Assembly: GCF_913773735.1 (NCBI RefSeq)
Contig: NZ_CAJYEB010000023.1
Coordinates: forward strand, 124,001-188,000
Source of the DNA: an uncultured Massilia sp.
GTDB taxonomy: Bacteria; Pseudomonadota; Gammaproteobacteria; Burkholderiales; Burkholderiaceae_D
Length of the DNA stretch: 64,000 bases
Reading direction: 5' to 3'
The notes under the pieces are model-generated. The model was given only the letters and a program-made list of their open reading frames with translations, did no database searches and was not told where the DNA came from. Of this stretch, positions 1 through 64,000 are shown piece after piece. The position numbers were made by a program, and so were the translations under genes. How positions within the stretch are numbered: the stretch's first letter is position 1; each line of letters begins with the position of its first letter.

Positions 1-303
1 ACCATCAACGAGGAAGAGGTGGTGCGCGACGCCCACATCAGCGCGCCGACGCGGGTGCGCCGCTACCTGTCGCGCTTCATGGTCGTCGTCGTCGTCGCGC
101 TGTCGATCGAGGGCCTGGTCGGCATCTTCAAGGCCCTGCACGAGGAACCGGAACTGCTGCCGCACGCGGCCTCGGTGCTGGTCGCGGCGGGCATCCTGAT
201 GGCCGGCTGGGGCGTGTTCATCCGCTTCAACAAGGAAGCCGAGGTGCTCGAGCCGGAAGCGATGGAAGAGGCCAAGAGCGAGGACGTCAAGCTGGAGGAG
301 TAG
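1..303 (+). CDS. Small membrane protein, 5'-truncated, function unknown
   Basis: The reading frame is open from the first base, so this is the last 100 codons of a gene that begins upstream; a GTG at 19 is possible but nothing marks it as a start. Two hydrophobic segments are visible, about residues 24-46 (a run of valines and leucines after a basic YLSR stretch) and 56-74, followed by an acidic Glu-rich C-terminal tail. That pattern fits a two-helix inner-membrane protein with a charged cytoplasmic end. I do not recognise a family. Its last 17 bases overlap the end of the convergent gene on the other strand. Confidence 0.6.
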   Translation, partial: TINEEEVVRDAHISAPTRVRRYLSRFMVVVVVALSIEGLVGIFKALHEEPELLPHAASVLVAAGILMAGWGVFIRFNKEAEVLEPEAMEEAKSEDVKLEE

Positions 304-988
304 CGGCGGCGGCCGCGCCGGACCGGTGCGCCAGCGCGAACCTGCGCAGCATCCGCTGCTGTTCCTGGTCCATGCAGCGCAGCGGCAGCGGCAGCGGCAG
401 CGCGCCCCGGGCGAACATCAGCAGGTAGCCGCGGCGGTAGCGCCGCACCATCCGCACCTCGTCCCAGGAGCGCACCAGCGTGGCGCCGGCGCCGCCAGCC
501 GTGCCGCAGTGGCTGCGCGCGATGCCGTGCGCGTCGATGCGCACGGCGTACCGCGGCATGCGGTGTCGCTTGTACAGGAACAGCGGCGTGCCCAGCAACA
601 GCACCCAGAACCCGGCCGCGAACGGCAGGCTGCCCAGCGCCACGACGCCCGCCAGCGCCAGCGTCGCGCCGGGCCAGCCCGGTCCTGCCAGCCAGGCCGC
701 CACGGCGGCGGCCATGCCGAGCGCCAGCGGGACCGCGATGGCGCGCCGGCGCCGCGCGGGCGGGGCGCGGCGCAGGACGAACGCCACGTGCTCGCGCAGC
801 ATGGACAGGTAGTCCGCCAGGGTGCAGGCCACGTCGAGCCGGATCGCCTGCGCCGGCGGCGGCGCCGCCGCCACGCCGTCCGGCAGGTCCACGGCCAGCG
901 TCGTGTCGAACGCGCGCTGCCGCTGTTGCACGACCTGCATCGCCACTTCCTTGCGCTGGGGCGGGCGCGGATGGGCATTGCCGAACAT
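287..988 (-). CDS. YcxB-like membrane protein, hypothetical
   Basis: A 233-residue protein. The start at 988 is chosen because an AGGAGG ribosome site (complement of 993-998) lies five bases upstream; the frame is open further upstream without such a site. An Ala/Arg-rich N-terminal part is followed by two adjacent hydrophobic segments near the middle (around residues 85-135), then a globular part with a KRHRMPRYAVRID-like strand, a SWDEVR motif and a terminal segment rich in basic residues. This arrangement (two helices then a PH-like soluble domain) resembles YcxB-like proteins, which have no assigned reaction. It converges on the membrane protein gene at 1-303 and is transcribed away from mraZ. 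Confidence 0.6.
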   Translation of the reverse strand: MFGNAHPRPPQRKEVAMQVVQQRQRAFDTTLAVDLPDGVAAAPPPAQAIRLDVACTLADYLSMLREHVAFVLRRAPPARRRRAIAVPLALGMAAAVAAWLAGPGWPGATLALAGVVALGSLPFAAGFWVLLLGTPLFLYKRHRMPRYAVRIDAHGIARSHCGTAGGAGATLVRSWDEVRMVRRYRRGYLLMFARGALPLPLPLRCMDQEQQRMLRRFALAHRSGAAAAATPPA

Positions 989-1398
989 ATTGCCTCCTAA
1001 TAATAAACAGTGTGCCGCACATGGTGCCGTCCGGTGCCATTGCAATATTCAAAAGCATAAATATCAACACTGTTCAATATCATTCTCTTATTTGTCTTGT
1101 CCAACGCACAAAAAGTCACTGACCGATACCGGCCGCTGCCTTGTGTCCGTGCCAGCGATCTCGCATCCGCCCACGATTTCCGCCATACGGCGTCTTATCT
1201 TATCCACAGTGCATTACCAATAGTCAACATTTGCGCGCGATCAAACATGAAACACATGTGTGTAGATGAGGTAGCACATGCATTGTTTAGCCTAAGTGCC
1301 TAATTTTGCTCAACATTTTTTCTTGAGCTTGCGTCAACTAAGTGCGCTAAGTCATTGGTTTCATTGGCAATTTCCGCGTTTTCCAAACGTGAATTCGC

Positions 1399-1427
1399 TT
1401 GACCACGGACAACGCTTCCTCTAAAGT
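1399..1427 (+). promoter_or_regulatory. Sigma70-type promoter of the dcw cluster
   Basis: TTGACC (1399-1404) and TAAAGT (1422-1427) are separated by exactly 17 bases, a good match to the -35/-10 consensus. The predicted start point near 1434 gives a leader of about 93 bases before mraZ. The -10 box touches the first MraZ box, which is the arrangement expected for autorepression. Confidence 0.65.
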
Positions 1428-1461
1428 GGGAAATGGTGGCAAAAAGTGCAGTTTTGTGGGA
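1427..1461 (+). promoter_or_regulatory. MraZ operator: four direct repeats with 10-bp period
   Basis: TGGGA at 1427, TGGCA at 1437, TGCAG at 1447 and TGGGA at 1457 are spaced exactly 10 bases apart. MraZ is known from E. coli to bind tandem TGGG-type repeats with 5-base spacers upstream of its own gene. The two outer boxes are perfect and the inner ones degenerate. They cover the predicted transcription start, so binding should block initiation. Confidence 0.75.
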
Positions 1462-1526
1462 GACCGATGAGGTTTCCCGGCGCCCAAAAATAATCAGATT
1501 GATAACTCTCCAAACTAGGTAAATAC

Positions 1527-1955
1527 GTGTTTCAGGGCGCGTCAGCGATCAATCTCGATGCGAAAGGCCGGATGTCGATACCGGCCAGGCATCGGGACGC
1601 CTTGATGCAGCAGTGTGAAGGCCGTATGACGCTCACGAAACACCCGCATGGTTGCCTGTTGTTTTTCCCGCGCCCCGTGTGGGAAGAACATCGCGAACAG
1701 ATCGCCGCCTGGCCGATGTCGGCGCGGGCGTGGCAGCGCATCTTCCTGGGAAATGCGTGCGATGTCGAGATGGACGGGACGGGCCGCGTGCTCGTGTCGC
1801 CCGAATTGCGCAAGGCCGTCGGACTGGAGAAGGAAGTGATGATGCTCGGGATGGGAACCCATTTCGAGATTTGGGACGCCGCCAAGCTGGCAGAAAACGA
1901 GGCCGAAGCCGTCGCGGGTGGCATGCCCGATGTCCTTTCCAATTTCTCCTTTTAA
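1527..1955 (+). CDS. mraZ: Transcriptional regulator MraZ
   Basis: A 142-residue protein of normal MraZ length with two SpoVT/AbrB-like halves. The first opens with [22 protein letters not shown] and the second contains the cognate [13 protein letters not shown] motif, the two signature segments of the family. MraZ is a ring-forming DNA-binding protein that represses the division and cell wall cluster it heads. The start is GTG at 1527, with only a weak AGGT ribosome site seven bases upstream. rsmH follows after 8 bases. The operator boxes at 1427-1461 indicate autoregulation. Confidence 0.96.
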
Positions 1956-1963
1956 GGCCCTGC

Positions 1964-2920
1964 ATGGATCCGATTCAGGTGCCTGATTTGCAGCATCGTA
2001 CGGTGCTGCTCGATGAAGCAGTCGATGCGCTCTCGCTGGAGGGCGCACGCGCTGCCGGTACGTATATAGATGGCACGTTCGGCCGCGGCGGCCATAGCCG
2101 GCTGATCCTGTCGAAGCTGGCGCCCGGGGGGCGCCTGATCGCCTTCGACAAGGACCCGCAGGCGATCGCCACGGCGCAGCAGGTCGGCGACCCGCGCTTT
2201 TCGATCGTGCACGACAGTTTCGCGACGATGCGCGACGCGCTGGCGGCGCGGGGCATCGCCCAGGTCGACGGCATCCTGCTCGACCTGGGCATTTCGTCCC
2301 CGCAGGTCGACGATGCGCGGCGCGGCTTCAGCTTCCGCAACGACGGTCCCCTGGACATGCGGATGGATACGACCCGGGGCATGTCGGCCGCCGAATGGCT
2401 GGCCGAGGTGCCGGAACGACAACTGGAAAAGGTGATTCGCGATTATGGGGAAGAACGGTTTGCTTTTCAGATTGCAAAGGCGATTGTTGCTCGCCGGGCA
2501 ATCGAGCCAATTTCAAGCACACGACAGCTTGCCGCAATCGTGGCAGACGCGGTCAAAACCCGGGAGAAAGGCAAGGATCCGGCAACCCGCACCTTTCAGG
2601 CTATCCGGATTTTCGTCAATCAAGAGCTTGAGGACCTTGAAGCAGGTCTGAGCGCCGCCTTTGCCCTGCTGGCGCCGGGCGCGCGCCTGTCCGTGATCAG
2701 CTTCCACTCGCTGGAAGACCGCATGGTCAAGCAGTTCCTGGCGTCCAAGGCCAAGGTCGCGCAACCGGACCGCCGGCTGCCGATCCGCGCCGTCGACCTG
2801 CCGCAGCCCTTGATGAAGCTGATCGGCAAGACCAAGCCCTCGGATGCCGAAGTGGGCGCCAACCCGCGTGCCCGCTCGGCCGTGCTGCGCGTGGCCGAAC
2901 GCCTGGAGACGCCGGCATGA
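1964..2920 (+). CDS. rsmH: 16S rRNA (cytosine-1402-N4)-methyltransferase RsmH
   Basis: A 318-residue SAM-dependent methyltransferase that modifies C1402 in the decoding centre of 16S rRNA. The N-terminal [13 protein letters not shown] and the [12 protein letters not shown]-binding motif identify the family, as do [13 protein letters not shown] and the C-terminal [12 protein letters not shown]. The ATG at 1964 gives the canonical N-terminus; the frame also extends upstream into mraZ but without family similarity. It overlaps ftsL by 4 bases (ATGA). A stretch of roughly 230 bases from about 2425 is much less GC-rich (50-60% per 60-base line against about 70% nearby) although the protein stays canonical there. 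Confidence 0.96.
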
Positions 2921-3189
2921 GCGGCAAGCTCAACGTCGTGCTGACGGCGCTGCTGGTCGGCTGCGCGCTGTCGGTCGTCAACGCGCGCTTCCAGGCGCGC
3001 CACCTGTTCATCGACCTCGAACGCTCGCAGCAGCAGCAGCGCCAGCTCGAGATCGACTGGACTCAGCTCCAGCTCGACCAGTCCACCCTGGGCAAGAACG
3101 AACGCATCGAGCAGATCGCGCGCTCCGAGCTGAACATGGCGCCGCTGAGCCCGGCCCGCACCCAGTACCTGACGGAAGGCGGCAAATGA
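2917..3189 (+). CDS. ftsL: Cell division protein FtsL
   Basis: A 90-residue bitopic protein: a short cytoplasmic N-terminus, one membrane helix at about residues 6-22, then a periplasmic heptad-like segment rich in Gln/Leu (around residues 32-75). This is the FtsL layout. FtsL joins FtsB and FtsQ in the divisome subcomplex that controls septal peptidoglycan synthesis by FtsWI. Position between rsmH and ftsI, with 4-base overlaps on both sides, supports the call. Sequence identity in this family is low, so the name rests on size, topology and place. Confidence 0.9.
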
Positions 3190-4955
3190 AGACCGGTACC
3201 CAGGGCGCGCGCGTCGCGGCCGGCAAGGGCGTGGCGTTCACCAAGAGCCCCGTGCTGGCCGTGCGCCTGCCGGACTGGCGCTCGCGCGTCGTCCTGTTCG
3301 TGTTGTTCGCGGCGTTCGCCGCGCTGGCCTGCCGCGCGCTGTGGCTGCAGGGCGTGTCCGACCAGTTCCTGCAGAAGCAGGGCGCCAGCCGCTACATGCG
3401 CACCCAGGAACTGCCGGCCACGCGCGGCAAGATCTTCGACCGCAACGGCACCGTGCTGGCCTCGTCGCTGCCGGTCAAGTCGGTGTCGGCGTTCACCGAG
3501 GACATCAAGGGCACGCCGCCGGAAAAGCTGCACGAGCTGGCGACCCTGCTCGACCTGCCCGAGGCCGAGCTGCTGCGCAAGCTGGCCTCGGACCGTAGCT
3601 ACGTCTACCTGAAGCGCCAGGTCGAGATGGACGTCATCGCCAAGATCGAGAAGCTCGGCATCGACGGCCTCGACATGCGCAAGGAATACAAGCGCTTCTA
3701 TCCGCAGGGCGAGGTGATGGCGCACATGGTCGGCTTCACCAACGTCGAGGACGTGGGCCAGGAAGCGATGGAACTGGCGCAGCAGAAGAGCCTCGTCGGC
3801 CAGCCGGGCAGCCGGCGCGTGATCAAGGACCGCCTCGGCCGCATCGTCGAGGACGTGGGCCTGTCGCGCGAGCCGCACGACGGCAAGGACCTGCACCTGG
3901 CGGTCGACAGCAAGCTGCAGTACATCGCCTTCAACAGCATCAAGGAAGCCGTCGAGAAGTTCCACGCCAAGGCCGGCGCCGCCGTGGTGCTCGACGTGCA
4001 CACGGGCGAGGTGCTGGCGCTGACCAACTGGCCGACCTACAACCCGAACGACCGCTCGCGCCTGACCGGCGAGCAGCTGCGCAACCGCGTCATCACCGAT
4101 ACCTTCGAGCCGGGTTCGACCCTGAAGCCCTTCACCGTGGCGCTGGCGCTGGACAAGGGCCTGATCAAGCCGAGCACCCTGATCGACACCGGCAACGGCC
4201 GCTATTTCACCGGCGGCCACCCGATCCGCGATACGCATCCGCACGGCGTCATCGACATCGGCACCATCATCCAGAAGTCGTCCAACATCGGCACGACCAA
4301 GGTCTCGGAAATGCTGTCGGCGCAGGAGATGTGGGAGATGTTCACCAAGGTCGGCTTCGGCCAGGCCCCGCGCTTCGGCTTCCCCGGCGCCGCCGCCGGC
4401 CGCGTGCGGCCGTACAAGTCGTGGCGCATCGTCGAGAAGGCCAATATGTCGTTCGGCCAGGGCATCTCGATGTCGCTGCTGCAGCTGGCGCACGCCTGGC
4501 TGATCTTCGCGCGCGAAGGCGACATCATCCCGCTGTCGTTCCAGAAGACCACCGAGAAGCCGGTCGGCCAGCAGATCATCTCGCCCAAGACGGCGGCCCA
4601 GATGCGCACCATGGTCGAATCCGTGGTGGGCCCGGGCGGCACGGCGTCGCTGGCCCAAGTGGCCGGCTACCGCGTGGGCGGCAAGACCGGCACCGCGCAG
4701 AAGGTCATCAACGGCCGCTATTCGCAGACGCGCTACGTCGGCAACTTCGTCGGCATCGCGCCGATGTCCAACCCGCGCTTCGTGATCGCCGTGATGATCG
4801 ACGACCCGAGCGGCCCCCTGCACACCGGCGGCAGCGTGGCGGCGCCGACCTTCGCCAAGCTGGCCGCGAACGCGCTGCGGGCGGACAACATACCGCCCGA
4901 CTCGACGGTCACCGACATCATCATTCCGGAACATCCTCTCGAGGAGAGCAATTGA
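3186..4955 (+). CDS. ftsI: Septal peptidoglycan transpeptidase FtsI (PBP3)
   Basis: A 589-residue class B penicillin-binding protein. There is one N-terminal membrane helix (about residues 36-58), a dimerisation domain starting at the RGKIFDRNG motif, and a transpeptidase domain with all three active-site motifs: STLK at Ser311-Lys314, SSN at 365-367, and KTG at 500-502. It crosslinks septal peptidoglycan together with FtsW. ATG at 3186 overlaps the ftsL stop by 4 bases; longer in-frame extensions lie inside rsmH/ftsL and are not credible. The next gene, murE, overlaps by one base. Confidence 0.96.
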   Translation: MKTGTQGARVAAGKGVAFTKSPVLAVRLPDWRSRVVLFVLFAAFAALACRALWLQGVSDQFLQKQGASRYMRTQELPATRGKIFDRNGTVLASSLPVKSVSAFTEDIKGTPPEKLHELATLLDLPEAELLRKLASDRSYVYLKRQVEMDVIAKIEKLGIDGLDMRKEYKRFYPQGEVMAHMVGFTNVEDVGQEAMELAQQKSLVGQPGSRRVIKDRLGRIVEDVGLSREPHDGKDLHLAVDSKLQYIAFNSIKEAVEKFHAKAGAAVVLDVHTGEVLALTNWPTYNPNDRSRLTGEQLRNRVITDTFEPGSTLKPFTVALALDKGLIKPSTLIDTGNGRYFTGGHPIRDTHPHGVIDIGTIIQKSSNIGTTKVSEMLSAQEMWEMFTKVGFGQAPRFGFPGAAAGRVRPYKSWRIVEKANMSFGQGISMSLLQLAHAWLIFAREGDIIPLSFQKTTEKPVGQQIISPKTAAQMRTMVESVVGPGGTASLAQVAGYRVGGKTGTAQKVINGRYSQTRYVGNFVGIAPMSNPRFVIAVMIDDPSGPLHTGGSVAAPTFAKLAANALRADNIPPDSTVTDIIIPEHPLEESN

Positions 4956-6493
4956 TGGCTGAGAAGCCGAACGACATCCGCCAGTGGATCGAGGCCGCCG
5001 CACCGGGCGGCCGCCTCGTTTCCGACTCGCGCCGCGTGCAGCGGGGCGACGTCTTCCTCGCCTATCCGGGCGCGGCCGCCGACGGCCGCCGCTTCATCGC
5101 CGCCGCCGTCGCGAACGGCGCCGCCGCGGTCGTGTACGACGGCGCCGGCTTCGCCTGGGACGACGCGCTGGCGGTGCCGCACCTGGCCGTGGCCGACCTG
5201 AAGGCGAACGCCGGCGCGATCGCCCACGCCTTCTACCGGCAGCCGGACGCCGCCATGTTCACGGTGGGCGTGACCGGCACCAACGGCAAGACCTCGTGCG
5301 CGCTCTGGACCGCGCAGGCGCTGGCCCGGCTGGGCGGCACCGCGGGCGTGATCGGCACGCTGGGCGTGGGCCTCGTGCGCGGCGCCGACGCCGACGCCGC
5401 GCAATTCGACCCCACCGGCTACACCACGCCGGACGCCGTGCTGCTGGCGTCCGAGCTGGACAAGCTGCGCGCGGCCGGCGCCGACGCGCTGGCGATCGAG
5501 GTGTCGTCGATCGGCCTGGTGGAAAACCGCACGGCTGGCATGCACTTCGACGTCGCCGTCTTCACCAACCTGACGCGCGACCACCTCGACTACCACGGCG
5601 ACATGGCCGCCTACGAAGCCGCCAAGCTGCGGCTGTTCGCCTGGCCCGGCCTGAAGACCGCGGTGGTCAACCTGGACGACGCGGCCGGCGTGCGCGTCGC
5701 CCGCCATGTGCGCGCCAACTTCCCGCAGGTGGCCGTGACCGGCTACACGCTGCGCTCCGCGGCCGAGGCGCCGGACATCGACGGCGTGGCCGTGCTGCGC
5801 GCCTCGCAGCTGCGCAGCCGTCCGGCCGGCACCGAATTCCAGCTCGACTCGCCGTTCGGCAGCGCACTGGCACGCACGCGCCTGGTCGGCCACTTCAATG
5901 CCAGCAACGCGCTGGCGGTGCTCGGCGCCCTGCTGGCCAAGGGCGTCGCGCTGCGCGCCGCGCTGGACGCCATCGAGACCCTGCAGCCGGCCCCGGGCCG
6001 CATGCAGCAGGTCGGCGGCCAGGACGCGCCGATGGTCGTGATCGACTACGCGCACACGCCGGACGCGCTGGACAAGACGCTCGAGGCGCTGCGCCCGGTG
6101 GCGCGCGAGCGCGGCGGCCAGCTGTGGTGCGTGTTCGGCTGCGGCGGCGACCGCGACCCGGGCAAGCGTCCGCAGATGGGCCGCATCGCCCAGGCGGCCG
6201 ACCACGTGGTGGTTACCAGCGACAATCCGCGCAGCGAAGAGCCGCGCGCGATCATCGACCAGATCGTGGCGGGGATGGACGCCGCGCTGCCTGCGCGCGT
6301 GCAGGCGATCGAGGACCGCGCGACGGCGATCCTGGTCGCCGTCAAGAACGCCGGCAAGCCGGACGTGATCCTGCTGGCGGGGAAGGGCCATGAGCCCTAC
6401 CAGGAAATCAAGGGCCGCAGGATCCCGTTCTCCGACGCCGACCACGCCGCGCTGGCCCTGAGCGCGCGGCTCACGATGATGAGGGCCGGCTGA
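4955..6493 (+). CDS. murE: UDP-MurNAc-tripeptide synthetase MurE (meso-diaminopimelate adding)
   Basis: A 512-residue Mur ligase that adds meso-diaminopimelate to UDP-MurNAc-L-Ala-D-Glu in the cytoplasm. The ATP loop GTGTNGKTS is present near residue 108, and the DNPR motif (Asp423-Arg426, followed by SEEP) is the signature that selects diaminopimelate rather than lysine. The ATG at 4955 overlaps the ftsI TGA by one base. murF follows with another one-base overlap, indicating tight translational coupling. Length is normal for the family. Confidence 0.96.
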   Translation: MAEKPNDIRQWIEAAAPGGRLVSDSRRVQRGDVFLAYPGAAADGRRFIAAAVANGAAAVVYDGAGFAWDDALAVPHLAVADLKANAGAIAHAFYRQPDAAMFTVGVTGTNGKTSCALWTAQALARLGGTAGVIGTLGVGLVRGADADAAQFDPTGYTTPDAVLLASELDKLRAAGADALAIEVSSIGLVENRTAGMHFDVAVFTNLTRDHLDYHGDMAAYEAAKLRLFAWPGLKTAVVNLDDAAGVRVARHVRANFPQVAVTGYTLRSAAEAPDIDGVAVLRASQLRSRPAGTEFQLDSPFGSALARTRLVGHFNASNALAVLGALLAKGVALRAALDAIETLQPAPGRMQQVGGQDAPMVVIDYAHTPDALDKTLEALRPVARERGGQLWCVFGCGGDRDPGKRPQMGRIAQAADHVVVTSDNPRSEEPRAIIDQIVAGMDAALPARVQAIEDRATAILVAVKNAGKPDVILLAGKGHEPYQEIKGRRIPFSDADHAALALSARLTMMRAG

Positions 6494-7959
6494 TGCGCGG
6501 CACGCTCGCACGACTGGCCCCGGCGATCGCCGGCGCGCGCCTGGCCGGCGCCGGAGCGCCGGACGTCGCCTTCGAGGGCGTCTCGACCGACAGCCGCACG
6601 GTGGCGCAGGGCGCCCTGTTCGTCGCGCTGCGCGGCGAGATCTTCGACGCCCACGACTTCCTCGACCAGGTCGCCGCGCGTGGCGTGGCCGCGGTGGTGG
6701 CCGAACGCCTGCCGGACGGTTTCCCGCTGCCGGCGCTGCTGGTGCCGGACACGCTGGCCGCGCTGGGCCGCATCGGCAACGCCTGGCGCCGGGACTTCGC
6801 CATCCCCGTCATCGGCGTCACCGGCAGCAACGGCAAGACGACGGTCAAGGAAATGATCGCGTCGATCCTGGCGGCGGCCTTCGGCACGGAGGCGCGCCTG
6901 GCCACGCAGGGCAACCTGAACAACGAGATCGGCGTGCCGCTGACCGTGATGCGCCTCACCGGAGCGCACCGGGCGGCCGTGGTCGAACTGGGCATGAACC
7001 ACCCGGGCGAGATCGCGCGCCTGGCGGCCATCGCGCAACCGACCGTGGCGCTGGTGAACAACGCCCAGCGCGAGCACCAGGAATTCATGCACACGGTGGA
7101 AGCGGTGGCGCGCGAGAACGGTGCCGTGCTGGCGGCCCTGCCGGCGGACGGCGTGGCCGTGTTCCCGGGCGACGACGCATACACGGACCTGTGGCGCGGA
7201 TTGGCGGGGGAGCGTGCCGTGCTGACGTTCGGCCTGTCGGATGCCTGCGACGTGCGCGCGACGTACGTGCCGAACAGCTTCGGCAACGACCTGACCGTGA
7301 GCGTTTCGTCGTCGCCCCGGCGCAGGCCCGGGCCCAATGTCACCGACGTTGCCGCTGGGGCGAACCAGGATCCCGGCCTGCGCCGGGACGACGGTTTGAC
7401 GTTCAGCGTCAAGCTGTCCGCCGCCGGCACCCACAACGTGCGCAACGCCCTGGCCGCCGCCGCCTGCGCCCTGGCCGCCGGCATCGAGGTCGACGCCATC
7501 GTGCGCGGCCTGGAAGCGTTCGCGCCCGTCAGCGGCCGCTTGCAGCGCAAGCAGGCCGCCTGCGGCGCCACCGTGATCGACGACACCTACAACGCCAACC
7601 CGGATTCCGTGCGCGCCGCCATCGACGTGCTGGCGCAGGCCCCGTCGCCGCGCATCCTGGTGCTGGGCGACATGGGCGAGGTCGGCACGCAGGGACCGGA
7701 GTTTCACCGGGAAATCGGCGCCTATGCCCGCCACAAGGGCATCGACGCCGTGCTCGCGACCGGCGTGCTGGCACGCCACATGGCCGGATCGGGAGCGCAA
7801 CACTACGAGCAGTTCGACGAATTATTGGCAGCACTGGATCAAAGACTGGGCAGCAAATCTGACGCAACTGTGTTGGTGAAGGGCTCGCGCTTCATGAAGA
7901 TGGAGCGCGTGGTCCTGCACCTGACCGCATCAACAAACACTGGCAAGGACGCCCACTAA
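6493..7959 (+). CDS. murF: UDP-MurNAc-pentapeptide synthetase MurF, carrying an in-frame palindromic repeat
   Basis: A 488-residue Mur ligase that adds D-Ala-D-Ala to complete UDP-MurNAc-pentapeptide. [10 protein letters not shown] near residues 110-119 is the ATP loop; the central [13 protein letters not shown] and later [10 protein letters not shown] and [10 protein letters not shown] motifs are canonical. Between GNDLTVSV and LTFSVKLS about 28 extra residues (about 273-301, containing SPRRRPGPN and PGLRRDDG) are the translation of an 84-bp palindromic repeat (7310-7393) that occurs elsewhere in this window between genes. The frame is maintained and all downstream motifs are intact, so the gene is likely functional. 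Start overlaps the murE stop by one base. Confidence 0.95.
7310..7393. repeat. REP-like palindromic element inside murF (copy 1)
   Basis: The left arm starts CGTCGCCCCGGCGCAGGCC and the right arm reads CGGCCTGCGCCGGGACGACG, separated by unique sequence. It matches the intergenic copies at 39305-39391 and 59450-59533, with a few substitutions in each arm. Its 84-base length is a multiple of three and it contains no stop in the murF frame. Confidence 0.85.
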
Positions 7960-7963
7960 GACT

Positions 7964-9133
7964 ATGCTGCTTTGGCTCGCACAATACTTCCAGGACTACA
8001 TCGGTCCGCTCCGCGTTTTCAGCTACATCACCTTCCGGGCGGTGTTCGCGACCATTACCGCGATCACCATCGGCCTGCTGTGCGGCCCGGCCGTGATCCG
8101 TAAGCTGACCGACCTGAAGGTCGGCCAGGCCGTGCGCACCTACGGCCCGCAGACCCACCTGCAGAAGCACGGCACCCCGACCATGGGCGGCGTGCTGGTC
8201 CTGATTTCCATCGCCGTCTCCACGCTGCTGTGGTGCGACCTGTCGAACCGCCTGATCTGGCCGGTGCTGGTCGTCACGCTCGGCTTCGGCGCGATCGGCT
8301 GGGTCGACGACTACCGCAAGGTGGTCTACAAGGACCCGGAAGGCATGCGCTCGGGCGAGAAGTATTTCTGGATGTCGCTGATCGGCATCACCTCCTCGCT
8401 GTACCTGGCGTTCTCGGTGTCGGCCGCCACCCCGTGGGAAGTGTGGAAGCTGTTCCTGGCCTGGGTGCAGTCGGGCTTCTCGATGGAGCTGCCGCCCAAG
8501 TCCGACCTGATCGTCCCGTTCTTCAAGAGCATCAGCTACCCGCTGGGCGTGTGGGGCTTCATCGCGCTGACCTATTGCGTGATCGTGGGCGCCTCCAACG
8601 CCGTCAACTTCACCGACGGCCTGGACGGCCTGGCGATCATGCCGACCGTGATGGTGGGCGGCGCCCTGGGCCTGTTCGCCTACCTGACCGGCAGCGCCAC
8701 CTATTCGCGCTACCTGTTCATCCCGCACATCCCGGGCGCCGGCGAGCTGCTGATCTTCTGCGGCGCGATGGCGGGCGCGGGCCTGGCCTTCCTGTGGTTC
8801 AACGCGCATCCGGCCCAGATGTTCATGGGCGACGTCGGCGCGCTGGCGCTGGGCGGCGCGCTCGGCACCATCGCCGTCATCGTGCGCCAGGAAATCGTCC
8901 TGTTCATCATGGGCGGCGTGTTCGTGGCCGAGACCCTGTCCGTGATCATCCAGGTCGCCTGGTTCAAGTACACCAAGAAGCGCTACGGCGCCGGGCGGCG
9001 CGTGTTCCTGATGGCGCCGCTGCACCACCATTTCGAACAGAAGGGCTGGAAGGAAACCAAGGTCGTGGTGCGCTTCTGGATCGTGACCATGGTGCTGGTG
9101 CTGATCGGCCTGTCCACCCTGAAACTGCGCTGA
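7964..9133 (+). CDS. mraY: Phospho-MurNAc-pentapeptide transferase MraY
   Basis: A 389-residue polytopic inner-membrane enzyme with about ten helices. It transfers phospho-MurNAc-pentapeptide to undecaprenyl phosphate to make lipid I. Diagnostic segments are [12 protein letters not shown] near residue 65, [16 protein letters not shown] near residue 218 (metal and substrate aspartates), [12 protein letters not shown], and the C-terminal [12 protein letters not shown] with the conserved histidines. ATG at 7964 follows murF by 4 bases. Length equals the beta-proteobacterial norm. Confidence 0.97.
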
Positions 9134-9149
9134 ACGAGGCGACGCGACG

Positions 9150-10655
9150 ATGAACTACGACGGCAAGACCGCACTGGTACTGGGGCTCGGCGAATCGGGC
9201 CTGGCGATGGCGCAATGGCTCGCGCGCCGCGGCGCGCGCGTGCGCGTGGCCGACACGCGCGCCGAGCCGGCGCGCCTGCCGGCATTGCGCGCGGCCGTGC
9301 CGGACGCGCAGTTCGTCGCCGGCGCGTTCGACGCGGCGCTGCTGGAGGACGCCGAGGGCATCGACTTCGTCGCCGTCAGCCCGGGCCTGGCGCCGCAGCG
9401 CGAACTGGCCGCCATCGCGCCGGCCGCCGCCGCGCGCGGCATCCCGCTGTGGGGCGAAATCGAACTGTTCGCCCAGGCGCTGGCCGCGCTGAAGCAGGAG
9501 CGCGGCTACGCGCCGAAGGTCATCGCGATCACGGGCACCAACGGCAAGACCACCGTCACCAGCATCACCGGCCTGCTGTGCCGCCGCGCCGGCCTCACGA
9601 CGCAGGTCGCCGGCAACATCAGCCCGGCCGCGCTGGACGTGCTACGCGAGGTGCTGGACAAGGACGCGCTGCCGCAGGCCTGGGTGCTGGAACTGTCCAG
9701 CTTCCAGCTGCATACCACCTCCAGCCTCGACGCGGATGCCGCGACGGTGCTGAACCTGACCCAGGACCACCTGGACTGGCACGGCAGCATGGCCGCCTAC
9801 GCCGCCGACAAGGCGCGCATCTTCGGCCCGCGCACCGTGCGCGTGCTGAACCGCGACGACGACCTCGTCATGGGCATGGCGGCGCCCGAGGCGCAGGTGG
9901 TCACCTTCGGCACCGGCGAGCCGGATGCGCCGGGCAGCTTCGGCCTCGTGAACGAACGCGGCGTGCTGTGGCTGGCGAACGCCAGCCCGGCCGAGGAACC
10001 CGAGAAGAAGCGCAAAAAGAATGAGGTGGCCGAACCGGTCGACCTGTTCGTCAACCGCATGATGCCGGCCGACGCGCTGCGCATCCGCGGCCTGCACAAC
10101 GCGGCCAACGCGCTGGCCGCGCTTGCGCTGTGCCGCGCCGTCGGCCTGCCGCTGGCGCCGCTGCTGCACGGCCTGCGCGACTACGCGGGCGAGCCGCACC
10201 GCGTCGAACTGGTGACCAGCATCGACGGCGTCGAGTACTACGACGATTCCAAGGGCACCAACGTCGGCGCCACCGTCGCCGCGCTGGAAGGCCTGGGCAA
10301 GACCTTCGGCGAGTCGGACCGCCAGATCCTCCTGATCGCGGGCGGCGACGGCAAGGGCCAGGACTTCGCGCCGCTGGCCGGCCCGTGCTCGCGCTACGTG
10401 AAGGCGGTGCTCCTGATCGGCCGCGACGCCGCGGCGATCCGCGCCGCCATCGCGCCGAGCGGCGTGCCGTGCTTCGACCTGGACGACCTGCCGCAGGCGG
10501 TGCGGCGCGGCGCCGGCCTGGCGAAATCCGGTGACGTGGTGCTGTTGTCGCCGGCCTGCGCCAGCCTGGACATGTTCACCAACTACGCGCATCGCGCCCA
10601 GGTGTTCGTGGACGCCGTGCGCGACATCGCGCTCGAGAAGGGACAGGACCTCTGA
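9150..10655 (+). CDS. murD: UDP-MurNAc-L-alanine:D-glutamate ligase MurD
   Basis: A 501-residue Mur ligase that adds D-glutamate to UDP-MurNAc-L-Ala. There is an N-terminal Rossmann domain with LVLGLGESG, the ATP loop GTNGKTT near residue 129, and SNG/HRVE-type C-terminal motifs ([24 protein letters not shown]). It is longer than the E. coli enzyme, partly because of a charged segment with [10 protein letters not shown] at about residues 286-298 in the central domain. A 16-base gap follows mraY; the stop overlaps ftsW by one base. Confidence 0.96.
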
Positions 10656-11884
10656 TGGCCTTCCAGATCCCCTTCAAGTTCGGCAGCGGCGCGGGCGATG
10701 CGACCATCGCGACGCGCGCGCGGCCGTCGCGCATGATGGAATACGACCAGCCGCTGGTGTGGGTCGTGCTGCTGCTCATGCTGTTCGGGATGGTGATGGT
10801 GTACTCGGCCTCGATCGCGCTGCCGGACTCGCCCAAGTTCGCCTACCTGGCCGGCAAGAACAATTACTTCCTGCTGCGCCAGGCCATGTTCATCGCCGTC
10901 TCGCTGGTGGCCGGCCTGTTCGTGTTCCGCATCCCGGTCGCCACCTGGCAGCGCTTCGCGCCGCTGATGTTCGTCGGCACCCTGGTCCTGCTGGCCCTGG
11001 TGCTGGTGCCGGGCGTGGGCGTCTCGGTCAACGGCGCGCGCCGCTGGCTGCCGCTGAAGATCATGCAGATGCAGCCGTCCGAGATCATGAAGGTGGTCGC
11101 GGTGCTGTACGCGGCCGACTTCACCGTGCGCAAGCAGCAGTACATGCACAAGCTGACCAAGGGCTTCATGCCGATGGCCGCCGCGATGGCGCTGGTCGGC
11201 GGCCTGCTGATGCTCGAGCCCGACCTGGGCGCGTTCGGCGTGGTGGTCTGCATCTCGATGGGCATCCTGTTCCTGGGCGGCTTCAACATGATCTGGTTCG
11301 GCGGCATCGGCGCCATCCTGGTGCTGGTGTTCTCGACCATCATCGCGCTGTCGCCGTTCCGCCGCGCGCGCATGTTCGCCTACATGAACCCGTGGGAAGA
11401 GGGCAATGCGCTGGACAAGGCCTACCAGCTGACGCACTCGCTGATCGCCTTCGGCCGCGGCGAGTTCTTCGGCGTGGGCCTGGGCGGCAGCGTGGAAAAG
11501 CTGCACTACCTGCCGGAGGCGCATACCGACTTCATCATGGCCGTGATCGGCGAGGAACTGGGCCTGGCCGGCGTGCTGGTCGTGATCGGCCTGTTCTACT
11601 GGCTGGTCAAGCGCGCCTTCGACATCGGCCGCCAGGCGATCGCGCTGGAGCAGCATTTCGCCGGCCTGGCCGCCAAGGGCATCGGCATCTGGCTGGGCGT
11701 GCAGGTGTTCATCAACATGGGCGTGAACCTCGGCCTGCTGCCGACCAAGGGCCTGACGCTGCCGCTGATGAGCTACGGCGGCTCGGGCATCCTGTTCAAC
11801 TGCGTCGGCCTGGCGATCCTGCTGCGCATCGATTACGAGAACCGCGTGCGCATGCGCGGCGGGCGCCAGGGAGCCCCCAAATGA
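10655..11884 (+). CDS. ftsW: Septal peptidoglycan glycosyltransferase FtsW
   Basis: A 409-residue SEDS-family polytopic membrane protein with about ten helices. It polymerises lipid II at the septum in complex with FtsI. Family motifs include MVMVYSAS in the first helix, [16 protein letters not shown], the catalytic-region LEPDLG, and the C-terminal [22 protein letters not shown] at 10655 overlaps the murD TGA by one base, and the stop overlaps murG by 4 bases. Confidence 0.96.
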
Positions 11885-12963
11885 GCAAGAAACTGATGAT
11901 CATGGCGGCCGGCACCGGCGGCCACATTTTCCCCGGCATCGCGATCGCGCAGGAGATGCGCGCGCGCGGCTGGGACGTCTCGTGGCTGGGCACCGCCCAC
12001 GGCATGGAAGGCGAGATCGTGCCAAAGCACGGCATCCCGATGGACCGCATCGACTTCGCCGGCATGCGCGGCAAGGGCCTGGGCCACACGGTGCGCGGCG
12101 CGTTCAAGCTGCTCGCCAGCTTCGGCGCCGTGCGCCGCTACCTGGCCGCGCGCAAGCCCGACGTGGTGCTGGGCATGGGCGGCTACGTGACGGTGCCGGG
12201 GGGCCTGATGGCGCGGTCGCGCGACCTGCCGCTGGCGCTGGTGAACGCCGACGCCGCGCTGCTGTTGTCGAACAAGACCCTGGCGCCGCTGGCCGACCGC
12301 GTGCTGTTCGGCTTCCCGGCCGACTTCGGCAAGGCCGCGCACAAGGCGGTCGTCACCGGCAACCCGGTGCGCAAGGAAATCCTCGACATGCTGCCCCCGG
12401 GCCGCCGCTTCGCCAACCGCACCGGCCCGCTGAACGTGCTGGTCGTGGGCGGCAGCCTGGGCGCCAGGGTGCTCAACGACAGCGTGCCGGCCGCGCTGGC
12501 GCTGATCCCCGAGGGCCTGCGCCCGGTCGTCACGCACCAGTCGGGCAAGAAGAACATCGACGCGCTGCGCGCCGCCTACGCCGGCGCCGGCGTGCAGGCC
12601 AACGTGGTCGACTTCATCGACGACATGGCGGCCGAATACGCGAACGCCGACCTGGTGATCTGCCGCGCCGGCGCCATCACGGTGTCGGAGCTGACGGCGG
12701 CCGGCGTGGCCAGCGTGCTGGTGCCGTTCGTGGCCAGCACCACCAGCCACCAGCGCGACAACGCGACCTGGATGGACGGGCAGAAGGCGGCGGTGCACCT
12801 GCCCCAGGGCGAATTGACCCCGCAGCGGCTGGCCCAGCTGCTGCAGGTAACCAGCCGCGACGACTGCCTGGCGATGGCCGAGGCGGCGCAGGCGGTGGGC
12901 AGGCGCGACGCCAACGCGGCGATCGCGAACGTATTGGAAGAACTGGCGACGAAGCGACAATGA
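11881..12963 (+). CDS. murG: Lipid II synthase MurG
   Basis: A 360-residue GT-B glycosyltransferase that transfers GlcNAc from UDP-GlcNAc to lipid I on the inner face of the membrane. The N-terminal [11 protein letters not shown] loop, [19 protein letters not shown] and the donor-binding [12 protein letters not shown] are all visible. ATG at 11881 overlaps ftsW by 4 bases; in-frame sequence further upstream lies inside ftsW and is not credible. The stop overlaps murC by 4 bases. Confidence 0.97.
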
Positions 12964-14357
12964 AGCATAAAATCAAACACATCCATTTCGTCGGCATCGG
13001 CGGCAGCGGCATGAGCGGCATCGCCGAGGTGCTGCTCAACCTCGGCTACAAGGTGTCGGGCTCGGACCTGGCGGCGAACGCGGCCAGCCAGCGCCTGCAG
13101 GAACTGGGCGCCAGCGTCAGCATCGGCCATGCGGCCGAGCACATCCTGGGCGCCGACGCCGTCGTGACCTCGACGGCGGTGAACGAGGCGAATCCGGAAG
13201 TGGTGGCGGCGCGCGCCGCCAAGATCCCCATCGTGCCGCGCGCGATCATGCTGGGCGAACTGATGCGCCTGAAGCGCGGCATCGCCATCGCCGGCACCCA
13301 CGGCAAGACCACCACCACCAGCCTGGTGGCGTCGGTGCTGGCCCAGGGCGGCCTGGACCCGACCTTCGTCATCGGCGGGCGCCTGAACAGCGCCGGCGCC
13401 AACGCCAAGCTGGGCACCGGCGACTACATCGTGGCCGAGGCCGACGAGTCGGACGCGTCGTTCCTGAACCTGTCGCCGATGATCGAGGTGATCACCAACA
13501 TCGACGCCGACCACATGGACACCTACGAGCACGACTTCGAGAAGCTCAAGGGCGCGTTCGTCAACTTCACGCACCGCCTGCCGTTCTACGGCCGCGCCAT
13601 GATGTGCATCGACGACGCCACCGTGCGCGCCATCCTGCCGCAGGTGACCAAGCCGGTGACGACCTACGGCTTCTCGGAAGACGCCGAGGTGCGCGCGCTG
13701 AACGCCCACGCCGAGGGCGTCAGGATGCACTTCACCGTGCGCCAGGAAGGCTATCCGGACACCGCCTTCGTGCTGAACCAGCCGGGCATGCACAACGTCC
13801 TGAACGCCTGCTCGGCGATCGCGATCGCGCGCGAGATCGGCGTGCCGGACGAAGCCACGGCCCAGGGCCTGGCCGAGTTCCGCGGCGTCGGCCGGCGCTT
13901 CACGCGCTGGGGCGAGGTCGACCTGCCGGGCGGCGGCAGCTTCACGCTGGTGGACGACTACGGCCACCACCCGGTCGAGGCCCAGGTGACCGTGGCCGCG
14001 GCGCGCGCCGCCTACCCGGGCCGGCGCCTGGTGCTGGCCTTCCAGCCGCACCGCTACACCCGCACGCGCGACCTGTTCGAGGATTTCGTCAAGGTGCTGG
14101 GCGCGCCCGACGTGCTGCTGCTGGCCGAGGTGTACGCGGCCGGCGAGAGCCCGATCGTGGCCGCCGACGGCCGCGCCCTGGCGCGCGCGCTGCGCGCCGG
14201 CGGCAAGGTCGAGCCGGTCTTCGTCGAATCGATCGCCGACATGCCGGCGACCATCCTCGACATCGCGCGCGACGGCGACGTCGTGCTGACCATGGGCGCG
14301 GGCTCGATCGGCGGCGTTCCCCAACAACTGACTTCGCATCAAAAGGTGGCATCGTGA
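12960..14357 (+). CDS. murC: UDP-MurNAc:L-alanine ligase MurC
   Basis: A 465-residue Mur ligase that performs the first amino acid addition in the peptidoglycan precursor pathway. It has the N-terminal [16 protein letters not shown] Rossmann motif, the ATP loop [10 protein letters not shown] at about residue 112, [10 protein letters not shown], and DDYGHHPVE in the C-terminal domain. Start at ATG 12960 gives a 4-base overlap with murG. Length is normal. Confidence 0.97.
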
Positions 14358-15334
14358 GCACTACTACCCCCTCCGACATCGAGGGCCTGGGCAAGGTCGG
14401 CGTCCTGCTGGGCGGCCGTTCCGCCGAGCGCGAGATTTCCCTCATTTCCGGCAACGGCGTGCTGCAGGCGCTGCGCAGCAAGGGCATCGATGCCCATCCG
14501 TTCGATCCGGCCGAACGCTCGCTGGCCGAGCTGGCCGCGGAAAAATTCGACCGCGTGTTCATCGCGCTGCACGGCCGCTACGGCGAGGACGGCACCCTGC
14601 AGGGCGCGCTCGAGCTGCTCGGCATCCCGTACACCGGCAGCGGCGTGATGGCGTCGTCGGTCGGCATGGACAAGATCGCCACCAAGATCATCTGGCTGGC
14701 GCACGGCGTGCCGACGCCGAAGTACGCCACCATCGGCCCGGACACGGACCTGGACGCCGTGGCGGCCGAACTGGGCCTGCCGCTCATCGTCAAGCCGCCG
14801 CTCGAAGGCTCCACCATCGGCATCACCAAGGTGACCGAGGCGGCGCAGCTGCGCGCGGCGGTGGACCTGGCGCGCCAGTTCGACAAGGTGGTGCTGGCCG
14901 AGCAGTTCATCCAGGGCCGCGAGTTCTCGGTGCCGGTGCTGGGCACGGGCGCGCAGGCGCGCGCGCTGCCGGTCATCGAGATCGTGGCGCCGGAAGGCAA
15001 CTACGACTACCAGAACAAGTACTTCACGGACGACACCAAGTACCATTGCCCGGCGCCGCTGGACGAGGCGACCACGCGGGCGATCCAGGCCCACGTGGAG
15101 AACGCCTACCGCGCGCTCGGCTGCGAAGGCTGGAGCCGCATCGACGTGCTGCTGCGCGCGTCGGACAACGCGCCGTTCCTGCTGGAGGTGAACACCTCGC
15201 CGGGCATGACCACGCACTCGCTGGTGCCGATGGCCGCGCGCGCCGAAGGGACCAGCTACGAGGACCTGTGCGTGCAGATCCTGCGTTCGGCCAGCCTGAA
15301 GACCGGCCAGGCCAACCCGGCCGCCAGGGCCTGA
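14354..15334 (+). CDS. ddl: D-alanine:D-alanine ligase
   Basis: A 326-residue ATP-grasp enzyme that makes the D-Ala-D-Ala dipeptide used by Mur[16 protein letters not shown] at the N-terminus, the glycine-rich loop [10 protein letters not shown], and [14 protein letters not shown] near the C-terminus identify it; it is the DdlB type that sits in division clusters. The GTG start at 14354 overlaps the murC stop by 4 bases and has an AAAGGTGG ribosome site; no suitable ATG exists nearby in frame. ftsQ follows after 21 bases. Confidence 0.95.
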
Positions 15335-15355
15335 CGGGGAAGCGAAGGAAGAACG

Positions 15356-16174
15356 ATGTGGCAAGACGTGCGAGCCCTGAACGCAACCGCCAGCGCGATC
15401 ACCGCGCTGACGCTGCTCGCGGGCGTGGCATCCGGCGTGTGGTGGCTGTCGCAGCGCCCGATGTTCACCCTGCGCGCGGTGCGTGTCGAGAGCATGTACG
15501 GGCTGGACCTGCAGCACGTGAACGAACTGACGGTGCGCAACGGCGTGCTGGGGAAGATCCGCGGGAACTTCTTCACGACCGACCTGGAGCAGGTGCGCAC
15601 GACCTTCGAGGCGGTGCCGTGGGTGCGCAAGGCAACCGTGCGCCGCGAATGGCCGAACCAGTTGATCGTGGCCGTCGAGGAGCACGAGGCGCTCGGCACC
15701 TGGGGCGAGGACGGACGCCTGCTGTCGGTGAAGGGCGACGTGTTCACCGCCAACCTGGCCGAGGCCGACGACGACCACGAACTGCCTGCGTTCGATGGTC
15801 CGGAGGGCAGCGAGAAGGAAGTGCTGGCGCGCTTCGCGGAACTGCGCGGCTGGTTCGCGCCGATCCGCCTGGTGCCGGCGTCGATCAGCCTGTCGAACCG
15901 CTACGCCTGGACGGTCAGGCTGGACAACGGCATGAGCGTGGAGCTGGGGCGCGAGAAGGACAAGAACACGCTCAAGGGCCGCGTGCAGCGCCTGGTGAGC
16001 ATCTACCCCCAGCTGACCGCGCGCCTGCAGGAAGGACGGATCGACACGATCGACATGCGTTATCCGAACGGGCTGGCGCTGTCGTCGGCGGCGCTGAGCG
16101 TGCCGGCCGACGCCACCAAGCCGGTCAAGGCGGCAAAGAAAAAAGCAGTCAACAAAACAACAAAACAAACCTAA
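15356..16174 (+). CDS. ftsQ: Cell division protein FtsQ
   Basis: A 272-residue bitopic protein. A short cytoplasmic N-terminus leads into one membrane helix at about residues 13-31, then a POTRA domain (FTLRAVRVESMYGL and following) and a beta domain with VPWVRKATVRREWPNQLIVAVEEHEALGTW spread over residues 84-120, the typical FtsQ core. The C-terminus ends in a Lys/Thr-rich tail. FtsQ scaffolds FtsL and FtsB in the periplasm. An AAGGAAG ribosome site precedes the ATG. Confidence 0.95.
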   Translation: MWQDVRALNATASAITALTLLAGVASGVWWLSQRPMFTLRAVRVESMYGLDLQHVNELTVRNGVLGKIRGNFFTTDLEQVRTTFEAVPWVRKATVRREWPNQLIVAVEEHEALGTWGEDGRLLSVKGDVFTANLAEADDDHELPAFDGPEGSEKEVLARFAELRGWFAPIRLVPASISLSNRYAWTVRLDNGMSVELGREKDKNTLKGRVQRLVSIYPQLTARLQEGRIDTIDMRYPNGLALSSAALSVPADATKPVKAAKKKAVNKTTKQT

Positions 16175-16196
16175 TTCTTAGCAGGCGACAGCAAAC

Positions 16197-17429
16197 ATGA
16201 CCAAAGACGCAAAGAACCTGATCGTCGGCCTCGACATCGGCACCTCGAAGGTGGTGGCGGTGGTGGCCGAGGTGATGGCCGATGGGCGCCACGAAGTGAT
16301 CGGACTCGGCCAGCACGAGTCCAAGGGCCTGAAGAAAGGCGTCGTCGTGAACATCGAGGCGACCGTCGAGTCGATCCAGCGCGCGCTCGAGGAAGCGGAG
16401 CTGATGGCCGACTGCAAGATCCGCAACGTCTACGCGGGCATCGCCGGCAGCCATATCCGCTCGTTCAACTCGAGCGGCATGGTCGCGATCAAGGACAAGG
16501 AGGTCACGTCCGCCGACGTGGCGCGCGTGATCGAGACGGCCAAGGCGGTGAACATCGCCACCGACCAGCAGTTGCTGCACACGGTGCCGCAGGAATTCAT
16601 CGTCGACAACCAGGAGGACGTGCGCGAGCCGATCGGGATGAGCGGCATCCGCCTGGAAGTGCGCGTGCACATTGTTACAGGTGCGGTGTCGGCCGTGCAA
16701 AATATTGTAAAGTGCGTGCGCCGTTGCGGTCTCGAGGTCTCGGACCTGATCCTGCAGCCGATGGCGTCGGCCGATTCGGTCCTGACGGGCGACGAGAAAG
16801 AGCTGGGCGTGGTACTCATTGACATCGGCGGCGGCACCACCGACATCGCGGTGTTCTCGGACGGCGCGATCCGCCACACCGCCGTGATCCCGATCGCCGG
16901 CGACCAGATCACCAGCGACATCGCGATGGCACTGCGCACGCCGACCGGCGAGGCCGAGGAGATCAAGATCCGCTACGGCGTGGCCAAGCAGGTGCTGGCC
17001 GATCCGGGCGAGACGCTCGAAGTGCCGGGGCTGGGCGACCGCGGTCCGCGTTCGCTGTCGCGCCAGGCGCTGGCGGCCGTGATCGAGCCGCGCGTCGAGG
17101 AACTGTTCGCGATGGCGCACCAGGTCGTGCGCGAATCCGGCTACGAAGGCGTGCTGTCGTCAGGGATCGTGCTGACGGGCGGCTCCTCGATCATGCCGGG
17201 CATGATCGAGATGGCCGAGGACATCTTTTTGAAACCGGCGCGCCTGGGCACGCCGGAGTACCGCGGCCAGCTGGCCGACGTGGTGCGCAGTCCGCGCTAC
17301 GCGACCGTGCTTGGCCTGCTGCTGGAAGCGAAGAAGCAGTACCTGCGTGGCCACATCGTCACGCGCCAGGATGGATCGGTGAAGGCGGTGTGGCAGCGCA
17401 TGAAGGAGTGGTTCCTGGGGAATTTCTGA
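16197..17429 (+). CDS. ftsA: Cell division protein FtsA
   Basis: A 410-residue actin-like ATPase that tethers FtsZ to the membrane. The phosphate-1 motif GLDIGTSKVVAVV, the phosphate-2 motif DIGGGTTDIAVF and the adenosine motif LTGGSSIMPG are in place. The extreme C-terminus (VWQRMKEWFLGNF) is an amphipathic helix of the kind that inserts into the membrane. It follows ftsQ by 22 bases and is separated from ftsZ by 225 bases that hold a promoter. Confidence 0.97.
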   Translation: MTKDAKNLIVGLDIGTSKVVAVVAEVMADGRHEVIGLGQHESKGLKKGVVVNIEATVESIQRALEEAELMADCKIRNVYAGIAGSHIRSFNSSGMVAIKDKEVTSADVARVIETAKAVNIATDQQLLHTVPQEFIVDNQEDVREPIGMSGIRLEVRVHIVTGAVSAVQNIVKCVRRCGLEVSDLILQPMASADSVLTGDEKELGVVLIDIGGGTTDIAVFSDGAIRHTAVIPIAGDQITSDIAMALRTPTGEAEEIKIRYGVAKQVLADPGETLEVPGLGDRGPRSLSRQALAAVIEPRVEELFAMAHQVVRESGYEGVLSSGIVLTGGSSIMPGMIEMAEDIFLKPARLGTPEYRGQLADVVRSPRYATVLGLLLEAKKQYLRGHIVTRQDGSVKAVWQRMKEWFLGNF

Positions 17430-17541
17430 AGCGAGACCCCGAAGGACCGGCACAGGCGGCGGCAATTCGCGGCTGGGGTGCATCGATTGCAACGCGTGGC
17501 AGGTTTTTCGCGGTTTCGGATACACGTGGTAACGGTTTTTC

Positions 17542-17571
17542 TTGGTAGCGCATCGTAAATATTTTTAAAAT
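17542..17571 (+). promoter_or_regulatory. Candidate ftsZ promoter
   Basis: TTGGTA (17542-17547) and TAAAAT (17566-17571) are 18 bases apart in the AT-rich part of the 225-base ftsA-ftsZ gap. A separate promoter would let FtsZ be made at a higher level than the rest of the cluster, as is common. The match is moderate at -35 and good at -10. Confidence 0.5.
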
Positions 17572-17654
17572 ACAGGCGCGTTTCCAATCTCGAGGGCTGA
17601 CGACGTCGCGTGAGCGCTGGGGCTTGGAAACGGTCTCTGAATTAGGAGTTCATC

Positions 17655-18851
17655 ATGGAGTTCGATATGGTCGATAACGCAGCACTGGGCACGGTCATCA
17701 AGGTCGTCGGCGTTGGCGGCGCGGGTGGCAATGCGGTCCAGCATATGATCAACAAGGGCATGTCGGGCGTCGAGTTCATCGCCGCGAACACCGACTCCCA
17801 GGCGCTGGCTGCGTCCAGCGCCCACAACATCATCCAGATCGGCGATTCCGGCCTGGGCGCAGGCATGCGCCCGGACGTCGGCCGCCAGCTGGCCGAGCAA
17901 TCGCGCTCGCGCATCGAGGATGCGCTGCGCGGCGCGCACATGGTCTTCATCGCGGCCGGCATGGGCGGCGGCACCGGCACCGGCGCCGCCCCGATCGTGG
18001 CCGAAGTGGCCAAGACCATGGGCGCGCTCACGGTCGCCGTCGTGTCCAAGCCGTTCTCCTACGAAGGCCGCAAGTGCATGGACGTGGCCGAGCTGGGCCT
18101 GGAAGAGCTGAGCAAGCACGTCGACTCGCTGATCGTGATCCTGAACGAGAAGCTGGAAGAGATCTACGAGGACGACTCGATGCTGGAGTGGATGAAGCAT
18201 GCGGACGACGTGCTGAACAACGCCGTCGCCGGTATTGCCGAGATCATCAACGTCCCGGGCCACATCAACGTCGACTTCAACGACGTCAAGACCATCATGA
18301 GCGAGCAGGGCAAGGCCATGATGGGCACCGCCACCGCCGCCGGCGTGGACCGCGCACGCATCGCCGCCGAGCAGGCCGTCGCTTCGCCGCTGCTGGACGG
18401 CATCGACCTGTCGGGCGCTCGCGGCGTGCTGGTGAACGTGACCGCCTCGCGCGGCCTGAAGGGCAAGGAAATCAAGGAAGTCATGGCCGCCGTGCGCGCC
18501 TTCGCCGCCGAGGACGCGGCGATCGCCCAGGGCATCGCCTACGACGACGCGATGGGCGACGAACTGCGCGTGACCGTGGTGGCGACGGGCCTGGGCCGCA
18601 ACAAGGCCGCCATCTCCCTGGTCCAGCCGCAGCAGGTGCTGCGCACCGGCACCTACAACACGCCGGTGATGGGCGCCTCGACCGTGCCGACCGCCGGCAT
18701 GGGCATGGGCGCGATCCCGGGCACCGCCGAGGGCCTGAAGCAGCCGGCCGTATGGCGCCGCGAACAGGCATCCGAGCAGGTGCGCGCGATGCAGAACAAC
18801 GGCGTCGAAACCTACGACATCCCGGCCTTCCTGCGCAAGCAGGCCGACTGA
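17655..18851 (+). CDS. ftsZ: Cell division GTPase FtsZ
   Basis: A 398-residue tubulin homologue that polymerises into the Z ring. VVGVGGAGGNAV opens the GTP-binding domain and the tubulin signature GGGTGTGAAP is at about residues 106-115. A variable linker of about 50 residues leads to the conserved C-terminal peptide YDIPAFLRKQ, which binds FtsA and ZipA-type partners. The ribosome site AGGAG (17644-17648) is strong. A terminator follows at 18908. Confidence 0.98.
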   Translation: MEFDMVDNAALGTVIKVVGVGGAGGNAVQHMINKGMSGVEFIAANTDSQALAASSAHNIIQIGDSGLGAGMRPDVGRQLAEQSRSRIEDALRGAHMVFIAAGMGGGTGTGAAPIVAEVAKTMGALTVAVVSKPFSYEGRKCMDVAELGLEELSKHVDSLIVILNEKLEEIYEDDSMLEWMKHADDVLNNAVAGIAEIINVPGHINVDFNDVKTIMSEQGKAMMGTATAAGVDRARIAAEQAVASPLLDGIDLSGARGVLVNVTASRGLKGKEIKEVMAAVRAFAAEDAAIAQGIAYDDAMGDELRVTVVATGLGRNKAAISLVQPQQVLRTGTYNTPVMGASTVPTAGMGMGAIPGTAEGLKQPAVWRREQASEQVRAMQNNGVETYDIPAFLRKQAD

Positions 18852-18907
18852 GCTCCCAGCCAACCAAGAAAAAACCAGCCGGCTGACCACCGGCACTCCA
18901 TGATGCG

Positions 18908-18944
18908 AGGCCAGCACCGCCCAGGCGGTCCTGGCCTTTCGTTT
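18908..18944 (+). terminator. Rho-independent terminator after ftsZ
   Basis: AGGCCAG at 18908 pairs with CTGGCCT at 18931, enclosing a second perfect pairing ACCGCC/GGCGGT, and is followed by TTTCGTTT. It lies 57 bases after the ftsZ stop and marks the end of the dcw transcription unit. Confidence 0.8.
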
Positions 18945-18953
18945 ATCCCACCT

Positions 18954-19053
18954 CAAACCGGGGTCAGAGCCCGGGTCAGAGCCCGAATTTTGGAAACTAA
19001 CTCGGTGCAATTGCCAAAAACCGGGCTCTGACCCCGGCTCTGACCCCGGTTTG
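18954..19053. repeat. 100-bp inverted repeat with GGGTCAGAGCC motifs
   Basis: Two 40-base arms (18954-18993 and 19014-19053) are nearly perfect reverse complements, about 37 of 40 positions. Each arm contains two tandem copies of a GGGTCAGAGCC motif. The loop of about 20 bases is unique. This resembles the palindromic units mobilised by REP-associated tyrosine transposases, but no such transposase is in the window. Confidence 0.8.
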
Positions 19054-19103
19054 TTGGGGATCAGGCATACTTGCGGGTTCTGATAACGAGATTGAGGATT
19101 TCC

Positions 19104-19607
19104 ATGACCATCCAGATCGGCGACCACCTGCCAGACGGCACCCTGGCCGAATTCATCGAGACCGAGACCGAGGGCTGCGCGCTCGGCCCGAACACCTTCC
19201 AGGTCGCGGACCTCGTGCGCGGCAAGACCATCGCCATCCTCGGCCTGCCGGGCGCGTTCACGCCGACCTGCTCGAACCAGCACCTGCCGGGCTACATCCG
19301 CCTGGCCGACGCGTTCAAGGCCAAGGGTGTCGACGAGATCTGGTGCGTGTCCGTCAACGACGCCTTCGTGATGGGCGCCTGGGGCCGCGACCAGAAAGCC
19401 ACCGGCATCGTGCGCATGATGGCCGACGGCAGCGCCACCTTCACCAAGGCCCTCGGCCTGGAATTCGACCTGGTCGCCAAGGGCATGGGCGTGCGCTCCA
19501 AGCGCTATTCGATGCTGGTGCAGGACGGCGTGGTCAAGCAGCTGAACGTCGAGACGGCTGGCTTCGACGTCTCGTCGGCCGAGAAGCTGCTCGAGCAACT
19601 CGGTTAA
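19104..19607 (+). CDS. Peroxiredoxin, Prx5 type
   Basis: A 167-residue thiol peroxidase expected to reduce hydrogen and alkyl peroxides in the cytoplasm. The active-site segment PGAFTPTCSNQHLPGY places the peroxidatic cysteine at Cys56; Cys25 and Cys81 are the only other cysteines and either could resolve, or an external thiol may. The ATG at 19104 gives the family N-terminus MTIQIGDHLPDGTL. It follows the inverted repeat at 18954 and has its own terminator at 19627. Confidence 0.92.
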   Translation: MTIQIGDHLPDGTLAEFIETETEGCALGPNTFQVADLVRGKTIAILGLPGAFTPTCSNQHLPGYIRLADAFKAKGVDEIWCVSVNDAFVMGAWGRDQKATGIVRMMADGSATFTKALGLEFDLVAKGMGVRSKRYSMLVQDGVVKQLNVETAGFDVSSAEKLLEQLG

Positions 19608-19626
19608 ACCGGACGCCGTCCACCCG

Positions 19627-19656
19627 ACGGCGCGGCGCGCCTGCCGCGCCGTTTTT
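19627..19656 (+). terminator. Rho-independent terminator after the peroxiredoxin gene
   Basis: A perfect 10-bp stem (19627-19636 with 19643-19652) with a 6-base loop runs into TTTTTC. It separates the peroxiredoxin from the acetyltransferase gene. Confidence 0.8.
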
Positions 19657-19682
19657 CGTCGCCACCGCAGCCAGCCCCGACC

Positions 19683-20132
19683 ATGATCATCAATGCCGAA
19701 ACCCCGAACCAGCCCGACGTCCTGTCCATGCTCGCGCGCCTGGACGCCTACTGCGCGGCCCTGTACCCGGCCGAGAGCAACCACCTGCTGGACGTCGATG
19801 CCCTGATGCGGGACGACGTGCTGTTCCTGGTCGCGCGTGGCGTCGACGGCGCGGCGGTCGGCTGCGCCGCGCTGGTCAACCGCGCCGGCTACGGCGAACT
19901 GAAACGCATGTTCGTCGACGAGACCCTGCGCGGCCGCGGCACGGGGCGCCAGCTGCTCGAGCACATCGCCATGTTCGCGCGGATGGCCGGCCTGCAGGTG
20001 CTGCGCCTGGAAACCGGCATCCACCAGCCCGAGGCCATCGCCCTGTACGAGCGCTTCGGCTTCGTGCGCATCGCGCCGTTCGGCGACTACCGCCCGGACC
20101 CGCTGTCGCTCTTCATGGAGATGCGGCTGTGA
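19683..20132 (+). CDS. GNAT-family N-acetyltransferase
   Basis: A 149-residue acetyl-CoA dependent acetyltransferase. The acetyl-CoA binding stretch is ELKRMFVDETLRGRGTGRQLLEH (about residues 75-97), with the R/Q-x-x-G-x-G loop RGRGTG, and the C-terminal YERFGFVRIAPFGDY strand-helix is typical. The substrate cannot be told from sequence. The stop overlaps the GTG of the following exporter gene by 4 bases, so the two are translationally coupled. Confidence 0.88.
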   Translation: MIINAETPNQPDVLSMLARLDAYCAALYPAESNHLLDVDALMRDDVLFLVARGVDGAAVGCAALVNRAGYGELKRMFVDETLRGRGTGRQLLEHIAMFARMAGLQVLRLETGIHQPEAIALYERFGFVRIAPFGDYRPDPLSLFMEMRL

Positions 20133-21016
20133 AGACGGCGGGCATCAGCGGCAACCTGCGCAGCATCTATGCGATGCTGGCCGCGGTCGTGTTCTTCTCG
20201 ATGATGGACACGTGCATGAAGCTGCTGTCCCAGCACTATCCGGCGATGCAGGTGGCGGCGCTGCGCTCGCTGTCCTCGCTGCCGCTGGTGTGCGCCTACC
20301 TGGCCTGGCGCGGCGCGTACCGCGCGCTCTTCGCCGTGCGCTGGTCGCTGCACCTGCTGCGCGCCGTCATCGGCATCGCCATGCTGGCACTGTTTGCCTA
20401 CGGCGTGCGCACGCTGTCGCTGGCCGAGGCGTATTCGATCTTCTTCATCGGCCCGATCCTGATCACGGCGCTGTCGGTGTTCGTGCTCAAGGAACGCGTC
20501 GACGCGCGCCGCTGGACCGCGATCGCGGTCGGCATGGGCGGCGTGCTGGTGGTGCTGCGTCCGACCGGGGAGGGCGTCATGAGCCTGGCCGGCCTGGCGG
20601 TGCTGATGGCGGCCGTGGGCTACGCGGTGTCGGCGGTCAGCGGCCGCGTCCTGGCGCGCACCGACCGCAGCGAGCACATGGTGTTCTGGCTGATGCTCCT
20701 GATGTCGCTCGGCGCCGGCGCGCTGGCGGCGCCCGGCTGGGTCGCCGTGCAGGCCCAGCACCTGCCCCTGCTGGCGGCGCTGGCCGTCAGCGGCTTCTTC
20801 GCGCAACTGGCGATCACCGAGGCGTTCAACCACGGCGAGGCGTCGGTGGTGGCGCCATTCGAGTACACGGCGCTGGCCTGGGCCGTCGCGATCGACTGGC
20901 TATTGTGGAAAACATTGCCCGATGAATATACCCTGGTCGGCGCCGCCATCATCATCGGCAGCGGCCTGTACCTGATACGCCACGAAACCGTGCACGCCGA
21001 GGCCGAACATCCGTGA
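20129..21016 (+). CDS. EamA/DMT-family transporter
   Basis: A 295-residue membrane protein with about ten helices in two EamA repeats (about residues 14-140 and 150-285). It belongs to the drug/metabolite transporter superfamily, usually exporters of amino acids or related metabolites; the substrate is unknown. The GTG start at 20129 overlaps the acetyltransferase stop by 4 bases. The pairing of a GNAT enzyme with an exporter could mean that one modifies what the other moves, but that is only a guess from context. Confidence 0.88.
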   Translation: MKTAGISGNLRSIYAMLAAVVFFSMMDTCMKLLSQHYPAMQVAALRSLSSLPLVCAYLAWRGAYRALFAVRWSLHLLRAVIGIAMLALFAYGVRTLSLAEAYSIFFIGPILITALSVFVLKERVDARRWTAIAVGMGGVLVVLRPTGEGVMSLAGLAVLMAAVGYAVSAVSGRVLARTDRSEHMVFWLMLLMSLGAGALAAPGWVAVQAQHLPLLAALAVSGFFAQLAITEAFNHGEASVVAPFEYTALAWAVAIDWLLWKTLPDEYTLVGAAIIIGSGLYLIRHETVHAEAEHP

Positions 21017-21075
21017 AAACGTGGCGTTTCGGCCGATGAAACGGCGGGCCGCCGGCAAGGCCGAAAGCCCTACGA

Positions 21076-21081
21076 TATAAT
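21076..21081 (+). promoter_or_regulatory. lpxC -10 box (TATAAT)
   Basis: A perfect TATAAT whose last base lies 7 bases before the A of the lpxC ATG. No good -35 hexamer is seen at 16-18 base spacing. If used, transcription would begin at or within a base or two of the start codon. Confidence 0.5.
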
Positions 21082-21087
21082 CGGCCA

Positions 21088-22023
21088 ATGCTCAAACAAA
21101 GAACGATCAAACAGCTGGTGCGCACGACGGGTGTCGGCCTGCACTCCGGGACCAAGGTCGAACTGACCCTGCGTCCCGCCGCCGTCGACACGGGCATCGT
21201 GTTCCGCCGCGTCGACCTCGATCCCGTGGTCGAATTCCCGTCGAACGCCGACATCGTGGGCGATACCCGCATGGCGTCGGTGCTCACCCGGGACAACGCG
21301 CGCGTCTCCACTGTCGAGCACCTGATGTCGGCCTGCGCGGGCCTGGGCATCGACAACCTGTACGTCGACGTCACCGCCGAGGAAATCCCCATCATGGACG
21401 GCTCGGCATCGTCCTTCGTGTTCCTGCTGCAGCAGGCCGGCGTGCAGGAGCAGGCCGCGGCCAAGAAGTTCATCCGCGTGCTCGCGCCGGTCGAGGTGCG
21501 CCAGGGCAGCGGCGCCAACGAGAAGTGGGCGCGCCTGACCCCCTACGACGGCTTCCGCCTCGACTTCTTCATCGAATTCAACCACCCGGCCGTCGACGGC
21601 ACCATGCAGCGCGCGGTGGTCGATTTCGGCAAGGTGTCCTACGTCCACGACGTGGCGCGCGCGCGCACCTTCGGCTTCATGCAGGACGTCGAGAGCCTGC
21701 GCGGCATGGGCCTGGCGCGCGGCGGCTCGCTGGAAAACGCCATCGTGATGGACGAATACCGCATCCTGAACGCGGACGGCCTGCGCTACGACGACGAATT
21801 CGTGCGCCACAAGATCCTCGATGCGATCGGCGACCTGTACCTGGTCGGCGCGCCGCTGCTGGCCAGCTACGAGGCGCACAAGTCGGGCCACGGCCTGAAC
21901 AACCTGCTGCTGCGCGAGCTGCTGGCCCATCCCGAAGCCTACGAGATCGTCACCTTCGACCAGCTGGAGCGGGCGCCGGTGTCGTACGGCGAGCAGATGG
22001 AAAGGGAGTGGGCGCTGACCTGA
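21088..22023 (+). CDS. lpxC: UDP-3-O-acyl-N-acetylglucosamine deacetylase LpxC
   Basis: A 311-residue zinc enzyme that performs the committed step of lipid A synthesis. The N-terminus [21 protein letters not shown] is canonical and fixes the start. Zinc ligands are in VEHLMSA (about residue 76) and [12 protein letters not shown] (about residues 234-245), and the catalytic histidine is in HKSGHGLNN (about residue 264). No ribosome site precedes the ATG. lpxC directly follows ftsZ in many relatives; here three genes and an inverted repeat lie between. Confidence 0.97.
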
Positions 22024-22134
22024 GCGTCGGCGCCGCCGCCAACGTACCGTCCGCGCAGGCGGGCGCCGATGTTGCCGGCGCGACGCCGTTCCATGTCGCC
22101 GGCATTCGATACCGCGCAACCCCGCGCGCAGGCA

Positions 22135-22641
22135 TCACCCCTGCTTCTTGCGCTTTTCCGCCAGGCGCCTGATCGCCGCGATCAGGGGCGCGTTCTGCGC
22201 CGTCTCTTCCAGCGTTTCCCCCAGTTCCTCGAACGCATCCACCGCCGTCGCCGGCAGGCGCAGCGACGAGGGTTGCGCCTGTTCGCGCACCGGGACGCTG
22301 CTGCCCATGCGGATCTTGATGCGGATGGCCTCGACCTGCCAGCCCTTCTTTTGCAGCGCGGCCTGCAGCTTGGGTACCTGCTGCTTGAGCTTGGCGGCCA
22401 CGGCGGAGGAGGGGACGGCCAGGCTCAGGACGCTTTCCTGCAGCGACACGACCTCGCAGGCCGTGTACATCGGCGGCAGGATCAGCCGGCAATCGCGTTG
22501 CAGGTTGCCCATGCGCATGGCATTGGGCAGCAGGGCGGCCAGCCGGTCGCTGGAGCGCAGGAAGTCGGTGGCCCCGAACGCCGTCTTGCGGTCGCGCGTG
22601 CCGTAGATATGGAAGGGCCGTGGTGGGGGAGAGGACTGCAT
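22135..22641 (-). CDS. DUF721 (DciA-like) protein
   Basis: A 168-residue protein with an N-terminal DUF721 domain: a helix with FLRSSDRLAALLPNAMRM, then a strand region containing LPPMYTACEVVSLQESVLSLAVPSSAVAAKLKQ and RIKIRM. DUF721 proteins include DciA, which helps load the replicative helicase, but many members have no proven role. The C-terminal 50 residues are a charged tail ending in KRKKQG. The ATG at 22641 is chosen as the family start; the open frame runs further upstream through AT-rich sequence. It is divergent from secA, as in several related genomes. Confidence 0.75.
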   Translation of the reverse strand: MQSSPPPRPFHIYGTRDRKTAFGATDFLRSSDRLAALLPNAMRMGNLQRDCRLILPPMYTACEVVSLQESVLSLAVPSSAVAAKLKQQVPKLQAALQKKGWQVEAIRIKIRMGSSVPVREQAQPSSLRLPATAVDAFEELGETLEETAQNAPLIAAIRRLAEKRKKQG

Positions 22642-22878
22642 GGCCCGAACATACCATAGCCGTGCGCCACCCCGAAAAGAAATGTGCGGAAAATATGCGG
22701 TCGAATGCAATTTGATAACGTTTTTTGACCTCGTGCACTTGTGAACCGTGGCGTGAACCCCAAGTGTGGCCGGATCGCATGATAAAATCGGTGGCTTTTT
22801 GCCAAACTCGGTCTTCGATAGGTATCGGTTTGATATCATCCCTGGCTCTTTTCGCGGCGTATTTTTGAAGAACACAGC
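22642..22878. other. Divergent intergenic region of the DUF721 gene and secA
   Basis: An AT-rich 237-base gap with promoter-like hexamers on the plus strand (TTGACC at 22725, TAAAAT at 22783), but no pair with correct spacing that I would rely on. No secM-like leader ORF is evident. Confidence 0.4.
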
Positions 22879-25662
<2,784 letters not shown>

Positions 25663-25682
25663 ACCGGCCTGGCATCATGAAG

Positions 25683-25707
25683 AAGGGACCCCGCGGGGTC
25701 CCTTTTT
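25683..25707 (+). terminator. Rho-independent terminator after secA
   Basis: AAGGGACCCC (25683-25692) pairs with GGGGTCCCTT (25695-25704) and runs into a T tract. It lies about 20 bases after the secA stop. Confidence 0.85.
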
Positions 25708-25711
25708 CATT

Positions 25712-25819
25712 GTAGGGTGGACGGCTTTGCCGTCCACGCGTCCGGCATGCGCTGCTTTGCCACCTGCGTGTCCGGCACGCGCTGGCTGGACGCGTGGACG
25801 GGGGACCCGTCCACCCTAC
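25712..25819. repeat. 108-bp cruciform-type repeat ending in the MerR gene stop codon
   Basis: The outer arms GTAGGGTGGACGG (25712-25724) and CCGTCCACCCTAC (25807-25819) are perfect reverse complements. Each half also forms its own hairpin (GGACGGC/GCCGTCC on the left, GGACGGG/CCCGTCC on the right), and GTCCACGCGTCC on the left pairs with GGACGCGTGGAC on the right. The stop codon of the minus-strand MerR gene (25816-25818) lies within the right arm. Confidence 0.8.
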
Positions 25820-26820
25820 GGCATCGCCTTGCGCAGCCACGCCAGCATCGCCTCGCCGATCCCGGTCCCCATGCGCAGCAGCGGTTCCGTCGCGCTGGCA
25901 TGGCGGAACGCCTGCACCACCTGCGGATCGTCGCCGACCATGTCGTGGAACAGGTCCAGCCACTCGCGCGCCAGCGCGCGCGCCGGCTGGCCGCAGGCGC
26001 CGGGATCGGCCTGCATCGCCGCGCGCACCCGCTCGAACAGCCCGGTCCACTCGTGGCCGCGCGTGGCATGGTGGCGGCGCATGCGCGCGACGACGTCGGG
26101 TGCCAGGTAGCCGGCCCATGTCGCGTATTTCAGCTCGCCGATCGCGGCCATGACGAAGCCCATCAGTGCCGGCGACATGCCGAACTGCGCCTCCATCGCC
26201 TGCGGCTCGCGCGCCGCCATGGCGTTGATGCGGGCCGCGAAGCCGCGGTTGCCGCTGCCCTGTTCGAAGGCGTCGAGCCAGCGCCGCGCGAAGCCGGCGG
26301 CGGCCGGCGCGTCCGGGGCGGTGCCGGCGCCGGCCAGGCGCCCGGCCTCCTCGACCAGCGCGCGCCAGTGCGCCTTCGTCGCCTCGTCGCGGTACAGCGG
26401 CAACTGTTCCAGTTCTTCCTTGCTAAAGTATTGTTCGTACACGCTCATCTCCTGCAATGTGGTCAGCCAGGAGGACAGGTCCGGCTGCTCGCCGCGTTCG
26501 AGGGTCGCGCGCAGGCGCAGCAGGCCGTCGCGCATGCGCGCCGCCTCCGCCATCCTGCGCTCCAGCGCCGCCAGCTGGCGCTCGACCAGCGCCAGCGGCG
26601 CGGCATCCGGGCTGTCCAGGCAAAGACCGATGTCGGCCAGGCCCAGGCCGAACGAACGCAGGGCCTGGATGCGGTGCAGGCGGGCCACGTCGTCGCGGTC
26701 GTAGAGCTGGTAGCCGGCGTCGGAACGCGCCGAAGGACGGAGCAGCCCGATGCTGTCGTAGTGGTGCAGCGCGCGTACCGTGAGGCCGGCGGCGGCGGCG
26801 AGTTCACCTATTTTCAGCAT
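25816..26820 (-). CDS. MerR-family regulator with TipAS-like C-terminal domains
   Basis: A 334-residue regulator. The N-terminal 70 residues are a MerR winged helix (LKIGELAAAAGLTVRALHHYD, then DAGYQLYDRDDVARL), followed by a coiled-coil dimer helix with EQYFSKEELEQL. The rest contains two segments resembling the TipAS ligand domain (about residues 145-245 and 250-330), recognisable by HEWTGLFERVRAAM and by repeated FARRWLDAFEQ / LAREWLDLFHD helices. TipAS-type regulators sense thiopeptides or other amphipathic drugs, but the ligand here is unknown. The stop codon lies in the repeat at 25712-25819. No target gene is adjacent on the same strand except itself. Confidence 0.85.
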   Translation of the reverse strand: MLKIGELAAAAGLTVRALHHYDSIGLLRPSARSDAGYQLYDRDDVARLHRIQALRSFGLGLADIGLCLDSPDAAPLALVERQLAALERRMAEAARMRDGLLRLRATLERGEQPDLSSWLTTLQEMSVYEQYFSKEELEQLPLYRDEATKAHWRALVEEAGRLAGAGTAPDAPAAAGFARRWLDAFEQGSGNRGFAARINAMAAREPQAMEAQFGMSPALMGFVMAAIGELKYATWAGYLAPDVVARMRRHHATRGHEWTGLFERVRAAMQADPGACGQPARALAREWLDLFHDMVGDDPQVVQAFRHASATEPLLRMGTGIGEAMLAWLRKAMP

Positions 26821-26975
26821 GGAGCGGCTCCTGGTCTTCAGCGTGACGCCAGCTTCGGGCCTGACGCTGCGTGAGGGTCAAGTACGAATTCGATGGCGGG
26901 TGCGTGTCTGCATGCGTCACGCGTGGGCAGCGCATGGGCAGGCGGTTTGCCGGGCGTCGGCGGCGTTGCGGCGGT

Positions 26976-28034
26976 TCAGGGCGGCGGATGGCGCAGGCGG
27001 CGTTCCTCGTGCCACAGCGTGACGAACAGCGTCATCACGACCGGGCCGACGAACAGGCCGACCAGTCCCAGCGTCTCGACGCCGCCGAGGATCCCGACCA
27101 GCACCGCCAGGAAGGGCAGCTTGGTGGCGTTGCCGATCATCGAGGGGCGCACGAAGTGGTCGGCCACGAACAAAATCGCCGCGCCCCACGCCGCGACGGC
27201 GAGGGCGGCGACGGTGGCGCCGCGCGCCAGCAGCAGGAGGGCGACGGCGCCGAAGGCCAGCGGGGCGCCGAACGGGATGATGGCCAGCACGCCGGTGGCC
27301 GCCGCCCACAGCACGGCCGACGGCACCCCGGCGAGCTGGTAGCCGACGCCCAGCAGGACGCCCTCGGCCAGGCCCACCAGCACCAGGCCGTTGACGGTGG
27401 CGCGCACGGCCACCGGCACCTTGAGCGCGTACAGCGTCCAGCGCTGCGCGCCGATCAGGTGCGCGCCGATGGCGTTCACCTGGCGCTGCAGCGCCGCGCC
27501 GTCCTTGTAGAAGAAGAACAGGCAGAGGAGGGCGAAGGCGAGGTCGATCAGGCGGTGCAGCAGGCCGCTGCCGGCGCGCTTGAGCACCTCGCTGGCCGAC
27601 TGCAGGTGCGCCACCTGGCCGTCGTGCAGCAGGTGCGCCAGCCCGTGCGGCTGGCCGAGCGTGGCCAGCCACCACTCCTGGACCGCCGCGCCGGCGAACG
27701 GGATGTGCGCCACCCAGCCCGGCGGCGGCAGGCCGTCGGTGTTGGCGCCGGCGATGAAGCGGGCCAGCGCCGGCGCCTGGTGCATGGCCTGCACCAGGCC
27801 CAGGACCAGCGGGGCGACGAACACCAGCGCCATGAACGCGGTGGACAGTGCCGCGGCCGCGATGGGCCGTCCGCCCAGCGCGCGCAGCACGCGCCCGTAC
27901 AGCGGCCAGGTCGCGATGCACAGGATCGCGGCCCACAGCAGCGGCAGCAGGAAGCGCTGCGTCACGAACAGGGCGGCCAGCACCAGGGCCAGCGAAAAGC
28001 AGGCGCTCAGGACGGCGCGTTGGTTGTCGGTCAT
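26976..28034 (-). CDS. AI-2E family transporter (YdiK/PerM type)
   Basis: A 352-residue polytopic protein with helices near residues 9-45, 60-82, 150-175, 205-300 and 310-340, the pattern of AI-2E/PerM family permeases. Members export diverse substrates or ions; the family name comes from autoinducer-2 work on TqsA and should not be read as a function. The C-terminal glycine-rich LPFLAVLVGILGGVETLGLVGLFVGPVV segment is the most conserved part of the family. It follows the DUF945 gene on the same strand after about 36 bases, so the two may be cotranscribed. Confidence 0.85.
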   Translation of the reverse strand: MTDNQRAVLSACFSLALVLAALFVTQRFLLPLLWAAILCIATWPLYGRVLRALGGRPIAAAALSTAFMALVFVAPLVLGLVQAMHQAPALARFIAGANTDGLPPPGWVAHIPFAGAAVQEWWLATLGQPHGLAHLLHDGQVAHLQSASEVLKRAGSGLLHRLIDLAFALLCLFFFYKDGAALQRQVNAIGAHLIGAQRWTLYALKVPVAVRATVNGLVLVGLAEGVLLGVGYQLAGVPSAVLWAAATGVLAIIPFGAPLAFGAVALLLLARGATVAALAVAAWGAAILFVADHFVRPSMIGNATKLPFLAVLVGILGGVETLGLVGLFVGPVVMTLFVTLWHEERRLRHPPP

Positions 28035-28070
28035 CGATGGCTCCGGTATGGCAAACCCTATCTTATCCCG

Positions 28071-29711
28071 TCAGGGCCGCGGCGTGCCGGGGGCGCGCAC
28101 CAGGCGCCACGTGGTGGCCAGGTCGAACGGCTTGCCGGCGCGCAGGGCCGGGACGTAGGCGCATTGCGCCAGCGCCGCCAGCGCGGCGCGGTCGTAGTCC
28201 GGGAAGGCGCTGGCGCGGGCGACGGTGGGCGCCGCCACCTTGCCGTCCGCCTTCACCACGAACCCGAACACGACGTCGAGCGGCAGGTCGCGCCGCACCA
28301 CTTCCTCGGGATAGTCGGGCATCGCGCAGCTGCCGTCGATGCGGCGCGCCTGCAGGATCTCCTGGCCGCGCGGCGCCATCGCCACCGGCGGCTGGCCCGG
28401 CTGGCCGGGCTGGCCGGGCGCGGGCAGCGGCACCGGCTTGCCGTTGGCGGTCAGCTTCCCGTTGCGCCATTCGACGACGGACAGCAGCACGTCGTCGTCC
28501 AGGCGCGCGAAGCCGCCGCCGACCAGCTTGCCGATCACGATGTCGGTCATGCTCTGGCGCAGCTGGGCGAGGGCCTGCGGGTCGTCGGCCTTGCCCTGCT
28601 GGGCGGCCTGCTTCGCGGCGACGGTGCCGGCGATCTCGCGCACCAGCGCGACCGGCACGCGGATCTCGAAGCGCGCCACGATCTTGCCGGCCAGCGCCTT
28701 CAGGTCGTCGAGGTCGGCCGGCTTGCCGTCCTCGACGGCGACGCGGCCCCGGATGACGGTCCTGGCGCCGCGGTAGGCGGCGCTGATCTCGTCGATCTCC
28801 AGCGCGGTGCCGCGCGCCAGCGCCGCCCTGCCGAAGCTGCGCAGCAGCGGCTTCATGGCCTCGGCCTGCTGCGCCGGCGTGCGCTGCGCCAGCGGGTCGC
28901 CGCGGCGCATGCCGGCGTCGCCCAGCTCGACCAGGCTGGCCTTGTCGAGGTTGACCATGCGCATGGCGAAGCGCAGGTCGTCGACGCGTTCGCCGGCCAC
29001 CTCGATGCGCGCGATGCGGGTGTCGTAGCCGATGTCGGCGCTGCGGCCCTTGTCGATGGCCTTGAATCCGCCGGCCAGGCCGGTCAGTGCCAGCAGCGTG
29101 CCGTCGGCCTTGTTCCGGATGTCCATGCCGGCCAGGCGCGCCGACATCGTGCCGAACCACAGGCCGTCGGCGCCGCGTTTCTGGCGGCTCTCCAGCGTCA
29201 GGCCGCGCGCCGCGATCCGGGTCTGCGCATCCTCGGCCGCCAGCAGGCCCCAGCCGCCGGTGGCGACGGCCGTGGTGCCGGCCGGATTGAACTGGAAGTC
29301 CAGCGTGCCCGTGTTCCACTCGTAGGCGTTGCCGTCGGCCGAGCCGTAGCGCAGCGCCGGGATGGTCATGCGCCAGTCGACGCGGCCGGGCGGCGCCGGC
29401 AGGCGCGCGAGCGTGTACAGGCGGTCGGTGCCGAACGCGGCGCGCAGCCGTTCGGCCACGGTCGGCGAGGGCGCCTGCGCCGCCAGGCGCGCCATGCGCA
29501 CCGTGGCCGGCAGCTTGCGGTCCTCGGGCTTTTGCAGCTCGCGCAGCAGCGCCTGGATGGCCAGCATGCCCGGCGAGGGCGCCGCGGGCGCCGCTGCCGC
29601 GGGTGACCCTGCCGGCGGCGGCGCGGCCGGCGGCGCCTGGCGTGCGGCGAACGCGGACAGGGCGGCCAGCAGGCTCGCCGCCAGGGAAGTGTGCAGCAGG
29701 ATCTTTTTCAC
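28071..29711 (-). CDS. Exported DUF945-like protein fused to a TonB C-terminal domain
   Basis: A 546-residue exported protein. The GTG at 29711 begins VKKILLHTSLAASLLAALSAFA, a clear signal peptide. After a Pro/Ala-rich linker (about residues 27-50), residues 50-430 resemble DUF945/YdgA proteins (repeated strand units, a YDTRIARIEVAGERVDDLRF-like segment, and FEIRVP). A Gln-Pro-Gly linker near residue 425 leads to a TonB C-terminal fold at about 450-546: MPDYPEEVVRRDLPLDVVFGF, a FVVKADGKVA strand, DYDRAALAALAQCAYVPA and a final strand. There is no membrane anchor other than the signal. The combination is unusual and its role is unknown. Divergent from argJ. Confidence 0.7.
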   Translation of the reverse strand: MKKILLHTSLAASLLAALSAFAARQAPPAAPPPAGSPAAAAPAAPSPGMLAIQALLRELQKPEDRKLPATVRMARLAAQAPSPTVAERLRAAFGTDRLYTLARLPAPPGRVDWRMTIPALRYGSADGNAYEWNTGTLDFQFNPAGTTAVATGGWGLLAAEDAQTRIAARGLTLESRQKRGADGLWFGTMSARLAGMDIRNKADGTLLALTGLAGGFKAIDKGRSADIGYDTRIARIEVAGERVDDLRFAMRMVNLDKASLVELGDAGMRRGDPLAQRTPAQQAEAMKPLLRSFGRAALARGTALEIDEISAAYRGARTVIRGRVAVEDGKPADLDDLKALAGKIVARFEIRVPVALVREIAGTVAAKQAAQQGKADDPQALAQLRQSMTDIVIGKLVGGGFARLDDDVLLSVVEWRNGKLTANGKPVPLPAPGQPGQPGQPPVAMAPRGQEILQARRIDGSCAMPDYPEEVVRRDLPLDVVFGFVVKADGKVAAPTVARASAFPDYDRAALAALAQCAYVPALRAGKPFDLATTWRLVRAPGTPRP

Positions 29712-29884
29712 GAATGGCCCCAGTGTTGTGTTTTTATTTATATGTTTCTGATTATCAACTAGGCGCGACGAAAAGTCATCCACATCCGCGGCCGCCGGCG
29801 CACGCCGCGGGCAATCCGCGGACAAGCCGGGGGCGGCTGGCGGTACAATAACGGATTCGTCAATCTTTCCCTCTAGAGAACGCC

Positions 29885-31123
29885 ATGGCCGTCAATTCCC
29901 CCCTGCCCGTCGCCGCCGACCTGAAACCCGTCGCCGGCATCGACATCGGTTACGCCGAAGCCGGCATCAAGAAGCCGAACCGCAAGGATGTGCTGGTGAT
30001 GAAGCTCGCCGAAGGGGCGACCGTCGCCGGCGTGTTCACCAAGAACCGTTTCTGCGCCGCGCCGGTCCAGGTCAGCAAGGCCAACCTCGAGGCGGTGCGC
30101 GCCGGCGGCAAGCCGATCCGCGCGCTGGTGGTCAACACCGGCAACGCCAACGCCGGCACCGGCGAGCCGGGCCTGCAGAACGCCCGCGCCACCTGCGCCG
30201 AGGCGGCGCGCCTGCTGGGCATCGACGCGCAGCAGGTGTTGCCGTTCTCGACCGGCGTGATCCTGGAGCCGCTGCCGCTGCAGAAGATCGTCGCCGGCCT
30301 GCCGGCGGCGGTGCAGAACCTGAAGGCGGACAACTGGTTCAACGCGGCCGAAGCCATCATGACCACCGACACCCAGCCGAAGGCGGCCTCGCTGACCACC
30401 ACCATCGGCGGCCACGCGGTCACGCTGACCGGCATCAGCAAGGGCGCCGGCATGATCAAGCCGAACATGGCGACCATGCTCGGCTACGTCGCCTTCGACG
30501 CCAGGGTCGCCCAGCCGGTGCTGGACGACCTGGTGAAGTACGCGGCCGACCGCTCGTTCAACTGCATCACCATCGACGGCGACACGTCGACCAACGATTC
30601 CTTCATGCTGATGGCCACGGGCGCCGGCACGCTCGTGATCGACAAGGCCGAGGGCGCGGACTACGAAGCGCTGCGCGACGCCGTCACCGGCATCTCGACC
30701 CACCTGGCGCAGCAGATCATCCGCGACGGCGAAGGCGCGACCAAGTTCATCACCATCGCCGTGGAGCAGGGCCGCGACGTCGAGGAGTGCCGCAAGATCG
30801 CCTACGCGATCGCCCACTCGCCGCTGGTCAAGACCGCCTTCTTCGCCTCCGACCCGAACCTGGGCCGCATCCTGGCCGCGATCGGCTACGCCGGCGTCGA
30901 CGACCTGGACACGACGAAGCTCGACCTGTACCTGGACGACGTCTGGGTCGCCAGGGCGGGCGGCCGCAATCCCGACTACAAGGAAGAGGACGGCCAGCGC
31001 GTGATGAAGCAGGCCGAGATCGTGGTGCGCGTGCTGCTGGGCCGCGGCGACGCCGACGCCACCGTCTGGACCTGCGACCTGTCGCACGACTACGTCTCGA
31101 TCAACGCCGACTACCGCTCCTGA
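29885..31123 (+). CDS. argJ: Bifunctional glutamate N-acetyltransferase / amino-acid acetyltransferase ArgJ
   Basis: A 412-residue arginine biosynthesis enzyme that recycles the acetyl group from N-acetylornithine to glutamate, and may also make N-acetylglutamate from acetyl-CoA. The self-cleavage motif [11 protein letters not shown] places the nucleophile at Thr197, splitting the precursor into alpha and beta chains. The N-terminal [13 protein letters not shown] and [14 protein letters not shown] and the C-terminal [21 protein letters not shown] are canonical. A TACAAT -10-like box at 29844 predicts a short leader. Two more genes follow closely on the same strand. Confidence 0.96.
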
Positions 31124-31131
31124 GCGCGCCG

Positions 31132-32052
31132 ATGAACCAGCTGGAAAACTTCCTGCACCGGGCGGAAGCCCTGCTGGCGCGGGTGGAGGCCCTGCTGCCC
31201 CCGGCCGCGCCGCGCGAACCCGACTTCAGGCACGGCTACGCGTTCCGCTGGCGCCGCCGCGCGGGCAGCGCGCACGCGAAGTACCTGCAGGCGGTCGGGC
31301 ACGCGTCGACCATCCGCCTGGACGACCTGCAGCACGTCGGGCCGCAGAAAAGCCAGATCGAGCAGAACACGCGCCAGTTCGTCGACCGCCGTCCGGCCAA
31401 CAACGTGCTGCTGACCGGCGCGCGCGGCACCGGCAAGTCGTCCCTCATCAAGGCCTGCCTGAACCAGTTCGCGCCGCAGGGCCTGCGCCTGATCGAGGTC
31501 GACAAGGCCGACCTGGCCGACCTGCCGGACATCGTCGACCTGGTCGCCGGCCGGCCCGAGCGCTTCGTGATCTTTTGCGACGACCTCAGCTTCGAGGAGG
31601 GCGAGGCCGGCTACAAGGCGCTGAAGGTGGCGCTGGACGGCAGCATCGCGGCGCAGTCGGACAACGTGCTGATCTACGCCACCTCGAACCGGCGCCACCT
31701 GATGCCGGAAAAGATGTCGGACAATGCCGGCTACCGGCACGACGAGGACGGCGACCTGCACCCGGGCGAGACGGTGGAGGAAAGGATTTCGCTGTCGGAG
31801 CGCTTCGGCCTGTGGCTGTCGTTCTACCCGTTCAAGCAGGACGACTACCTCGACATCGTCGGCCACTGGCTGGCCAGCTTCGGCTGCACGCCGCAGCAGG
31901 TCGCGGCGGCGCGCGGCGACGCGCTGCGCTGGGCGCTGGGCCGCGGCTCGCGCTCCGGCCGCGTGGCCTGGCAGTTCGCCAAAGACTACGCGGGCAAGCT
32001 GCCGGCGCAGGGACCGGCGCAACAACCCGAAGGGGAGCGGCCCGATGCCTGA
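31132..32052 (+). CDS. DUF815-family P-loop ATPase
   Basis: A 306-residue AAA-like ATPase. Walker A is GARGTGKSSLIKA near residue 100, Walker B is FVIFCDDLSFE, and a sensor-like YATSNRRHLMPEKM follows; all are hallmarks of DUF815 proteins. No reaction has been assigned to the family. ATG at 31132 lies 8 bases after the argJ stop, and the 3' end overlaps the Nudix gene by 8 bases, so argJ, this gene and the Nudix hydrolase probably form one transcript. Confidence 0.88.
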   Translation: MNQLENFLHRAEALLARVEALLPPAAPREPDFRHGYAFRWRRRAGSAHAKYLQAVGHASTIRLDDLQHVGPQKSQIEQNTRQFVDRRPANNVLLTGARGTGKSSLIKACLNQFAPQGLRLIEVDKADLADLPDIVDLVAGRPERFVIFCDDLSFEEGEAGYKALKVALDGSIAAQSDNVLIYATSNRRHLMPEKMSDNAGYRHDEDGDLHPGETVEERISLSERFGLWLSFYPFKQDDYLDIVGHWLASFGCTPQQVAAARGDALRWALGRGSRSGRVAWQFAKDYAGKLPAQGPAQQPEGERPDA

Positions 32053-32461
32053 GGCGGCCAAGAAACCGGTCGACGTCGCCGTCGGCGTGCTGATGCGCCC
32101 GAACGGCGACGTGCTGCTGGGCCAGCGCCCGGACGGCAAGCCGTATGCGGGCTACTGGGAATTCCCGGGCGGCAAGGTAGAGCCGGGCGAGGAGATCTTC
32201 CGCGCGCTGCAGCGCGAGTTCGTCGAGGAACTGGGCGTGAAGGTGCTGAGCGCCGAGCCCTGGTGCTGCGTCGAGCACGTGTACGAGCACGCGCACGTGC
32301 GCCTGTACTTCTACATCAGCCGGGAATGGGAAGGCGAGCCGCAGGGCCTGGAGGGACAGGCGTTCGCGTGGCAGGGGGCGTATGCGGTCAGTCCGCTGCT
32401 GCCGGCCACGATTCCCCTGCTGGGGTGGCTGGACCAGGTGCGCTACGACCAACCTGTTTGA
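32045..32461 (+). CDS. mutT: MutT-type Nudix hydrolase (8-oxo-dGTP diphosphatase)
   Basis: A 138-residue Nudix protein. The Nudix box GGKVEPGEEIFRALQREFVEELGV is complete with the REFVEELG core, and the WEFPGGKVE lead-in and the C-terminal PLLPATIPLLGWL match MutT. It would hydrolyse oxidised dGTP to prevent mutations. ATG at 32045 overlaps the preceding ATPase gene by 8 bases. It converges with yacG; in many Burkholderiales yacG and mutT are neighbours. Confidence 0.88.
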   Translation: MPEAAKKPVDVAVGVLMRPNGDVLLGQRPDGKPYAGYWEFPGGKVEPGEEIFRALQREFVEELGVKVLSAEPWCCVEHVYEHAHVRLYFYISREWEGEPQGLEGQAFAWQGAYAVSPLLPATIPLLGWLDQVRYDQPV

Positions 32462-32477
32462 CCGTAGCGCGACGTTG

Positions 32478-32500
32478 CGGTGGGCACGGGGTGCCCACCG
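32478..32500. repeat. Perfect 10-bp hairpin between mutT and yacG
   Basis: CGGTGGGCAC (32478-32487) pairs exactly with GTGCCCACCG (32491-32500) around a GGG loop. It sits between two convergent genes and has no T tract on either side. It may be a transcription stop aid or a solitary palindromic repeat unit of the GTGGGCAC type. Confidence 0.5.
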
Positions 32501-32530
32501 GACGTTCGCGTCGCCGACGGCGACGCCGGG

Positions 32531-32713
32531 CTACTCCTTCGACAGCTGGTCGTCGTCCCCATCCTGCGGCGTGCCGCCCGGGATGGTGTACTTTTCTTCG
32601 GCCCAGGCGCCCAGGTCGATTTTCTTGCAGCGTTCGGAGCAGAACGGGCGGAAGGCGTTCGCCTCCGTCCATTCGACCTTCTTGCCGCAGGTGGGGCAGG
32701 ATACGACGGTCAT
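32531..32713 (-). CDS. yacG: DNA gyrase inhibitor YacG
   Basis: A 60-residue zinc protein with CPTC (Cys6, Cys9) and CSERC (Cys25, Cys29) forming the single zinc site; the middle [16 protein letters not shown] is the family signature. In E. coli YacG binds GyrB and inhibits gyrase. It follows zapD by 37 bases in the coaE-zapD-yacG order common to proteobacteria. Confidence 0.93.
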
Positions 32714-32750
32714 GATGTGTCTTTTAAAACCTTGTTTCTAAAATCGTGCA

Positions 32751-33506
32751 TCAGAAATTGCACAGGGTGAGCTCGAACGGCACGTCGTCTTCCAGCGGCT
32801 TCGGCTTGAGGTCCCCGCCCTGGGTGGTGAAGCGCACCCACAGCATGTACTTGTTGGCGGAAATCTCTGGGATCGCGCTGCTGGTGTCGTCCAGCGACAG
32901 GCGCAGCATCTGGTAGACCTTTCCCTGCAGCATTTGCTGGTAGCTGCCGGCGTTCGCCACCATCCGTACCGGCGAGCCGGAATCGCGCAGCAGGCGCAGC
33001 ACCAGCGACAGCGCGTCGCACACGGGCGCCAGCGGGGTGAACCAGCCCATGATGTCGGCATGGCGCTGCTCGCTCGAGCGGCGCTGCCAGGCGTAGTAGG
33101 ACGGCAGGTCGAACTTGCAGGCGCCGCCCGGCATGACGGTGCGGCCGCGGATGCTCATCAGCCATTCGTTGTCGCGCACGTTCTGGCCGGTCTTGCCCTG
33201 GGCGCCGGCGAGGGCGCCGCTGACGGCATCGAGTTCGCCGAGCACGGCGTCGAGCGCCTCGGTGGCCACTGCGGGATTGCTGCGGTAGGCCATCAGGGTC
33301 TGCTTCTGGCGTTCCAGTTCCTGCAGCAGGTCGGATTTGAGGTCGGCGCGGCCCGCCACTTCCAGCATGTCGAAGATCGTCGAGAGCGCGACGTGGTGCT
33401 GCAGGGGGTGTTCCTGCCCGACAAAGAATTTGAACTTCTGGTACAGGTCCTCCAGCCGCAACAACGTGCGTATCCGCTCGTTGAAGGGGTATTCATAGAC
33501 GATCAA
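32751..33506 (-). CDS. zapD: Cell division protein ZapD
   Basis: A 251-residue Z-ring bundling protein. [20 protein letters not shown] at the N-terminus, [21 protein letters not shown] and DWLMSIRGR-like [16 protein letters not shown] motifs are typical of ZapD. I choose TTG at 33506 because it gives the family N-terminus and has an AAGGA ribosome site eight bases upstream; an in-frame ATG at 33536 would add ten residues. It sits between coaE and yacG. Confidence 0.9.
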
Positions 33507-33597
33507 AATGACATTCCTTTGAATGTGGGTATCCATCGCCGCGATGGAATACCAGGCTGGCGAGCAACCCCATGATTCTGAACCATGATGCAAAAAA

Positions 33598-34251
33598 TTA
33601 CAAACGCTCGTTCTGCGCGGCGGCCAGTTTTTCGGCCTCGTCCAGGTAGCGCGCGTGCAGGTGCGCGACCTGCGGCGCCAGCGTGTCCAGGCCGTCGTCG
33701 TTGAGGATCACGTCGTCGGCTTCCTGCAGGCGGCGGGCGCGGCTGACCTGGGCGGCCATGATGGCGCGCACCTGGGCTTCCGGCAGGCCGTTCCTGGTCA
33801 TCACGCGCGCCACCTGGACTTCCTCGGGGCAGTCGATCGCCAGGATGCGCGCGACGCGTTCGCGCCAGCCGCCCGATTCGATCAAGAGCGGCACGACGAA
33901 GATGGTGTAGGGGCCGGTGGCGACCAGGGCGGCGGCGGCCGTCGCCGCGCGGATGCGCGGATGCAGGATGGCTTCGAGGCGGGCGCGCGCGCCGGGATCG
34001 GAAAAGACCAGCGCGCGCATCCGGGCGCGGTCGAGCGCGCCTTCCGGCGTCGCGAATGCCGGGCCGAACTCGGCCAGCAGGGCGGGCATGGCCGCGCCGT
34101 GCGGGGCGGTGAGGGCGTGGGCGAGCGCGTCGGTGTCGATGACCGTGGCGCCGCGCGCGGCGAACATGTCGGCCACGGTGGTCTTGCCGCAGCCGATCCC
34201 GCCCGTGAGTCCTACCGAGAACCGTGAAACCGTCGCGCCCTGCGTCTCCAT
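33598..34251 (-). CDS. coaE: Dephospho-CoA kinase
   Basis: A 217-residue P-loop kinase that performs the last step of coenzyme A synthesis. [17 protein letters not shown] is the ATP loop near residue 14; [16 protein letters not shown], and [10 protein letters not shown] follow, and [22 protein letters not shown] is the lid region. ATG at 34251 has an AAGGG ribosome site. It lies 26 bases downstream of pilD. Confidence 0.95.
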
Positions 34252-34277
34252 GCCATCCCTTCGGCCCGACCCGCGCC

Positions 34278-35150
34278 TCAGGGCAGGAGGAAGCCCTGGG
34301 CGTAGCGGGTGAGCGGTAATCCGTACAGGAGAGCGATCATACCAGCGCCGGCCAGGTAGGGGCCGAACGGGATCTTGTAGTCGCGCGAGCGGCCGGCGAA
34401 CACGATCAGGCAGATGCCGACGACGGCGCCCACCGCCGAGGACAGGATGATGATGGTGGGCAGCATCGCCCAGCCCATCCAGGCGCCCAGCGCGGCCAGC
34501 AGCTTGAAGTCGCCGTAGCCCATGCCCTCCTTGCCGGTGACGAGCTTGAACAGCCAGTACACCGACCACAGGGCCAGGTAGCCGGCCATCGCGCCGATCA
34601 CGGCGTCGCGCAGCGGGACGAAAGTGCCGTTCAGGTTGACCAGCAGGCCCAGCCACAGCAGCGGATAGGTGAGGTCGTCCGGCAATTCCTTGACGTCGTA
34701 GTCGATCAGCGTCATGGCGATCAGCAGCCAGGCGAACACCATCGATGCCAGGCCGGCCCAGCCGCTGCCGAACGTCCAGACCACGAGGGCCGTCAGGCCG
34801 GCGGTGACGAGTTCGACGATCGGGTAGCGCGCCGAGATCGGCGCCTTGCAGGCGCTGCACCTGCCGCGCAGGACCAGCCAGCTGACGACCGGGATGTTTT
34901 CCAGCGCCGTGATGCCGTGGCCGCAGTGCGGGCAGCGCGAGCGCGGCGTCATCAGGTTGAACTTTTCCTTGTGCGGCCATTCCTTGCCGTCCCGCTCCGC
35001 CAGGTAATTGTCGATCTCGCGCTGGGTCATGATCGGCAGACGGTGCACGACCACGTTCAGGAAACTGCCGATGAGCAGGCCGAGCAGGGCGGCGACGAGG
35101 GTGACCGCCAGGGTGGCGGGGGCGGCGAACAACAGGGTATCCAGGGGCAT
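34278..35150 (-). CDS. pilD: Type IV prepilin leader peptidase / N-methyltransferase PilD
   Basis: A 290-residue polytopic membrane enzyme that cleaves and methylates type IV prepilins. It has the cytoplasmic zinc-binding domain CPHCGH...CSAC (about residues 73-108), and the two catalytic aspartate motifs, LIDYD near residue 148 and GMGYGDFK near residue 212. The ATG at 35150 gives the usual length. It should be in one operon with pilB and pilC, but those genes are 12.7 kb away on the same strand. Confidence 0.95.
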
Positions 35151-35445
35151 GGGACGGCGCGCGAAAAAGTGATTCTTGGAATCAACCATTGTAGGCGGAA
35201 TCGCGACGCTTGCGGCGAAATCGCGGCGTCCCCGCCACAGCCACGCGGCTTGCGCGCGCTTGATCGCGGATGACAGGAATAGGCAAGACATCGAGAAGGA
35301 CATGCATGTCCTTCCATTTGCGGAAAAGTTAATCTAATTTGCTCATTGATGCATCGGCGATAAAGAAATTCTATTTGGAAAGATTTTTCGTAAAGAAATT
35401 TCTCCTCCAGTGCAAGAACAACCCGTTATCGAAAGGATGTCCGTC
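35151..35445. promoter_or_regulatory. Divergent control region of pilD and paoABC
   Basis: A 295-base AT-rich gap between divergent genes. It contains a perfect 20-bp palindrome at 35295-35314 (listed separately) and an exact 10-base direct repeat TAAAGAAATT at 35361 and 35391, 30 bases apart. Both lie on the pao side. A clear promoter pair was not identified. Confidence 0.5.
35295..35314. promoter_or_regulatory. Perfect 20-bp palindrome, candidate operator
   Basis: GAAGGACATGCATGTCCTTC reads identically on both strands. Position 131-151 bases upstream of paoA and 145-164 upstream of pilD, in an AT-rich control region, suggests a binding site for a dimeric regulator. The regulator is not known. 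Confidence 0.5.
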
Positions 35446-35961
35446 ATGCCCATGACCATCACCATCAACGGCACGGAAAGGCCCTTGCCGGCCGATCCGC
35501 GCGTGTCCCTGCTGGACCTGTTGCGCGAGCACCTGCACCTGTCCGGCGCCAAGAAAGGTTGCAACCAGGGCGCCTGCGGCGCCTGCACCGTGCTGGTCGA
35601 CGGCCAGCGCATCCTGTCCTGCCTGGCCCTGGCCGTACAGTACGAAGGCCGCTCGGTCGTCTCGGTCGAGGGCCTGGGGGCCGACGGCCACCTGCATCCG
35701 CTGCAGCAGGCCTTCGTCGAGCACGACGGCTTCCAGTGCGGCTACTGCACGCCGGGCCAGATCTGTTCGGCCATCGGGATGGAGGCGGAACTGCGGCGCG
35801 GCGTGCCCAGCTACGTCACCGAGGACGTCGCCGGCGACGCCATCGCACTGACCCACGACGAACTGCGCGAACGCATGAGCGGCAACCTGTGCCGCTGCGG
35901 CGCCTACAACGGCATCGTCGAGGCCATCGTCGAACACCACCGGGCGAAGGAGGCGCGATGA
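35446..35961 (+). CDS. paoA: Aldehyde oxidoreductase [2Fe-2S] subunit PaoA-like
   Basis: A 171-residue protein with two [2Fe-2S] clusters: [16 protein letters not shown] near residue 45 (plant ferredoxin type) and CGYCTPGQ...[12 protein letters not shown] in the C-terminal helical domain. It matches E. coli PaoA (YagT) in order and motifs, but lacks the long Tat signal of that protein. ATG at 35446 is chosen because GAAAGG lies at the right distance upstream; ATGs at 35437 and 35452 are alternatives. Without a signal the complex would be cytoplasmic. Confidence 0.88.
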
Positions 35962-36977
35962 CGCCGTTCACCTATGCGCGCGCCGCCGACGCGGCCGACG
36001 CCGTGCGCCGCGCCGCCCAGCCCGAGGCGGCCTACCTGGGCGGCGGCACCAACCTGGTCGACCTGCTGCGCGAGACCGTGGCACGGCCGGCCGCGCTGGT
36101 CGACGTCAGCGGCCTGTCCGCCGCGATCGAGGAGCGTCCCGACGGCGGCATCCTGGTCGGCGCGGCGGCCACGAACACGGCGCTGGCCGAGCACCACGCG
36201 GTGCGCACCCGCTTCCCGCTGCTGTCGCGCGCGATCGTCGCCGGGGCGTCGGCCCAGATCCGCAACATGGCGACGGTGGGCGGCAACATCCTGCAGCGCA
36301 CCCGCTGCAGCTACTTCTACGACGAGGACGGCGCGCGCTGCAACAAGCGTTCGCCGGGCCAGGGCTGCGACGCCATCGACGGCTTCAACCGCATGCATGC
36401 GATCCTGGGCGCGTCCGAGGCCTGCGTCGCCACCCACCCGTCCGACATGTGCGTGGCGCTGGCCGCGCTCGACGCCGTGGTGCACCTGCAGGGCGCGCAC
36501 GGCACGCGCGCGCTGGCCCTGAACGACCTGCACCGCCTGCCGGAAGACCATCCGGAACGGGAGACCCTGCTCGAACCGGGAGAACTCATCACCGCCGTCG
36601 AGCTGCCGGCGCTGGCGTTCGGCGCGCGCTCCACGTATCGCAAGGTGCGTGACCGCTCCAGCTACGCGTTCGCGCTGGTGTCGGTGGCGGCCGCCATCGA
36701 CGTCCAGGACGGCGTGATCAAGGACGTGCGCCTGGCCCTGGGCGGCGTGGCGCATAAACCCTGGCGCGCCTGGCGCGCCGAGGCCGCGCTGCGCGGCCGC
36801 CAGGCGAGCGAGGACCTGTTCCGCGCCGCCGCCGACATCGAACTGGCCGACGCCCGGCCGCTGCGCGACAACGCCTTCAAGGTCGCGCTGGCCCGCAACG
36901 CCATCGCCGCCACGCTGGCCGGCCTGGCCGCCCAACCCGCATCCATGCCGACCCACGGCAACGGAGGACAATCATGA
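35958..36977 (+). CDS. paoB: Aldehyde oxidoreductase FAD-binding subunit PaoB-like
   Basis: A 339-residue FAD domain protein of the CO dehydrogenase medium-subunit type. [12 protein letters not shown] and [17 protein letters not shown] bind FAD. An inserted loop with four cysteines ([20 protein letters not shown]) matches the extra [4Fe-4S] site of E. coli PaoB. ATG at 35958 overlaps the paoA stop by 4 bases, and the stop overlaps paoC by 4 bases. Confidence 0.88.
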
Positions 36978-39295
36978 GCATTCGTGACACCGCGCAGAAA
37001 GCGGCCCAGGCCGTGATGAAGAAGGCGGTCGAGGCGGCGCCGGACGCGTGGCTGCCGGGCGGCCATCCCGATCCGCTGATCGAGCAGCGCGACGGCATCG
37101 TCGGCACGCCGGTGTCGCGCCTGGACGGCTCGCTCAAGGTCATGGGCCAGGCGCGCTTCGCCGCCGAGGTGCGCATGGACCGCCTGGCCTATGCCGCGCT
37201 GCTGTACAGCACCGTGCCCAAGGGCCGCATCGCCACGCTCGACACCAGCCGCGCCGACAGCGCGCCGGGCGTCGTGCTGGTGATGACCCACAAGAACGCG
37301 CCGAAGATGAAGCCGATGCCGCTGTTCATGACGGCGCCCAAGGCCGGCGGCGGCGATGCGCTGCCGATCTTCCAGGACGACGGCGTGCACTGGAACGGCC
37401 AGCCGGTCGCCCTGGTGCTGGCCGAGACCCAGGAACAGGCCGACCACGCCACGTCGCTGATCCGCGTGACCTACCTCACCGAGACGGCCGTCACCTCGCT
37501 GGACGCGGCGCGCGCCAGGGGCACGGAGACGGCCAGCTTCCAGGGCGAGCCCCTGGAGGTGGTGATCGGCGACGCCGAGGCCGCGCTGGCGCAAGCGAGC
37601 GTGCACGTGGACGCCATCTACCGCACGCCGCGCCAGAACCACAACCCGATCGAGCTGCACGCCGCCACCGTGGCCTGGAACGGCGACGAGCTGACGATCC
37701 ACGACGCCACCCAGGCGGTGGCGCACACGGCCTGGTCGCTGGCCCAGGTGTTCGGCATCCGCGAAGACCAGGTCCACGTCAGCTCGCCGTTCGTCGGCGG
37801 CGGCTTCGGCAGCAAGGCGCTGTGGCAGCACCAGGTGCTGGCCGCCGCCGCCGCGCGCCTGGCCGGGCGGCCGGTGCGCATGATGCTCTCGCGCGAGGGC
37901 GTCTACCGCGTCGTCGGCGGGCGCTCGCTGACCGAGCAGCGGGTGGCGATCGGGGCCCGTTCCGACGGCACGTTCGAGGCGCTGATCCACACGGGCCTGT
38001 CGGTGATGACCGAGCATAACGCCATGCCCGAACCCTTCATCATGCCGGCCAAGTGCGTGTACGGCGCCGGCAGCTTCAAGCTGGCCGTCGAGACGACGAC
38101 GATGGATGCGCTGTCGAACACCTTCATGCGCGCGCCGGGCGAGGCGGTCGGCACCTTCGCGCTGGAATGCGCGGTCGACGAGCTGGCCGAAAAGCTCGGC
38201 ATGGACCCGGTCGCGCTGCGCCTGCGCAACGAGCCGGAGAAGGATCCGGTGGAAGGCACGCCGTTCTCGTCGCGCCATCTGGTCGAGGCCTACCGCGACG
38301 GCGCCGAGCGCTTCGGCTGGAGCGCGCGCCAGGCCGCGCCGGGCCAGCGCCGCGACGGCGAGTGGCTGGTCGGCCTGGGCTGCGCCACCGCCACCTATCC
38401 CTACTACCGCATGCCGGGCGGCGCCGCGCGCATCCGGCTGACGCGCGACGGCAGCGCCCACGTCGAGGTGGCGGCGCACGAGATGGGCATGGGCACGTCG
38501 ACCACGCACGCGATGATCGCGGCGCAGCGCCTCGGCCTGCCGCTGGAGCGGGTCAGCGTGGCCTACGGCGATTCGGCCTTCCCCGGCGTGGTGCTGGCCG
38601 GCGGCTCGCAGCAGACGGCGTCGGTGGGCCATGCGGTCAGGGCGGCCTACGAGGAACTGGTCAAGCAATTGCTGAAGCTGGCGCCCAAGGGGTCGCCGCT
38701 GGCCGGCCTGGCGCCGGAAGACGTGTGCTCGCGCGACGGCGGCCTGTGCAAGGTCGACGATCCGCAGCGCTGCCTGAGCTACGCCGAGCTGCTGGCCGCG
38801 GGCGGCAAGACCGAGCTGGCGGTCGAGGCCAGCGCGCCGCCGCCGCTCGAGACCCAGCACTGGTCGATGCATTCCTTCGGCGCGATCTTCTGCGAGGCGC
38901 GCGTCAACGCCGTCACCGGCGAGCCGCGCGTGACGCGCCTGCTGGGCTCCTTCGACTGCGGCCGCATCATCAACCCGAAGACGGCGGCGAGCCAGTTCCG
39001 CGGCGGGATGATCATGGGGATGGGGCTGGCGCTGATGGAAGAGACCCGGTTCGACGAGCGCAGCGGCCGCATCATGAACCCGAGCCTGTCCGAGTACCAC
39101 GTGCCGGTGCACCTGGACGTGCCGCGCATCGACGTCATGTGGACCGACATCGCCGATCCGCACGCGCCGATGGGCGCGCGGGGCATCGGGGAAATCGGCA
39201 TCACCGGGACGGGGGCGGCGATCGCGAACGCGATCTACAACGCCTGCGGGAAGCGGGTGAGGGAGTTGCCGATTACGCTCGACAAGTTGATATAG
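36974..39295 (+). CDS. paoC: Aldehyde oxidoreductase molybdenum-binding subunit PaoC-like
   Basis: A 773-residue molybdopterin cytosine dinucleotide-binding subunit of the xanthine oxidase family. An N-terminal a/b hammerhead domain ([23 protein letters not shown]) is followed by the cofactor domain with [41 protein letters not shown] and [23 protein letters not shown]; the glutamate in GARGIGEIG is the expected catalytic base. With PaoA and PaoB it would oxidise aldehydes. No paoD-type maturation gene follows; the nearest xdhC is at 57134. Confidence 0.88.
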
Positions 39296-39304
39296 GCAAA
39301 AGCA

Positions 39305-39391
39305 CGTCTCCCCGGCGCAGGCCGGGGTCCAATCTTTCATGCGCTGCGATCACGCTCGCAACATTGGGCCCCGGCCTGCGCCGGGGCGACG
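39305..39391. repeat. REP-like palindromic element after paoC (copy 2)
   Basis: The arms 39305-39333 and 39363-39391 are near-perfect reverse complements around a 29-base spacer. It is the same family as copies at 7310-7393 and 59450-59533. It lies between the convergent paoC and beta-propeller genes. Confidence 0.85.
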
Positions 39392-39399
39392 GGGGGTAT

Positions 39400-40806
39400 T
39401 CAATTGGACAACACCGCCGCCCCCGCATCCGGCGCCGCCGTGCCTTCCATCACCAGCAGCCGCTGCGCCTCCGGCTGCGCCTGCGCCGACCCGGCTTGGG
39501 CGAAGCTGCGCGCCGGTCCGATCATGGTGCCGTTGGCCATGCCCTTGGCGTCGGTGCGCAGCGCGCCGGCCTGCTGGCCGCCCAGGTACACGGCGTACTG
39601 CGTGTCCGGCTTGAGCTTGAACACCGAGACCTCCAGCGCGTCGACCACGCCCAGCTGGCGCGCCACGACGAAGCCGCGCGCCGCGTTCGCATCCCCTCCC
39701 GCCCGCGGCTTGAGCGGCACGTTGACCGAGTCCTGGTTCACGCGCGGCACCAGGTTGGCGGCGCTGCCCGGCGCGGCCACCTTGGACAGGTAGACCAGCG
39801 CCTGCGGCGCCTGGCCGCCGCCCATCGTCGCCACGACCTTGTTCGTGGCCGGGTCGATCACCTGCACGCCGTCGCCGTTCTCCAGGCCCACGTAGACGCG
39901 GCTGCTGTCGTCCGCCGTCCAGATCCCGTGCGGCAGGGCGCCGGTCGGGATGCTCGCCACCAGCTTCGCCTCCTTGCCGGTCGTGTAGACCTTGACCAGG
40001 TTCTCGCCGCCCACCGTCACGTAGGCCAGCACCTGGCCGCCCACCCTGGCGAAGGCCAGGTGGTTGGTGATGAAGCCGGTGTCGATCACGCCGGTCACTT
40101 CCAGCGTGCGCGTGTCGATGCGCGTGACCTTGCCGACGTCCTTGTGCGTCATCCACATCTCGTGGAACTCCGGCGTGAACTGCAGGAAGGGGGAGAACGG
40201 GCTGACCACCGGGATGCTCTTGATCACCTTGCGGGTCTTGACGTCGATGACGTCGACCTGCGGCGTGAAGCTCGACACGGCGAAGGCCAGCTTGCCGTCC
40301 GGCGTGAACTGGACCATGCCGGGACCGACGGCCGTCTTGATGCGCCCGGTTTCCTTGAAGGTGGCCGGGTCGATCACGGAAATGTAGTCCTCGCCGCGCA
40401 CGACGACCCAGGCTTCCTTGCCGTCGGCCGTGAAGAAGCCTTCGTGCGGCGAACGGCCGACATAGGTCTTGCCCTTGACCTTGTTGGTGGCGGTGTCGAT
40501 GAACGTCGCGGAATTGGAACCGTTGGAGATCACCAGCAGCGTCTTGTGGTCGGGCGAGAAGCCCAGGCCGTGCACGTTGATCTCGCCGCGGTACAGCGGG
40601 GACAGCACGTCGGGCCGCGCATTGCCGAGGCGGATCTGGCCCAGCAGCTTGTTGGTGGACGGATCGAACACCGACACCGTATTGGTGTTCTGGTCGGCCG
40701 TGTAGACGCGGTCCGCGGCCGAGGGCAGGGCCAGCGCGCCCTGGGCGGCGCCGAGGATGCCGGCGGCGGCCAGCAGGCGTAGTCCGGCGATCTTGGTCAG
40801 CTTCAT
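39400..40806 (-). CDS. Exported YVTN/YncE-type beta-propeller protein
   Basis: A 468-residue exported protein. The signal peptide ends around residue 27 (LAAAGILGAAQGALA). Residues 30-350 contain about seven propeller blades with DPSTNKLLGQI, IDTATNKVKGK, IDPATFKETGR and similar repeat cores. The last 110 residues are a separate small beta domain with AVYLGGQQAGALRTDAKGM and MEGTAAPDAGAAVL that I do not recognise. The AAGGAGA ribosome site is strong. It overlaps the upstream DUF305 gene by 4 bases, so they are coupled. Such propellers often bind metals or cofactors in the periplasm, but no ligand is evident here. Confidence 0.75.
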   Translation of the reverse strand: MKLTKIAGLRLLAAAGILGAAQGALALPSAADRVYTADQNTNTVSVFDPSTNKLLGQIRLGNARPDVLSPLYRGEINVHGLGFSPDHKTLLVISNGSNSATFIDTATNKVKGKTYVGRSPHEGFFTADGKEAWVVVRGEDYISVIDPATFKETGRIKTAVGPGMVQFTPDGKLAFAVSSFTPQVDVIDVKTRKVIKSIPVVSPFSPFLQFTPEFHEMWMTHKDVGKVTRIDTRTLEVTGVIDTGFITNHLAFARVGGQVLAYVTVGGENLVKVYTTGKEAKLVASIPTGALPHGIWTADDSSRVYVGLENGDGVQVIDPATNKVVATMGGGQAPQALVYLSKVAAPGSAANLVPRVNQDSVNVPLKPRAGGDANAARGFVVARQLGVVDALEVSVFKLKPDTQYAVYLGGQQAGALRTDAKGMANGTMIGPARSFAQAGSAQAQPEAQRLLVMEGTAAPDAGAAVLSN

Positions 40807-41222
40807 TTGTTCTCCTTGTGGTCGGGGTGACGCGCCAGCCAGGCGCGCATCACGTTGATTTCGTTCTGCTGCTCGGCGATGATGCCCAGCGCCAGGTTGC
40901 GCAGTTCGGGGTCCTGCGTGTTCAGCAGCACGGCCCTGGCCATGTCGACCGCGCCCTGGTGGTGCGGCAGCATCATGGTCACGAAGTCGTGGCCGGGCTG
41001 GCCGTTCATCGGGGCGGCCGCCATGTCGCGGTCCATGATGGCCATGGCCTCGTCCATCAGCTGGCCGAATGGCCGGTCGCTGCTGGCGACGAAGGTCTTC
41101 GGCACGGCGGCGGCATGGGCTGCCGGTGCCTGCATGTGGTGGTGCATGTCCTGCGCCCGGGCGGCCGGGGCCAGGGGGGCGGCAAGGCAGAGCGCCAGCA
41201 GGGCGGTGCGCAACGGCGTCAT
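40803..41222 (-). CDS. Exported DUF305 protein
   Basis: A 139-residue protein with a signal peptide (APLAPAARA at about residues 15-23), a His/Met-rich start of the mature part (DMHHHMQ), and a DUF305 domain with MMLPHHQGAVDMA and a C-terminal EQQNEINVMRAWLARH helix. DUF305 proteins are ferritin-like helical bundles often found with copper-resistance genes. Met and His content and the divergent CusR-like regulator next door both point to copper, but this is inference. It is cotranscribed with the propeller gene. Confidence 0.85.
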   Translation of the reverse strand: MTPLRTALLALCLAAPLAPAARAQDMHHHMQAPAAHAAAVPKTFVASSDRPFGQLMDEAMAIMDRDMAAAPMNGQPGHDFVTMMLPHHQGAVDMARAVLLNTQDPELRNLALGIIAEQQNEINVMRAWLARHPDHKENK

Positions 41223-41283
41223 GGTGGTGTCCTCGGCGGTGTGGGGATGCGGCCAGTCTAGGCGGGCGGCACTGACGCCATGG

Positions 41284-41333
41284 TGACGCGCGGATGACAA
41301 TCCGGTGACAAACGCCTGTCCGGAATGTCATCC
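41284..41333. promoter_or_regulatory. Candidate response-regulator operator between DUF305 and cusR-like genes
   Basis: TGAC occurs at 41284, 41295 and 41306, an exact 11-base period, as expected for tandem half-sites of an OmpR-type regulator. GGATGACAATCCGG (41292-41305) also pairs with CCGGAATGTCATCC (41320-41333) with a single mismatch, giving an inverted repeat. It lies between the divergent starts (41222 and 41377). Confidence 0.6.
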
Positions 41334-41376
41334 CCACGGCCGGCGGATTGCGTCACAATGCGGGCAGGAGAACACC

Positions 41377-42048
41377 ATGCACATTCTGATCGTCGAAGAC
41401 GAGCCCAAGACGGGCGACTACCTGCACAAGGGCCTGCGCGAATCCGGCTTCACGGCCGACCTGGCGCGCACGGGGCCGGACGGCCTGCACCTGGCCCTGG
41501 AAAACGAGTACGACCTGGTCGTGCTCGACGTGATGCTGCCGAAGCTGGACGGCTGGACCGTCCTGCAGAAGCTGCGCGAGCGCAAGCAGACGCCGGTGCT
41601 GTTCCTCACCGCGCGCGACGAGATCCCCGACCGCGTGCGCGGGCTGGAACTGGGCGCGGACGACTACCTGGTCAAGCCCTTCGCCTTCGCCGAGCTGCTG
41701 GCGCGCATCCGCACCCTGCTGCGCCGCGCGCCGGCGCGCGAGCCGGACGTGCTGAAGGTGGCGGACCTCGAGATCGACGTGCTGCGCCACCGCGTCAGCC
41801 GCGCCGGCGCCCGCATCGAGCTCACGCCCAAGGAATACGCGCTGCTGCAGCTGCTGGCGCGGCGCCAGGGCGAGGTGCTGTCGCGTTCCCTGATCTCGTC
41901 CCAGGTATGGGACATGAACTTCGATTCCGACACCAACGTCGTCGACGTCGCCGTCAAGCGCCTGCGCGCCAAGGTCGACGACCCGTATCCGAACAAGCTG
42001 ATCCACACGGTGCGCGGCATGGGCTACCTGCTGGAGGAGCGCGCTTGA
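41377..42048 (+). CDS. CusR/CopR-like response regulator
   Basis: A 223-residue OmpR-family regulator. The receiver domain has the acidic pocket VEDEP, the phosphorylation site Asp51 in [12 protein letters not shown], and the conserved lysine in [10 protein letters not shown]; the C-terminal winged helix contains [22 protein letters not shown] and [15 protein letters not shown]. Overall most like heavy metal regulators CusR/CopR. The ATG at 41377 has GCAGGAGAA upstream. It overlaps the kinase gene by 4 bases. The metal specificity is inferred, not shown. Confidence 0.88.
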
Positions 42049-43487
42049 AGCGCATCGCGCGCGCTGCCCCCCTGTCGCTGGCGCTGCGCCTCGGCCTGCT
42101 GTTCGCGGCCATCGCGGCGGCGGTGTTCGTGGCCGTCGGCGCCTACCTGTACCAGACGCTGGCCATGCAGATGAGCCAGCGCGACGACGTCGACGTGCTC
42201 AACAAGGCCGCGCTGGTGCGCGAGCTGTTGCGCAGCCTGCCGCCGGACGAGCGCATGCCGGGGCAACTCCAGGCCGTGCTGGGCCGGGCCATCGGCCAGG
42301 ACGGCGTGATGCTCGAAGTGGCGACGGCGGACGGGCGCGTGCTGGCCAGCACGATGGCGCCCCGCGCCTACCCGCACCGGCGTCCGGCGGCGCCGGGGCT
42401 CGCCACCGTGCCGCTGGCGCGCCTGCCGGAACGGCGCGACATCGCCAGCGTGCAGGACGCGGCGCGTCCGGTGCGGGTGCTGGCGCTGCAGGCCGCCGGC
42501 GGCGCGCAGTCCGCGCAGGTCCTGCACGTGACGCTGGCGCGCATCCGCTCCGACCGGCTGGCGATCCTGAAGCGCTACGTCCTGGACCTGTCCGGCGCGC
42601 TCGCCGCGGGCACGCTGCTGGCCACGCTGCTGGGCTTCGCGGCGGTGCGCCACGGCCTGCGCCCGCTCAACGGCGTGATCGCCAAGGCCAACGACATCCA
42701 TGCCCAGCGCCTGAACACGCGCCTGGCGGTGGACGAGGCGACGCCCGAACTGCGCGCGCTGGCGGTCGCCTTCAACGCCATGCTCGACCGCCTGGAGGAA
42801 GGCGTGCAGCGCCTGTCCGGCTTCGCCGCCGACCTGGCGCACGACATGCGCACCCCGGTCAACGCCCTGATGATGCAGACCCAGGTGGCGCTGGGGCGCG
42901 AGCGGCCGCTCGAGGAATACCAGGCCCTGCTCGAATCGAACCTGGAGGAATACGAACGCCTGTCGCGCATGATCGAGAACACGCTGTTCCTGGCGCGCGC
43001 CGACAATGCCCAGCTGGCGCTGCGCCGCGAGCGCCTCGACGTCGGCGCGGAATTCGCGCACATCCGCGACTACTTCGAGATGCTGGCCGAGGACGCGGGC
43101 GTGCTGCTCGACACGGCGGACCTGCCGCCGCTGGCGCTGGACGCCGACCCGGTGCTGCTGCGCCGCGCCGTCAACAACCTGGTGTCGAACGCCATCGCGC
43201 ACACGCCGCGCGGCGGGCGCGTGCGCCTCGACGCGCGCCTGGACGGGGCGTGGCTCGACCTGTCCGTGTCGAACACCGGCGAGCCGATTCCCGAGGCGCA
43301 CCGCGCGCGCCTGTTCGAGCGCTACTACCGCGTCGATCCGGCGCGCGCCAGCGGCAGCGCGTCGGGGCTCGGCCTGGCCATCGTGCGCGCCATCATGCAG
43401 CTGCACGGCGGCAGCGCGCGGGTCGACAGCGCGCCCGGCGCGGCGACCGTGTTCACGCTGCGTTTTCCTCGTCCGGCAGCGGTTTGA
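42045..43487 (+). CDS. Heavy metal sensor histidine kinase (CusS-like)
   Basis: A 480-residue inner-membrane sensor kinase. Helices at about residues 8-30 and 180-203 flank a periplasmic sensor domain; a HAMP domain follows, then the dimerisation helix with [13 protein letters not shown] (phospho-acceptor His266) and an ATPase domain with [17 protein letters not shown] and [10 protein letters not shown] motifs. TTG at 42045 overlaps the regulator stop by 4 bases and has GGAGGAG upstream. The 3' end overlaps the convergent diguanylate cyclase gene by 35 bases. Confidence 0.86.
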
Positions 43488-44946
43488 GGCCGGCGCCGGG
43501 GACGCCATCGAAGCAGCTGACCAGGTTGCGGCCGCGGCGCTTGCTCAGGTACATCGCGGCATCGGCCGCGTGCAGCAGCTCGCGCGTGCTGGCGCCGTGC
43601 TCGGGGAACAGGCCGATGCCGACGCTGGCCGACACCGACAGCCGGTAGCCGCGGTAGTCGAAGGGCGCGCTGGCCGCCGCGCAGGCCGCCGCCGCCACGC
43701 CTTCGAGTTCGTGACGGGTGGTGCCCGGCGCCGACAGCAGCGCGAACTCGTCGCCGCCCAGGCGGCCGACGCGCCAGCCGGGCGGCGCCAGCACGCGCAG
43801 GCGCCGCGCGAATTCGGCCAGCACCACGTTGCCGGCCTCGTGGCCGAACACGTCGTTGACCGGCTTGAAGCGGTCGAGGTCGACGTACAGCACGCCGAAG
43901 GCATGCGCGGGCGCTTCCTGGCGGCACAGCCGGTCGATCAGCTCGTGGAAGTGGCCGCGGTTGGCCAGGCCGGTCATCTCGTCGGTCTGGGCGCGCTGCC
44001 TGACGCGTTGCTGCTGCGCCATGCGCTCGACGGCCTGGGCGATCATGGCGGAGATCGATTCGGCCAGGCCGGGCAGCTTGGCGTCGGGCTGGCGCTGCAG
44101 CTCGCTGAAGAATTCCAGCACGCCGGGGCGCGCCAGGCGCTGGTCCGAGGCGACGAAGGTGACGGGAAAGAAGTAGGCCGACTGCAGCCCGCAGGCGCGC
44201 GCGACGCCGGCGCGCACCATGTCCGGATCGGCGCCGGCATCCTCGATCCAGCGCGCCTCGCCGTCGGCCCACACCGCGCCCACCAGGCCCTGGCCGGCGC
44301 GCATGGCCAGGCTGGTGCTGGCGCTCTTGAACGGTTCGAGCGCGCGCCGCGGCGCGTGCCAGGAATAGCGGCAGCGCAGCACCTCCGCGCCGGGTCCGTC
44401 CTCGAGCGCCCAGAACGCTCCCCATTCCCAGCCCAGCTCCTCGCACACCAGTTGCAGGATCTTCGCCACCCCTTCGTCGAGGCTGTCGGCGCCGACCAGG
44501 TAGCGGGTCAACGCGAAGTTGAAGCGTTCGCGCGCCGCGGCGTTCTTCGACTCGGTGATGTCGAGCAGGATGCCGGCGCAGACGGCGCCGTCGACCGCCA
44601 CGACCTGCAGCCGCAGCCAGCGCAGGCGGTCGTGGCGCACGCGGAACTCGCAGGACGACCCGAGCCCGGTCTCGCCCGTCGCGATGCGTTCCATGGCGAG
44701 GCGCACGCCGGCGCGGTCTTCCGGATCGACGTCGGCCAGCGGCATGCCGTGCCCGAGCGGCGCGCCGGTGCCGAGGAAGCGCATGGCGACCTGCGACAGC
44801 GCGACCGCGCCGTTCGTACGGTCGAGCCACCAGCGTCCGAGTCCGGCCGCGCGGTCGCCGCCATCGTCGCGCCGCGCGGCGGCCAGGGCAGCATCCCAGG
44901 GCGTCGGTGCCGGCAGGTGGTCCATCGGGAAAGTGTGATTGTCCAT
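43453..44946 (-). CDS. PAS-GAF-GGDEF diguanylate cyclase
   Basis: A 497-residue soluble protein. A PAS domain (about residues 20-130, with GILLDITESKNAAA at its end) is followed by a GAF domain (about residues 145-300, LQLVCEELGWEWGAFWALEDG) and a GGDEF domain (about 320-485) with DEMTGLANRGHF and the intact RLGGDEFALL motif, so it should make cyclic di-GMP. The RxxD product-inhibition site five residues before the motif is absent (RVGR). The start is uncertain; ATG at 44946 gives a normal PAS N-terminus but has no good ribosome site. Confidence 0.85.
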   Translation of the reverse strand: MDNHTFPMDHLPAPTPWDAALAAARRDDGGDRAAGLGRWWLDRTNGAVALSQVAMRFLGTGAPLGHGMPLADVDPEDRAGVRLAMERIATGETGLGSSCEFRVRHDRLRWLRLQVVAVDGAVCAGILLDITESKNAAARERFNFALTRYLVGADSLDEGVAKILQLVCEELGWEWGAFWALEDGPGAEVLRCRYSWHAPRRALEPFKSASTSLAMRAGQGLVGAVWADGEARWIEDAGADPDMVRAGVARACGLQSAYFFPVTFVASDQRLARPGVLEFFSELQRQPDAKLPGLAESISAMIAQAVERMAQQQRVRQRAQTDEMTGLANRGHFHELIDRLCRQEAPAHAFGVLYVDLDRFKPVNDVFGHEAGNVVLAEFARRLRVLAPPGWRVGRLGGDEFALLSAPGTTRHELEGVAAAACAAASAPFDYRGYRLSVSASVGIGLFPEHGASTRELLHAADAAMYLSKRRGRNLVSCFDGVPGAGLKPLPDEENAA

Positions 44947-45268
44947 GGATTGCCACGAAAAGTGCGACGTGCACCAGAACCGGACACGTTGTTCCGGTTT
45001 GCACCAGCCATGGGCGCCGGATCGGCGCAAGCCCCGTCCGGTCGCATCAAGGCGCTGGATTCCTGGTGACGATCGTCTGTCAAGGAGTATCAAAAAATCC
45101 ATGCAATTTTTATGCCGAGCAATAACTTTCGATGATGGACTGCAGGTAAGCCATGTTCCGGACCGGTTGTTGCATGGGCCTGTCACAGGCGCGCCGTGCC
45201 ATCCGTCTTGAGAAAGGACAGGCCGCACTTCCGGCGGCCGTCGCTTCCAAGACGAAAGGACATGCATC
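44947..45268. other. Divergent intergenic region, no gene seen
   Basis: A 322-base gap between the diguanylate cyclase and the decarboxylase-like gene. It contains a small palindrome GCCTG-TCA-CAGGC at 45178-45190 and a moderately AT-rich central part near 45090-45130 where promoters may lie. The cyclase frame stays open through it, so a longer N-terminus cannot be excluded. Confidence 0.4.
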
Positions 45269-45718
45269 ATGAAACGCGAAAACTGGTCTCAGGTCTCCCC
45301 CGAAGGCGCCAAGGCGCTGGGCGGCCTGCATCACTACGTCACCACCGGCACGAACCTGCCGTCCCAGCTCATCCACCTGGTCTTCCTGCGCGTATCGCAG
45401 CTGAACGGTTGCGCCTACTGCATCGACCTGCACGCGCGCGACCTGCGCAAGGAGGGCATGACGGCCGATAAGCTCATGCTGGTGCCGGTGTGGCACGAGG
45501 CGGCCCATCTGTTTTCCGAGCAGGAGCAGGCCGCGCTGGCGTGGGCGGAAGAGGTGACGCGCGTCGGGGAGACGCATGTGTCGGATGCGGCGTATGGGGC
45601 CGCGGCGGCGGTGTTCGGGCCGAAGGACCTGGTCGACCTGACGATCGTCATCGGGGCCATGAATGCGTTCAACCGGATGGGCGTCAGTTTCCGGCTGAAG
45701 CCGCTGGCCAAGGAGTAA
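45269..45718 (+). CDS. Carboxymuconolactone decarboxylase / AhpD-like protein
   Basis: A 149-residue helical protein with the CxxC...H active site of the AhpD-like family: Cys48, Cys51 and His55 in LNGCAYCIDLHARDL. Such proteins act as thiol peroxidases or reductases; the family name is historical. A clear AAAGGA ribosome site precedes the ATG. No partner gene is adjacent on the same strand. Confidence 0.88.
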   Translation: MKRENWSQVSPEGAKALGGLHHYVTTGTNLPSQLIHLVFLRVSQLNGCAYCIDLHARDLRKEGMTADKLMLVPVWHEAAHLFSEQEQAALAWAEEVTRVGETHVSDAAYGAAAAVFGPKDLVDLTIVIGAMNAFNRMGVSFRLKPLAKE

Positions 45719-45948
45719 CGCAAGCGGGCGAGGTAGCGCGGATTGCCGGCCTGCCGTGCGGTAGCCTGCCGCTCGTCGCTACGGACGTCCCGGTGATCTC
45801 GTAGCGCTTGTGGTCGACTTCCGGAAGCGTCCGACAACACCTCCTGCTTGCGCTGAGGGTGACGGGCTTGTACAGTCGCCTGTATGGATGGGCCGTAATC
45901 GGCCCATCACGGGCATTGACGAGGCAGGTTCATCACGGGGGGAGTCGG

Positions 45949-46323
45949 GTGCGTTCTACTATCCAAGGTATTGTTTTCGCTGCTGCTGGATTGCTGTCCG
46001 CGGGACCGAGTGGTGCGAATGCCAGCGACAGGATCGTGCTGGCCACGACCAGTTCTTCAGGAAGTGTCAGGACGGATACCTGTGCCCGTCCCGAGTATCC
46101 CAAGGAGGCACGCGAACACCACCACCAGGGAACGGTCACGCTGCGGTTTCTTCTTGGTGCGGACGGCACCGTCAAACAGTCCTTGATCCACACCTCATCC
46201 GGCTATCCGGCGCTTGATGAGGCGGCACTTGTCGCCATTTCCAAATGCCGCTTCAATCCGGCTTTGGTCGATGGAAAGGCCGTCGAAGGCTGGACGGCCA
46301 TTCAATACGTCTGGAAGCCGTAG
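45949..46323 (+). CDS. Small exported TonB C-terminal domain protein
   Basis: A 124-residue protein. GTG at 45949 has GGGGGGAG upstream and begins VRSTIQGIVFAAAGLLSAG, a signal-like helix. The mature part is a single TonB C-terminal fold: PEYPKEAREHHHQGTVTLRFLLGADGTVKQ and YPALDEAALVAISKCRFNPALVDGKAVEGW, ending in WKP. It lacks the proline-rich spacer of a true TonB, so it is probably a stand-alone energy-transducer-like domain of unknown partner. Base composition here begins to fall below that of its neighbours. Confidence 0.75.
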   Translation: MRSTIQGIVFAAAGLLSAGPSGANASDRIVLATTSSSGSVRTDTCARPEYPKEAREHHHQGTVTLRFLLGADGTVKQSLIHTSSGYPALDEAALVAISKCRFNPALVDGKAVEGWTAIQYVWKP

Positions 46324-46470
46324 TCGGTCGCCTCGATATTCGATGCAAACCGGATTCGGTCGGTTGTGACAATCTGTGTAATTCTCGATCTTACGACCTG
46401 CTAAGCTGCGATGGAAGGCCGACCGGCCAAACCGGAAGGTTGCTGTATCCTTCGCAGACTAGGAAGTGTT

Positions 46471-46647
46471 ATGAATTACTTTTTCGGTTTTGGTGTTGGA
46501 ATGGCACTAGGTACTCTGCCTGCCACGGGATTTTCCAGTGACGCCCACCAATTCGACTGGAGGCGCGCAGTGTTCGTTGGTTTGTTTAGTGGTTTGGCAG
46601 CGGCCGGCTTGTCCTTGCTGACTCGGAAAAAGAAACGAGATGAATAG
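46471..46647 (+). CDS. Small two-helix membrane protein, hypothetical
   Basis: A 58-residue ORF with an AGGAA ribosome site 6 bases before the ATG. It has two hydrophobic segments (about residues 2-20 and 33-48) and a basic tail RKKKRDE. Nothing is recognised. Codon use is less GC-biased than the surrounding genes, consistent with recent arrival or weak selection. Confidence 0.45.
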   Translation: MNYFFGFGVGMALGTLPATGFSSDAHQFDWRRAVFVGLFSGLAAAGLSLLTRKKKRDE

Positions 46648-46867
46648 ATACTGCGTTCACTCACGTGAACATGTGCGGTGGGGCCAGACTGTGTAAAAAT
46701 GGGAAATTGGAGTGGCGGTGTAATAGGACATTCCAGCAGGTTCCGATGCCGAAAGTTTGGGCACCCTCTCATTCATGCCCTACCATTCGTCAAGACTGGC
46801 ATTTGCGCCTGTGCTCGGATTTTGATAGCGACTGAATATCCCGGTCTGCGACATAGAATGGTGCCTA

Positions 46868-47068
46868 ATGAAAACACTTGTCTTTGCTCTCTCCATGACG
46901 GTCGTGACAATACTGTTCGGTCTGGCGGTATTCGAGAGCGAGGCGATCATTCGATGGTGGTTTTTGCTCTCGAGTGAACGGCGCGGCTTCTACCAGGGTG
47001 GCGTCACATTGATTGCAATTTTTTTATTGATAGTGATGGCTGTTCGTGACAAGACAGTCTCAAAATAA
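46868..47068 (+). CDS. Small two-helix membrane protein, hypothetical
   Basis: A 66-residue ORF with hydrophobic segments at about residues 4-22 and 45-58 separated by a polar loop containing SSERRGFYQGG. It has no good ribosome site, so it is supported mainly by its membrane-protein character. No family recognised. Confidence 0.4.
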   Translation: MKTLVFALSMTVVTILFGLAVFESEAIIRWWFLLSSERRGFYQGGVTLIAIFLLIVMAVRDKTVSK

Positions 47069-47473
47069 GAGTTCGCGGAAGTTGCCGACAGGTCGGGTTC
47101 CGGCCCAAAGCAGAAAAATGCGGCGAGAACTTTATCCGTGTGCCGTGGTTGATTAGCGCAATATTTGTCGAAAACGGATGGTCATCATTCGCCTCGCCTT
47201 ACGTGACAACATTGAGCTTTCCATCTGGAGCGAACCCTTCGCGCATGTTGGCGCCATTCGACCAGCGGCGGATTGACAGGCCAGCCGTGGCAGATCCAAG
47301 ACAAACGCAGGCTGGCGCGGTCATGGCCGCGCACCAGGGGCACTCAGCTGAGGCAAGCGATCTCGCCGAATACAGGCGTATGAATGTCTTGGGCGAGGGT
47401 GTCTGTTTTTGCTGCGGAACCGGACTTCCGTGAGAAGATCGACACCCTTCACAAACGACGCCAAGGAGAGAAT
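47069..47473. other. Intergenic stretch in AT-richer patch, no supported gene
   Basis: 405 bases without a convincing gene. A 97-codon frame at 47140-47433 exists but has no ribosome site, no hydrophobic or domain pattern, and atypical composition; I treat it as chance or gene debris. Confidence 0.4.
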
Positions 47474-47605
47474 ATGTTAGCCGACCTGATGTTGAACATT
47501 CTCGGACCCGTCGCAGCCAAACGGTTCGGCCTGGTACGCAAAGCGCTGTGGGTGACGCTGGCCGTTTTCTTGTTGCTGTTGATTTGCGGCTGGCTTGGTC
47601 GTTAA
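47474..47605 (+). CDS. Very small single-helix membrane peptide, hypothetical
   Basis: A 43-codon ORF (MLADLMLNILGPVAAKRFGL and on) preceded by a strong AAGGAGAG ribosome site. Residues 23-40 form a membrane helix (ALWVTLAVFLLLLICGW). No family recognised; the ribosome site is the main support. Confidence 0.5.
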   Translation: MLADLMLNILGPVAAKRFGLVRKALWVTLAVFLLLLICGWLGR

Positions 47606-47844
47606 ATGCCTGCCCGGGATCGAAAGCCGCCTTCCATGAGGATGGCAGCCGGGTGATCGGCGACGATGTGACACCTCACTGACGGCCCTCCATGTGGAGT
47701 GACATCGCGCCGAGCGCGATACACATCATCGCTGTCGATCACTGAGGCGCGTCCTGCACGGTCTCGGACCGGGCGGCGACAGCGCGTCGGTCACGCGAAC
47801 GCGCATCCTTTCTCGGCTGTCGACGTGGCGTCCTCCAGCGCCGT

Positions 47845-49083
47845 TCAGACCACCGACCCCAGCTTGAAGATCGGCAAATACATGGCCACGACAAGCCCGC
47901 CGATCAACACCCCCAGGATCACCATGATCAACGGCTCCATGAGCGACGACAACGCCGCCACCGCATCATCGACTTCCTCTTCATAGAAGTCCGCCACCTT
48001 GCCCAGCATCCCATCCAGCGCGCCCGATTCCTCGCCGATCGACACCATCTGCGTCACCATGTTCGGAAACACATTGACGTTCTGCATGGCGACGGTGAGG
48101 CTGGTGCCGGTCGACACCTCGTTCTGGATCTTGCGGGTCGCTTCCAGGTAGACGGCATTGCCCGAGGCGCCGCCGACCGAGTCGAGCGCTTCCACCAGCG
48201 GCACGCCGGCCGCGAACATGGTCGACAGCGTGCGCGTCCAGCGCGCGATCGTGGCCTTGCGCACCACCTCGCCGAAGATCGGGACGCGCAGCAGGAAGCG
48301 GTCCATGGCCTGCTGCACCTTGAGCGAGCGGCGCCAGGACTGGAAGAAGAAGTACAGCGACGCGAACAGCGTGCCGAAGATGATGTACCACCATTCGACG
48401 ACGAAGTCGGACATGCTCATCACGATCAGCGTGGGCGCGGGCAGGTCGGCGCCGAAGCTGGAAAACACCGACTTGAACGCGGGCACCACCCAGATCATGA
48501 TCACGGCCGTGACGAGGAAGGCGACCGACAGGATCGTGCACGGGTACATCAGCGCCGACTTGATCTTGGACTTCATCGCCAGCGTCTTTTCCTTGTAGAT
48601 CGCCAGGCGCGTCAGCAGGTCTTCCAGGATGCCGGCCTGTTCGCCGGCGCCGACCAGGTTGCAGAACAGCGGGTCGAAGTACAACGGGTACTTGCGGAAG
48701 GCATTGTTCAGGCTCGTCCCCGTCTCGATGTCGGCGCGCAGGTCCATGATCAGCTTGGACATCGACGGGTTCGCATGGCCCTTGCCGACGATGTCGAACG
48801 ACTGCAGCAGCGGCACGCCGGCCTTCATCATCGTGGCCAATTGGCGCGTGAACAGCGTCAGGTCCTTGTCCTGGATCTTCTTGCCGCTACGATAAGCTTT
48901 CTTTTTGACCTTGGTCATCATGATGCCCTGGCGGCGCAGGGTCACGTTGACCATGGTGGTGCCGCCCGCGCGCATTTCGCCGCGCACGATCTTGCCGGTC
49001 TTGTCGCGGCCTTCCCAGGCGAACACGTGTTCCTTGACCTGGGCGCCACCGGCGCGGGGACGGGCGGAGGATGTGGTTGCCAT
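47845..49083 (-). CDS. pilC: Type IV pilus inner-membrane platform protein PilC
   Basis: A 412-residue polytopic protein of the GspF/PilC family with two repeated cytoplasmic domains, each followed by membrane helices (about residues 180-210, 230-255 and 380-405). FTRQLATMMKAGVPLLQSF and, in the second repeat, TRTLSTMFAAGVPLVEALD are the diagnostic motifs; SIGEESGALDGMLGKVADFYE precedes the last helix. It anchors the pilus assembly machine with PilB. It begins 7 bases after pilB. Confidence 0.97.
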   Translation of the reverse strand: MATTSSARPRAGGAQVKEHVFAWEGRDKTGKIVRGEMRAGGTTMVNVTLRRQGIMMTKVKKKAYRSGKKIQDKDLTLFTRQLATMMKAGVPLLQSFDIVGKGHANPSMSKLIMDLRADIETGTSLNNAFRKYPLYFDPLFCNLVGAGEQAGILEDLLTRLAIYKEKTLAMKSKIKSALMYPCTILSVAFLVTAVIMIWVVPAFKSVFSSFGADLPAPTLIVMSMSDFVVEWWYIIFGTLFASLYFFFQSWRRSLKVQQAMDRFLLRVPIFGEVVRKATIARWTRTLSTMFAAGVPLVEALDSVGGASGNAVYLEATRKIQNEVSTGTSLTVAMQNVNVFPNMVTQMVSIGEESGALDGMLGKVADFYEEEVDDAVAALSSLMEPLIMVILGVLIGGLVVAMYLPIFKLGSVV

Positions 49084-49090
49084 GGTTGTC

Positions 49091-50818
49091 CTATTCGTTG
49101 GTGCAGCCGAGCACTTCTTCGAGGCTGGTGAGTCCTTGCTTGACCTTCATCAGGCCGGAGCGGCGCAGGGAATTGACGCCGTCGGCCTCGGCCTGGGCGG
49201 CGATCTGCATCGCGTTGCCGTGCGCCAGGATCAGGGCCTCGATCGCGGGCGAGATCGGCATCAGCTGGTAGATGCCCACGCGGCCCTTGTAGCCGGAACC
49301 CAGGCAGCGTTCGCAGCCCACCGGGCCGTAGGGTTTCCAGTCGCCTTCCAGGTCGCCGTCGCGGAAACCGGCCGACTTCAGCACGTCGCGGCCGACGTCG
49401 AGCGGCTGCTTGCAGCTGCACAGGCGGCGCGCCAGGCGCTGCGCGGTGATCAGGACGACCGAGGAGGCGATGTTGAACGGCGCCACGCCCATGTTCATCA
49501 GGCGCGTCAGCGTCGACGGCGCGTCGTTGGTGTGCAGCGTCGAGAACACCATGTGGCCGGTCTGCGCGGCCTTGACGGCGATGTCGGCCGTCTCCAGGTC
49601 GCGGATCTCGCCGACCATGATGATGTCCGGGTCCTGGCGCAGGAAGGCCTTCAGCGCGACCGGGAAGGTCAGGCCCGCCTTGTCGTTGACGTTGACCTGG
49701 TTCACGCCGGGCAGGTTGATCTCGGCCGGGTCTTCCGCGGTCGAGATATTGATGCCCGGCTTGTTCAGCAGGTTCAGGCAGCTGTACAGCGATACCGTCT
49801 TGCCGGAGCCGGTCGGTCCCGTCACCAGCACCATGCCGTAGGGGCGGGTGATGGCGTCGATCAGCACGGCCTTCTGCTCGGGCTCGTAGCCGAGCGCGTC
49901 GATGCCCATCTGCGCCTGGGTGGCGTCGAGGATACGCATGACGGTCTTTTCGCCGAACAAGGTCGGCAGCGTGCTGACGCGGAAGTCGATCGTGCGGGTG
50001 GGCGACAGCACCAGGCGCATGCGGCCGTCCTGCGGCACGCGCTTTTCCGAGATGTCGAGCTTGGCCAGCACCTTGATGCGCGAGACCAGTTTATCCCGGA
50101 TGGCCAGCGGCGGCGCCAGGTGGTCGCGCAGCACGCCGTCCACGCGCAGGCGGATCCGGTACTGCTTTTCGTAGGGCTCGAAGTGGATGTCGGACGCGCC
50201 CAGCGTGATCGCGTCCATCAGCACCTTGTTCAGGAAGCGCACGATCGGCGCATCCTCCACCTCGGACGTCGGCGCCTCGGGCGCCTGCGCCTGGGCTTCT
50301 TCCTCGGCGAATTCGATCTCGCCTTCTTCGCCCGCCAGGTCGCTCAAGTCCTGCTCGGCGTTCTTGGCCAGGCCGGCCAGCAGGTTCAAGAGCACGTCGT
50401 GGGCGACGATCACCGGCTCGACCGTGGCCTCGCTCTGGAACTTGATCTGGTCCAGGGCCTGGGCATTGGTCGGGTCGGACAGCGCCACCGACATCTTGTT
50501 GCCGCGCTTGGCCAGCGGCACCACGCGCTGCGCCTGCATCAGCTTGGCGTCGATGGCGTTCGCGGGCAGGGCCTCGGGGCTGAAGGTGGACAGGTCCAGC
50601 AGCGGGTAGCCGAAGGTCTCGGCGCAGAACACCGCCAGGCTGCGGGCATCGATGGCGCCGGAGCCGAGCAGGATGTCGATGAACCCGGTCTTCTCGGCCG
50701 CCGCCTTCTTTTGCAGGCCGTCCGCCTGCGGCAGGGTCAGCCGCCCGGCCTGCAGCAGGGCGCGCGCCAACCCGGGCAACGCCGTGCCTGTGGTGGTGTT
50801 GGGGAGGACTGCTGCCAT
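49091..50818 (-). CDS. pilB: Type IV pilus extension ATPase PilB
   Basis: A 575-residue AAA-type motor that drives pilus assembly. The N-terminal MshEN domain (ALPGLARALLQAGRLTLPQA and following) precedes the ATPase core with Walker A GPTGSGKT, the Asp box, Walker B and His box (EIRDLETADIAVKAAQTGH), and the tetracysteine zinc site (LCSCKQP...GCERCLG). A Glu/Ala-rich linker lies around residues 180-205. ATG at 50818 is chosen for family length; an upstream extension to 50911 is open but weakly supported. Confidence 0.96.
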   Translation of the reverse strand: MAAVLPNTTTGTALPGLARALLQAGRLTLPQADGLQKKAAAEKTGFIDILLGSGAIDARSLAVFCAETFGYPLLDLSTFSPEALPANAIDAKLMQAQRVVPLAKRGNKMSVALSDPTNAQALDQIKFQSEATVEPVIVAHDVLLNLLAGLAKNAEQDLSDLAGEEGEIEFAEEEAQAQAPEAPTSEVEDAPIVRFLNKVLMDAITLGASDIHFEPYEKQYRIRLRVDGVLRDHLAPPLAIRDKLVSRIKVLAKLDISEKRVPQDGRMRLVLSPTRTIDFRVSTLPTLFGEKTVMRILDATQAQMGIDALGYEPEQKAVLIDAITRPYGMVLVTGPTGSGKTVSLYSCLNLLNKPGINISTAEDPAEINLPGVNQVNVNDKAGLTFPVALKAFLRQDPDIIMVGEIRDLETADIAVKAAQTGHMVFSTLHTNDAPSTLTRLMNMGVAPFNIASSVVLITAQRLARRLCSCKQPLDVGRDVLKSAGFRDGDLEGDWKPYGPVGCERCLGSGYKGRVGIYQLMPISPAIEALILAHGNAMQIAAQAEADGVNSLRRSGLMKVKQGLTSLEEVLGCTNE

Positions 50819-51142
50819 ATGATCAAGGTCGGACGGACGACGGGAAGCAGGGCCGGACGGACGGCCCCGTGGGATGCTTCGGATCATGCCCGCAGGCACT
50901 AGATTGGTCAAGTAGTTGGCCTACGGAAAGCGGCATCCATACCACGTAGACGGAATGGCATGCGATGAAATGATGGCAATGCGACATCGATCCTCCTGTC
51001 GGATCGGCGGTCCCGGGCCGGGCCGCCAGCCCGCATTGGACTACGGGCGGACGCGGCGGTTGCGGGCGGGCAGGGGCGGGATGCGGGGGGCGGTGATGTC
51101 GATCATGCGCGCAAGACGGTTAGCGCTGACATCGGATACAGC

Positions 51143-51700
51143 TCAATTCCACCAGTGCGCGGTCGTGCCCGCCTGCGGCAGCCGGGCCTGGCGCGCCGCG
51201 TGCACGATGCCGGCCTGCAACGCCTGTTCGGCATCGTAGATGCGCGAACGGTTCGACAGGAAGGTGCGGATGTCCTCGAAGGCCGGGGCGCCGCGCGTGG
51301 CGTCCTCGAAGATGGCGGCGTAGCGCTCGGCGTCGAAGTCGAGGCAGTCGCGCCATTCCGAGATGCGGGCATGGTCGGCCGCCACCAGGTTGCCGAAGCC
51401 CCAGTGCAGCGGATGGATCAGGAAGCGCGTGCCGGGGCAGGCGTAGCGCTTGCCTCCGGCCAGGAAGATCGGGATGCCCACCGATTCGACGCTGCCCACG
51501 TTCCAGGTGGTCAGCGGCAGCGGCAGCGATTTCAGGAAGAAGTACAGGGCGAAGCCGGCCGTCATGTTGCCGCCCTCGGTCGACATGTGCAGTTCGATCT
51601 CGCTGGCGCCGCTCTGCAGCGCCTGCAGGCACAGGTTGCGCACCGTGCAGGCCGAGGTGGCGTTGATGGGGCCGATGAAATGGACGACATGCAAAGACAT
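51143..51700 (-). CDS. ClpP-like serine protease domain protein
   Basis: A 185-residue protein of the ClpP/crotonase fold. Family marks are VHFIGPINATSA, the strand LHMSTEGGNMTAG, the nucleophile-like Ser73 in VESVGIPIFLAGG, and His96 in FLIHPLHWGFG, positions that match the ClpP Ser and His. It lacks the standard ClpP N-terminal loops and is shorter, like the stand-alone ClpP-like proteins found in many genomes. The GGGAGAAACC ribosome site supports ATG 51700. It is 59 bases downstream of hiuH on the same strand. Confidence 0.7.
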   Translation of the reverse strand: MSLHVVHFIGPINATSACTVRNLCLQALQSGASEIELHMSTEGGNMTAGFALYFFLKSLPLPLTTWNVGSVESVGIPIFLAGGKRYACPGTRFLIHPLHWGFGNLVAADHARISEWRDCLDFDAERYAAIFEDATRGAPAFEDIRTFLSNRSRIYDAEQALQAGIVHAARQARLPQAGTTAHWWN

Positions 51701-51759
51701 GGTTTCTCCCTGGCGGTCGTGCCAAGGATAGCAAGTTTCATCCCATCGGCACGTACGCT

Positions 51760-52125
51760 TCAGCTCCCTCGGTACGTCGAGTACGACCACGGCGTGACGA
51801 CCAGCGGCACGTGGTAGTTCTGGGACGCGTCGGCCACGCCGAAGGCGATCGTCACGCGGTCGACGAAGCGCAGCGCCGGCGCCGGCAGGGCCACGCCCTG
51901 GGCCGCGAAATAGTCGCCGGCGGCGAACACCAGCTCGTAGCGGCCGGCGCGCAGCGCCTCGCCCTCCAGCAGCGGACGGTCGCAGCGGCCGTCCGCATTG
52001 GTGGCGGCGCTGGCCACCAGCGTGCGCGCCTTGCCATCGGCGTCCACCGCATACAGTGCCACCGCCACGCCGGCGGCCGGGCGGCCGTGCGCCGTGTCGA
52101 GCACGTGGGTGCTGAGTTTTCCCAT
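51760..52125 (-). CDS. hiuH: 5-Hydroxyisourate hydrolase
   Basis: A 121-residue transthyretin-like enzyme that opens 5-hydroxyisourate to OHCU in urate catabolism. STHVLDTAHGRPA holds the first catalytic histidine (His7) and the C-terminal NYHVPLVVTPWSYSTYRGS carries the diagnostic YRGS. It is divergent from the PuuE-type allantoinase gene, with a shared 117-base control region. Confidence 0.95.
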   Translation of the reverse strand: MGKLSTHVLDTAHGRPAAGVAVALYAVDADGKARTLVASAATNADGRCDRPLLEGEALRAGRYELVFAAGDYFAAQGVALPAPALRFVDRVTIAFGVADASQNYHVPLVVTPWSYSTYRGS

Positions 52126-52154
52126 CGTCTTTCTTTCCCTCTGTCTATACGTGG

Positions 52155-52185
52155 CGCCTGAACAGGCGTATGCGGGCGATGATAT
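52155..52185. promoter_or_regulatory. Candidate operator region between hiuH and puuE
   Basis: A small palindrome CGCCTG-AA-CAGGCG (52155-52168) and the octamer GATGATAT (52178-52185) lie between the divergent starts. The same octamer occurs twice upstream of xdhA (53214 and 53237), which could mean a shared regulator of the purine genes. Confidence 0.35.
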
Positions 52186-52242
52186 AACGATGTGCAAGCT
52201 GCAATATATGATGGCAACGATACCCACCCTCTACGAGCGCCC

Positions 52243-53202
52243 ATGAACAGCTACGACAATTATCCGCGCGACATGATCGGCTACGGCCGCACTCCGCCCC
52301 ACGCCCGCTGGCCGGGCCAGGCGCGCATCGCCCTGCAGTTCGTGCTCAACTACGAGGAGGGCGGCGAGAACAGCGTCCTGCACGGCGATGCCGGTTCGGA
52401 AACCTTCTTGTCCGAGATCATCGGCGCCCAGTCCTTCCCGATGCGCCACATGAGCATGGAGTCGCTGTACGAATACGGTTCGCGCGCCGGGCTGTGGCGC
52501 GTGCTGCGCCTGTTCGAGGAACGCGGCATGCCGCTGACCGTGTTCGGCGTGGCGATGGCCCTGAAGCGCCATCCGGAAGCGGTGGAGGCGTTCCGCGAAC
52601 TGGGCCACGAGATCGCCTGCCATGGCCTGCGCTGGATCTCCTACCAGCACGTCGACGAGGCCACCGAGCGCGCCCACATGAAGGAAGCGGTCGAGATCAT
52701 CCGCGACCTGGCCGGAGAAGCGCCGCTGGGCTGGTACACGGGGCGCGATTCCCCCAACACGCGCCGGCTGGTGCTGGAGCACGGCGGCTTCGTCTACGAC
52801 GCCGACCACTACGGCGACGACCTGCCGTTCTGGACCGAGGTCGACTTCACCGACGCCAACGGCTGGCATGCCAGGCGCCCGCACCTGGTGGTACCGTACA
52901 CGCTGGACACCAACGACATGCGCTTCGCCGCCATGCAGGGTTTCAATTCGGGCACGCAGTTCTTCGACTACCTGAAGGACGCCTTCGACGTGCTGTACGC
53001 CGAGGGCGACCCGAACGGCCTGGACCGGCCGAAGATGCTGTCGATCGGCCTGCACTGCCGCCTCGCCGGCCGCCCGGCGCGGGCCGCGGCGCTGGCGCGC
53101 TTCCTCGACTACGTGGGGCAGCACAAGCACGTCTGGATCGCGCGCCGCATCGACATCGCCCGTCACTGGCAGGCCGCGCATCCGTTCGGCGCGCCCGATT
53201 AA
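52243..53202 (+). CDS. puuE: PuuE-type allantoinase (polysaccharide deacetylase fold)
   Basis: A 319-residue metal-independent allantoinase of the polysaccharide deacetylase superfamily. It contains YPRDMIGYGR at the N-terminus, LNYEEGGENSVLHGD, and GHEIACHGLRWISY and GWYTGR-DSPNTRRL active-site segments typical of PuuE. It converts allantoin to allantoate. In some bacteria PuuE is fused to OHCU decarboxylase; this protein has no such extension. ATG at 52243 gives the usual start. Confidence 0.92.
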   Translation: MNSYDNYPRDMIGYGRTPPHARWPGQARIALQFVLNYEEGGENSVLHGDAGSETFLSEIIGAQSFPMRHMSMESLYEYGSRAGLWRVLRLFEERGMPLTVFGVAMALKRHPEAVEAFRELGHEIACHGLRWISYQHVDEATERAHMKEAVEIIRDLAGEAPLGWYTGRDSPNTRRLVLEHGGFVYDADHYGDDLPFWTEVDFTDANGWHARRPHLVVPYTLDTNDMRFAAMQGFNSGTQFFDYLKDAFDVLYAEGDPNGLDRPKMLSIGLHCRLAGRPARAAALARFLDYVGQHKHVWIARRIDIARHWQAAHPFGAPD

Positions 53203-53213
53203 TATGCTAAATT

Positions 53214-53249
53214 GATGATATTCAAGATAATCCATCGATGATATCGATG
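53214..53249. promoter_or_regulatory. GATGATAT repeats and palindrome upstream of xdhA
   Basis: GATGATAT at 53214-53221 and 53237-53244; the second lies in CATCGAT-GAT-ATCGATG (53233-53249), a 7-bp inverted repeat with a 3-base centre. The region is AT-rich and within 85 bases of the xdhA start, so it may be an operator or promoter element. Confidence 0.4.
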
Positions 53250-53297
53250 ATGTCCTGCGATGATACCCTCGCAGGCTGTTTTCATGCCGAGGCGACG

Positions 53298-54764
<1,467 letters not shown>

Positions 54765-54774
54765 GGAGAACGCC

Positions 54775-57132
54775 ATGAACGACGCCGGCACCCCCGCGCT
54801 GGACATTCCCGCCACGGACACCGCCGCCTGGACCCAGGTGGGCCGCTCGCGCCCGCACGAGTCGGCGCGCCTGCACGTGCTCGGCCAGGCCGACTACACG
54901 GACGACATCGACGAGGTGCGCGGCACGCTGCACGCGGCGCTGGGCCTGTCGGGCAAGGCGCACGCGCGCATCCTCGACGTCGACCTGGCGGCGGTGCGGG
55001 CCAGCCGCGGCGTGCGCGCCGTCTACACGGCGCGCGACATCCCGGGCACCAACGATTGCGGCCCGATCGTCCACGACGATCCGATCCTGGCCGACGGCCT
55101 GGTGCAGTACGTGGGCCAGCCCGTGTTCATCGTGGTGGCCGATTCCCACGACGCCGCGCGCCGCGCCGCGCGCCTGGCAAACATCACGTACGAGGAACTG
55201 CCGGCCATCCTGACCCCGCAGGCGGCGCGCGCAGCGCAATCGTACGTGCTGCCGCCGATGCGCCTGCGGCGCGGCGACGCCCAGGTCGCATTCGAGCGCG
55301 CGCCGCACCGCGTCAAGGGAGAATTGCACGTCGGCGGCCAGGAACAGTTCTACCTGGAAGGGCAGATCGCCTACGCGATCCCGCAGGAGAACGACGGCAT
55401 GCTGGTGCTGTGCTCGACCCAGCACCCGAGCGAGATGCAGCACGTCGTGGCGCACGCGCTCGGCCTGCATTCGCACCACGTGACGGTCGAGTGCCGGCGC
55501 ATGGGCGGCGGCTTCGGCGGCAAGGAATCGCAGTCGGCGCTGTGGGCGGCCGCCGCATCGGTCGCCGCGCGGCGCAGCGGCCGGCCGGTCAAGCTGCGCG
55601 CGGACCGCGACGACGACATGCTGGTGACGGGCAAGCGCCACTGCTTCCACTACGAGTACGAGGTCGGCTACGACGACGACGGGCGCATCGTCGCGGCGCG
55701 CGTCGACATGGTCAGCCGCGCCGGCTTCTCGGCCGACCTGTCCGGCCCCGTCGCCACGCGCGCCGTCTGCCACTTCGACAACACGTATTACCTGTCCGAC
55801 GTCGACATCCGCGCCGCCTGCGGCAAGACCAACACCCAGTCGAACACGGCGTTCCGCGGCTTCGGCGGGCCGCAGGGCGCGATCGCCATCGAATACGTGC
55901 TCGACGAGATCGCGCGCCACCTGGGCCGCGACGCCCTCGACGTGCGCAAGCTGAACTTCTACGGCAAGACGGATCGCAACGTCACGCCCTACGGCCAGGA
56001 AATCGTCGACAACGTGATCCACGAACTGGTCGACGAGCTGGAAGCGTCCAGCGACTATCGCGCGCGCCGCCAGGCCGTCGAGGCGTTCAACCGGTCCAGC
56101 CCCGTGCTCAAGAAGGGCCTGGCGCTCACGCCAGTGAAGTTCGGGATCGCCTTCAACGTCACGCACCTGAACCAGGCCGGCGCCCTGGTGCACGTCTACG
56201 TGGACGGTTCGATCCTGGTGAACCACGGCGGCACCGAGATGGGGCAGGGCGTCAACACCAAGGTGATGCAGGTGGTGGCGCACGAACTGGGCGTGGACGT
56301 GGCGCGCGTGCGCATCACGGCCACCAATACCGGCAAGGTCGCCAACACCTCGGCCACGGCGGCGTCCACCGGCGCCGACCTGAACGGCAAGGCCGCGCAG
56401 GACGCGGCGCGCCAGATCCGCGACCGGCTGGCCGACTACGCCACCAAGGTGCTGGGCGGCGACGCGGCCGACGTGCGCTTCGCGGCCGATACCGTGTTCG
56501 TGGCCGGCCACGAAGTGCCGTTCGCCGAGCTGGTGGCCAAGGCCTACCTGGCGCGCGTGCAGCTGTGGTCGGACGGCTACTACGCCACGCCGGGCCTGCA
56601 CTGGGACCAGAAGACGATGACCGGCCGGCCGTTCTCGTATTTCGCCTACGGCGCGGCGGTGTCCGAGGTCGTGGTCGACACGCTCACCGGCGAATGGAAG
56701 CTGGTGCGCGCGGACGCGCTGTACGATGCCGGCAACTCCCTGAATCCGGCGCTGGACATCGGCCAGGTCGAAGGCGCCTTCATCCAGGGCATGGGCTGGC
56801 TGACCACCGAGGAATTGTGGTGGGACGCCGCCGGCACGCTCAAGACCCATGCGCCGTCGACCTACAAGATCCCAGGCGTGTCGGACTGCCCCGAGGATTT
56901 CCGCGTGCGCCTGTTCGCCAACCGCAACGTCGAGGATGCGATCCACCGCTCCAAGGCCGTGGGCGAGCCGCCGCTGCTGCTGCCGTTTTCCGTGTTCTTC
57001 GCGATCCGCGACGCGATTTCCAGCGTCGGCGGCCACCGCGTGCAGCCGCCGTTGAACGCGCCGGCCACCTGCGAGGCGATCCTCGACGCCATCACGGCGG
57101 TGCAAGCCGCCGCCGGCGCCGGAGCGCGCTGA
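54775..57132 (+). CDS. xdhB: Xanthine dehydrogenase molybdenum-binding subunit XdhB
   Basis: A 785-residue molybdopterin subunit that hydroxylates hypoxanthine and xanthine to urate. GQADYTDDIDEVRGTLHAALG begins the hammerhead domain; RRMGGGFGGKESQSALWAAAA, FRGFGGPQG and GGTEMGQGVNTK are cofactor-domain motifs, and GEPPLLLPFSVFFAIRDAI contains the catalytic glutamate region. GAGGAGAA precedes the ATG, 10 bases after xdhA. The following xdhC starts one base after the stop. Confidence 0.95.
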   Translation: MNDAGTPALDIPATDTAAWTQVGRSRPHESARLHVLGQADYTDDIDEVRGTLHAALGLSGKAHARILDVDLAAVRASRGVRAVYTARDIPGTNDCGPIVHDDPILADGLVQYVGQPVFIVVADSHDAARRAARLANITYEELPAILTPQAARAAQSYVLPPMRLRRGDAQVAFERAPHRVKGELHVGGQEQFYLEGQIAYAIPQENDGMLVLCSTQHPSEMQHVVAHALGLHSHHVTVECRRMGGGFGGKESQSALWAAAASVAARRSGRPVKLRADRDDDMLVTGKRHCFHYEYEVGYDDDGRIVAARVDMVSRAGFSADLSGPVATRAVCHFDNTYYLSDVDIRAACGKTNTQSNTAFRGFGGPQGAIAIEYVLDEIARHLGRDALDVRKLNFYGKTDRNVTPYGQEIVDNVIHELVDELEASSDYRARRQAVEAFNRSSPVLKKGLALTPVKFGIAFNVTHLNQAGALVHVYVDGSILVNHGGTEMGQGVNTKVMQVVAHELGVDVARVRITATNTGKVANTSATAASTGADLNGKAAQDAARQIRDRLADYATKVLGGDAADVRFAADTVFVAGHEVPFAELVAKAYLARVQLWSDGYYATPGLHWDQKTMTGRPFSYFAYGAAVSEVVVDTLTGEWKLVRADALYDAGNSLNPALDIGQVEGAFIQGMGWLTTEELWWDAAGTLKTHAPSTYKIPGVSDCPEDFRVRLFANRNVEDAIHRSKAVGEPPLLLPFSVFFAIRDAISSVGGHRVQPPLNAPATCEAILDAITAVQAAAGAGAR

Positions 57133-57133
57133 C

Positions 57134-58114
57134 GTGGACGACTGGCTGCACGCGGCGGTGGACACCGCCGTGCTGGTCACGGTCGCCTTCGCGGAAGGCT
57201 CCGCGCCGCGCGAGGCGGGCGCGCGCATGCTGGTCGACGGCAGCCGCCAGTGGGACACGATCGGCGGCGGCCACCTCGAACTGCGCGCCGTGCGGATCGC
57301 GCGCGCCATGCTGGACGCGGGCGAGGAACGCCGGCTGGAACGCTTCCCGCTCGGCCCCAGCCTGGGCCAGTGCTGCGGCGGCGTCGTGCACCTGGCGTTC
57401 GAGCGCGTCGACGCCGGCTACCTGGCCGCATTGGCGCAGCAGCGTGGCGCCGACTGCTGGCGCCTGGTCGCCCTGGATGGCGCGCCCGAGCGCACGCTGC
57501 ATGCGCAGGCGCCCGCTGGCGTCCACGGCGGCGGCACCCGCTTGCTGCGCGACGCCGCCGGCCGGCGCTGGCTGGCCGACCTGGTCGCGGCGCCGCGCCA
57601 CCACCTGATGCTGTTCGGCGCCGGCCACGTCGGCGCCGCCATCGTGCGCGTGCTGGCGGACCTGCCGTGCCGCGTGACCTGGGTCGACGAGCGCGAGGAC
57701 GCGTTCCCGTCCGACGCGCCGCCCAACGTGCGCGTCGAGGCGACCGACGTGCCCGAGGCGCTGGCCGCGCGGGCGCCGGCCGGCACGGGTTTCCTCGTCA
57801 TGACCCACAGCCATGCGCTCGACCAGCGCCTGGCCGAGACGATCCTCAAGCGTGCGGACCCCGGCTGGTTCGGCCTGATAGGATCGGACACGAAACGCCG
57901 GCAGTTCGAGCGCCGCCTGCTGGAGCGCGGCGTCGACCGCGCGCGCCTGGATGCCATGGCCTGCCCGGTGGGCGTGCCCGGCATCGACGGCAAGCAGCCG
58001 GCCGTGGTCGCCGTCGCCGTGGCGGCGCAACTGCTGGCGGTCTGGGAACGGGAGGATGCCGGTGACGGCGCCCGCGTCCCGGACGCCTCCCACGAATCAC
58101 CTGGAAGAACCTGA
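57134..58114 (+). CDS. xdhC: Xanthine dehydrogenase accessory protein XdhC
   Basis: A 326-residue chaperone that inserts the molybdenum cofactor, and probably its sulfur, into xanthine dehydrogenase. It has an N-terminal XdhC/CoxI domain (FAEGSAPREAGARML, GGGHLE, QCCGG) and a C-terminal Rossmann domain with LFGAGHVGAAIVRVL and SHALDQRLAETIL. GTG at 57134. The stop overlaps guaD by one base. It may also serve the PaoABC enzyme, which lacks its own chaperone in this window. Confidence 0.93.
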   Translation: MDDWLHAAVDTAVLVTVAFAEGSAPREAGARMLVDGSRQWDTIGGGHLELRAVRIARAMLDAGEERRLERFPLGPSLGQCCGGVVHLAFERVDAGYLAALAQQRGADCWRLVALDGAPERTLHAQAPAGVHGGGTRLLRDAAGRRWLADLVAAPRHHLMLFGAGHVGAAIVRVLADLPCRVTWVDEREDAFPSDAPPNVRVEATDVPEALAARAPAGTGFLVMTHSHALDQRLAETILKRADPGWFGLIGSDTKRRQFERRLLERGVDRARLDAMACPVGVPGIDGKQPAVVAVAVAAQLLAVWEREDAGDGARVPDASHESPGRT

Positions 58115-59433
58115 TGTCCATCGACACCCGTAAGCTGCAGGCCTACCGCGCGAGCCTGCTGCATTTCCACGCCGATCCGGCGTTTTCCGAGAACGCGCAC
58201 GCCTGGCATGCCGACGGCCTGCTGGTGGTGGACGCGGACGGCCGCGTCGCCGCCGCCGGAGAGTACGCCGCGCTGGCGCCGACGCTGGCGCCGGGCACGC
58301 CCGTGCACGACTGGTCCGGCAAGATCATCGTGCCCGGCTTCATCGACACGCACCTGCACTTCCCGCAGACCGACATGATCGCCTCGCCGGCCCCGGGGCT
58401 GCTGCCGTGGCTGGAGACCTATACCTTCCCGACCGAGGGCAAGTTCGCCGACCCGGTGCACGCGCGCGCCGTGGCCGAGTTCTTCCTCGACGAGCTGCTG
58501 CGCAACGGCACCACCACGGCCGCGGTCTATTGCACCGTGCACAAGGAATCGGTCGACGCGTTCTTCGAAGCGTCCGCCGCGCGCAACCTGCGCATGGCCG
58601 CCGGCAAGGTGCTGATGGACCGCCACTGCCCGGACTTCCTGCGCGACAGCGCCGACATGCGCGACAGCGAGGAGCTCATCCGGCGCTGGCACAAGCGGGG
58701 CCGCGCCATGTACGCGATCACGCCGCGCTTCGCGCCCACGTCGACCGAGGCCCAGCTGGCGGCCACCGGGGAACTGGCGCGCGCTTGGCCCGACACCTAC
58801 ATCCAGACCCACGTGTCGGAAAACAAGGACGAGTGCACCTGGGTGGGCGAGCTGTTCCCGCAGCGGCGCAGCTACCTGCAGGTCTACGAGCACTACGGCC
58901 TGATGCGCCCGCGCGCCCTGTTCGGCCACTGCATCTGGCTCGACGACGCCGACTTCGCGCTGCTGGCCGACACCGGCTCGGCGATCGCGCACTGCCCGAC
59001 CTCGAACCTGTTCCTGGGGAGCGGCCTGTTCGACATGGCCAGCGCCGACGAGGCGAAGGCCCTGCTGTCGCTGGGGACGGACGTGGGGGCGGGCACGTCG
59101 TTCTCGATGTTGCAAACAATGAATGAAGCGTATAAAGTTGCGCGGTTGAAAGGCAGCTACCTTCCGGCCTTGCGCATGTTCTACCTCGCCACGCTGGGCG
59201 CCGCGCGCAGCATGCGGCTCGAGGGCACGATCGGCAATTTCGCCGCCGGCGCCGAAGCCGACTTCATCGTCCTCGATCCGCAGGCCACGCCGCTGCTGGC
59301 GCGCCGCACGGCGCAGTCGGACACGCTCGAGGAAACGCTGTTCGCGCTGGCCCTGCTGGGCGACGACCGCGCCATCCGCGCCACGTATGCGGCCGGCAGG
59401 CTGGTGCATGAGCGGGAAGGGATGCTGGCCTGA
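58114..59433 (+). CDS. guaD: Guanine deaminase
   Basis: A 439-residue amidohydrolase that turns guanine into xanthine. The zinc site is in PGFIDTHLHFPQTD (about residue 77), with further ligands in IQTHVSENKDEC and FGHCIWLDDAD and the catalytic aspartate in LGTDVGAGTSFSMLQ. ATG at 58114 overlaps the xdhC stop by one base, so xdhA, xdhB, xdhC and guaD form one operon from guanine to urate. A palindromic repeat follows. Confidence 0.95.
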   Translation: MSIDTRKLQAYRASLLHFHADPAFSENAHAWHADGLLVVDADGRVAAAGEYAALAPTLAPGTPVHDWSGKIIVPGFIDTHLHFPQTDMIASPAPGLLPWLETYTFPTEGKFADPVHARAVAEFFLDELLRNGTTTAAVYCTVHKESVDAFFEASAARNLRMAAGKVLMDRHCPDFLRDSADMRDSEELIRRWHKRGRAMYAITPRFAPTSTEAQLAATGELARAWPDTYIQTHVSENKDECTWVGELFPQRRSYLQVYEHYGLMRPRALFGHCIWLDDADFALLADTGSAIAHCPTSNLFLGSGLFDMASADEAKALLSLGTDVGAGTSFSMLQTMNEAYKVARLKGSYLPALRMFYLATLGAARSMRLEGTIGNFAAGAEADFIVLDPQATPLLARRTAQSDTLEETLFALALLGDDRAIRATYAAGRLVHEREGMLA

Positions 59434-59449
59434 AGAATCGATAGCGGCG

Positions 59450-59533
59450 CGTCGCCCCGGCGCAGGCCGGGGCCCAATTCCTGCGTTTCGACGGCGCAAG
59501 GAAAATTAGGCCCCGGCCTGCGCCGGGGCGACG
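59450..59533. repeat. REP-like palindromic element after guaD (copy 3)
   Basis: Thirty-base arms (59450-59479 and 59504-59533) are reverse complements with one or two mismatches around a 24-base spacer. The arms match copies at 7310 and 39305. It lies between guaD and the adenosine deaminase-like gene. Confidence 0.85.
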
Positions 59534-59570
59534 TTTTGCGGTATGAATCAACCGACCACCCGGGACCACC

Positions 59571-61055
59571 ATGATGCAGAAAACCCTGGTCAGCAGCCTG
59601 CTGATCGCCTTGTGCGCGACGGCCGCCGCGCGCACCCCCGCCGCCGGCCCCAACGAGGCCGCCACCGCGCGCCACTACGCGGCGCTGGTCGCCGGCACGC
59701 CGAAGACGGCCGAGCTGACGCTGTTCTTCACCCAGATGCCCAAGGGCGGCGACCTGCATCACCATTACTCGGGCGCCGTGTATGCCGAGAGCTACGTCGA
59801 CTTCCTCGACAAGCGCGGCTTCTGCGTCGACAAGAAGACCTATGCCATCGTCACCGACAAGGCGGCGGTCGAGGCCGACCGCGACAAGCCGGCCGCGGCG
59901 CGCAACTGCCTGACCGGCGCCGAGGTCTACGCCGACGACGGCGTCTACCGCGAACTGCTGCAGCGCTGGTCGACCAAGGATTTCCACAACCACGGCGCCA
60001 TCCAGCCGCCGCCGGACCGCGCGTTCTTCTCGACCTTCAGCTACTTCGGCCCGGTGGCCGATACCGGCAACTTCCATGACGGCCTGGTCGAGATCAAGGA
60101 GCGCGCGATCCGCGAGAACGTCGCCTACATCGAGACCATGTACAAGCTGGCGCCTTTCGTCGCCGACGCCGGTTTCGACACGGACGCCTGGAAGAACGTC
60201 GACGACGACGCGGCCCTGAACGCCCGCATGCGCGCCTGGATGACGGCGCTGGACCGGGATCCGAAGTTCGTCGCCACGCTGTCCGACTTCGTGGCCGGCA
60301 TCGACAAGGAAACCGCCGGCATCGACGACGAGCGCTTCACGATGCGCTACCAGCTCTACGTGCTGCGCCTCCTGAACCCGTCGCAGGTGTTCTCGTCGAT
60401 GGTGTCGGCGTTCAAGGCGGCGGCGCGCGGCGGCAGGATCGTCGGCGTCAACATCGTCGGCCAGGAAAGCCGCATGGTGCCGATGCGCGACTACACGCTG
60501 CACATGAAGATGTTCCGCTTCCTGAAGTCGGTCTACCCGGACGTCAAGGTGGCGATGCACGCGGGCGAGCTGGCGCTGGGCGACGTGCGTCCGGAAGACC
60601 TGCAGTACCACATCGACCAGGCCCTGAACGTGGCCGGCGCCAACCGCATCGGCCACGGCATCGACCTGGCCCACGAGACCAATGCGCCGGCCATCATGAA
60701 GGCCATGCGCGCGAAGGACATCCCGGTCGAGATCAACCTGACCTCGAACGGCTTCATCAGCGGCATCGAGGGCGACAACCATCCGATCACCCTGTACCGC
60801 AAGTACGGGGTGCCCTACGTGATCTCGACCGACGACGCCGGCGTCACGCGCCACACGCTGTCGAACGAGTACGTGCTGTTCGCCAGCCGCTACAAGCCGA
60901 ACTACGCCGACATCAAGAAGACGGCCTACGACAGCATCCGCTACAGCTTCCTGGACAAGGATGCCAAGGCGCGCCTGGTGCGCCAGCTCGACGGGCGCTT
61001 CGCCAGGTTCGAGGCGGACATCGCCGCCCTCGAACGCACCGCCGTGAAGCATTGA
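59571..61055 (+). CDS. Exported adenosine deaminase-like protein
   Basis: A 494-residue member of the adenosine/AMP deaminase family with a signal peptide (SSLLIALCATAAARTPA, about residues 8-24). Metal and catalytic motifs are MPKGGDLHHHYSG (the family HxH site), VAMHAGEL, RIGHGIDLAHE and STDDAGVTRHTL. Extra residues between the first two motifs resemble extracellular ADGF-type deaminases. It would act in the periplasm or outside, making inosine available for uptake. Two adjacent ATGs (59571, 59574) are possible. The enzyme substrate is inferred. Confidence 0.85.
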   Translation: MMQKTLVSSLLIALCATAAARTPAAGPNEAATARHYAALVAGTPKTAELTLFFTQMPKGGDLHHHYSGAVYAESYVDFLDKRGFCVDKKTYAIVTDKAAVEADRDKPAAARNCLTGAEVYADDGVYRELLQRWSTKDFHNHGAIQPPPDRAFFSTFSYFGPVADTGNFHDGLVEIKERAIRENVAYIETMYKLAPFVADAGFDTDAWKNVDDDAALNARMRAWMTALDRDPKFVATLSDFVAGIDKETAGIDDERFTMRYQLYVLRLLNPSQVFSSMVSAFKAAARGGRIVGVNIVGQESRMVPMRDYTLHMKMFRFLKSVYPDVKVAMHAGELALGDVRPEDLQYHIDQALNVAGANRIGHGIDLAHETNAPAIMKAMRAKDIPVEINLTSNGFISGIEGDNHPITLYRKYGVPYVISTDDAGVTRHTLSNEYVLFASRYKPNYADIKKTAYDSIRYSFLDKDAKARLVRQLDGRFARFEADIAALERTAVKH

Positions 61056-61662
61056 CCGGACGGCGCGGTCGCGCCGTCTTTCCTCCAGGGCGGGCGCCGC
61101 GGCCGGCGTCCGTCCCTTCCACCCCCGCTTGTTTAGTACGACGGCAGTAGCAAAAAGGCATATGCTTATGCCGCCTCTGTGGTCATTGCGCTACAAATTT
61201 CACGCTTTATCACGTCGTTTGCCCAAAAAACAAGCGAAACAATTTCAGCTCAGAATTCCTTCCTTATAATCGCGCCGTGTCTTTTCCCGAGGGAAAAGAC
61301 GCCCCGCGAGCGATCTCCTGCACGTTTTTTAAGCAACTTATACGCGCAAGCTATAAATTCCCAAACGAAAACGTATTTGTCTGGTTTCCGGGCTTCATGC
61401 ATATTGGTCTTTTATTAATCAATAACAAGACGATCGCGCATGATTTTGGGTGTAACAGCCTGGAAATATTAGACGGATAGAATCGCGTGCGCCGCTCTTT
61501 TCCGGTGCGTTTTGGCAAGGAAATGCACCAGTCCGGACGCGGGCTGACAGAATAAAAAAGTGACGGCCTTGTGAAGTGCCAGTCCTGGGGTTTGCAGCAC
61601 TGTAAAGAGGGGAACTTACGGTTCCCGAACTATAAATATCAAGTTTATTTGGGGTTAATCCA
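61056..61662 (+). promoter_or_regulatory. Long AT-rich leader region of the TonB-dependent receptor gene
   Basis: 607 bases between stop and start codons, much less GC-rich than the genes. TATAAT at 61265-61270 is a perfect -10 box with only a weak -35 partner. A perfect 10-bp stem palindrome (61279-61300) begins right at the predicted start point. Two further stem-loops occur at 61504-61529 (9 bp) and 61610-61626 (6 bp). The predicted leader is about 385 bases. Short open frames inside have no ribosome sites. No known riboswitch was recognised. Confidence 0.5.
61059..61083 (+). terminator. Rho-independent terminator after the deaminase gene
   Basis: GACGGCGC (61059-61066) pairs with GCGCCGTC (61070s, ending 61077) around a GGTC loop and runs into TTTCC. 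It starts 4 bases after the stop codon. Confidence 0.7.
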
Positions 61663-64000
61663 ATGATCTATCAAAAACGGATCCAGTTGACGAAGCTGGC
61701 GCTGGCACTGTCGATCGCGCTCGCGGGCGCGCCGGCCCTGGCGCAGAACACGACGTCGGCGGTTGCAGGCCGCATCTCCGGCCCGGACGGCAAGCCGGCC
61801 GCCGGCGCATCGGTGCAAATCATCCACACCGAGTCCGGTTCGACCAGCACCGTCACCACCGACGCCGAAGGCCGCTACGCGGCCCGCGGCCTGCGTACCG
61901 GCGGTCCGTACACGATCATCATCAGCAACAATGGCCAGACCGAGAAGCGCGAAGGCGTCTACCTGAACCTGGCGGAAACCGCCACCGTCGACGCCACCGT
62001 CGGCATCCAGACCGTGGCCATCGCCGGCAACCGCGCCCGTTCGGACATCTTCAACCGCAGCAACATGGGTTCGGGCACCGGCATCAACAACACCCAGCTG
62101 CAGATCCAGGCATCGATCAACCGCAACCTGCAGGACTACGCCCGCGCCGACCCGCGCGTGTCGCAGACCGACAAGGAACGCGGCGAACTGTCCGTCGCCG
62201 GCCAGAACTCGCGCTACAACTCGACCACCGTCGACGGCGTCGCCATCAACGACACCTTCGGCCTGGAAGCGTCGGGCAGCCCGACCTCGCGCCAGCCGAT
62301 CTCGATCGAGGCGATCCAGTCGGTCCAGGTCAACGTCGCCAACTACGACGTGACCCAGAAGGGCTACACCGGCGGCAACATCAACGCCGTCACCAAGTCC
62401 GGTACCAACAACTGGAAGGGCGGCGTCTACTACGTCTTCCGCAACGACAAGATGGCGGGCGATCGCTACGACATCACCAAGGACACCTACAGCGCGCCGC
62501 CGAAGTCGGAAGAGACGACCAAGGGCGTGTGGGCCAGCGGCCCGCTGATCCAGGACAAGCTGTTCATCTACGCCCTGAGCGAAGAGACCAAGAGCACCCG
62601 CTCGTCGCCGGACTACGGCCCGGTCGGCTCGAACACCGGCACCACCGTCGGCATCAGCCAGGACCAGATCAAGGCGGTCCAGGACATCATGAAGAACACC
62701 TATGGTGTCAACGCCGGCAACCTGGCCACGGGCGGCGGCAAGTTCGTCTCGCGCGAGCAGATGGTCAAGGTCGACTGGAACATCAGCGACAACCACCGCG
62801 CCAACATCCGCTACCAGCGCACCCAGCAGGGCGAGCCGCAGTACTCGACCTTCAGCGCCACCGCGCTGAGCCTGGATTCGGCCTACTACAACCAGCAGAA
62901 GGAAATCGAGACCACCGTCGCCCAGCTGTTCTCGGACTGGACCCCGACCTTCTCGACCGAGCTGAAGGCCTCGAACCGCGACTACGATTCGGTGCCGAAG
63001 AATAACTCGACGCTGCCGACCATCGGCGTGCAGTTCACCGGCGCGCTGCCGGCCGGCACCCCGTCCGGCGTGGGCACCGGTTCGCGCACGATCAACCTGG
63101 GCACCGACAACTCGCGCCAGATGAACGTGCTGGGCACCCGTACCCAGGACTACTACGCGGGCGCCAACTGGACCGTCGGCGACCACGAGGTCAAGTTCGG
63201 CGGCGACTACCAGAAGAACAAGATCTACAACGCGTTCCTGCAGAACGTGTACGGCAACTACACCTTCGGCTGCGACAACAACCTGACCTACTCGTTCGGC
63301 AGCATCAACTGCTCGACCGCGTCGTCGGCGCAAGTGCAGGCCGCCGTGCTGGAAAACCTGCGTACCGGCCGCTTCACGTCGTACACCTACCAGGTGCCGG
63401 CGCCGGGCTACTCGCTGGAAGACGCGGTCGCCAAGTTCGAGATGGAAAACACCGGCCTGTTCGTGCAGGACACCTGGAACGTCAACCGCCAGCTGACCCT
63501 GACCGGCGGCTTCCGCTGGGACAAGGTCGGCGTCAACGGCACGCCGCTGGCCAACACCCGCGTCGCCGCCCCGGTGATCGCCGGCGTCAACGGCGGCCGC
63601 CAGACCGGCGGCTTCGGCTACAACAACCAGGAAACCATCGACGGCACCAAGCTGTTCCAGCCGCGCTTCGGCTTCAACTACAACTTCGCCACCCCGCGCC
63701 GCATGCAGCTGCGCGGTGGCGCCGGCCTGTTCCAGGGCGCGGCCATGACCGTCTGGCTGGGTAACCCGTTCCAGAACGCCGGCGTCGCTACCCAGCAGGT
63801 CAGCTGCTCGGGCACCGGCACCTCGCGCTGCCCGGTCACCGCTTCGGGCGCCTTCAGCACCGACGTCACCAAGCAGCCGACCCTGGGCGGTTCGGTGCCG
63901 CCGCAGGCCAACGTCGACCTGCTGGACCCGAACCTGCGCCAGCCGTCGATCTGGAAAGCCAACCTGGCCTTCGAGATGGAACTGCCTTGGTACGGCATGG
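61663..64000 (+). CDS. Oar-like TonB-dependent receptor, 3'-truncated by the window
   Basis: The first 779 codons of an outer-membrane receptor; the gene runs off the end. A signal peptide ends at about residue 28 (LAGAPALAQ). Next is a carboxypeptidase-regulatory-like beta domain (SAVAGRISGPDGKPAAGASVQI, about residues 31-105), then a plug domain with NRNLQDYARADPRVSQTD and NVANYDVTQKGYTGGNINAVTKSGTN, then the start of a large barrel with paired aromatic strands. This order is typical of Oar/TonB receptors in Oxalobacteraceae and Xanthomonadales, linked to protease or peptide uptake. The ATG has only a weak GGGGT ribosome site. Confidence 0.88.
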   Translation, partial: MIYQKRIQLTKLALALSIALAGAPALAQNTTSAVAGRISGPDGKPAAGASVQIIHTESGSTSTVTTDAEGRYAARGLRTGGPYTIIISNNGQTEKREGVYLNLAETATVDATVGIQTVAIAGNRARSDIFNRSNMGSGTGINNTQLQIQASINRNLQDYARADPRVSQTDKERGELSVAGQNSRYNSTTVDGVAINDTFGLEASGSPTSRQPISIEAIQSVQVNVANYDVTQKGYTGGNINAVTKSGTNNWKGGVYYVFRNDKMAGDRYDITKDTYSAPPKSEETTKGVWASGPLIQDKLFIYALSEETKSTRSSPDYGPVGSNTGTTVGISQDQIKAVQDIMKNTYGVNAGNLATGGGKFVSREQMVKVDWNISDNHRANIRYQRTQQGEPQYSTFSATALSLDSAYYNQQKEIETTVAQLFSDWTPTFSTELKASNRDYDSVPKNNSTLPTIGVQFTGALPAGTPSGVGTGSRTINLGTDNSRQMNVLGTRTQDYYAGANWTVGDHEVKFGGDYQKNKIYNAFLQNVYGNYTFGCDNNLTYSFGSINCSTASSAQVQAAVLENLRTGRFTSYTYQVPAPGYSLEDAVAKFEMENTGLFVQDTWNVNRQLTLTGGFRWDKVGVNGTPLANTRVAAPVIAGVNGGRQTGGFGYNNQETIDGTKLFQPRFGFNYNFATPRRMQLRGGAGLFQGAAMTVWLGNPFQNAGVATQQVSCSGTGTSRCPVTASGAFSTDVTKQPTLGGSVPPQANVDLLDPNLRQPSIWKANLAFEMELPWYGM

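Follow-up and report, generated by a model that had tools for sequence, protein, structure and literature searches.

The murF locus

The window, a 64,000-nucleotide stretch of Massilia DNA from the 5.88-Mb genome assembly G000, contains murE, murF, mraY and murD in this order on the forward strand. The murF gene carries an in-frame head-to-head dimer of CGTC-type REP units, and two intergenic dimers of the same family lie elsewhere in the window. The features are as follows.

4940..6490, + strand: murE, upstream neighbour of murF, with a provisional start (TIGR01085, 466.2 bits)
6493..7959, + strand: murF, UDP-MurNAc-tripeptide--D-Ala-D-Ala ligase, 488 residues including the insert (TIGR01143, Pfam and structure matches)
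7310..7393, + strand: head-to-head CGTC-REP dimer, in frame, residues 273-301 (...DPGLRRDDG)
7310..7336, + strand: left REP unit with CGTC tag, one-mismatch stem, GCAG loop and CCA tail
7339..7365, + strand: spacer core separating the two REP units
7367..7393, - strand: right REP unit, inverted, with mismatch-free stem of 7.5 pairs (one G-U pair counted as half), GCAG loop and CCT tail
7964..9133, + strand: mraY, downstream neighbour of murF (TIGR00445, 404.4 bits)
9150..10655, + strand: murD (TIGR01087, 378.3 bits)
39305..39391, no strand assigned: intergenic REP dimer of the same family as the murF insert (repeat finder)
59450..59533, no strand assigned: intergenic REP dimer of the same family as the murF insert (repeat finder)

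The murF gene is generally regarded as essential. Its open reading frame scores 412.5 bits against TIGR01143 (cut-off, 288.6 bits), and Pfam Mur ligase domains are also found, with MurF domains on either side of the insert. The closest solved structures are those of MurF or MurE-MurF fusion proteins (4cvk_A, E 7.3e-47), and the protein belongs to the MurF family by both family score and fold.

A sequence-only reading of this DNA had described an 84-bp element with inverted arms inside murF and two matching intergenic palindromes. The element is present at 7310-7393, where it begins with CGTC and ends with GACG. Its length is divisible by three, as described, and it adds 28 codons without an in-frame stop. 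Both palindromes are also present, and the repeat finder pairs their arms with those of the murF element (7310-7340 with 39361-39391, 97% complementary; 7310-7338 with 59505-59533, 93% complementary). The same reading had taken substitutions in the arms as a sign of an older insertion, but this argument is weak. The left stem consists of seven pairs and one mismatch, whereas the right arm belongs to another variant that has no mismatch, so the arm differences alone are no proof of an old insertion.

The MurD open reading frame (9150-10655) encodes 501 residues, compared with the 441 positions of its family model, and contains a charged stretch that may be another tolerated loop.

Genomic distribution of the REP family

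The CCGG-type arm pattern has 223 exact matches in the G000 genome, compared with 12 for the pattern read backwards, and the dimer pattern has 20 matches per strand, compared with none for its control. A chance resemblance to REPs is ruled out by these controls. The genome also contains 39 CCCGC-type cores; both types were counted with 14-base patterns, which miss variants.

The 75 loci fetched from G000 contain 75 REP clusters, of which 67 are tagged. Under a coding-score rule, the murF copy is the only tagged cluster in frame in a gene and the other 66 are not scored in frame, which identifies a dispersed, multicopy and mostly extragenic family. No in-gene, in-frame REP was found among 27 tagged clusters sampled from G034 or 20 sampled from G061, the murF copies of both genomes being outside the samples. 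The window's murF copy is thus the sole one scored in frame among 114 tagged clusters from three genomes, a sample of all copies, and the rule itself recovers 13 of the 14 known murF inserts, missing L031. Three further in-frame hits in G000 (L095, L118 and L127) are untagged 14-mers and were counted as chance. The genome-wide arm search and coding-region count proposed in the sequence-only reading therefore yield hundreds of cores and, among the sampled clusters, a single in-frame copy in murF. The dispersal of the family suggests that the element is mobile. The three PF01797 genes of G000 have no CCGG-type or CCCGC-type core in their 3.2-3.3 kb loci.

Two other palindromic structures were observed in the window. 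A 43-bp inverted repeat at 18954-19053 consists of GGGTCAGAGCCC-like units with 91% complementary arms and 14 nt between them. An inverted repeat at 25712-25819 starts with GTAGGGTGGACGG and ends with GTCCACCCTAC, has 83% complementary arms and may be a GTAG-ended REP-type dimer. GTAG-type REPs are those of REPIN/RAYT systems.

Predicted structure of the insert

The AlphaFold model of MurF has a mean pLDDT of 91.1, with low values at residues 279-299 (below 50) and at the C-terminus. In the model, the insert connects the strands formed by residues 264-271 and 302-308. Mapping of the insert on a structure model, as the sequence-only reading had proposed, yields a predicted disordered loop between two strands of an otherwise confident MurF, and the insert would be read as a disordered loop at a β-hairpin turn of the MurF middle domain.

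The RNA of the insert region is predicted to fold strongly, with z values of -4.1 in the window and -6.8 to -7.5 in four relatives, versus +0.5 for one uninserted gene. Such folding is to be expected from the palindrome itself and does not indicate a function. The hairpins of these five inserts do agree with an explanation in which one or a few ancient insertions spread and were lost through short-tract murF recombination between species, and in which the arms are kept by selection on an RNA or DNA hairpin, such as an mRNA element in murE-murF-mraY-murD. On all the evidence given below, we consider this explanation unlikely.

Occurrence across Massilia and related genera

A murF gene was found in all 62 Massilia genomes searched. 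In 14 of them (G000, G003, G009, G012, G013, G017, G020, G022, G024, G025, G034, G055, G057 and G061), the MurF hairpin contains a REP dimer, and the hairpin segment spans 40-66 residues with the REP peptide. In the remaining 48, the segment is exactly 15 residues long in 46 genomes and 18 or 19 in two; the loci L049, L063 and L082 were read individually and are uninserted. The sequence-only reading had proposed that a REP palindrome lengthens MurF in frame and would have abandoned the proposal if all relatives had a similar loop without palindromic DNA. The uninserted genes in 48 of the 62 Massilia genomes, 46 of them with the 15-residue segment, support the proposal. The 13 further Massilia genomes with REP dimers at the same MurF site had been missed.

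The insert was not found in other genera of the same family, of which 137 genomes were searched and 134 gave a MurF match (E 1e-40 or better; one match consists of two pieces on two contigs). The longest MurF span in these genera is 597 bp, compared with 624-684 bp in three insert-bearing genomes. When a somewhat less stringent pattern is used, 15 of the other-genus genomes contain at least 50 REP cores, and the 14 of these with a MurF match also lack the insert. Among the best 80 named loci, only L161 encodes the REP peptide, and this locus is from G055, which was already counted. Absence from 48 of 62 Massilia genomes and from the 134 genomes of other genera leaves the hairpin no general role, which counts against ancient insertions maintained by selection.

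A murF tree from which the loop columns were excluded needs no fewer than 11 changes of the insert state, a minimum imposed by its starred branches, and the scatter of that state is close to that of shuffled labels (mean, 12.8 changes; 46 of 500 shuffles as low). REP dimers occupy the hairpin turn in 14 of 62 genomes, which lie dispersed over the gene tree, and this marks the turn as a permissive site that has accepted REP dimers in several lineages. Several separate insertions, probably at least about three, are likely. The number of changes and the 15-residue segment in 46 of 48 uninserted genomes also suit a stronger version of this account, in which many independent insertions were drawn from the REP pool of each host without gene conversion and the turn is the one tolerant place in the gene. 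We regard this version as rather unlikely for reasons that lie in the phase and spacers of the inserts.

In L186 (Duganella sp. Root1480D1) and L189 (Pseudoduganella violaceinigra), the hairpin is about 15 residues longer and rich in Ala, Gly and Ser without a REP peptide, so the turn tolerates other extensions too. These two loops would be expected if the insert were an ordinary MurF loop with DNA that has come to look like a REP by chance or convergence. The tagged and paired arms, whose type is shared with hundreds of copies elsewhere in the genome, and the constant 15-residue segment in 46 Massilia genomes make such an origin extremely improbable. In L185 (Duganella sp. 1411), the MurF match spans 2036 bp, approximately 640 bp more than in relatives, and may represent a separate insertion or a joined match. 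Immediately 3' of its insert, the murF gene of L029 (G057) has a GCGGGAATGACG fragment that resembles the terminus of another, disrupted REP.

Repeat load

At least 50 REP cores are present in 34 of the 62 genomes, and these include every one of the 14 insert genomes (hypergeometric P = 4.8e-5); the threshold of 50 was chosen after the counts were known. A tree-aware sign test of load against insert gave a median p of 0.031 (range, 0.008-0.25), and the test with the traits swapped gave 0.063 (0.008-0.125). The insert is absent from 20 REP-rich Massilia genomes. The prediction of insert presence by REP load is in line with the explanation favoured below and also with many independent insertions.

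The number of REPs in close relatives differs by up to approximately 22-fold (177 versus 8 in G003 and G060, 316 versus 14 in G025 and G002, and 91 versus 30 in G009 and G008), which shows that REP populations grow or contract fast in this genus.

Reading frame and length

The 13 intact inserts all begin in the same codon phase and are 84 bp (five inserts), 102 bp (four) or 105 bp (four) long; L035, whose left unit is damaged, is outside this set. For comparison, a pattern that targeted only the head-to-head arrangement yielded 79 dimers in 114 loci fetched from three genomes. Only 25 of these genomic dimers are a multiple of three in length. Each reading phase is open in 113-127 of their 158 orientations, so finding an open frame is not unusual. 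A constant phase in 13 of 13 inserts is unexpected under many blind insertions and is compatible with shared descent or with a filter for a charged, flexible peptide. The constancy could reflect a shared origin instead of a protein filter, and a common phase is also what one or a few ancient insertions would leave.

The inserts start at three offsets (+1, +4 and +10 bases past a V codon, determined by eye), as many independent insertions would predict. The three length classes were dropped as proof of separate insertions because lengths can change, as indicated by L035, which looks like a 105-type insert with deletions. L030 has only its length in common with its length class.

Insert arms and host REP type

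The insert arm is of the host's majority type in 11 of the 12 genomes with a majority of at least 3:1. The matching inserts are of the CCGG type in G000, G025 and G061 and of the CCCGC type in eight genomes, and three CCCGC inserts (L025, L027 and L030) have a variant right arm. The exception, L026 (G055), has a CCCTGC left stem that belongs to neither type. In the mixed-type hosts G034 and G003, the inserts are CCCGC. The REP type is partly structured by the species tree, so the arm matching rests on few independent cases, namely, G000 alone and G025 with G061 in one clade. Many independent insertions would explain the tracking of the host without extra assumptions, whereas selection on pairing alone would keep the arms paired but leave their match to the host type unexplained.

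The arms are not constant in inserts that share a spacer. In the 105-bp group, L032 and L033 carry CCGG-type arms, whereas those of L031 and L034 belong to the CCCGC type. The best stem is free of mismatches in 25 of the 26 arms of 13 inserts, although the finder picks the best stem and favours zero mismatches. Stems that remain paired while the spacers drift are hardly explained by drift alone and would be explained by conversion from genomic REPs.

History of the spacers and flanks

The spacers of the murF inserts were compared with those of 121 genomic dimers from eight genomes other than G000 and 41 dimers from G000; the insert hosts G012, G013, G017, G055 and G057 yielded no genomic dimers for this comparison. 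Within the 105-bp group (L031-L034), the spacers are homologous, with all six pairs exceeding codon shuffles (p 0.0005-0.0115). The best partner within the group scores 0.36-0.39, compared with 0.07-0.16 for any of the 121 and 41 genomic dimers. Homologous spacers are also found in L025, L027 and L036 (p 0.001 or less) and in L024 and L029 (21 of 27 positions), and the spacer of L028 is weakly related to those of L024 and L029 (p 0.007 and 0.013). The remaining seven pairs in the 84-bp class have p values of 0.06-0.23, and L030 is unrelated to its length class. The homology in L031-L034 and in L025, L027 and L036 exceeds the sharing seen with genomic dimers and argues against independent insertion of every copy; spacers held in common are consistent with one or a few ancient insertions.

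The spacer is nearer to some genomic dimer than to any murF insert in L023, L026, L028 and L035. L023 is the window's own insert, and its spacer (7339-7365) has no significant match among the other 84-bp murF inserts. The best of 41 dimers from its own genome scores 0.31, compared with 0.10 for the best murF insert. This proximity suggests that the window's insert is a separate insertion drawn from its own genome and gives slightly more weight to many independent insertions. A genomic dimer in G024 has the spacer length of the 102-bp inserts, another point for that explanation, and the 102-bp group may consist of separate insertions of one REP subfamily.

The spacers of the 105-bp group differ at 29-44% of sites, and the fourfold sites of the same genes differ at 25-37%. 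This group is therefore old, and its neutral level of divergence is a further difficulty for many independent insertions. Close relatives of the group members lack the insert, which would require either interspecies exchange in short tracts or repeated loss. Divergence around the site was measured on anchored flanks. In the seven codons 5' of the site, it is 0.28 in nine inserted-uninserted pairs versus 0.03 in 11 uninserted pairs of similar overall distance, and in the nine 3' codons it is 0.27 versus 0.16; the pairs are mutually dependent. Pairwise counts across the whole loop (e.g. 24/45) were discarded, since the aligner's placement of the 15 residues is arbitrary. The confinement of the excess divergence to codons beside the insert would fit spread by recombination, but the exchange tracts would have to be very short.

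Proposed origin and maintenance

We favour, as the probable explanation, insertion of a head-to-head CGTC-type REP dimer into the β-hairpin turn of the MurF middle domain, followed by replacement of its arms from genomic REPs. The permissive turn would have been hit several times and in several lineages. The arms would remain paired stems, usually of the host's dominant REP type, while the spacer and flanks drift, and gene conversion or another templated replacement from the other REPs of the genome could keep them current. The loop would be tolerated because the phase present gives a charged, flexible peptide and the surrounding fold is left undisturbed, and no cellular function would be required. 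Insertion, conversion and tolerance are inferred from the sequence comparison. Several observations weigh against this explanation: the small number of independent cases of arm matching, the inserts with variant or unassigned arms, the two mixed hosts, the four spacers nearer to genomic dimers than to murF inserts, the scatter of one spacer group among uninserted sister genomes, and the finding of no REP core at the three transposase loci of G000. A more far-reaching form of this proposal is that approximately 28-35 residues of MurF are in concerted evolution with the selfish repeats of the genome, with the coding arms being rewritten by conversion from intergenic REPs. We put this form forward tentatively, as a conceivable outcome that may well prove wrong. 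Higgins (1988) reportedly asked whether REPs evolve by gene conversion and, by its title, did not address copies within coding sequence.

Relation to known palindromic repeats

CGTC REPs have been described by Di Nocera, De Gregorio and Rocco (2013; PMC3733652) as units with a CGTC tag, a stem of 8-9 bp, a loop of 4-5 bases and a CCA-like tail. Head-to-head dimers predominate, the repeats are mostly intergenic with some in genes, and recB of two Xanthomonas species contains different REPs at about one site (PMC3733652). The murF element has the terminal tag (CGTC from 7310 and GACG ending at 7393) and a comparable stem and loop (7.5 pairs on the right, seven pairs and one mismatch on the left, GCAG loops); its left tail is CCA and its right tail CCT. 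In the numbered families 1-4 of that report, a complementary A-T at stem positions one and two is almost invariable (PMC3733652). The murF stems start with G-C and C-G on the left and with G-U and T-A on the right, so the element is CGTC-type by its tag and falls in no numbered family; the arms of some relatives (ATTCCCGC in L025 and L029) do have the A-T. The families described are mostly alpha-proteobacterial, and the main text of PMC3733652 contains no Massilia or mur match; no report of one protein site filled in many species, with arms that track the host, was found there.

In-frame palindromes are familiar from Rickettsia, in which the first report of Rickettsia palindromic elements (RPEs), by Ogata, is said to list 19 reading frames with RPEs. 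RPEs are palindromic repeats translated in frame in conserved genes, and Gmk with an RPE is active with a changed substrate affinity (PMC2229807); RPE-4 and RPE-6 are CGTC repeats (PMC3733652). RPEs occur in many Rickettsia genes, whereas the Massilia repeats fill one site in one gene, the other sampled copies being out of frame or outside genes, and their translation is predicted. The murF element also resembles REPINs, which are inverted REP pairs with a spacer (PMC3116915). REPINs are linked to RAYT genes, whereas no Y1-transposase locus with a matching REP core was found at the three PF01797 genes of G000.

CGTC-type REP dimers as a class and their in-frame insertion are thus already known from the text of PMC3733652 and from the Rickettsia RPEs. 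The new element is the context, a single MurF hairpin recurrently filled by REP dimers across a genus, and no account of this MurF insertion site was found in the top-ranked open-licence literature. Most known in-frame palindromic repeats are isolated examples. With one loop filled in 14 of 62 species, occupied and vacant versions of the site form a natural series within the same gene, which allows the entry, persistence and rewriting of REPs to be measured. No dedicated transposase is known for CGTC REPs (PMC3733652), and filled and empty pairs such as G009/G008 and G024/G037 are therefore direct material for studying the mechanism. The sequence of one segment of the enzyme appears to track the genome's repeat population. 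If the arms are indeed rewritten from intergenic REPs, a shift in the dominant REP type of a genome would shift the protein sequence of MurF as well.
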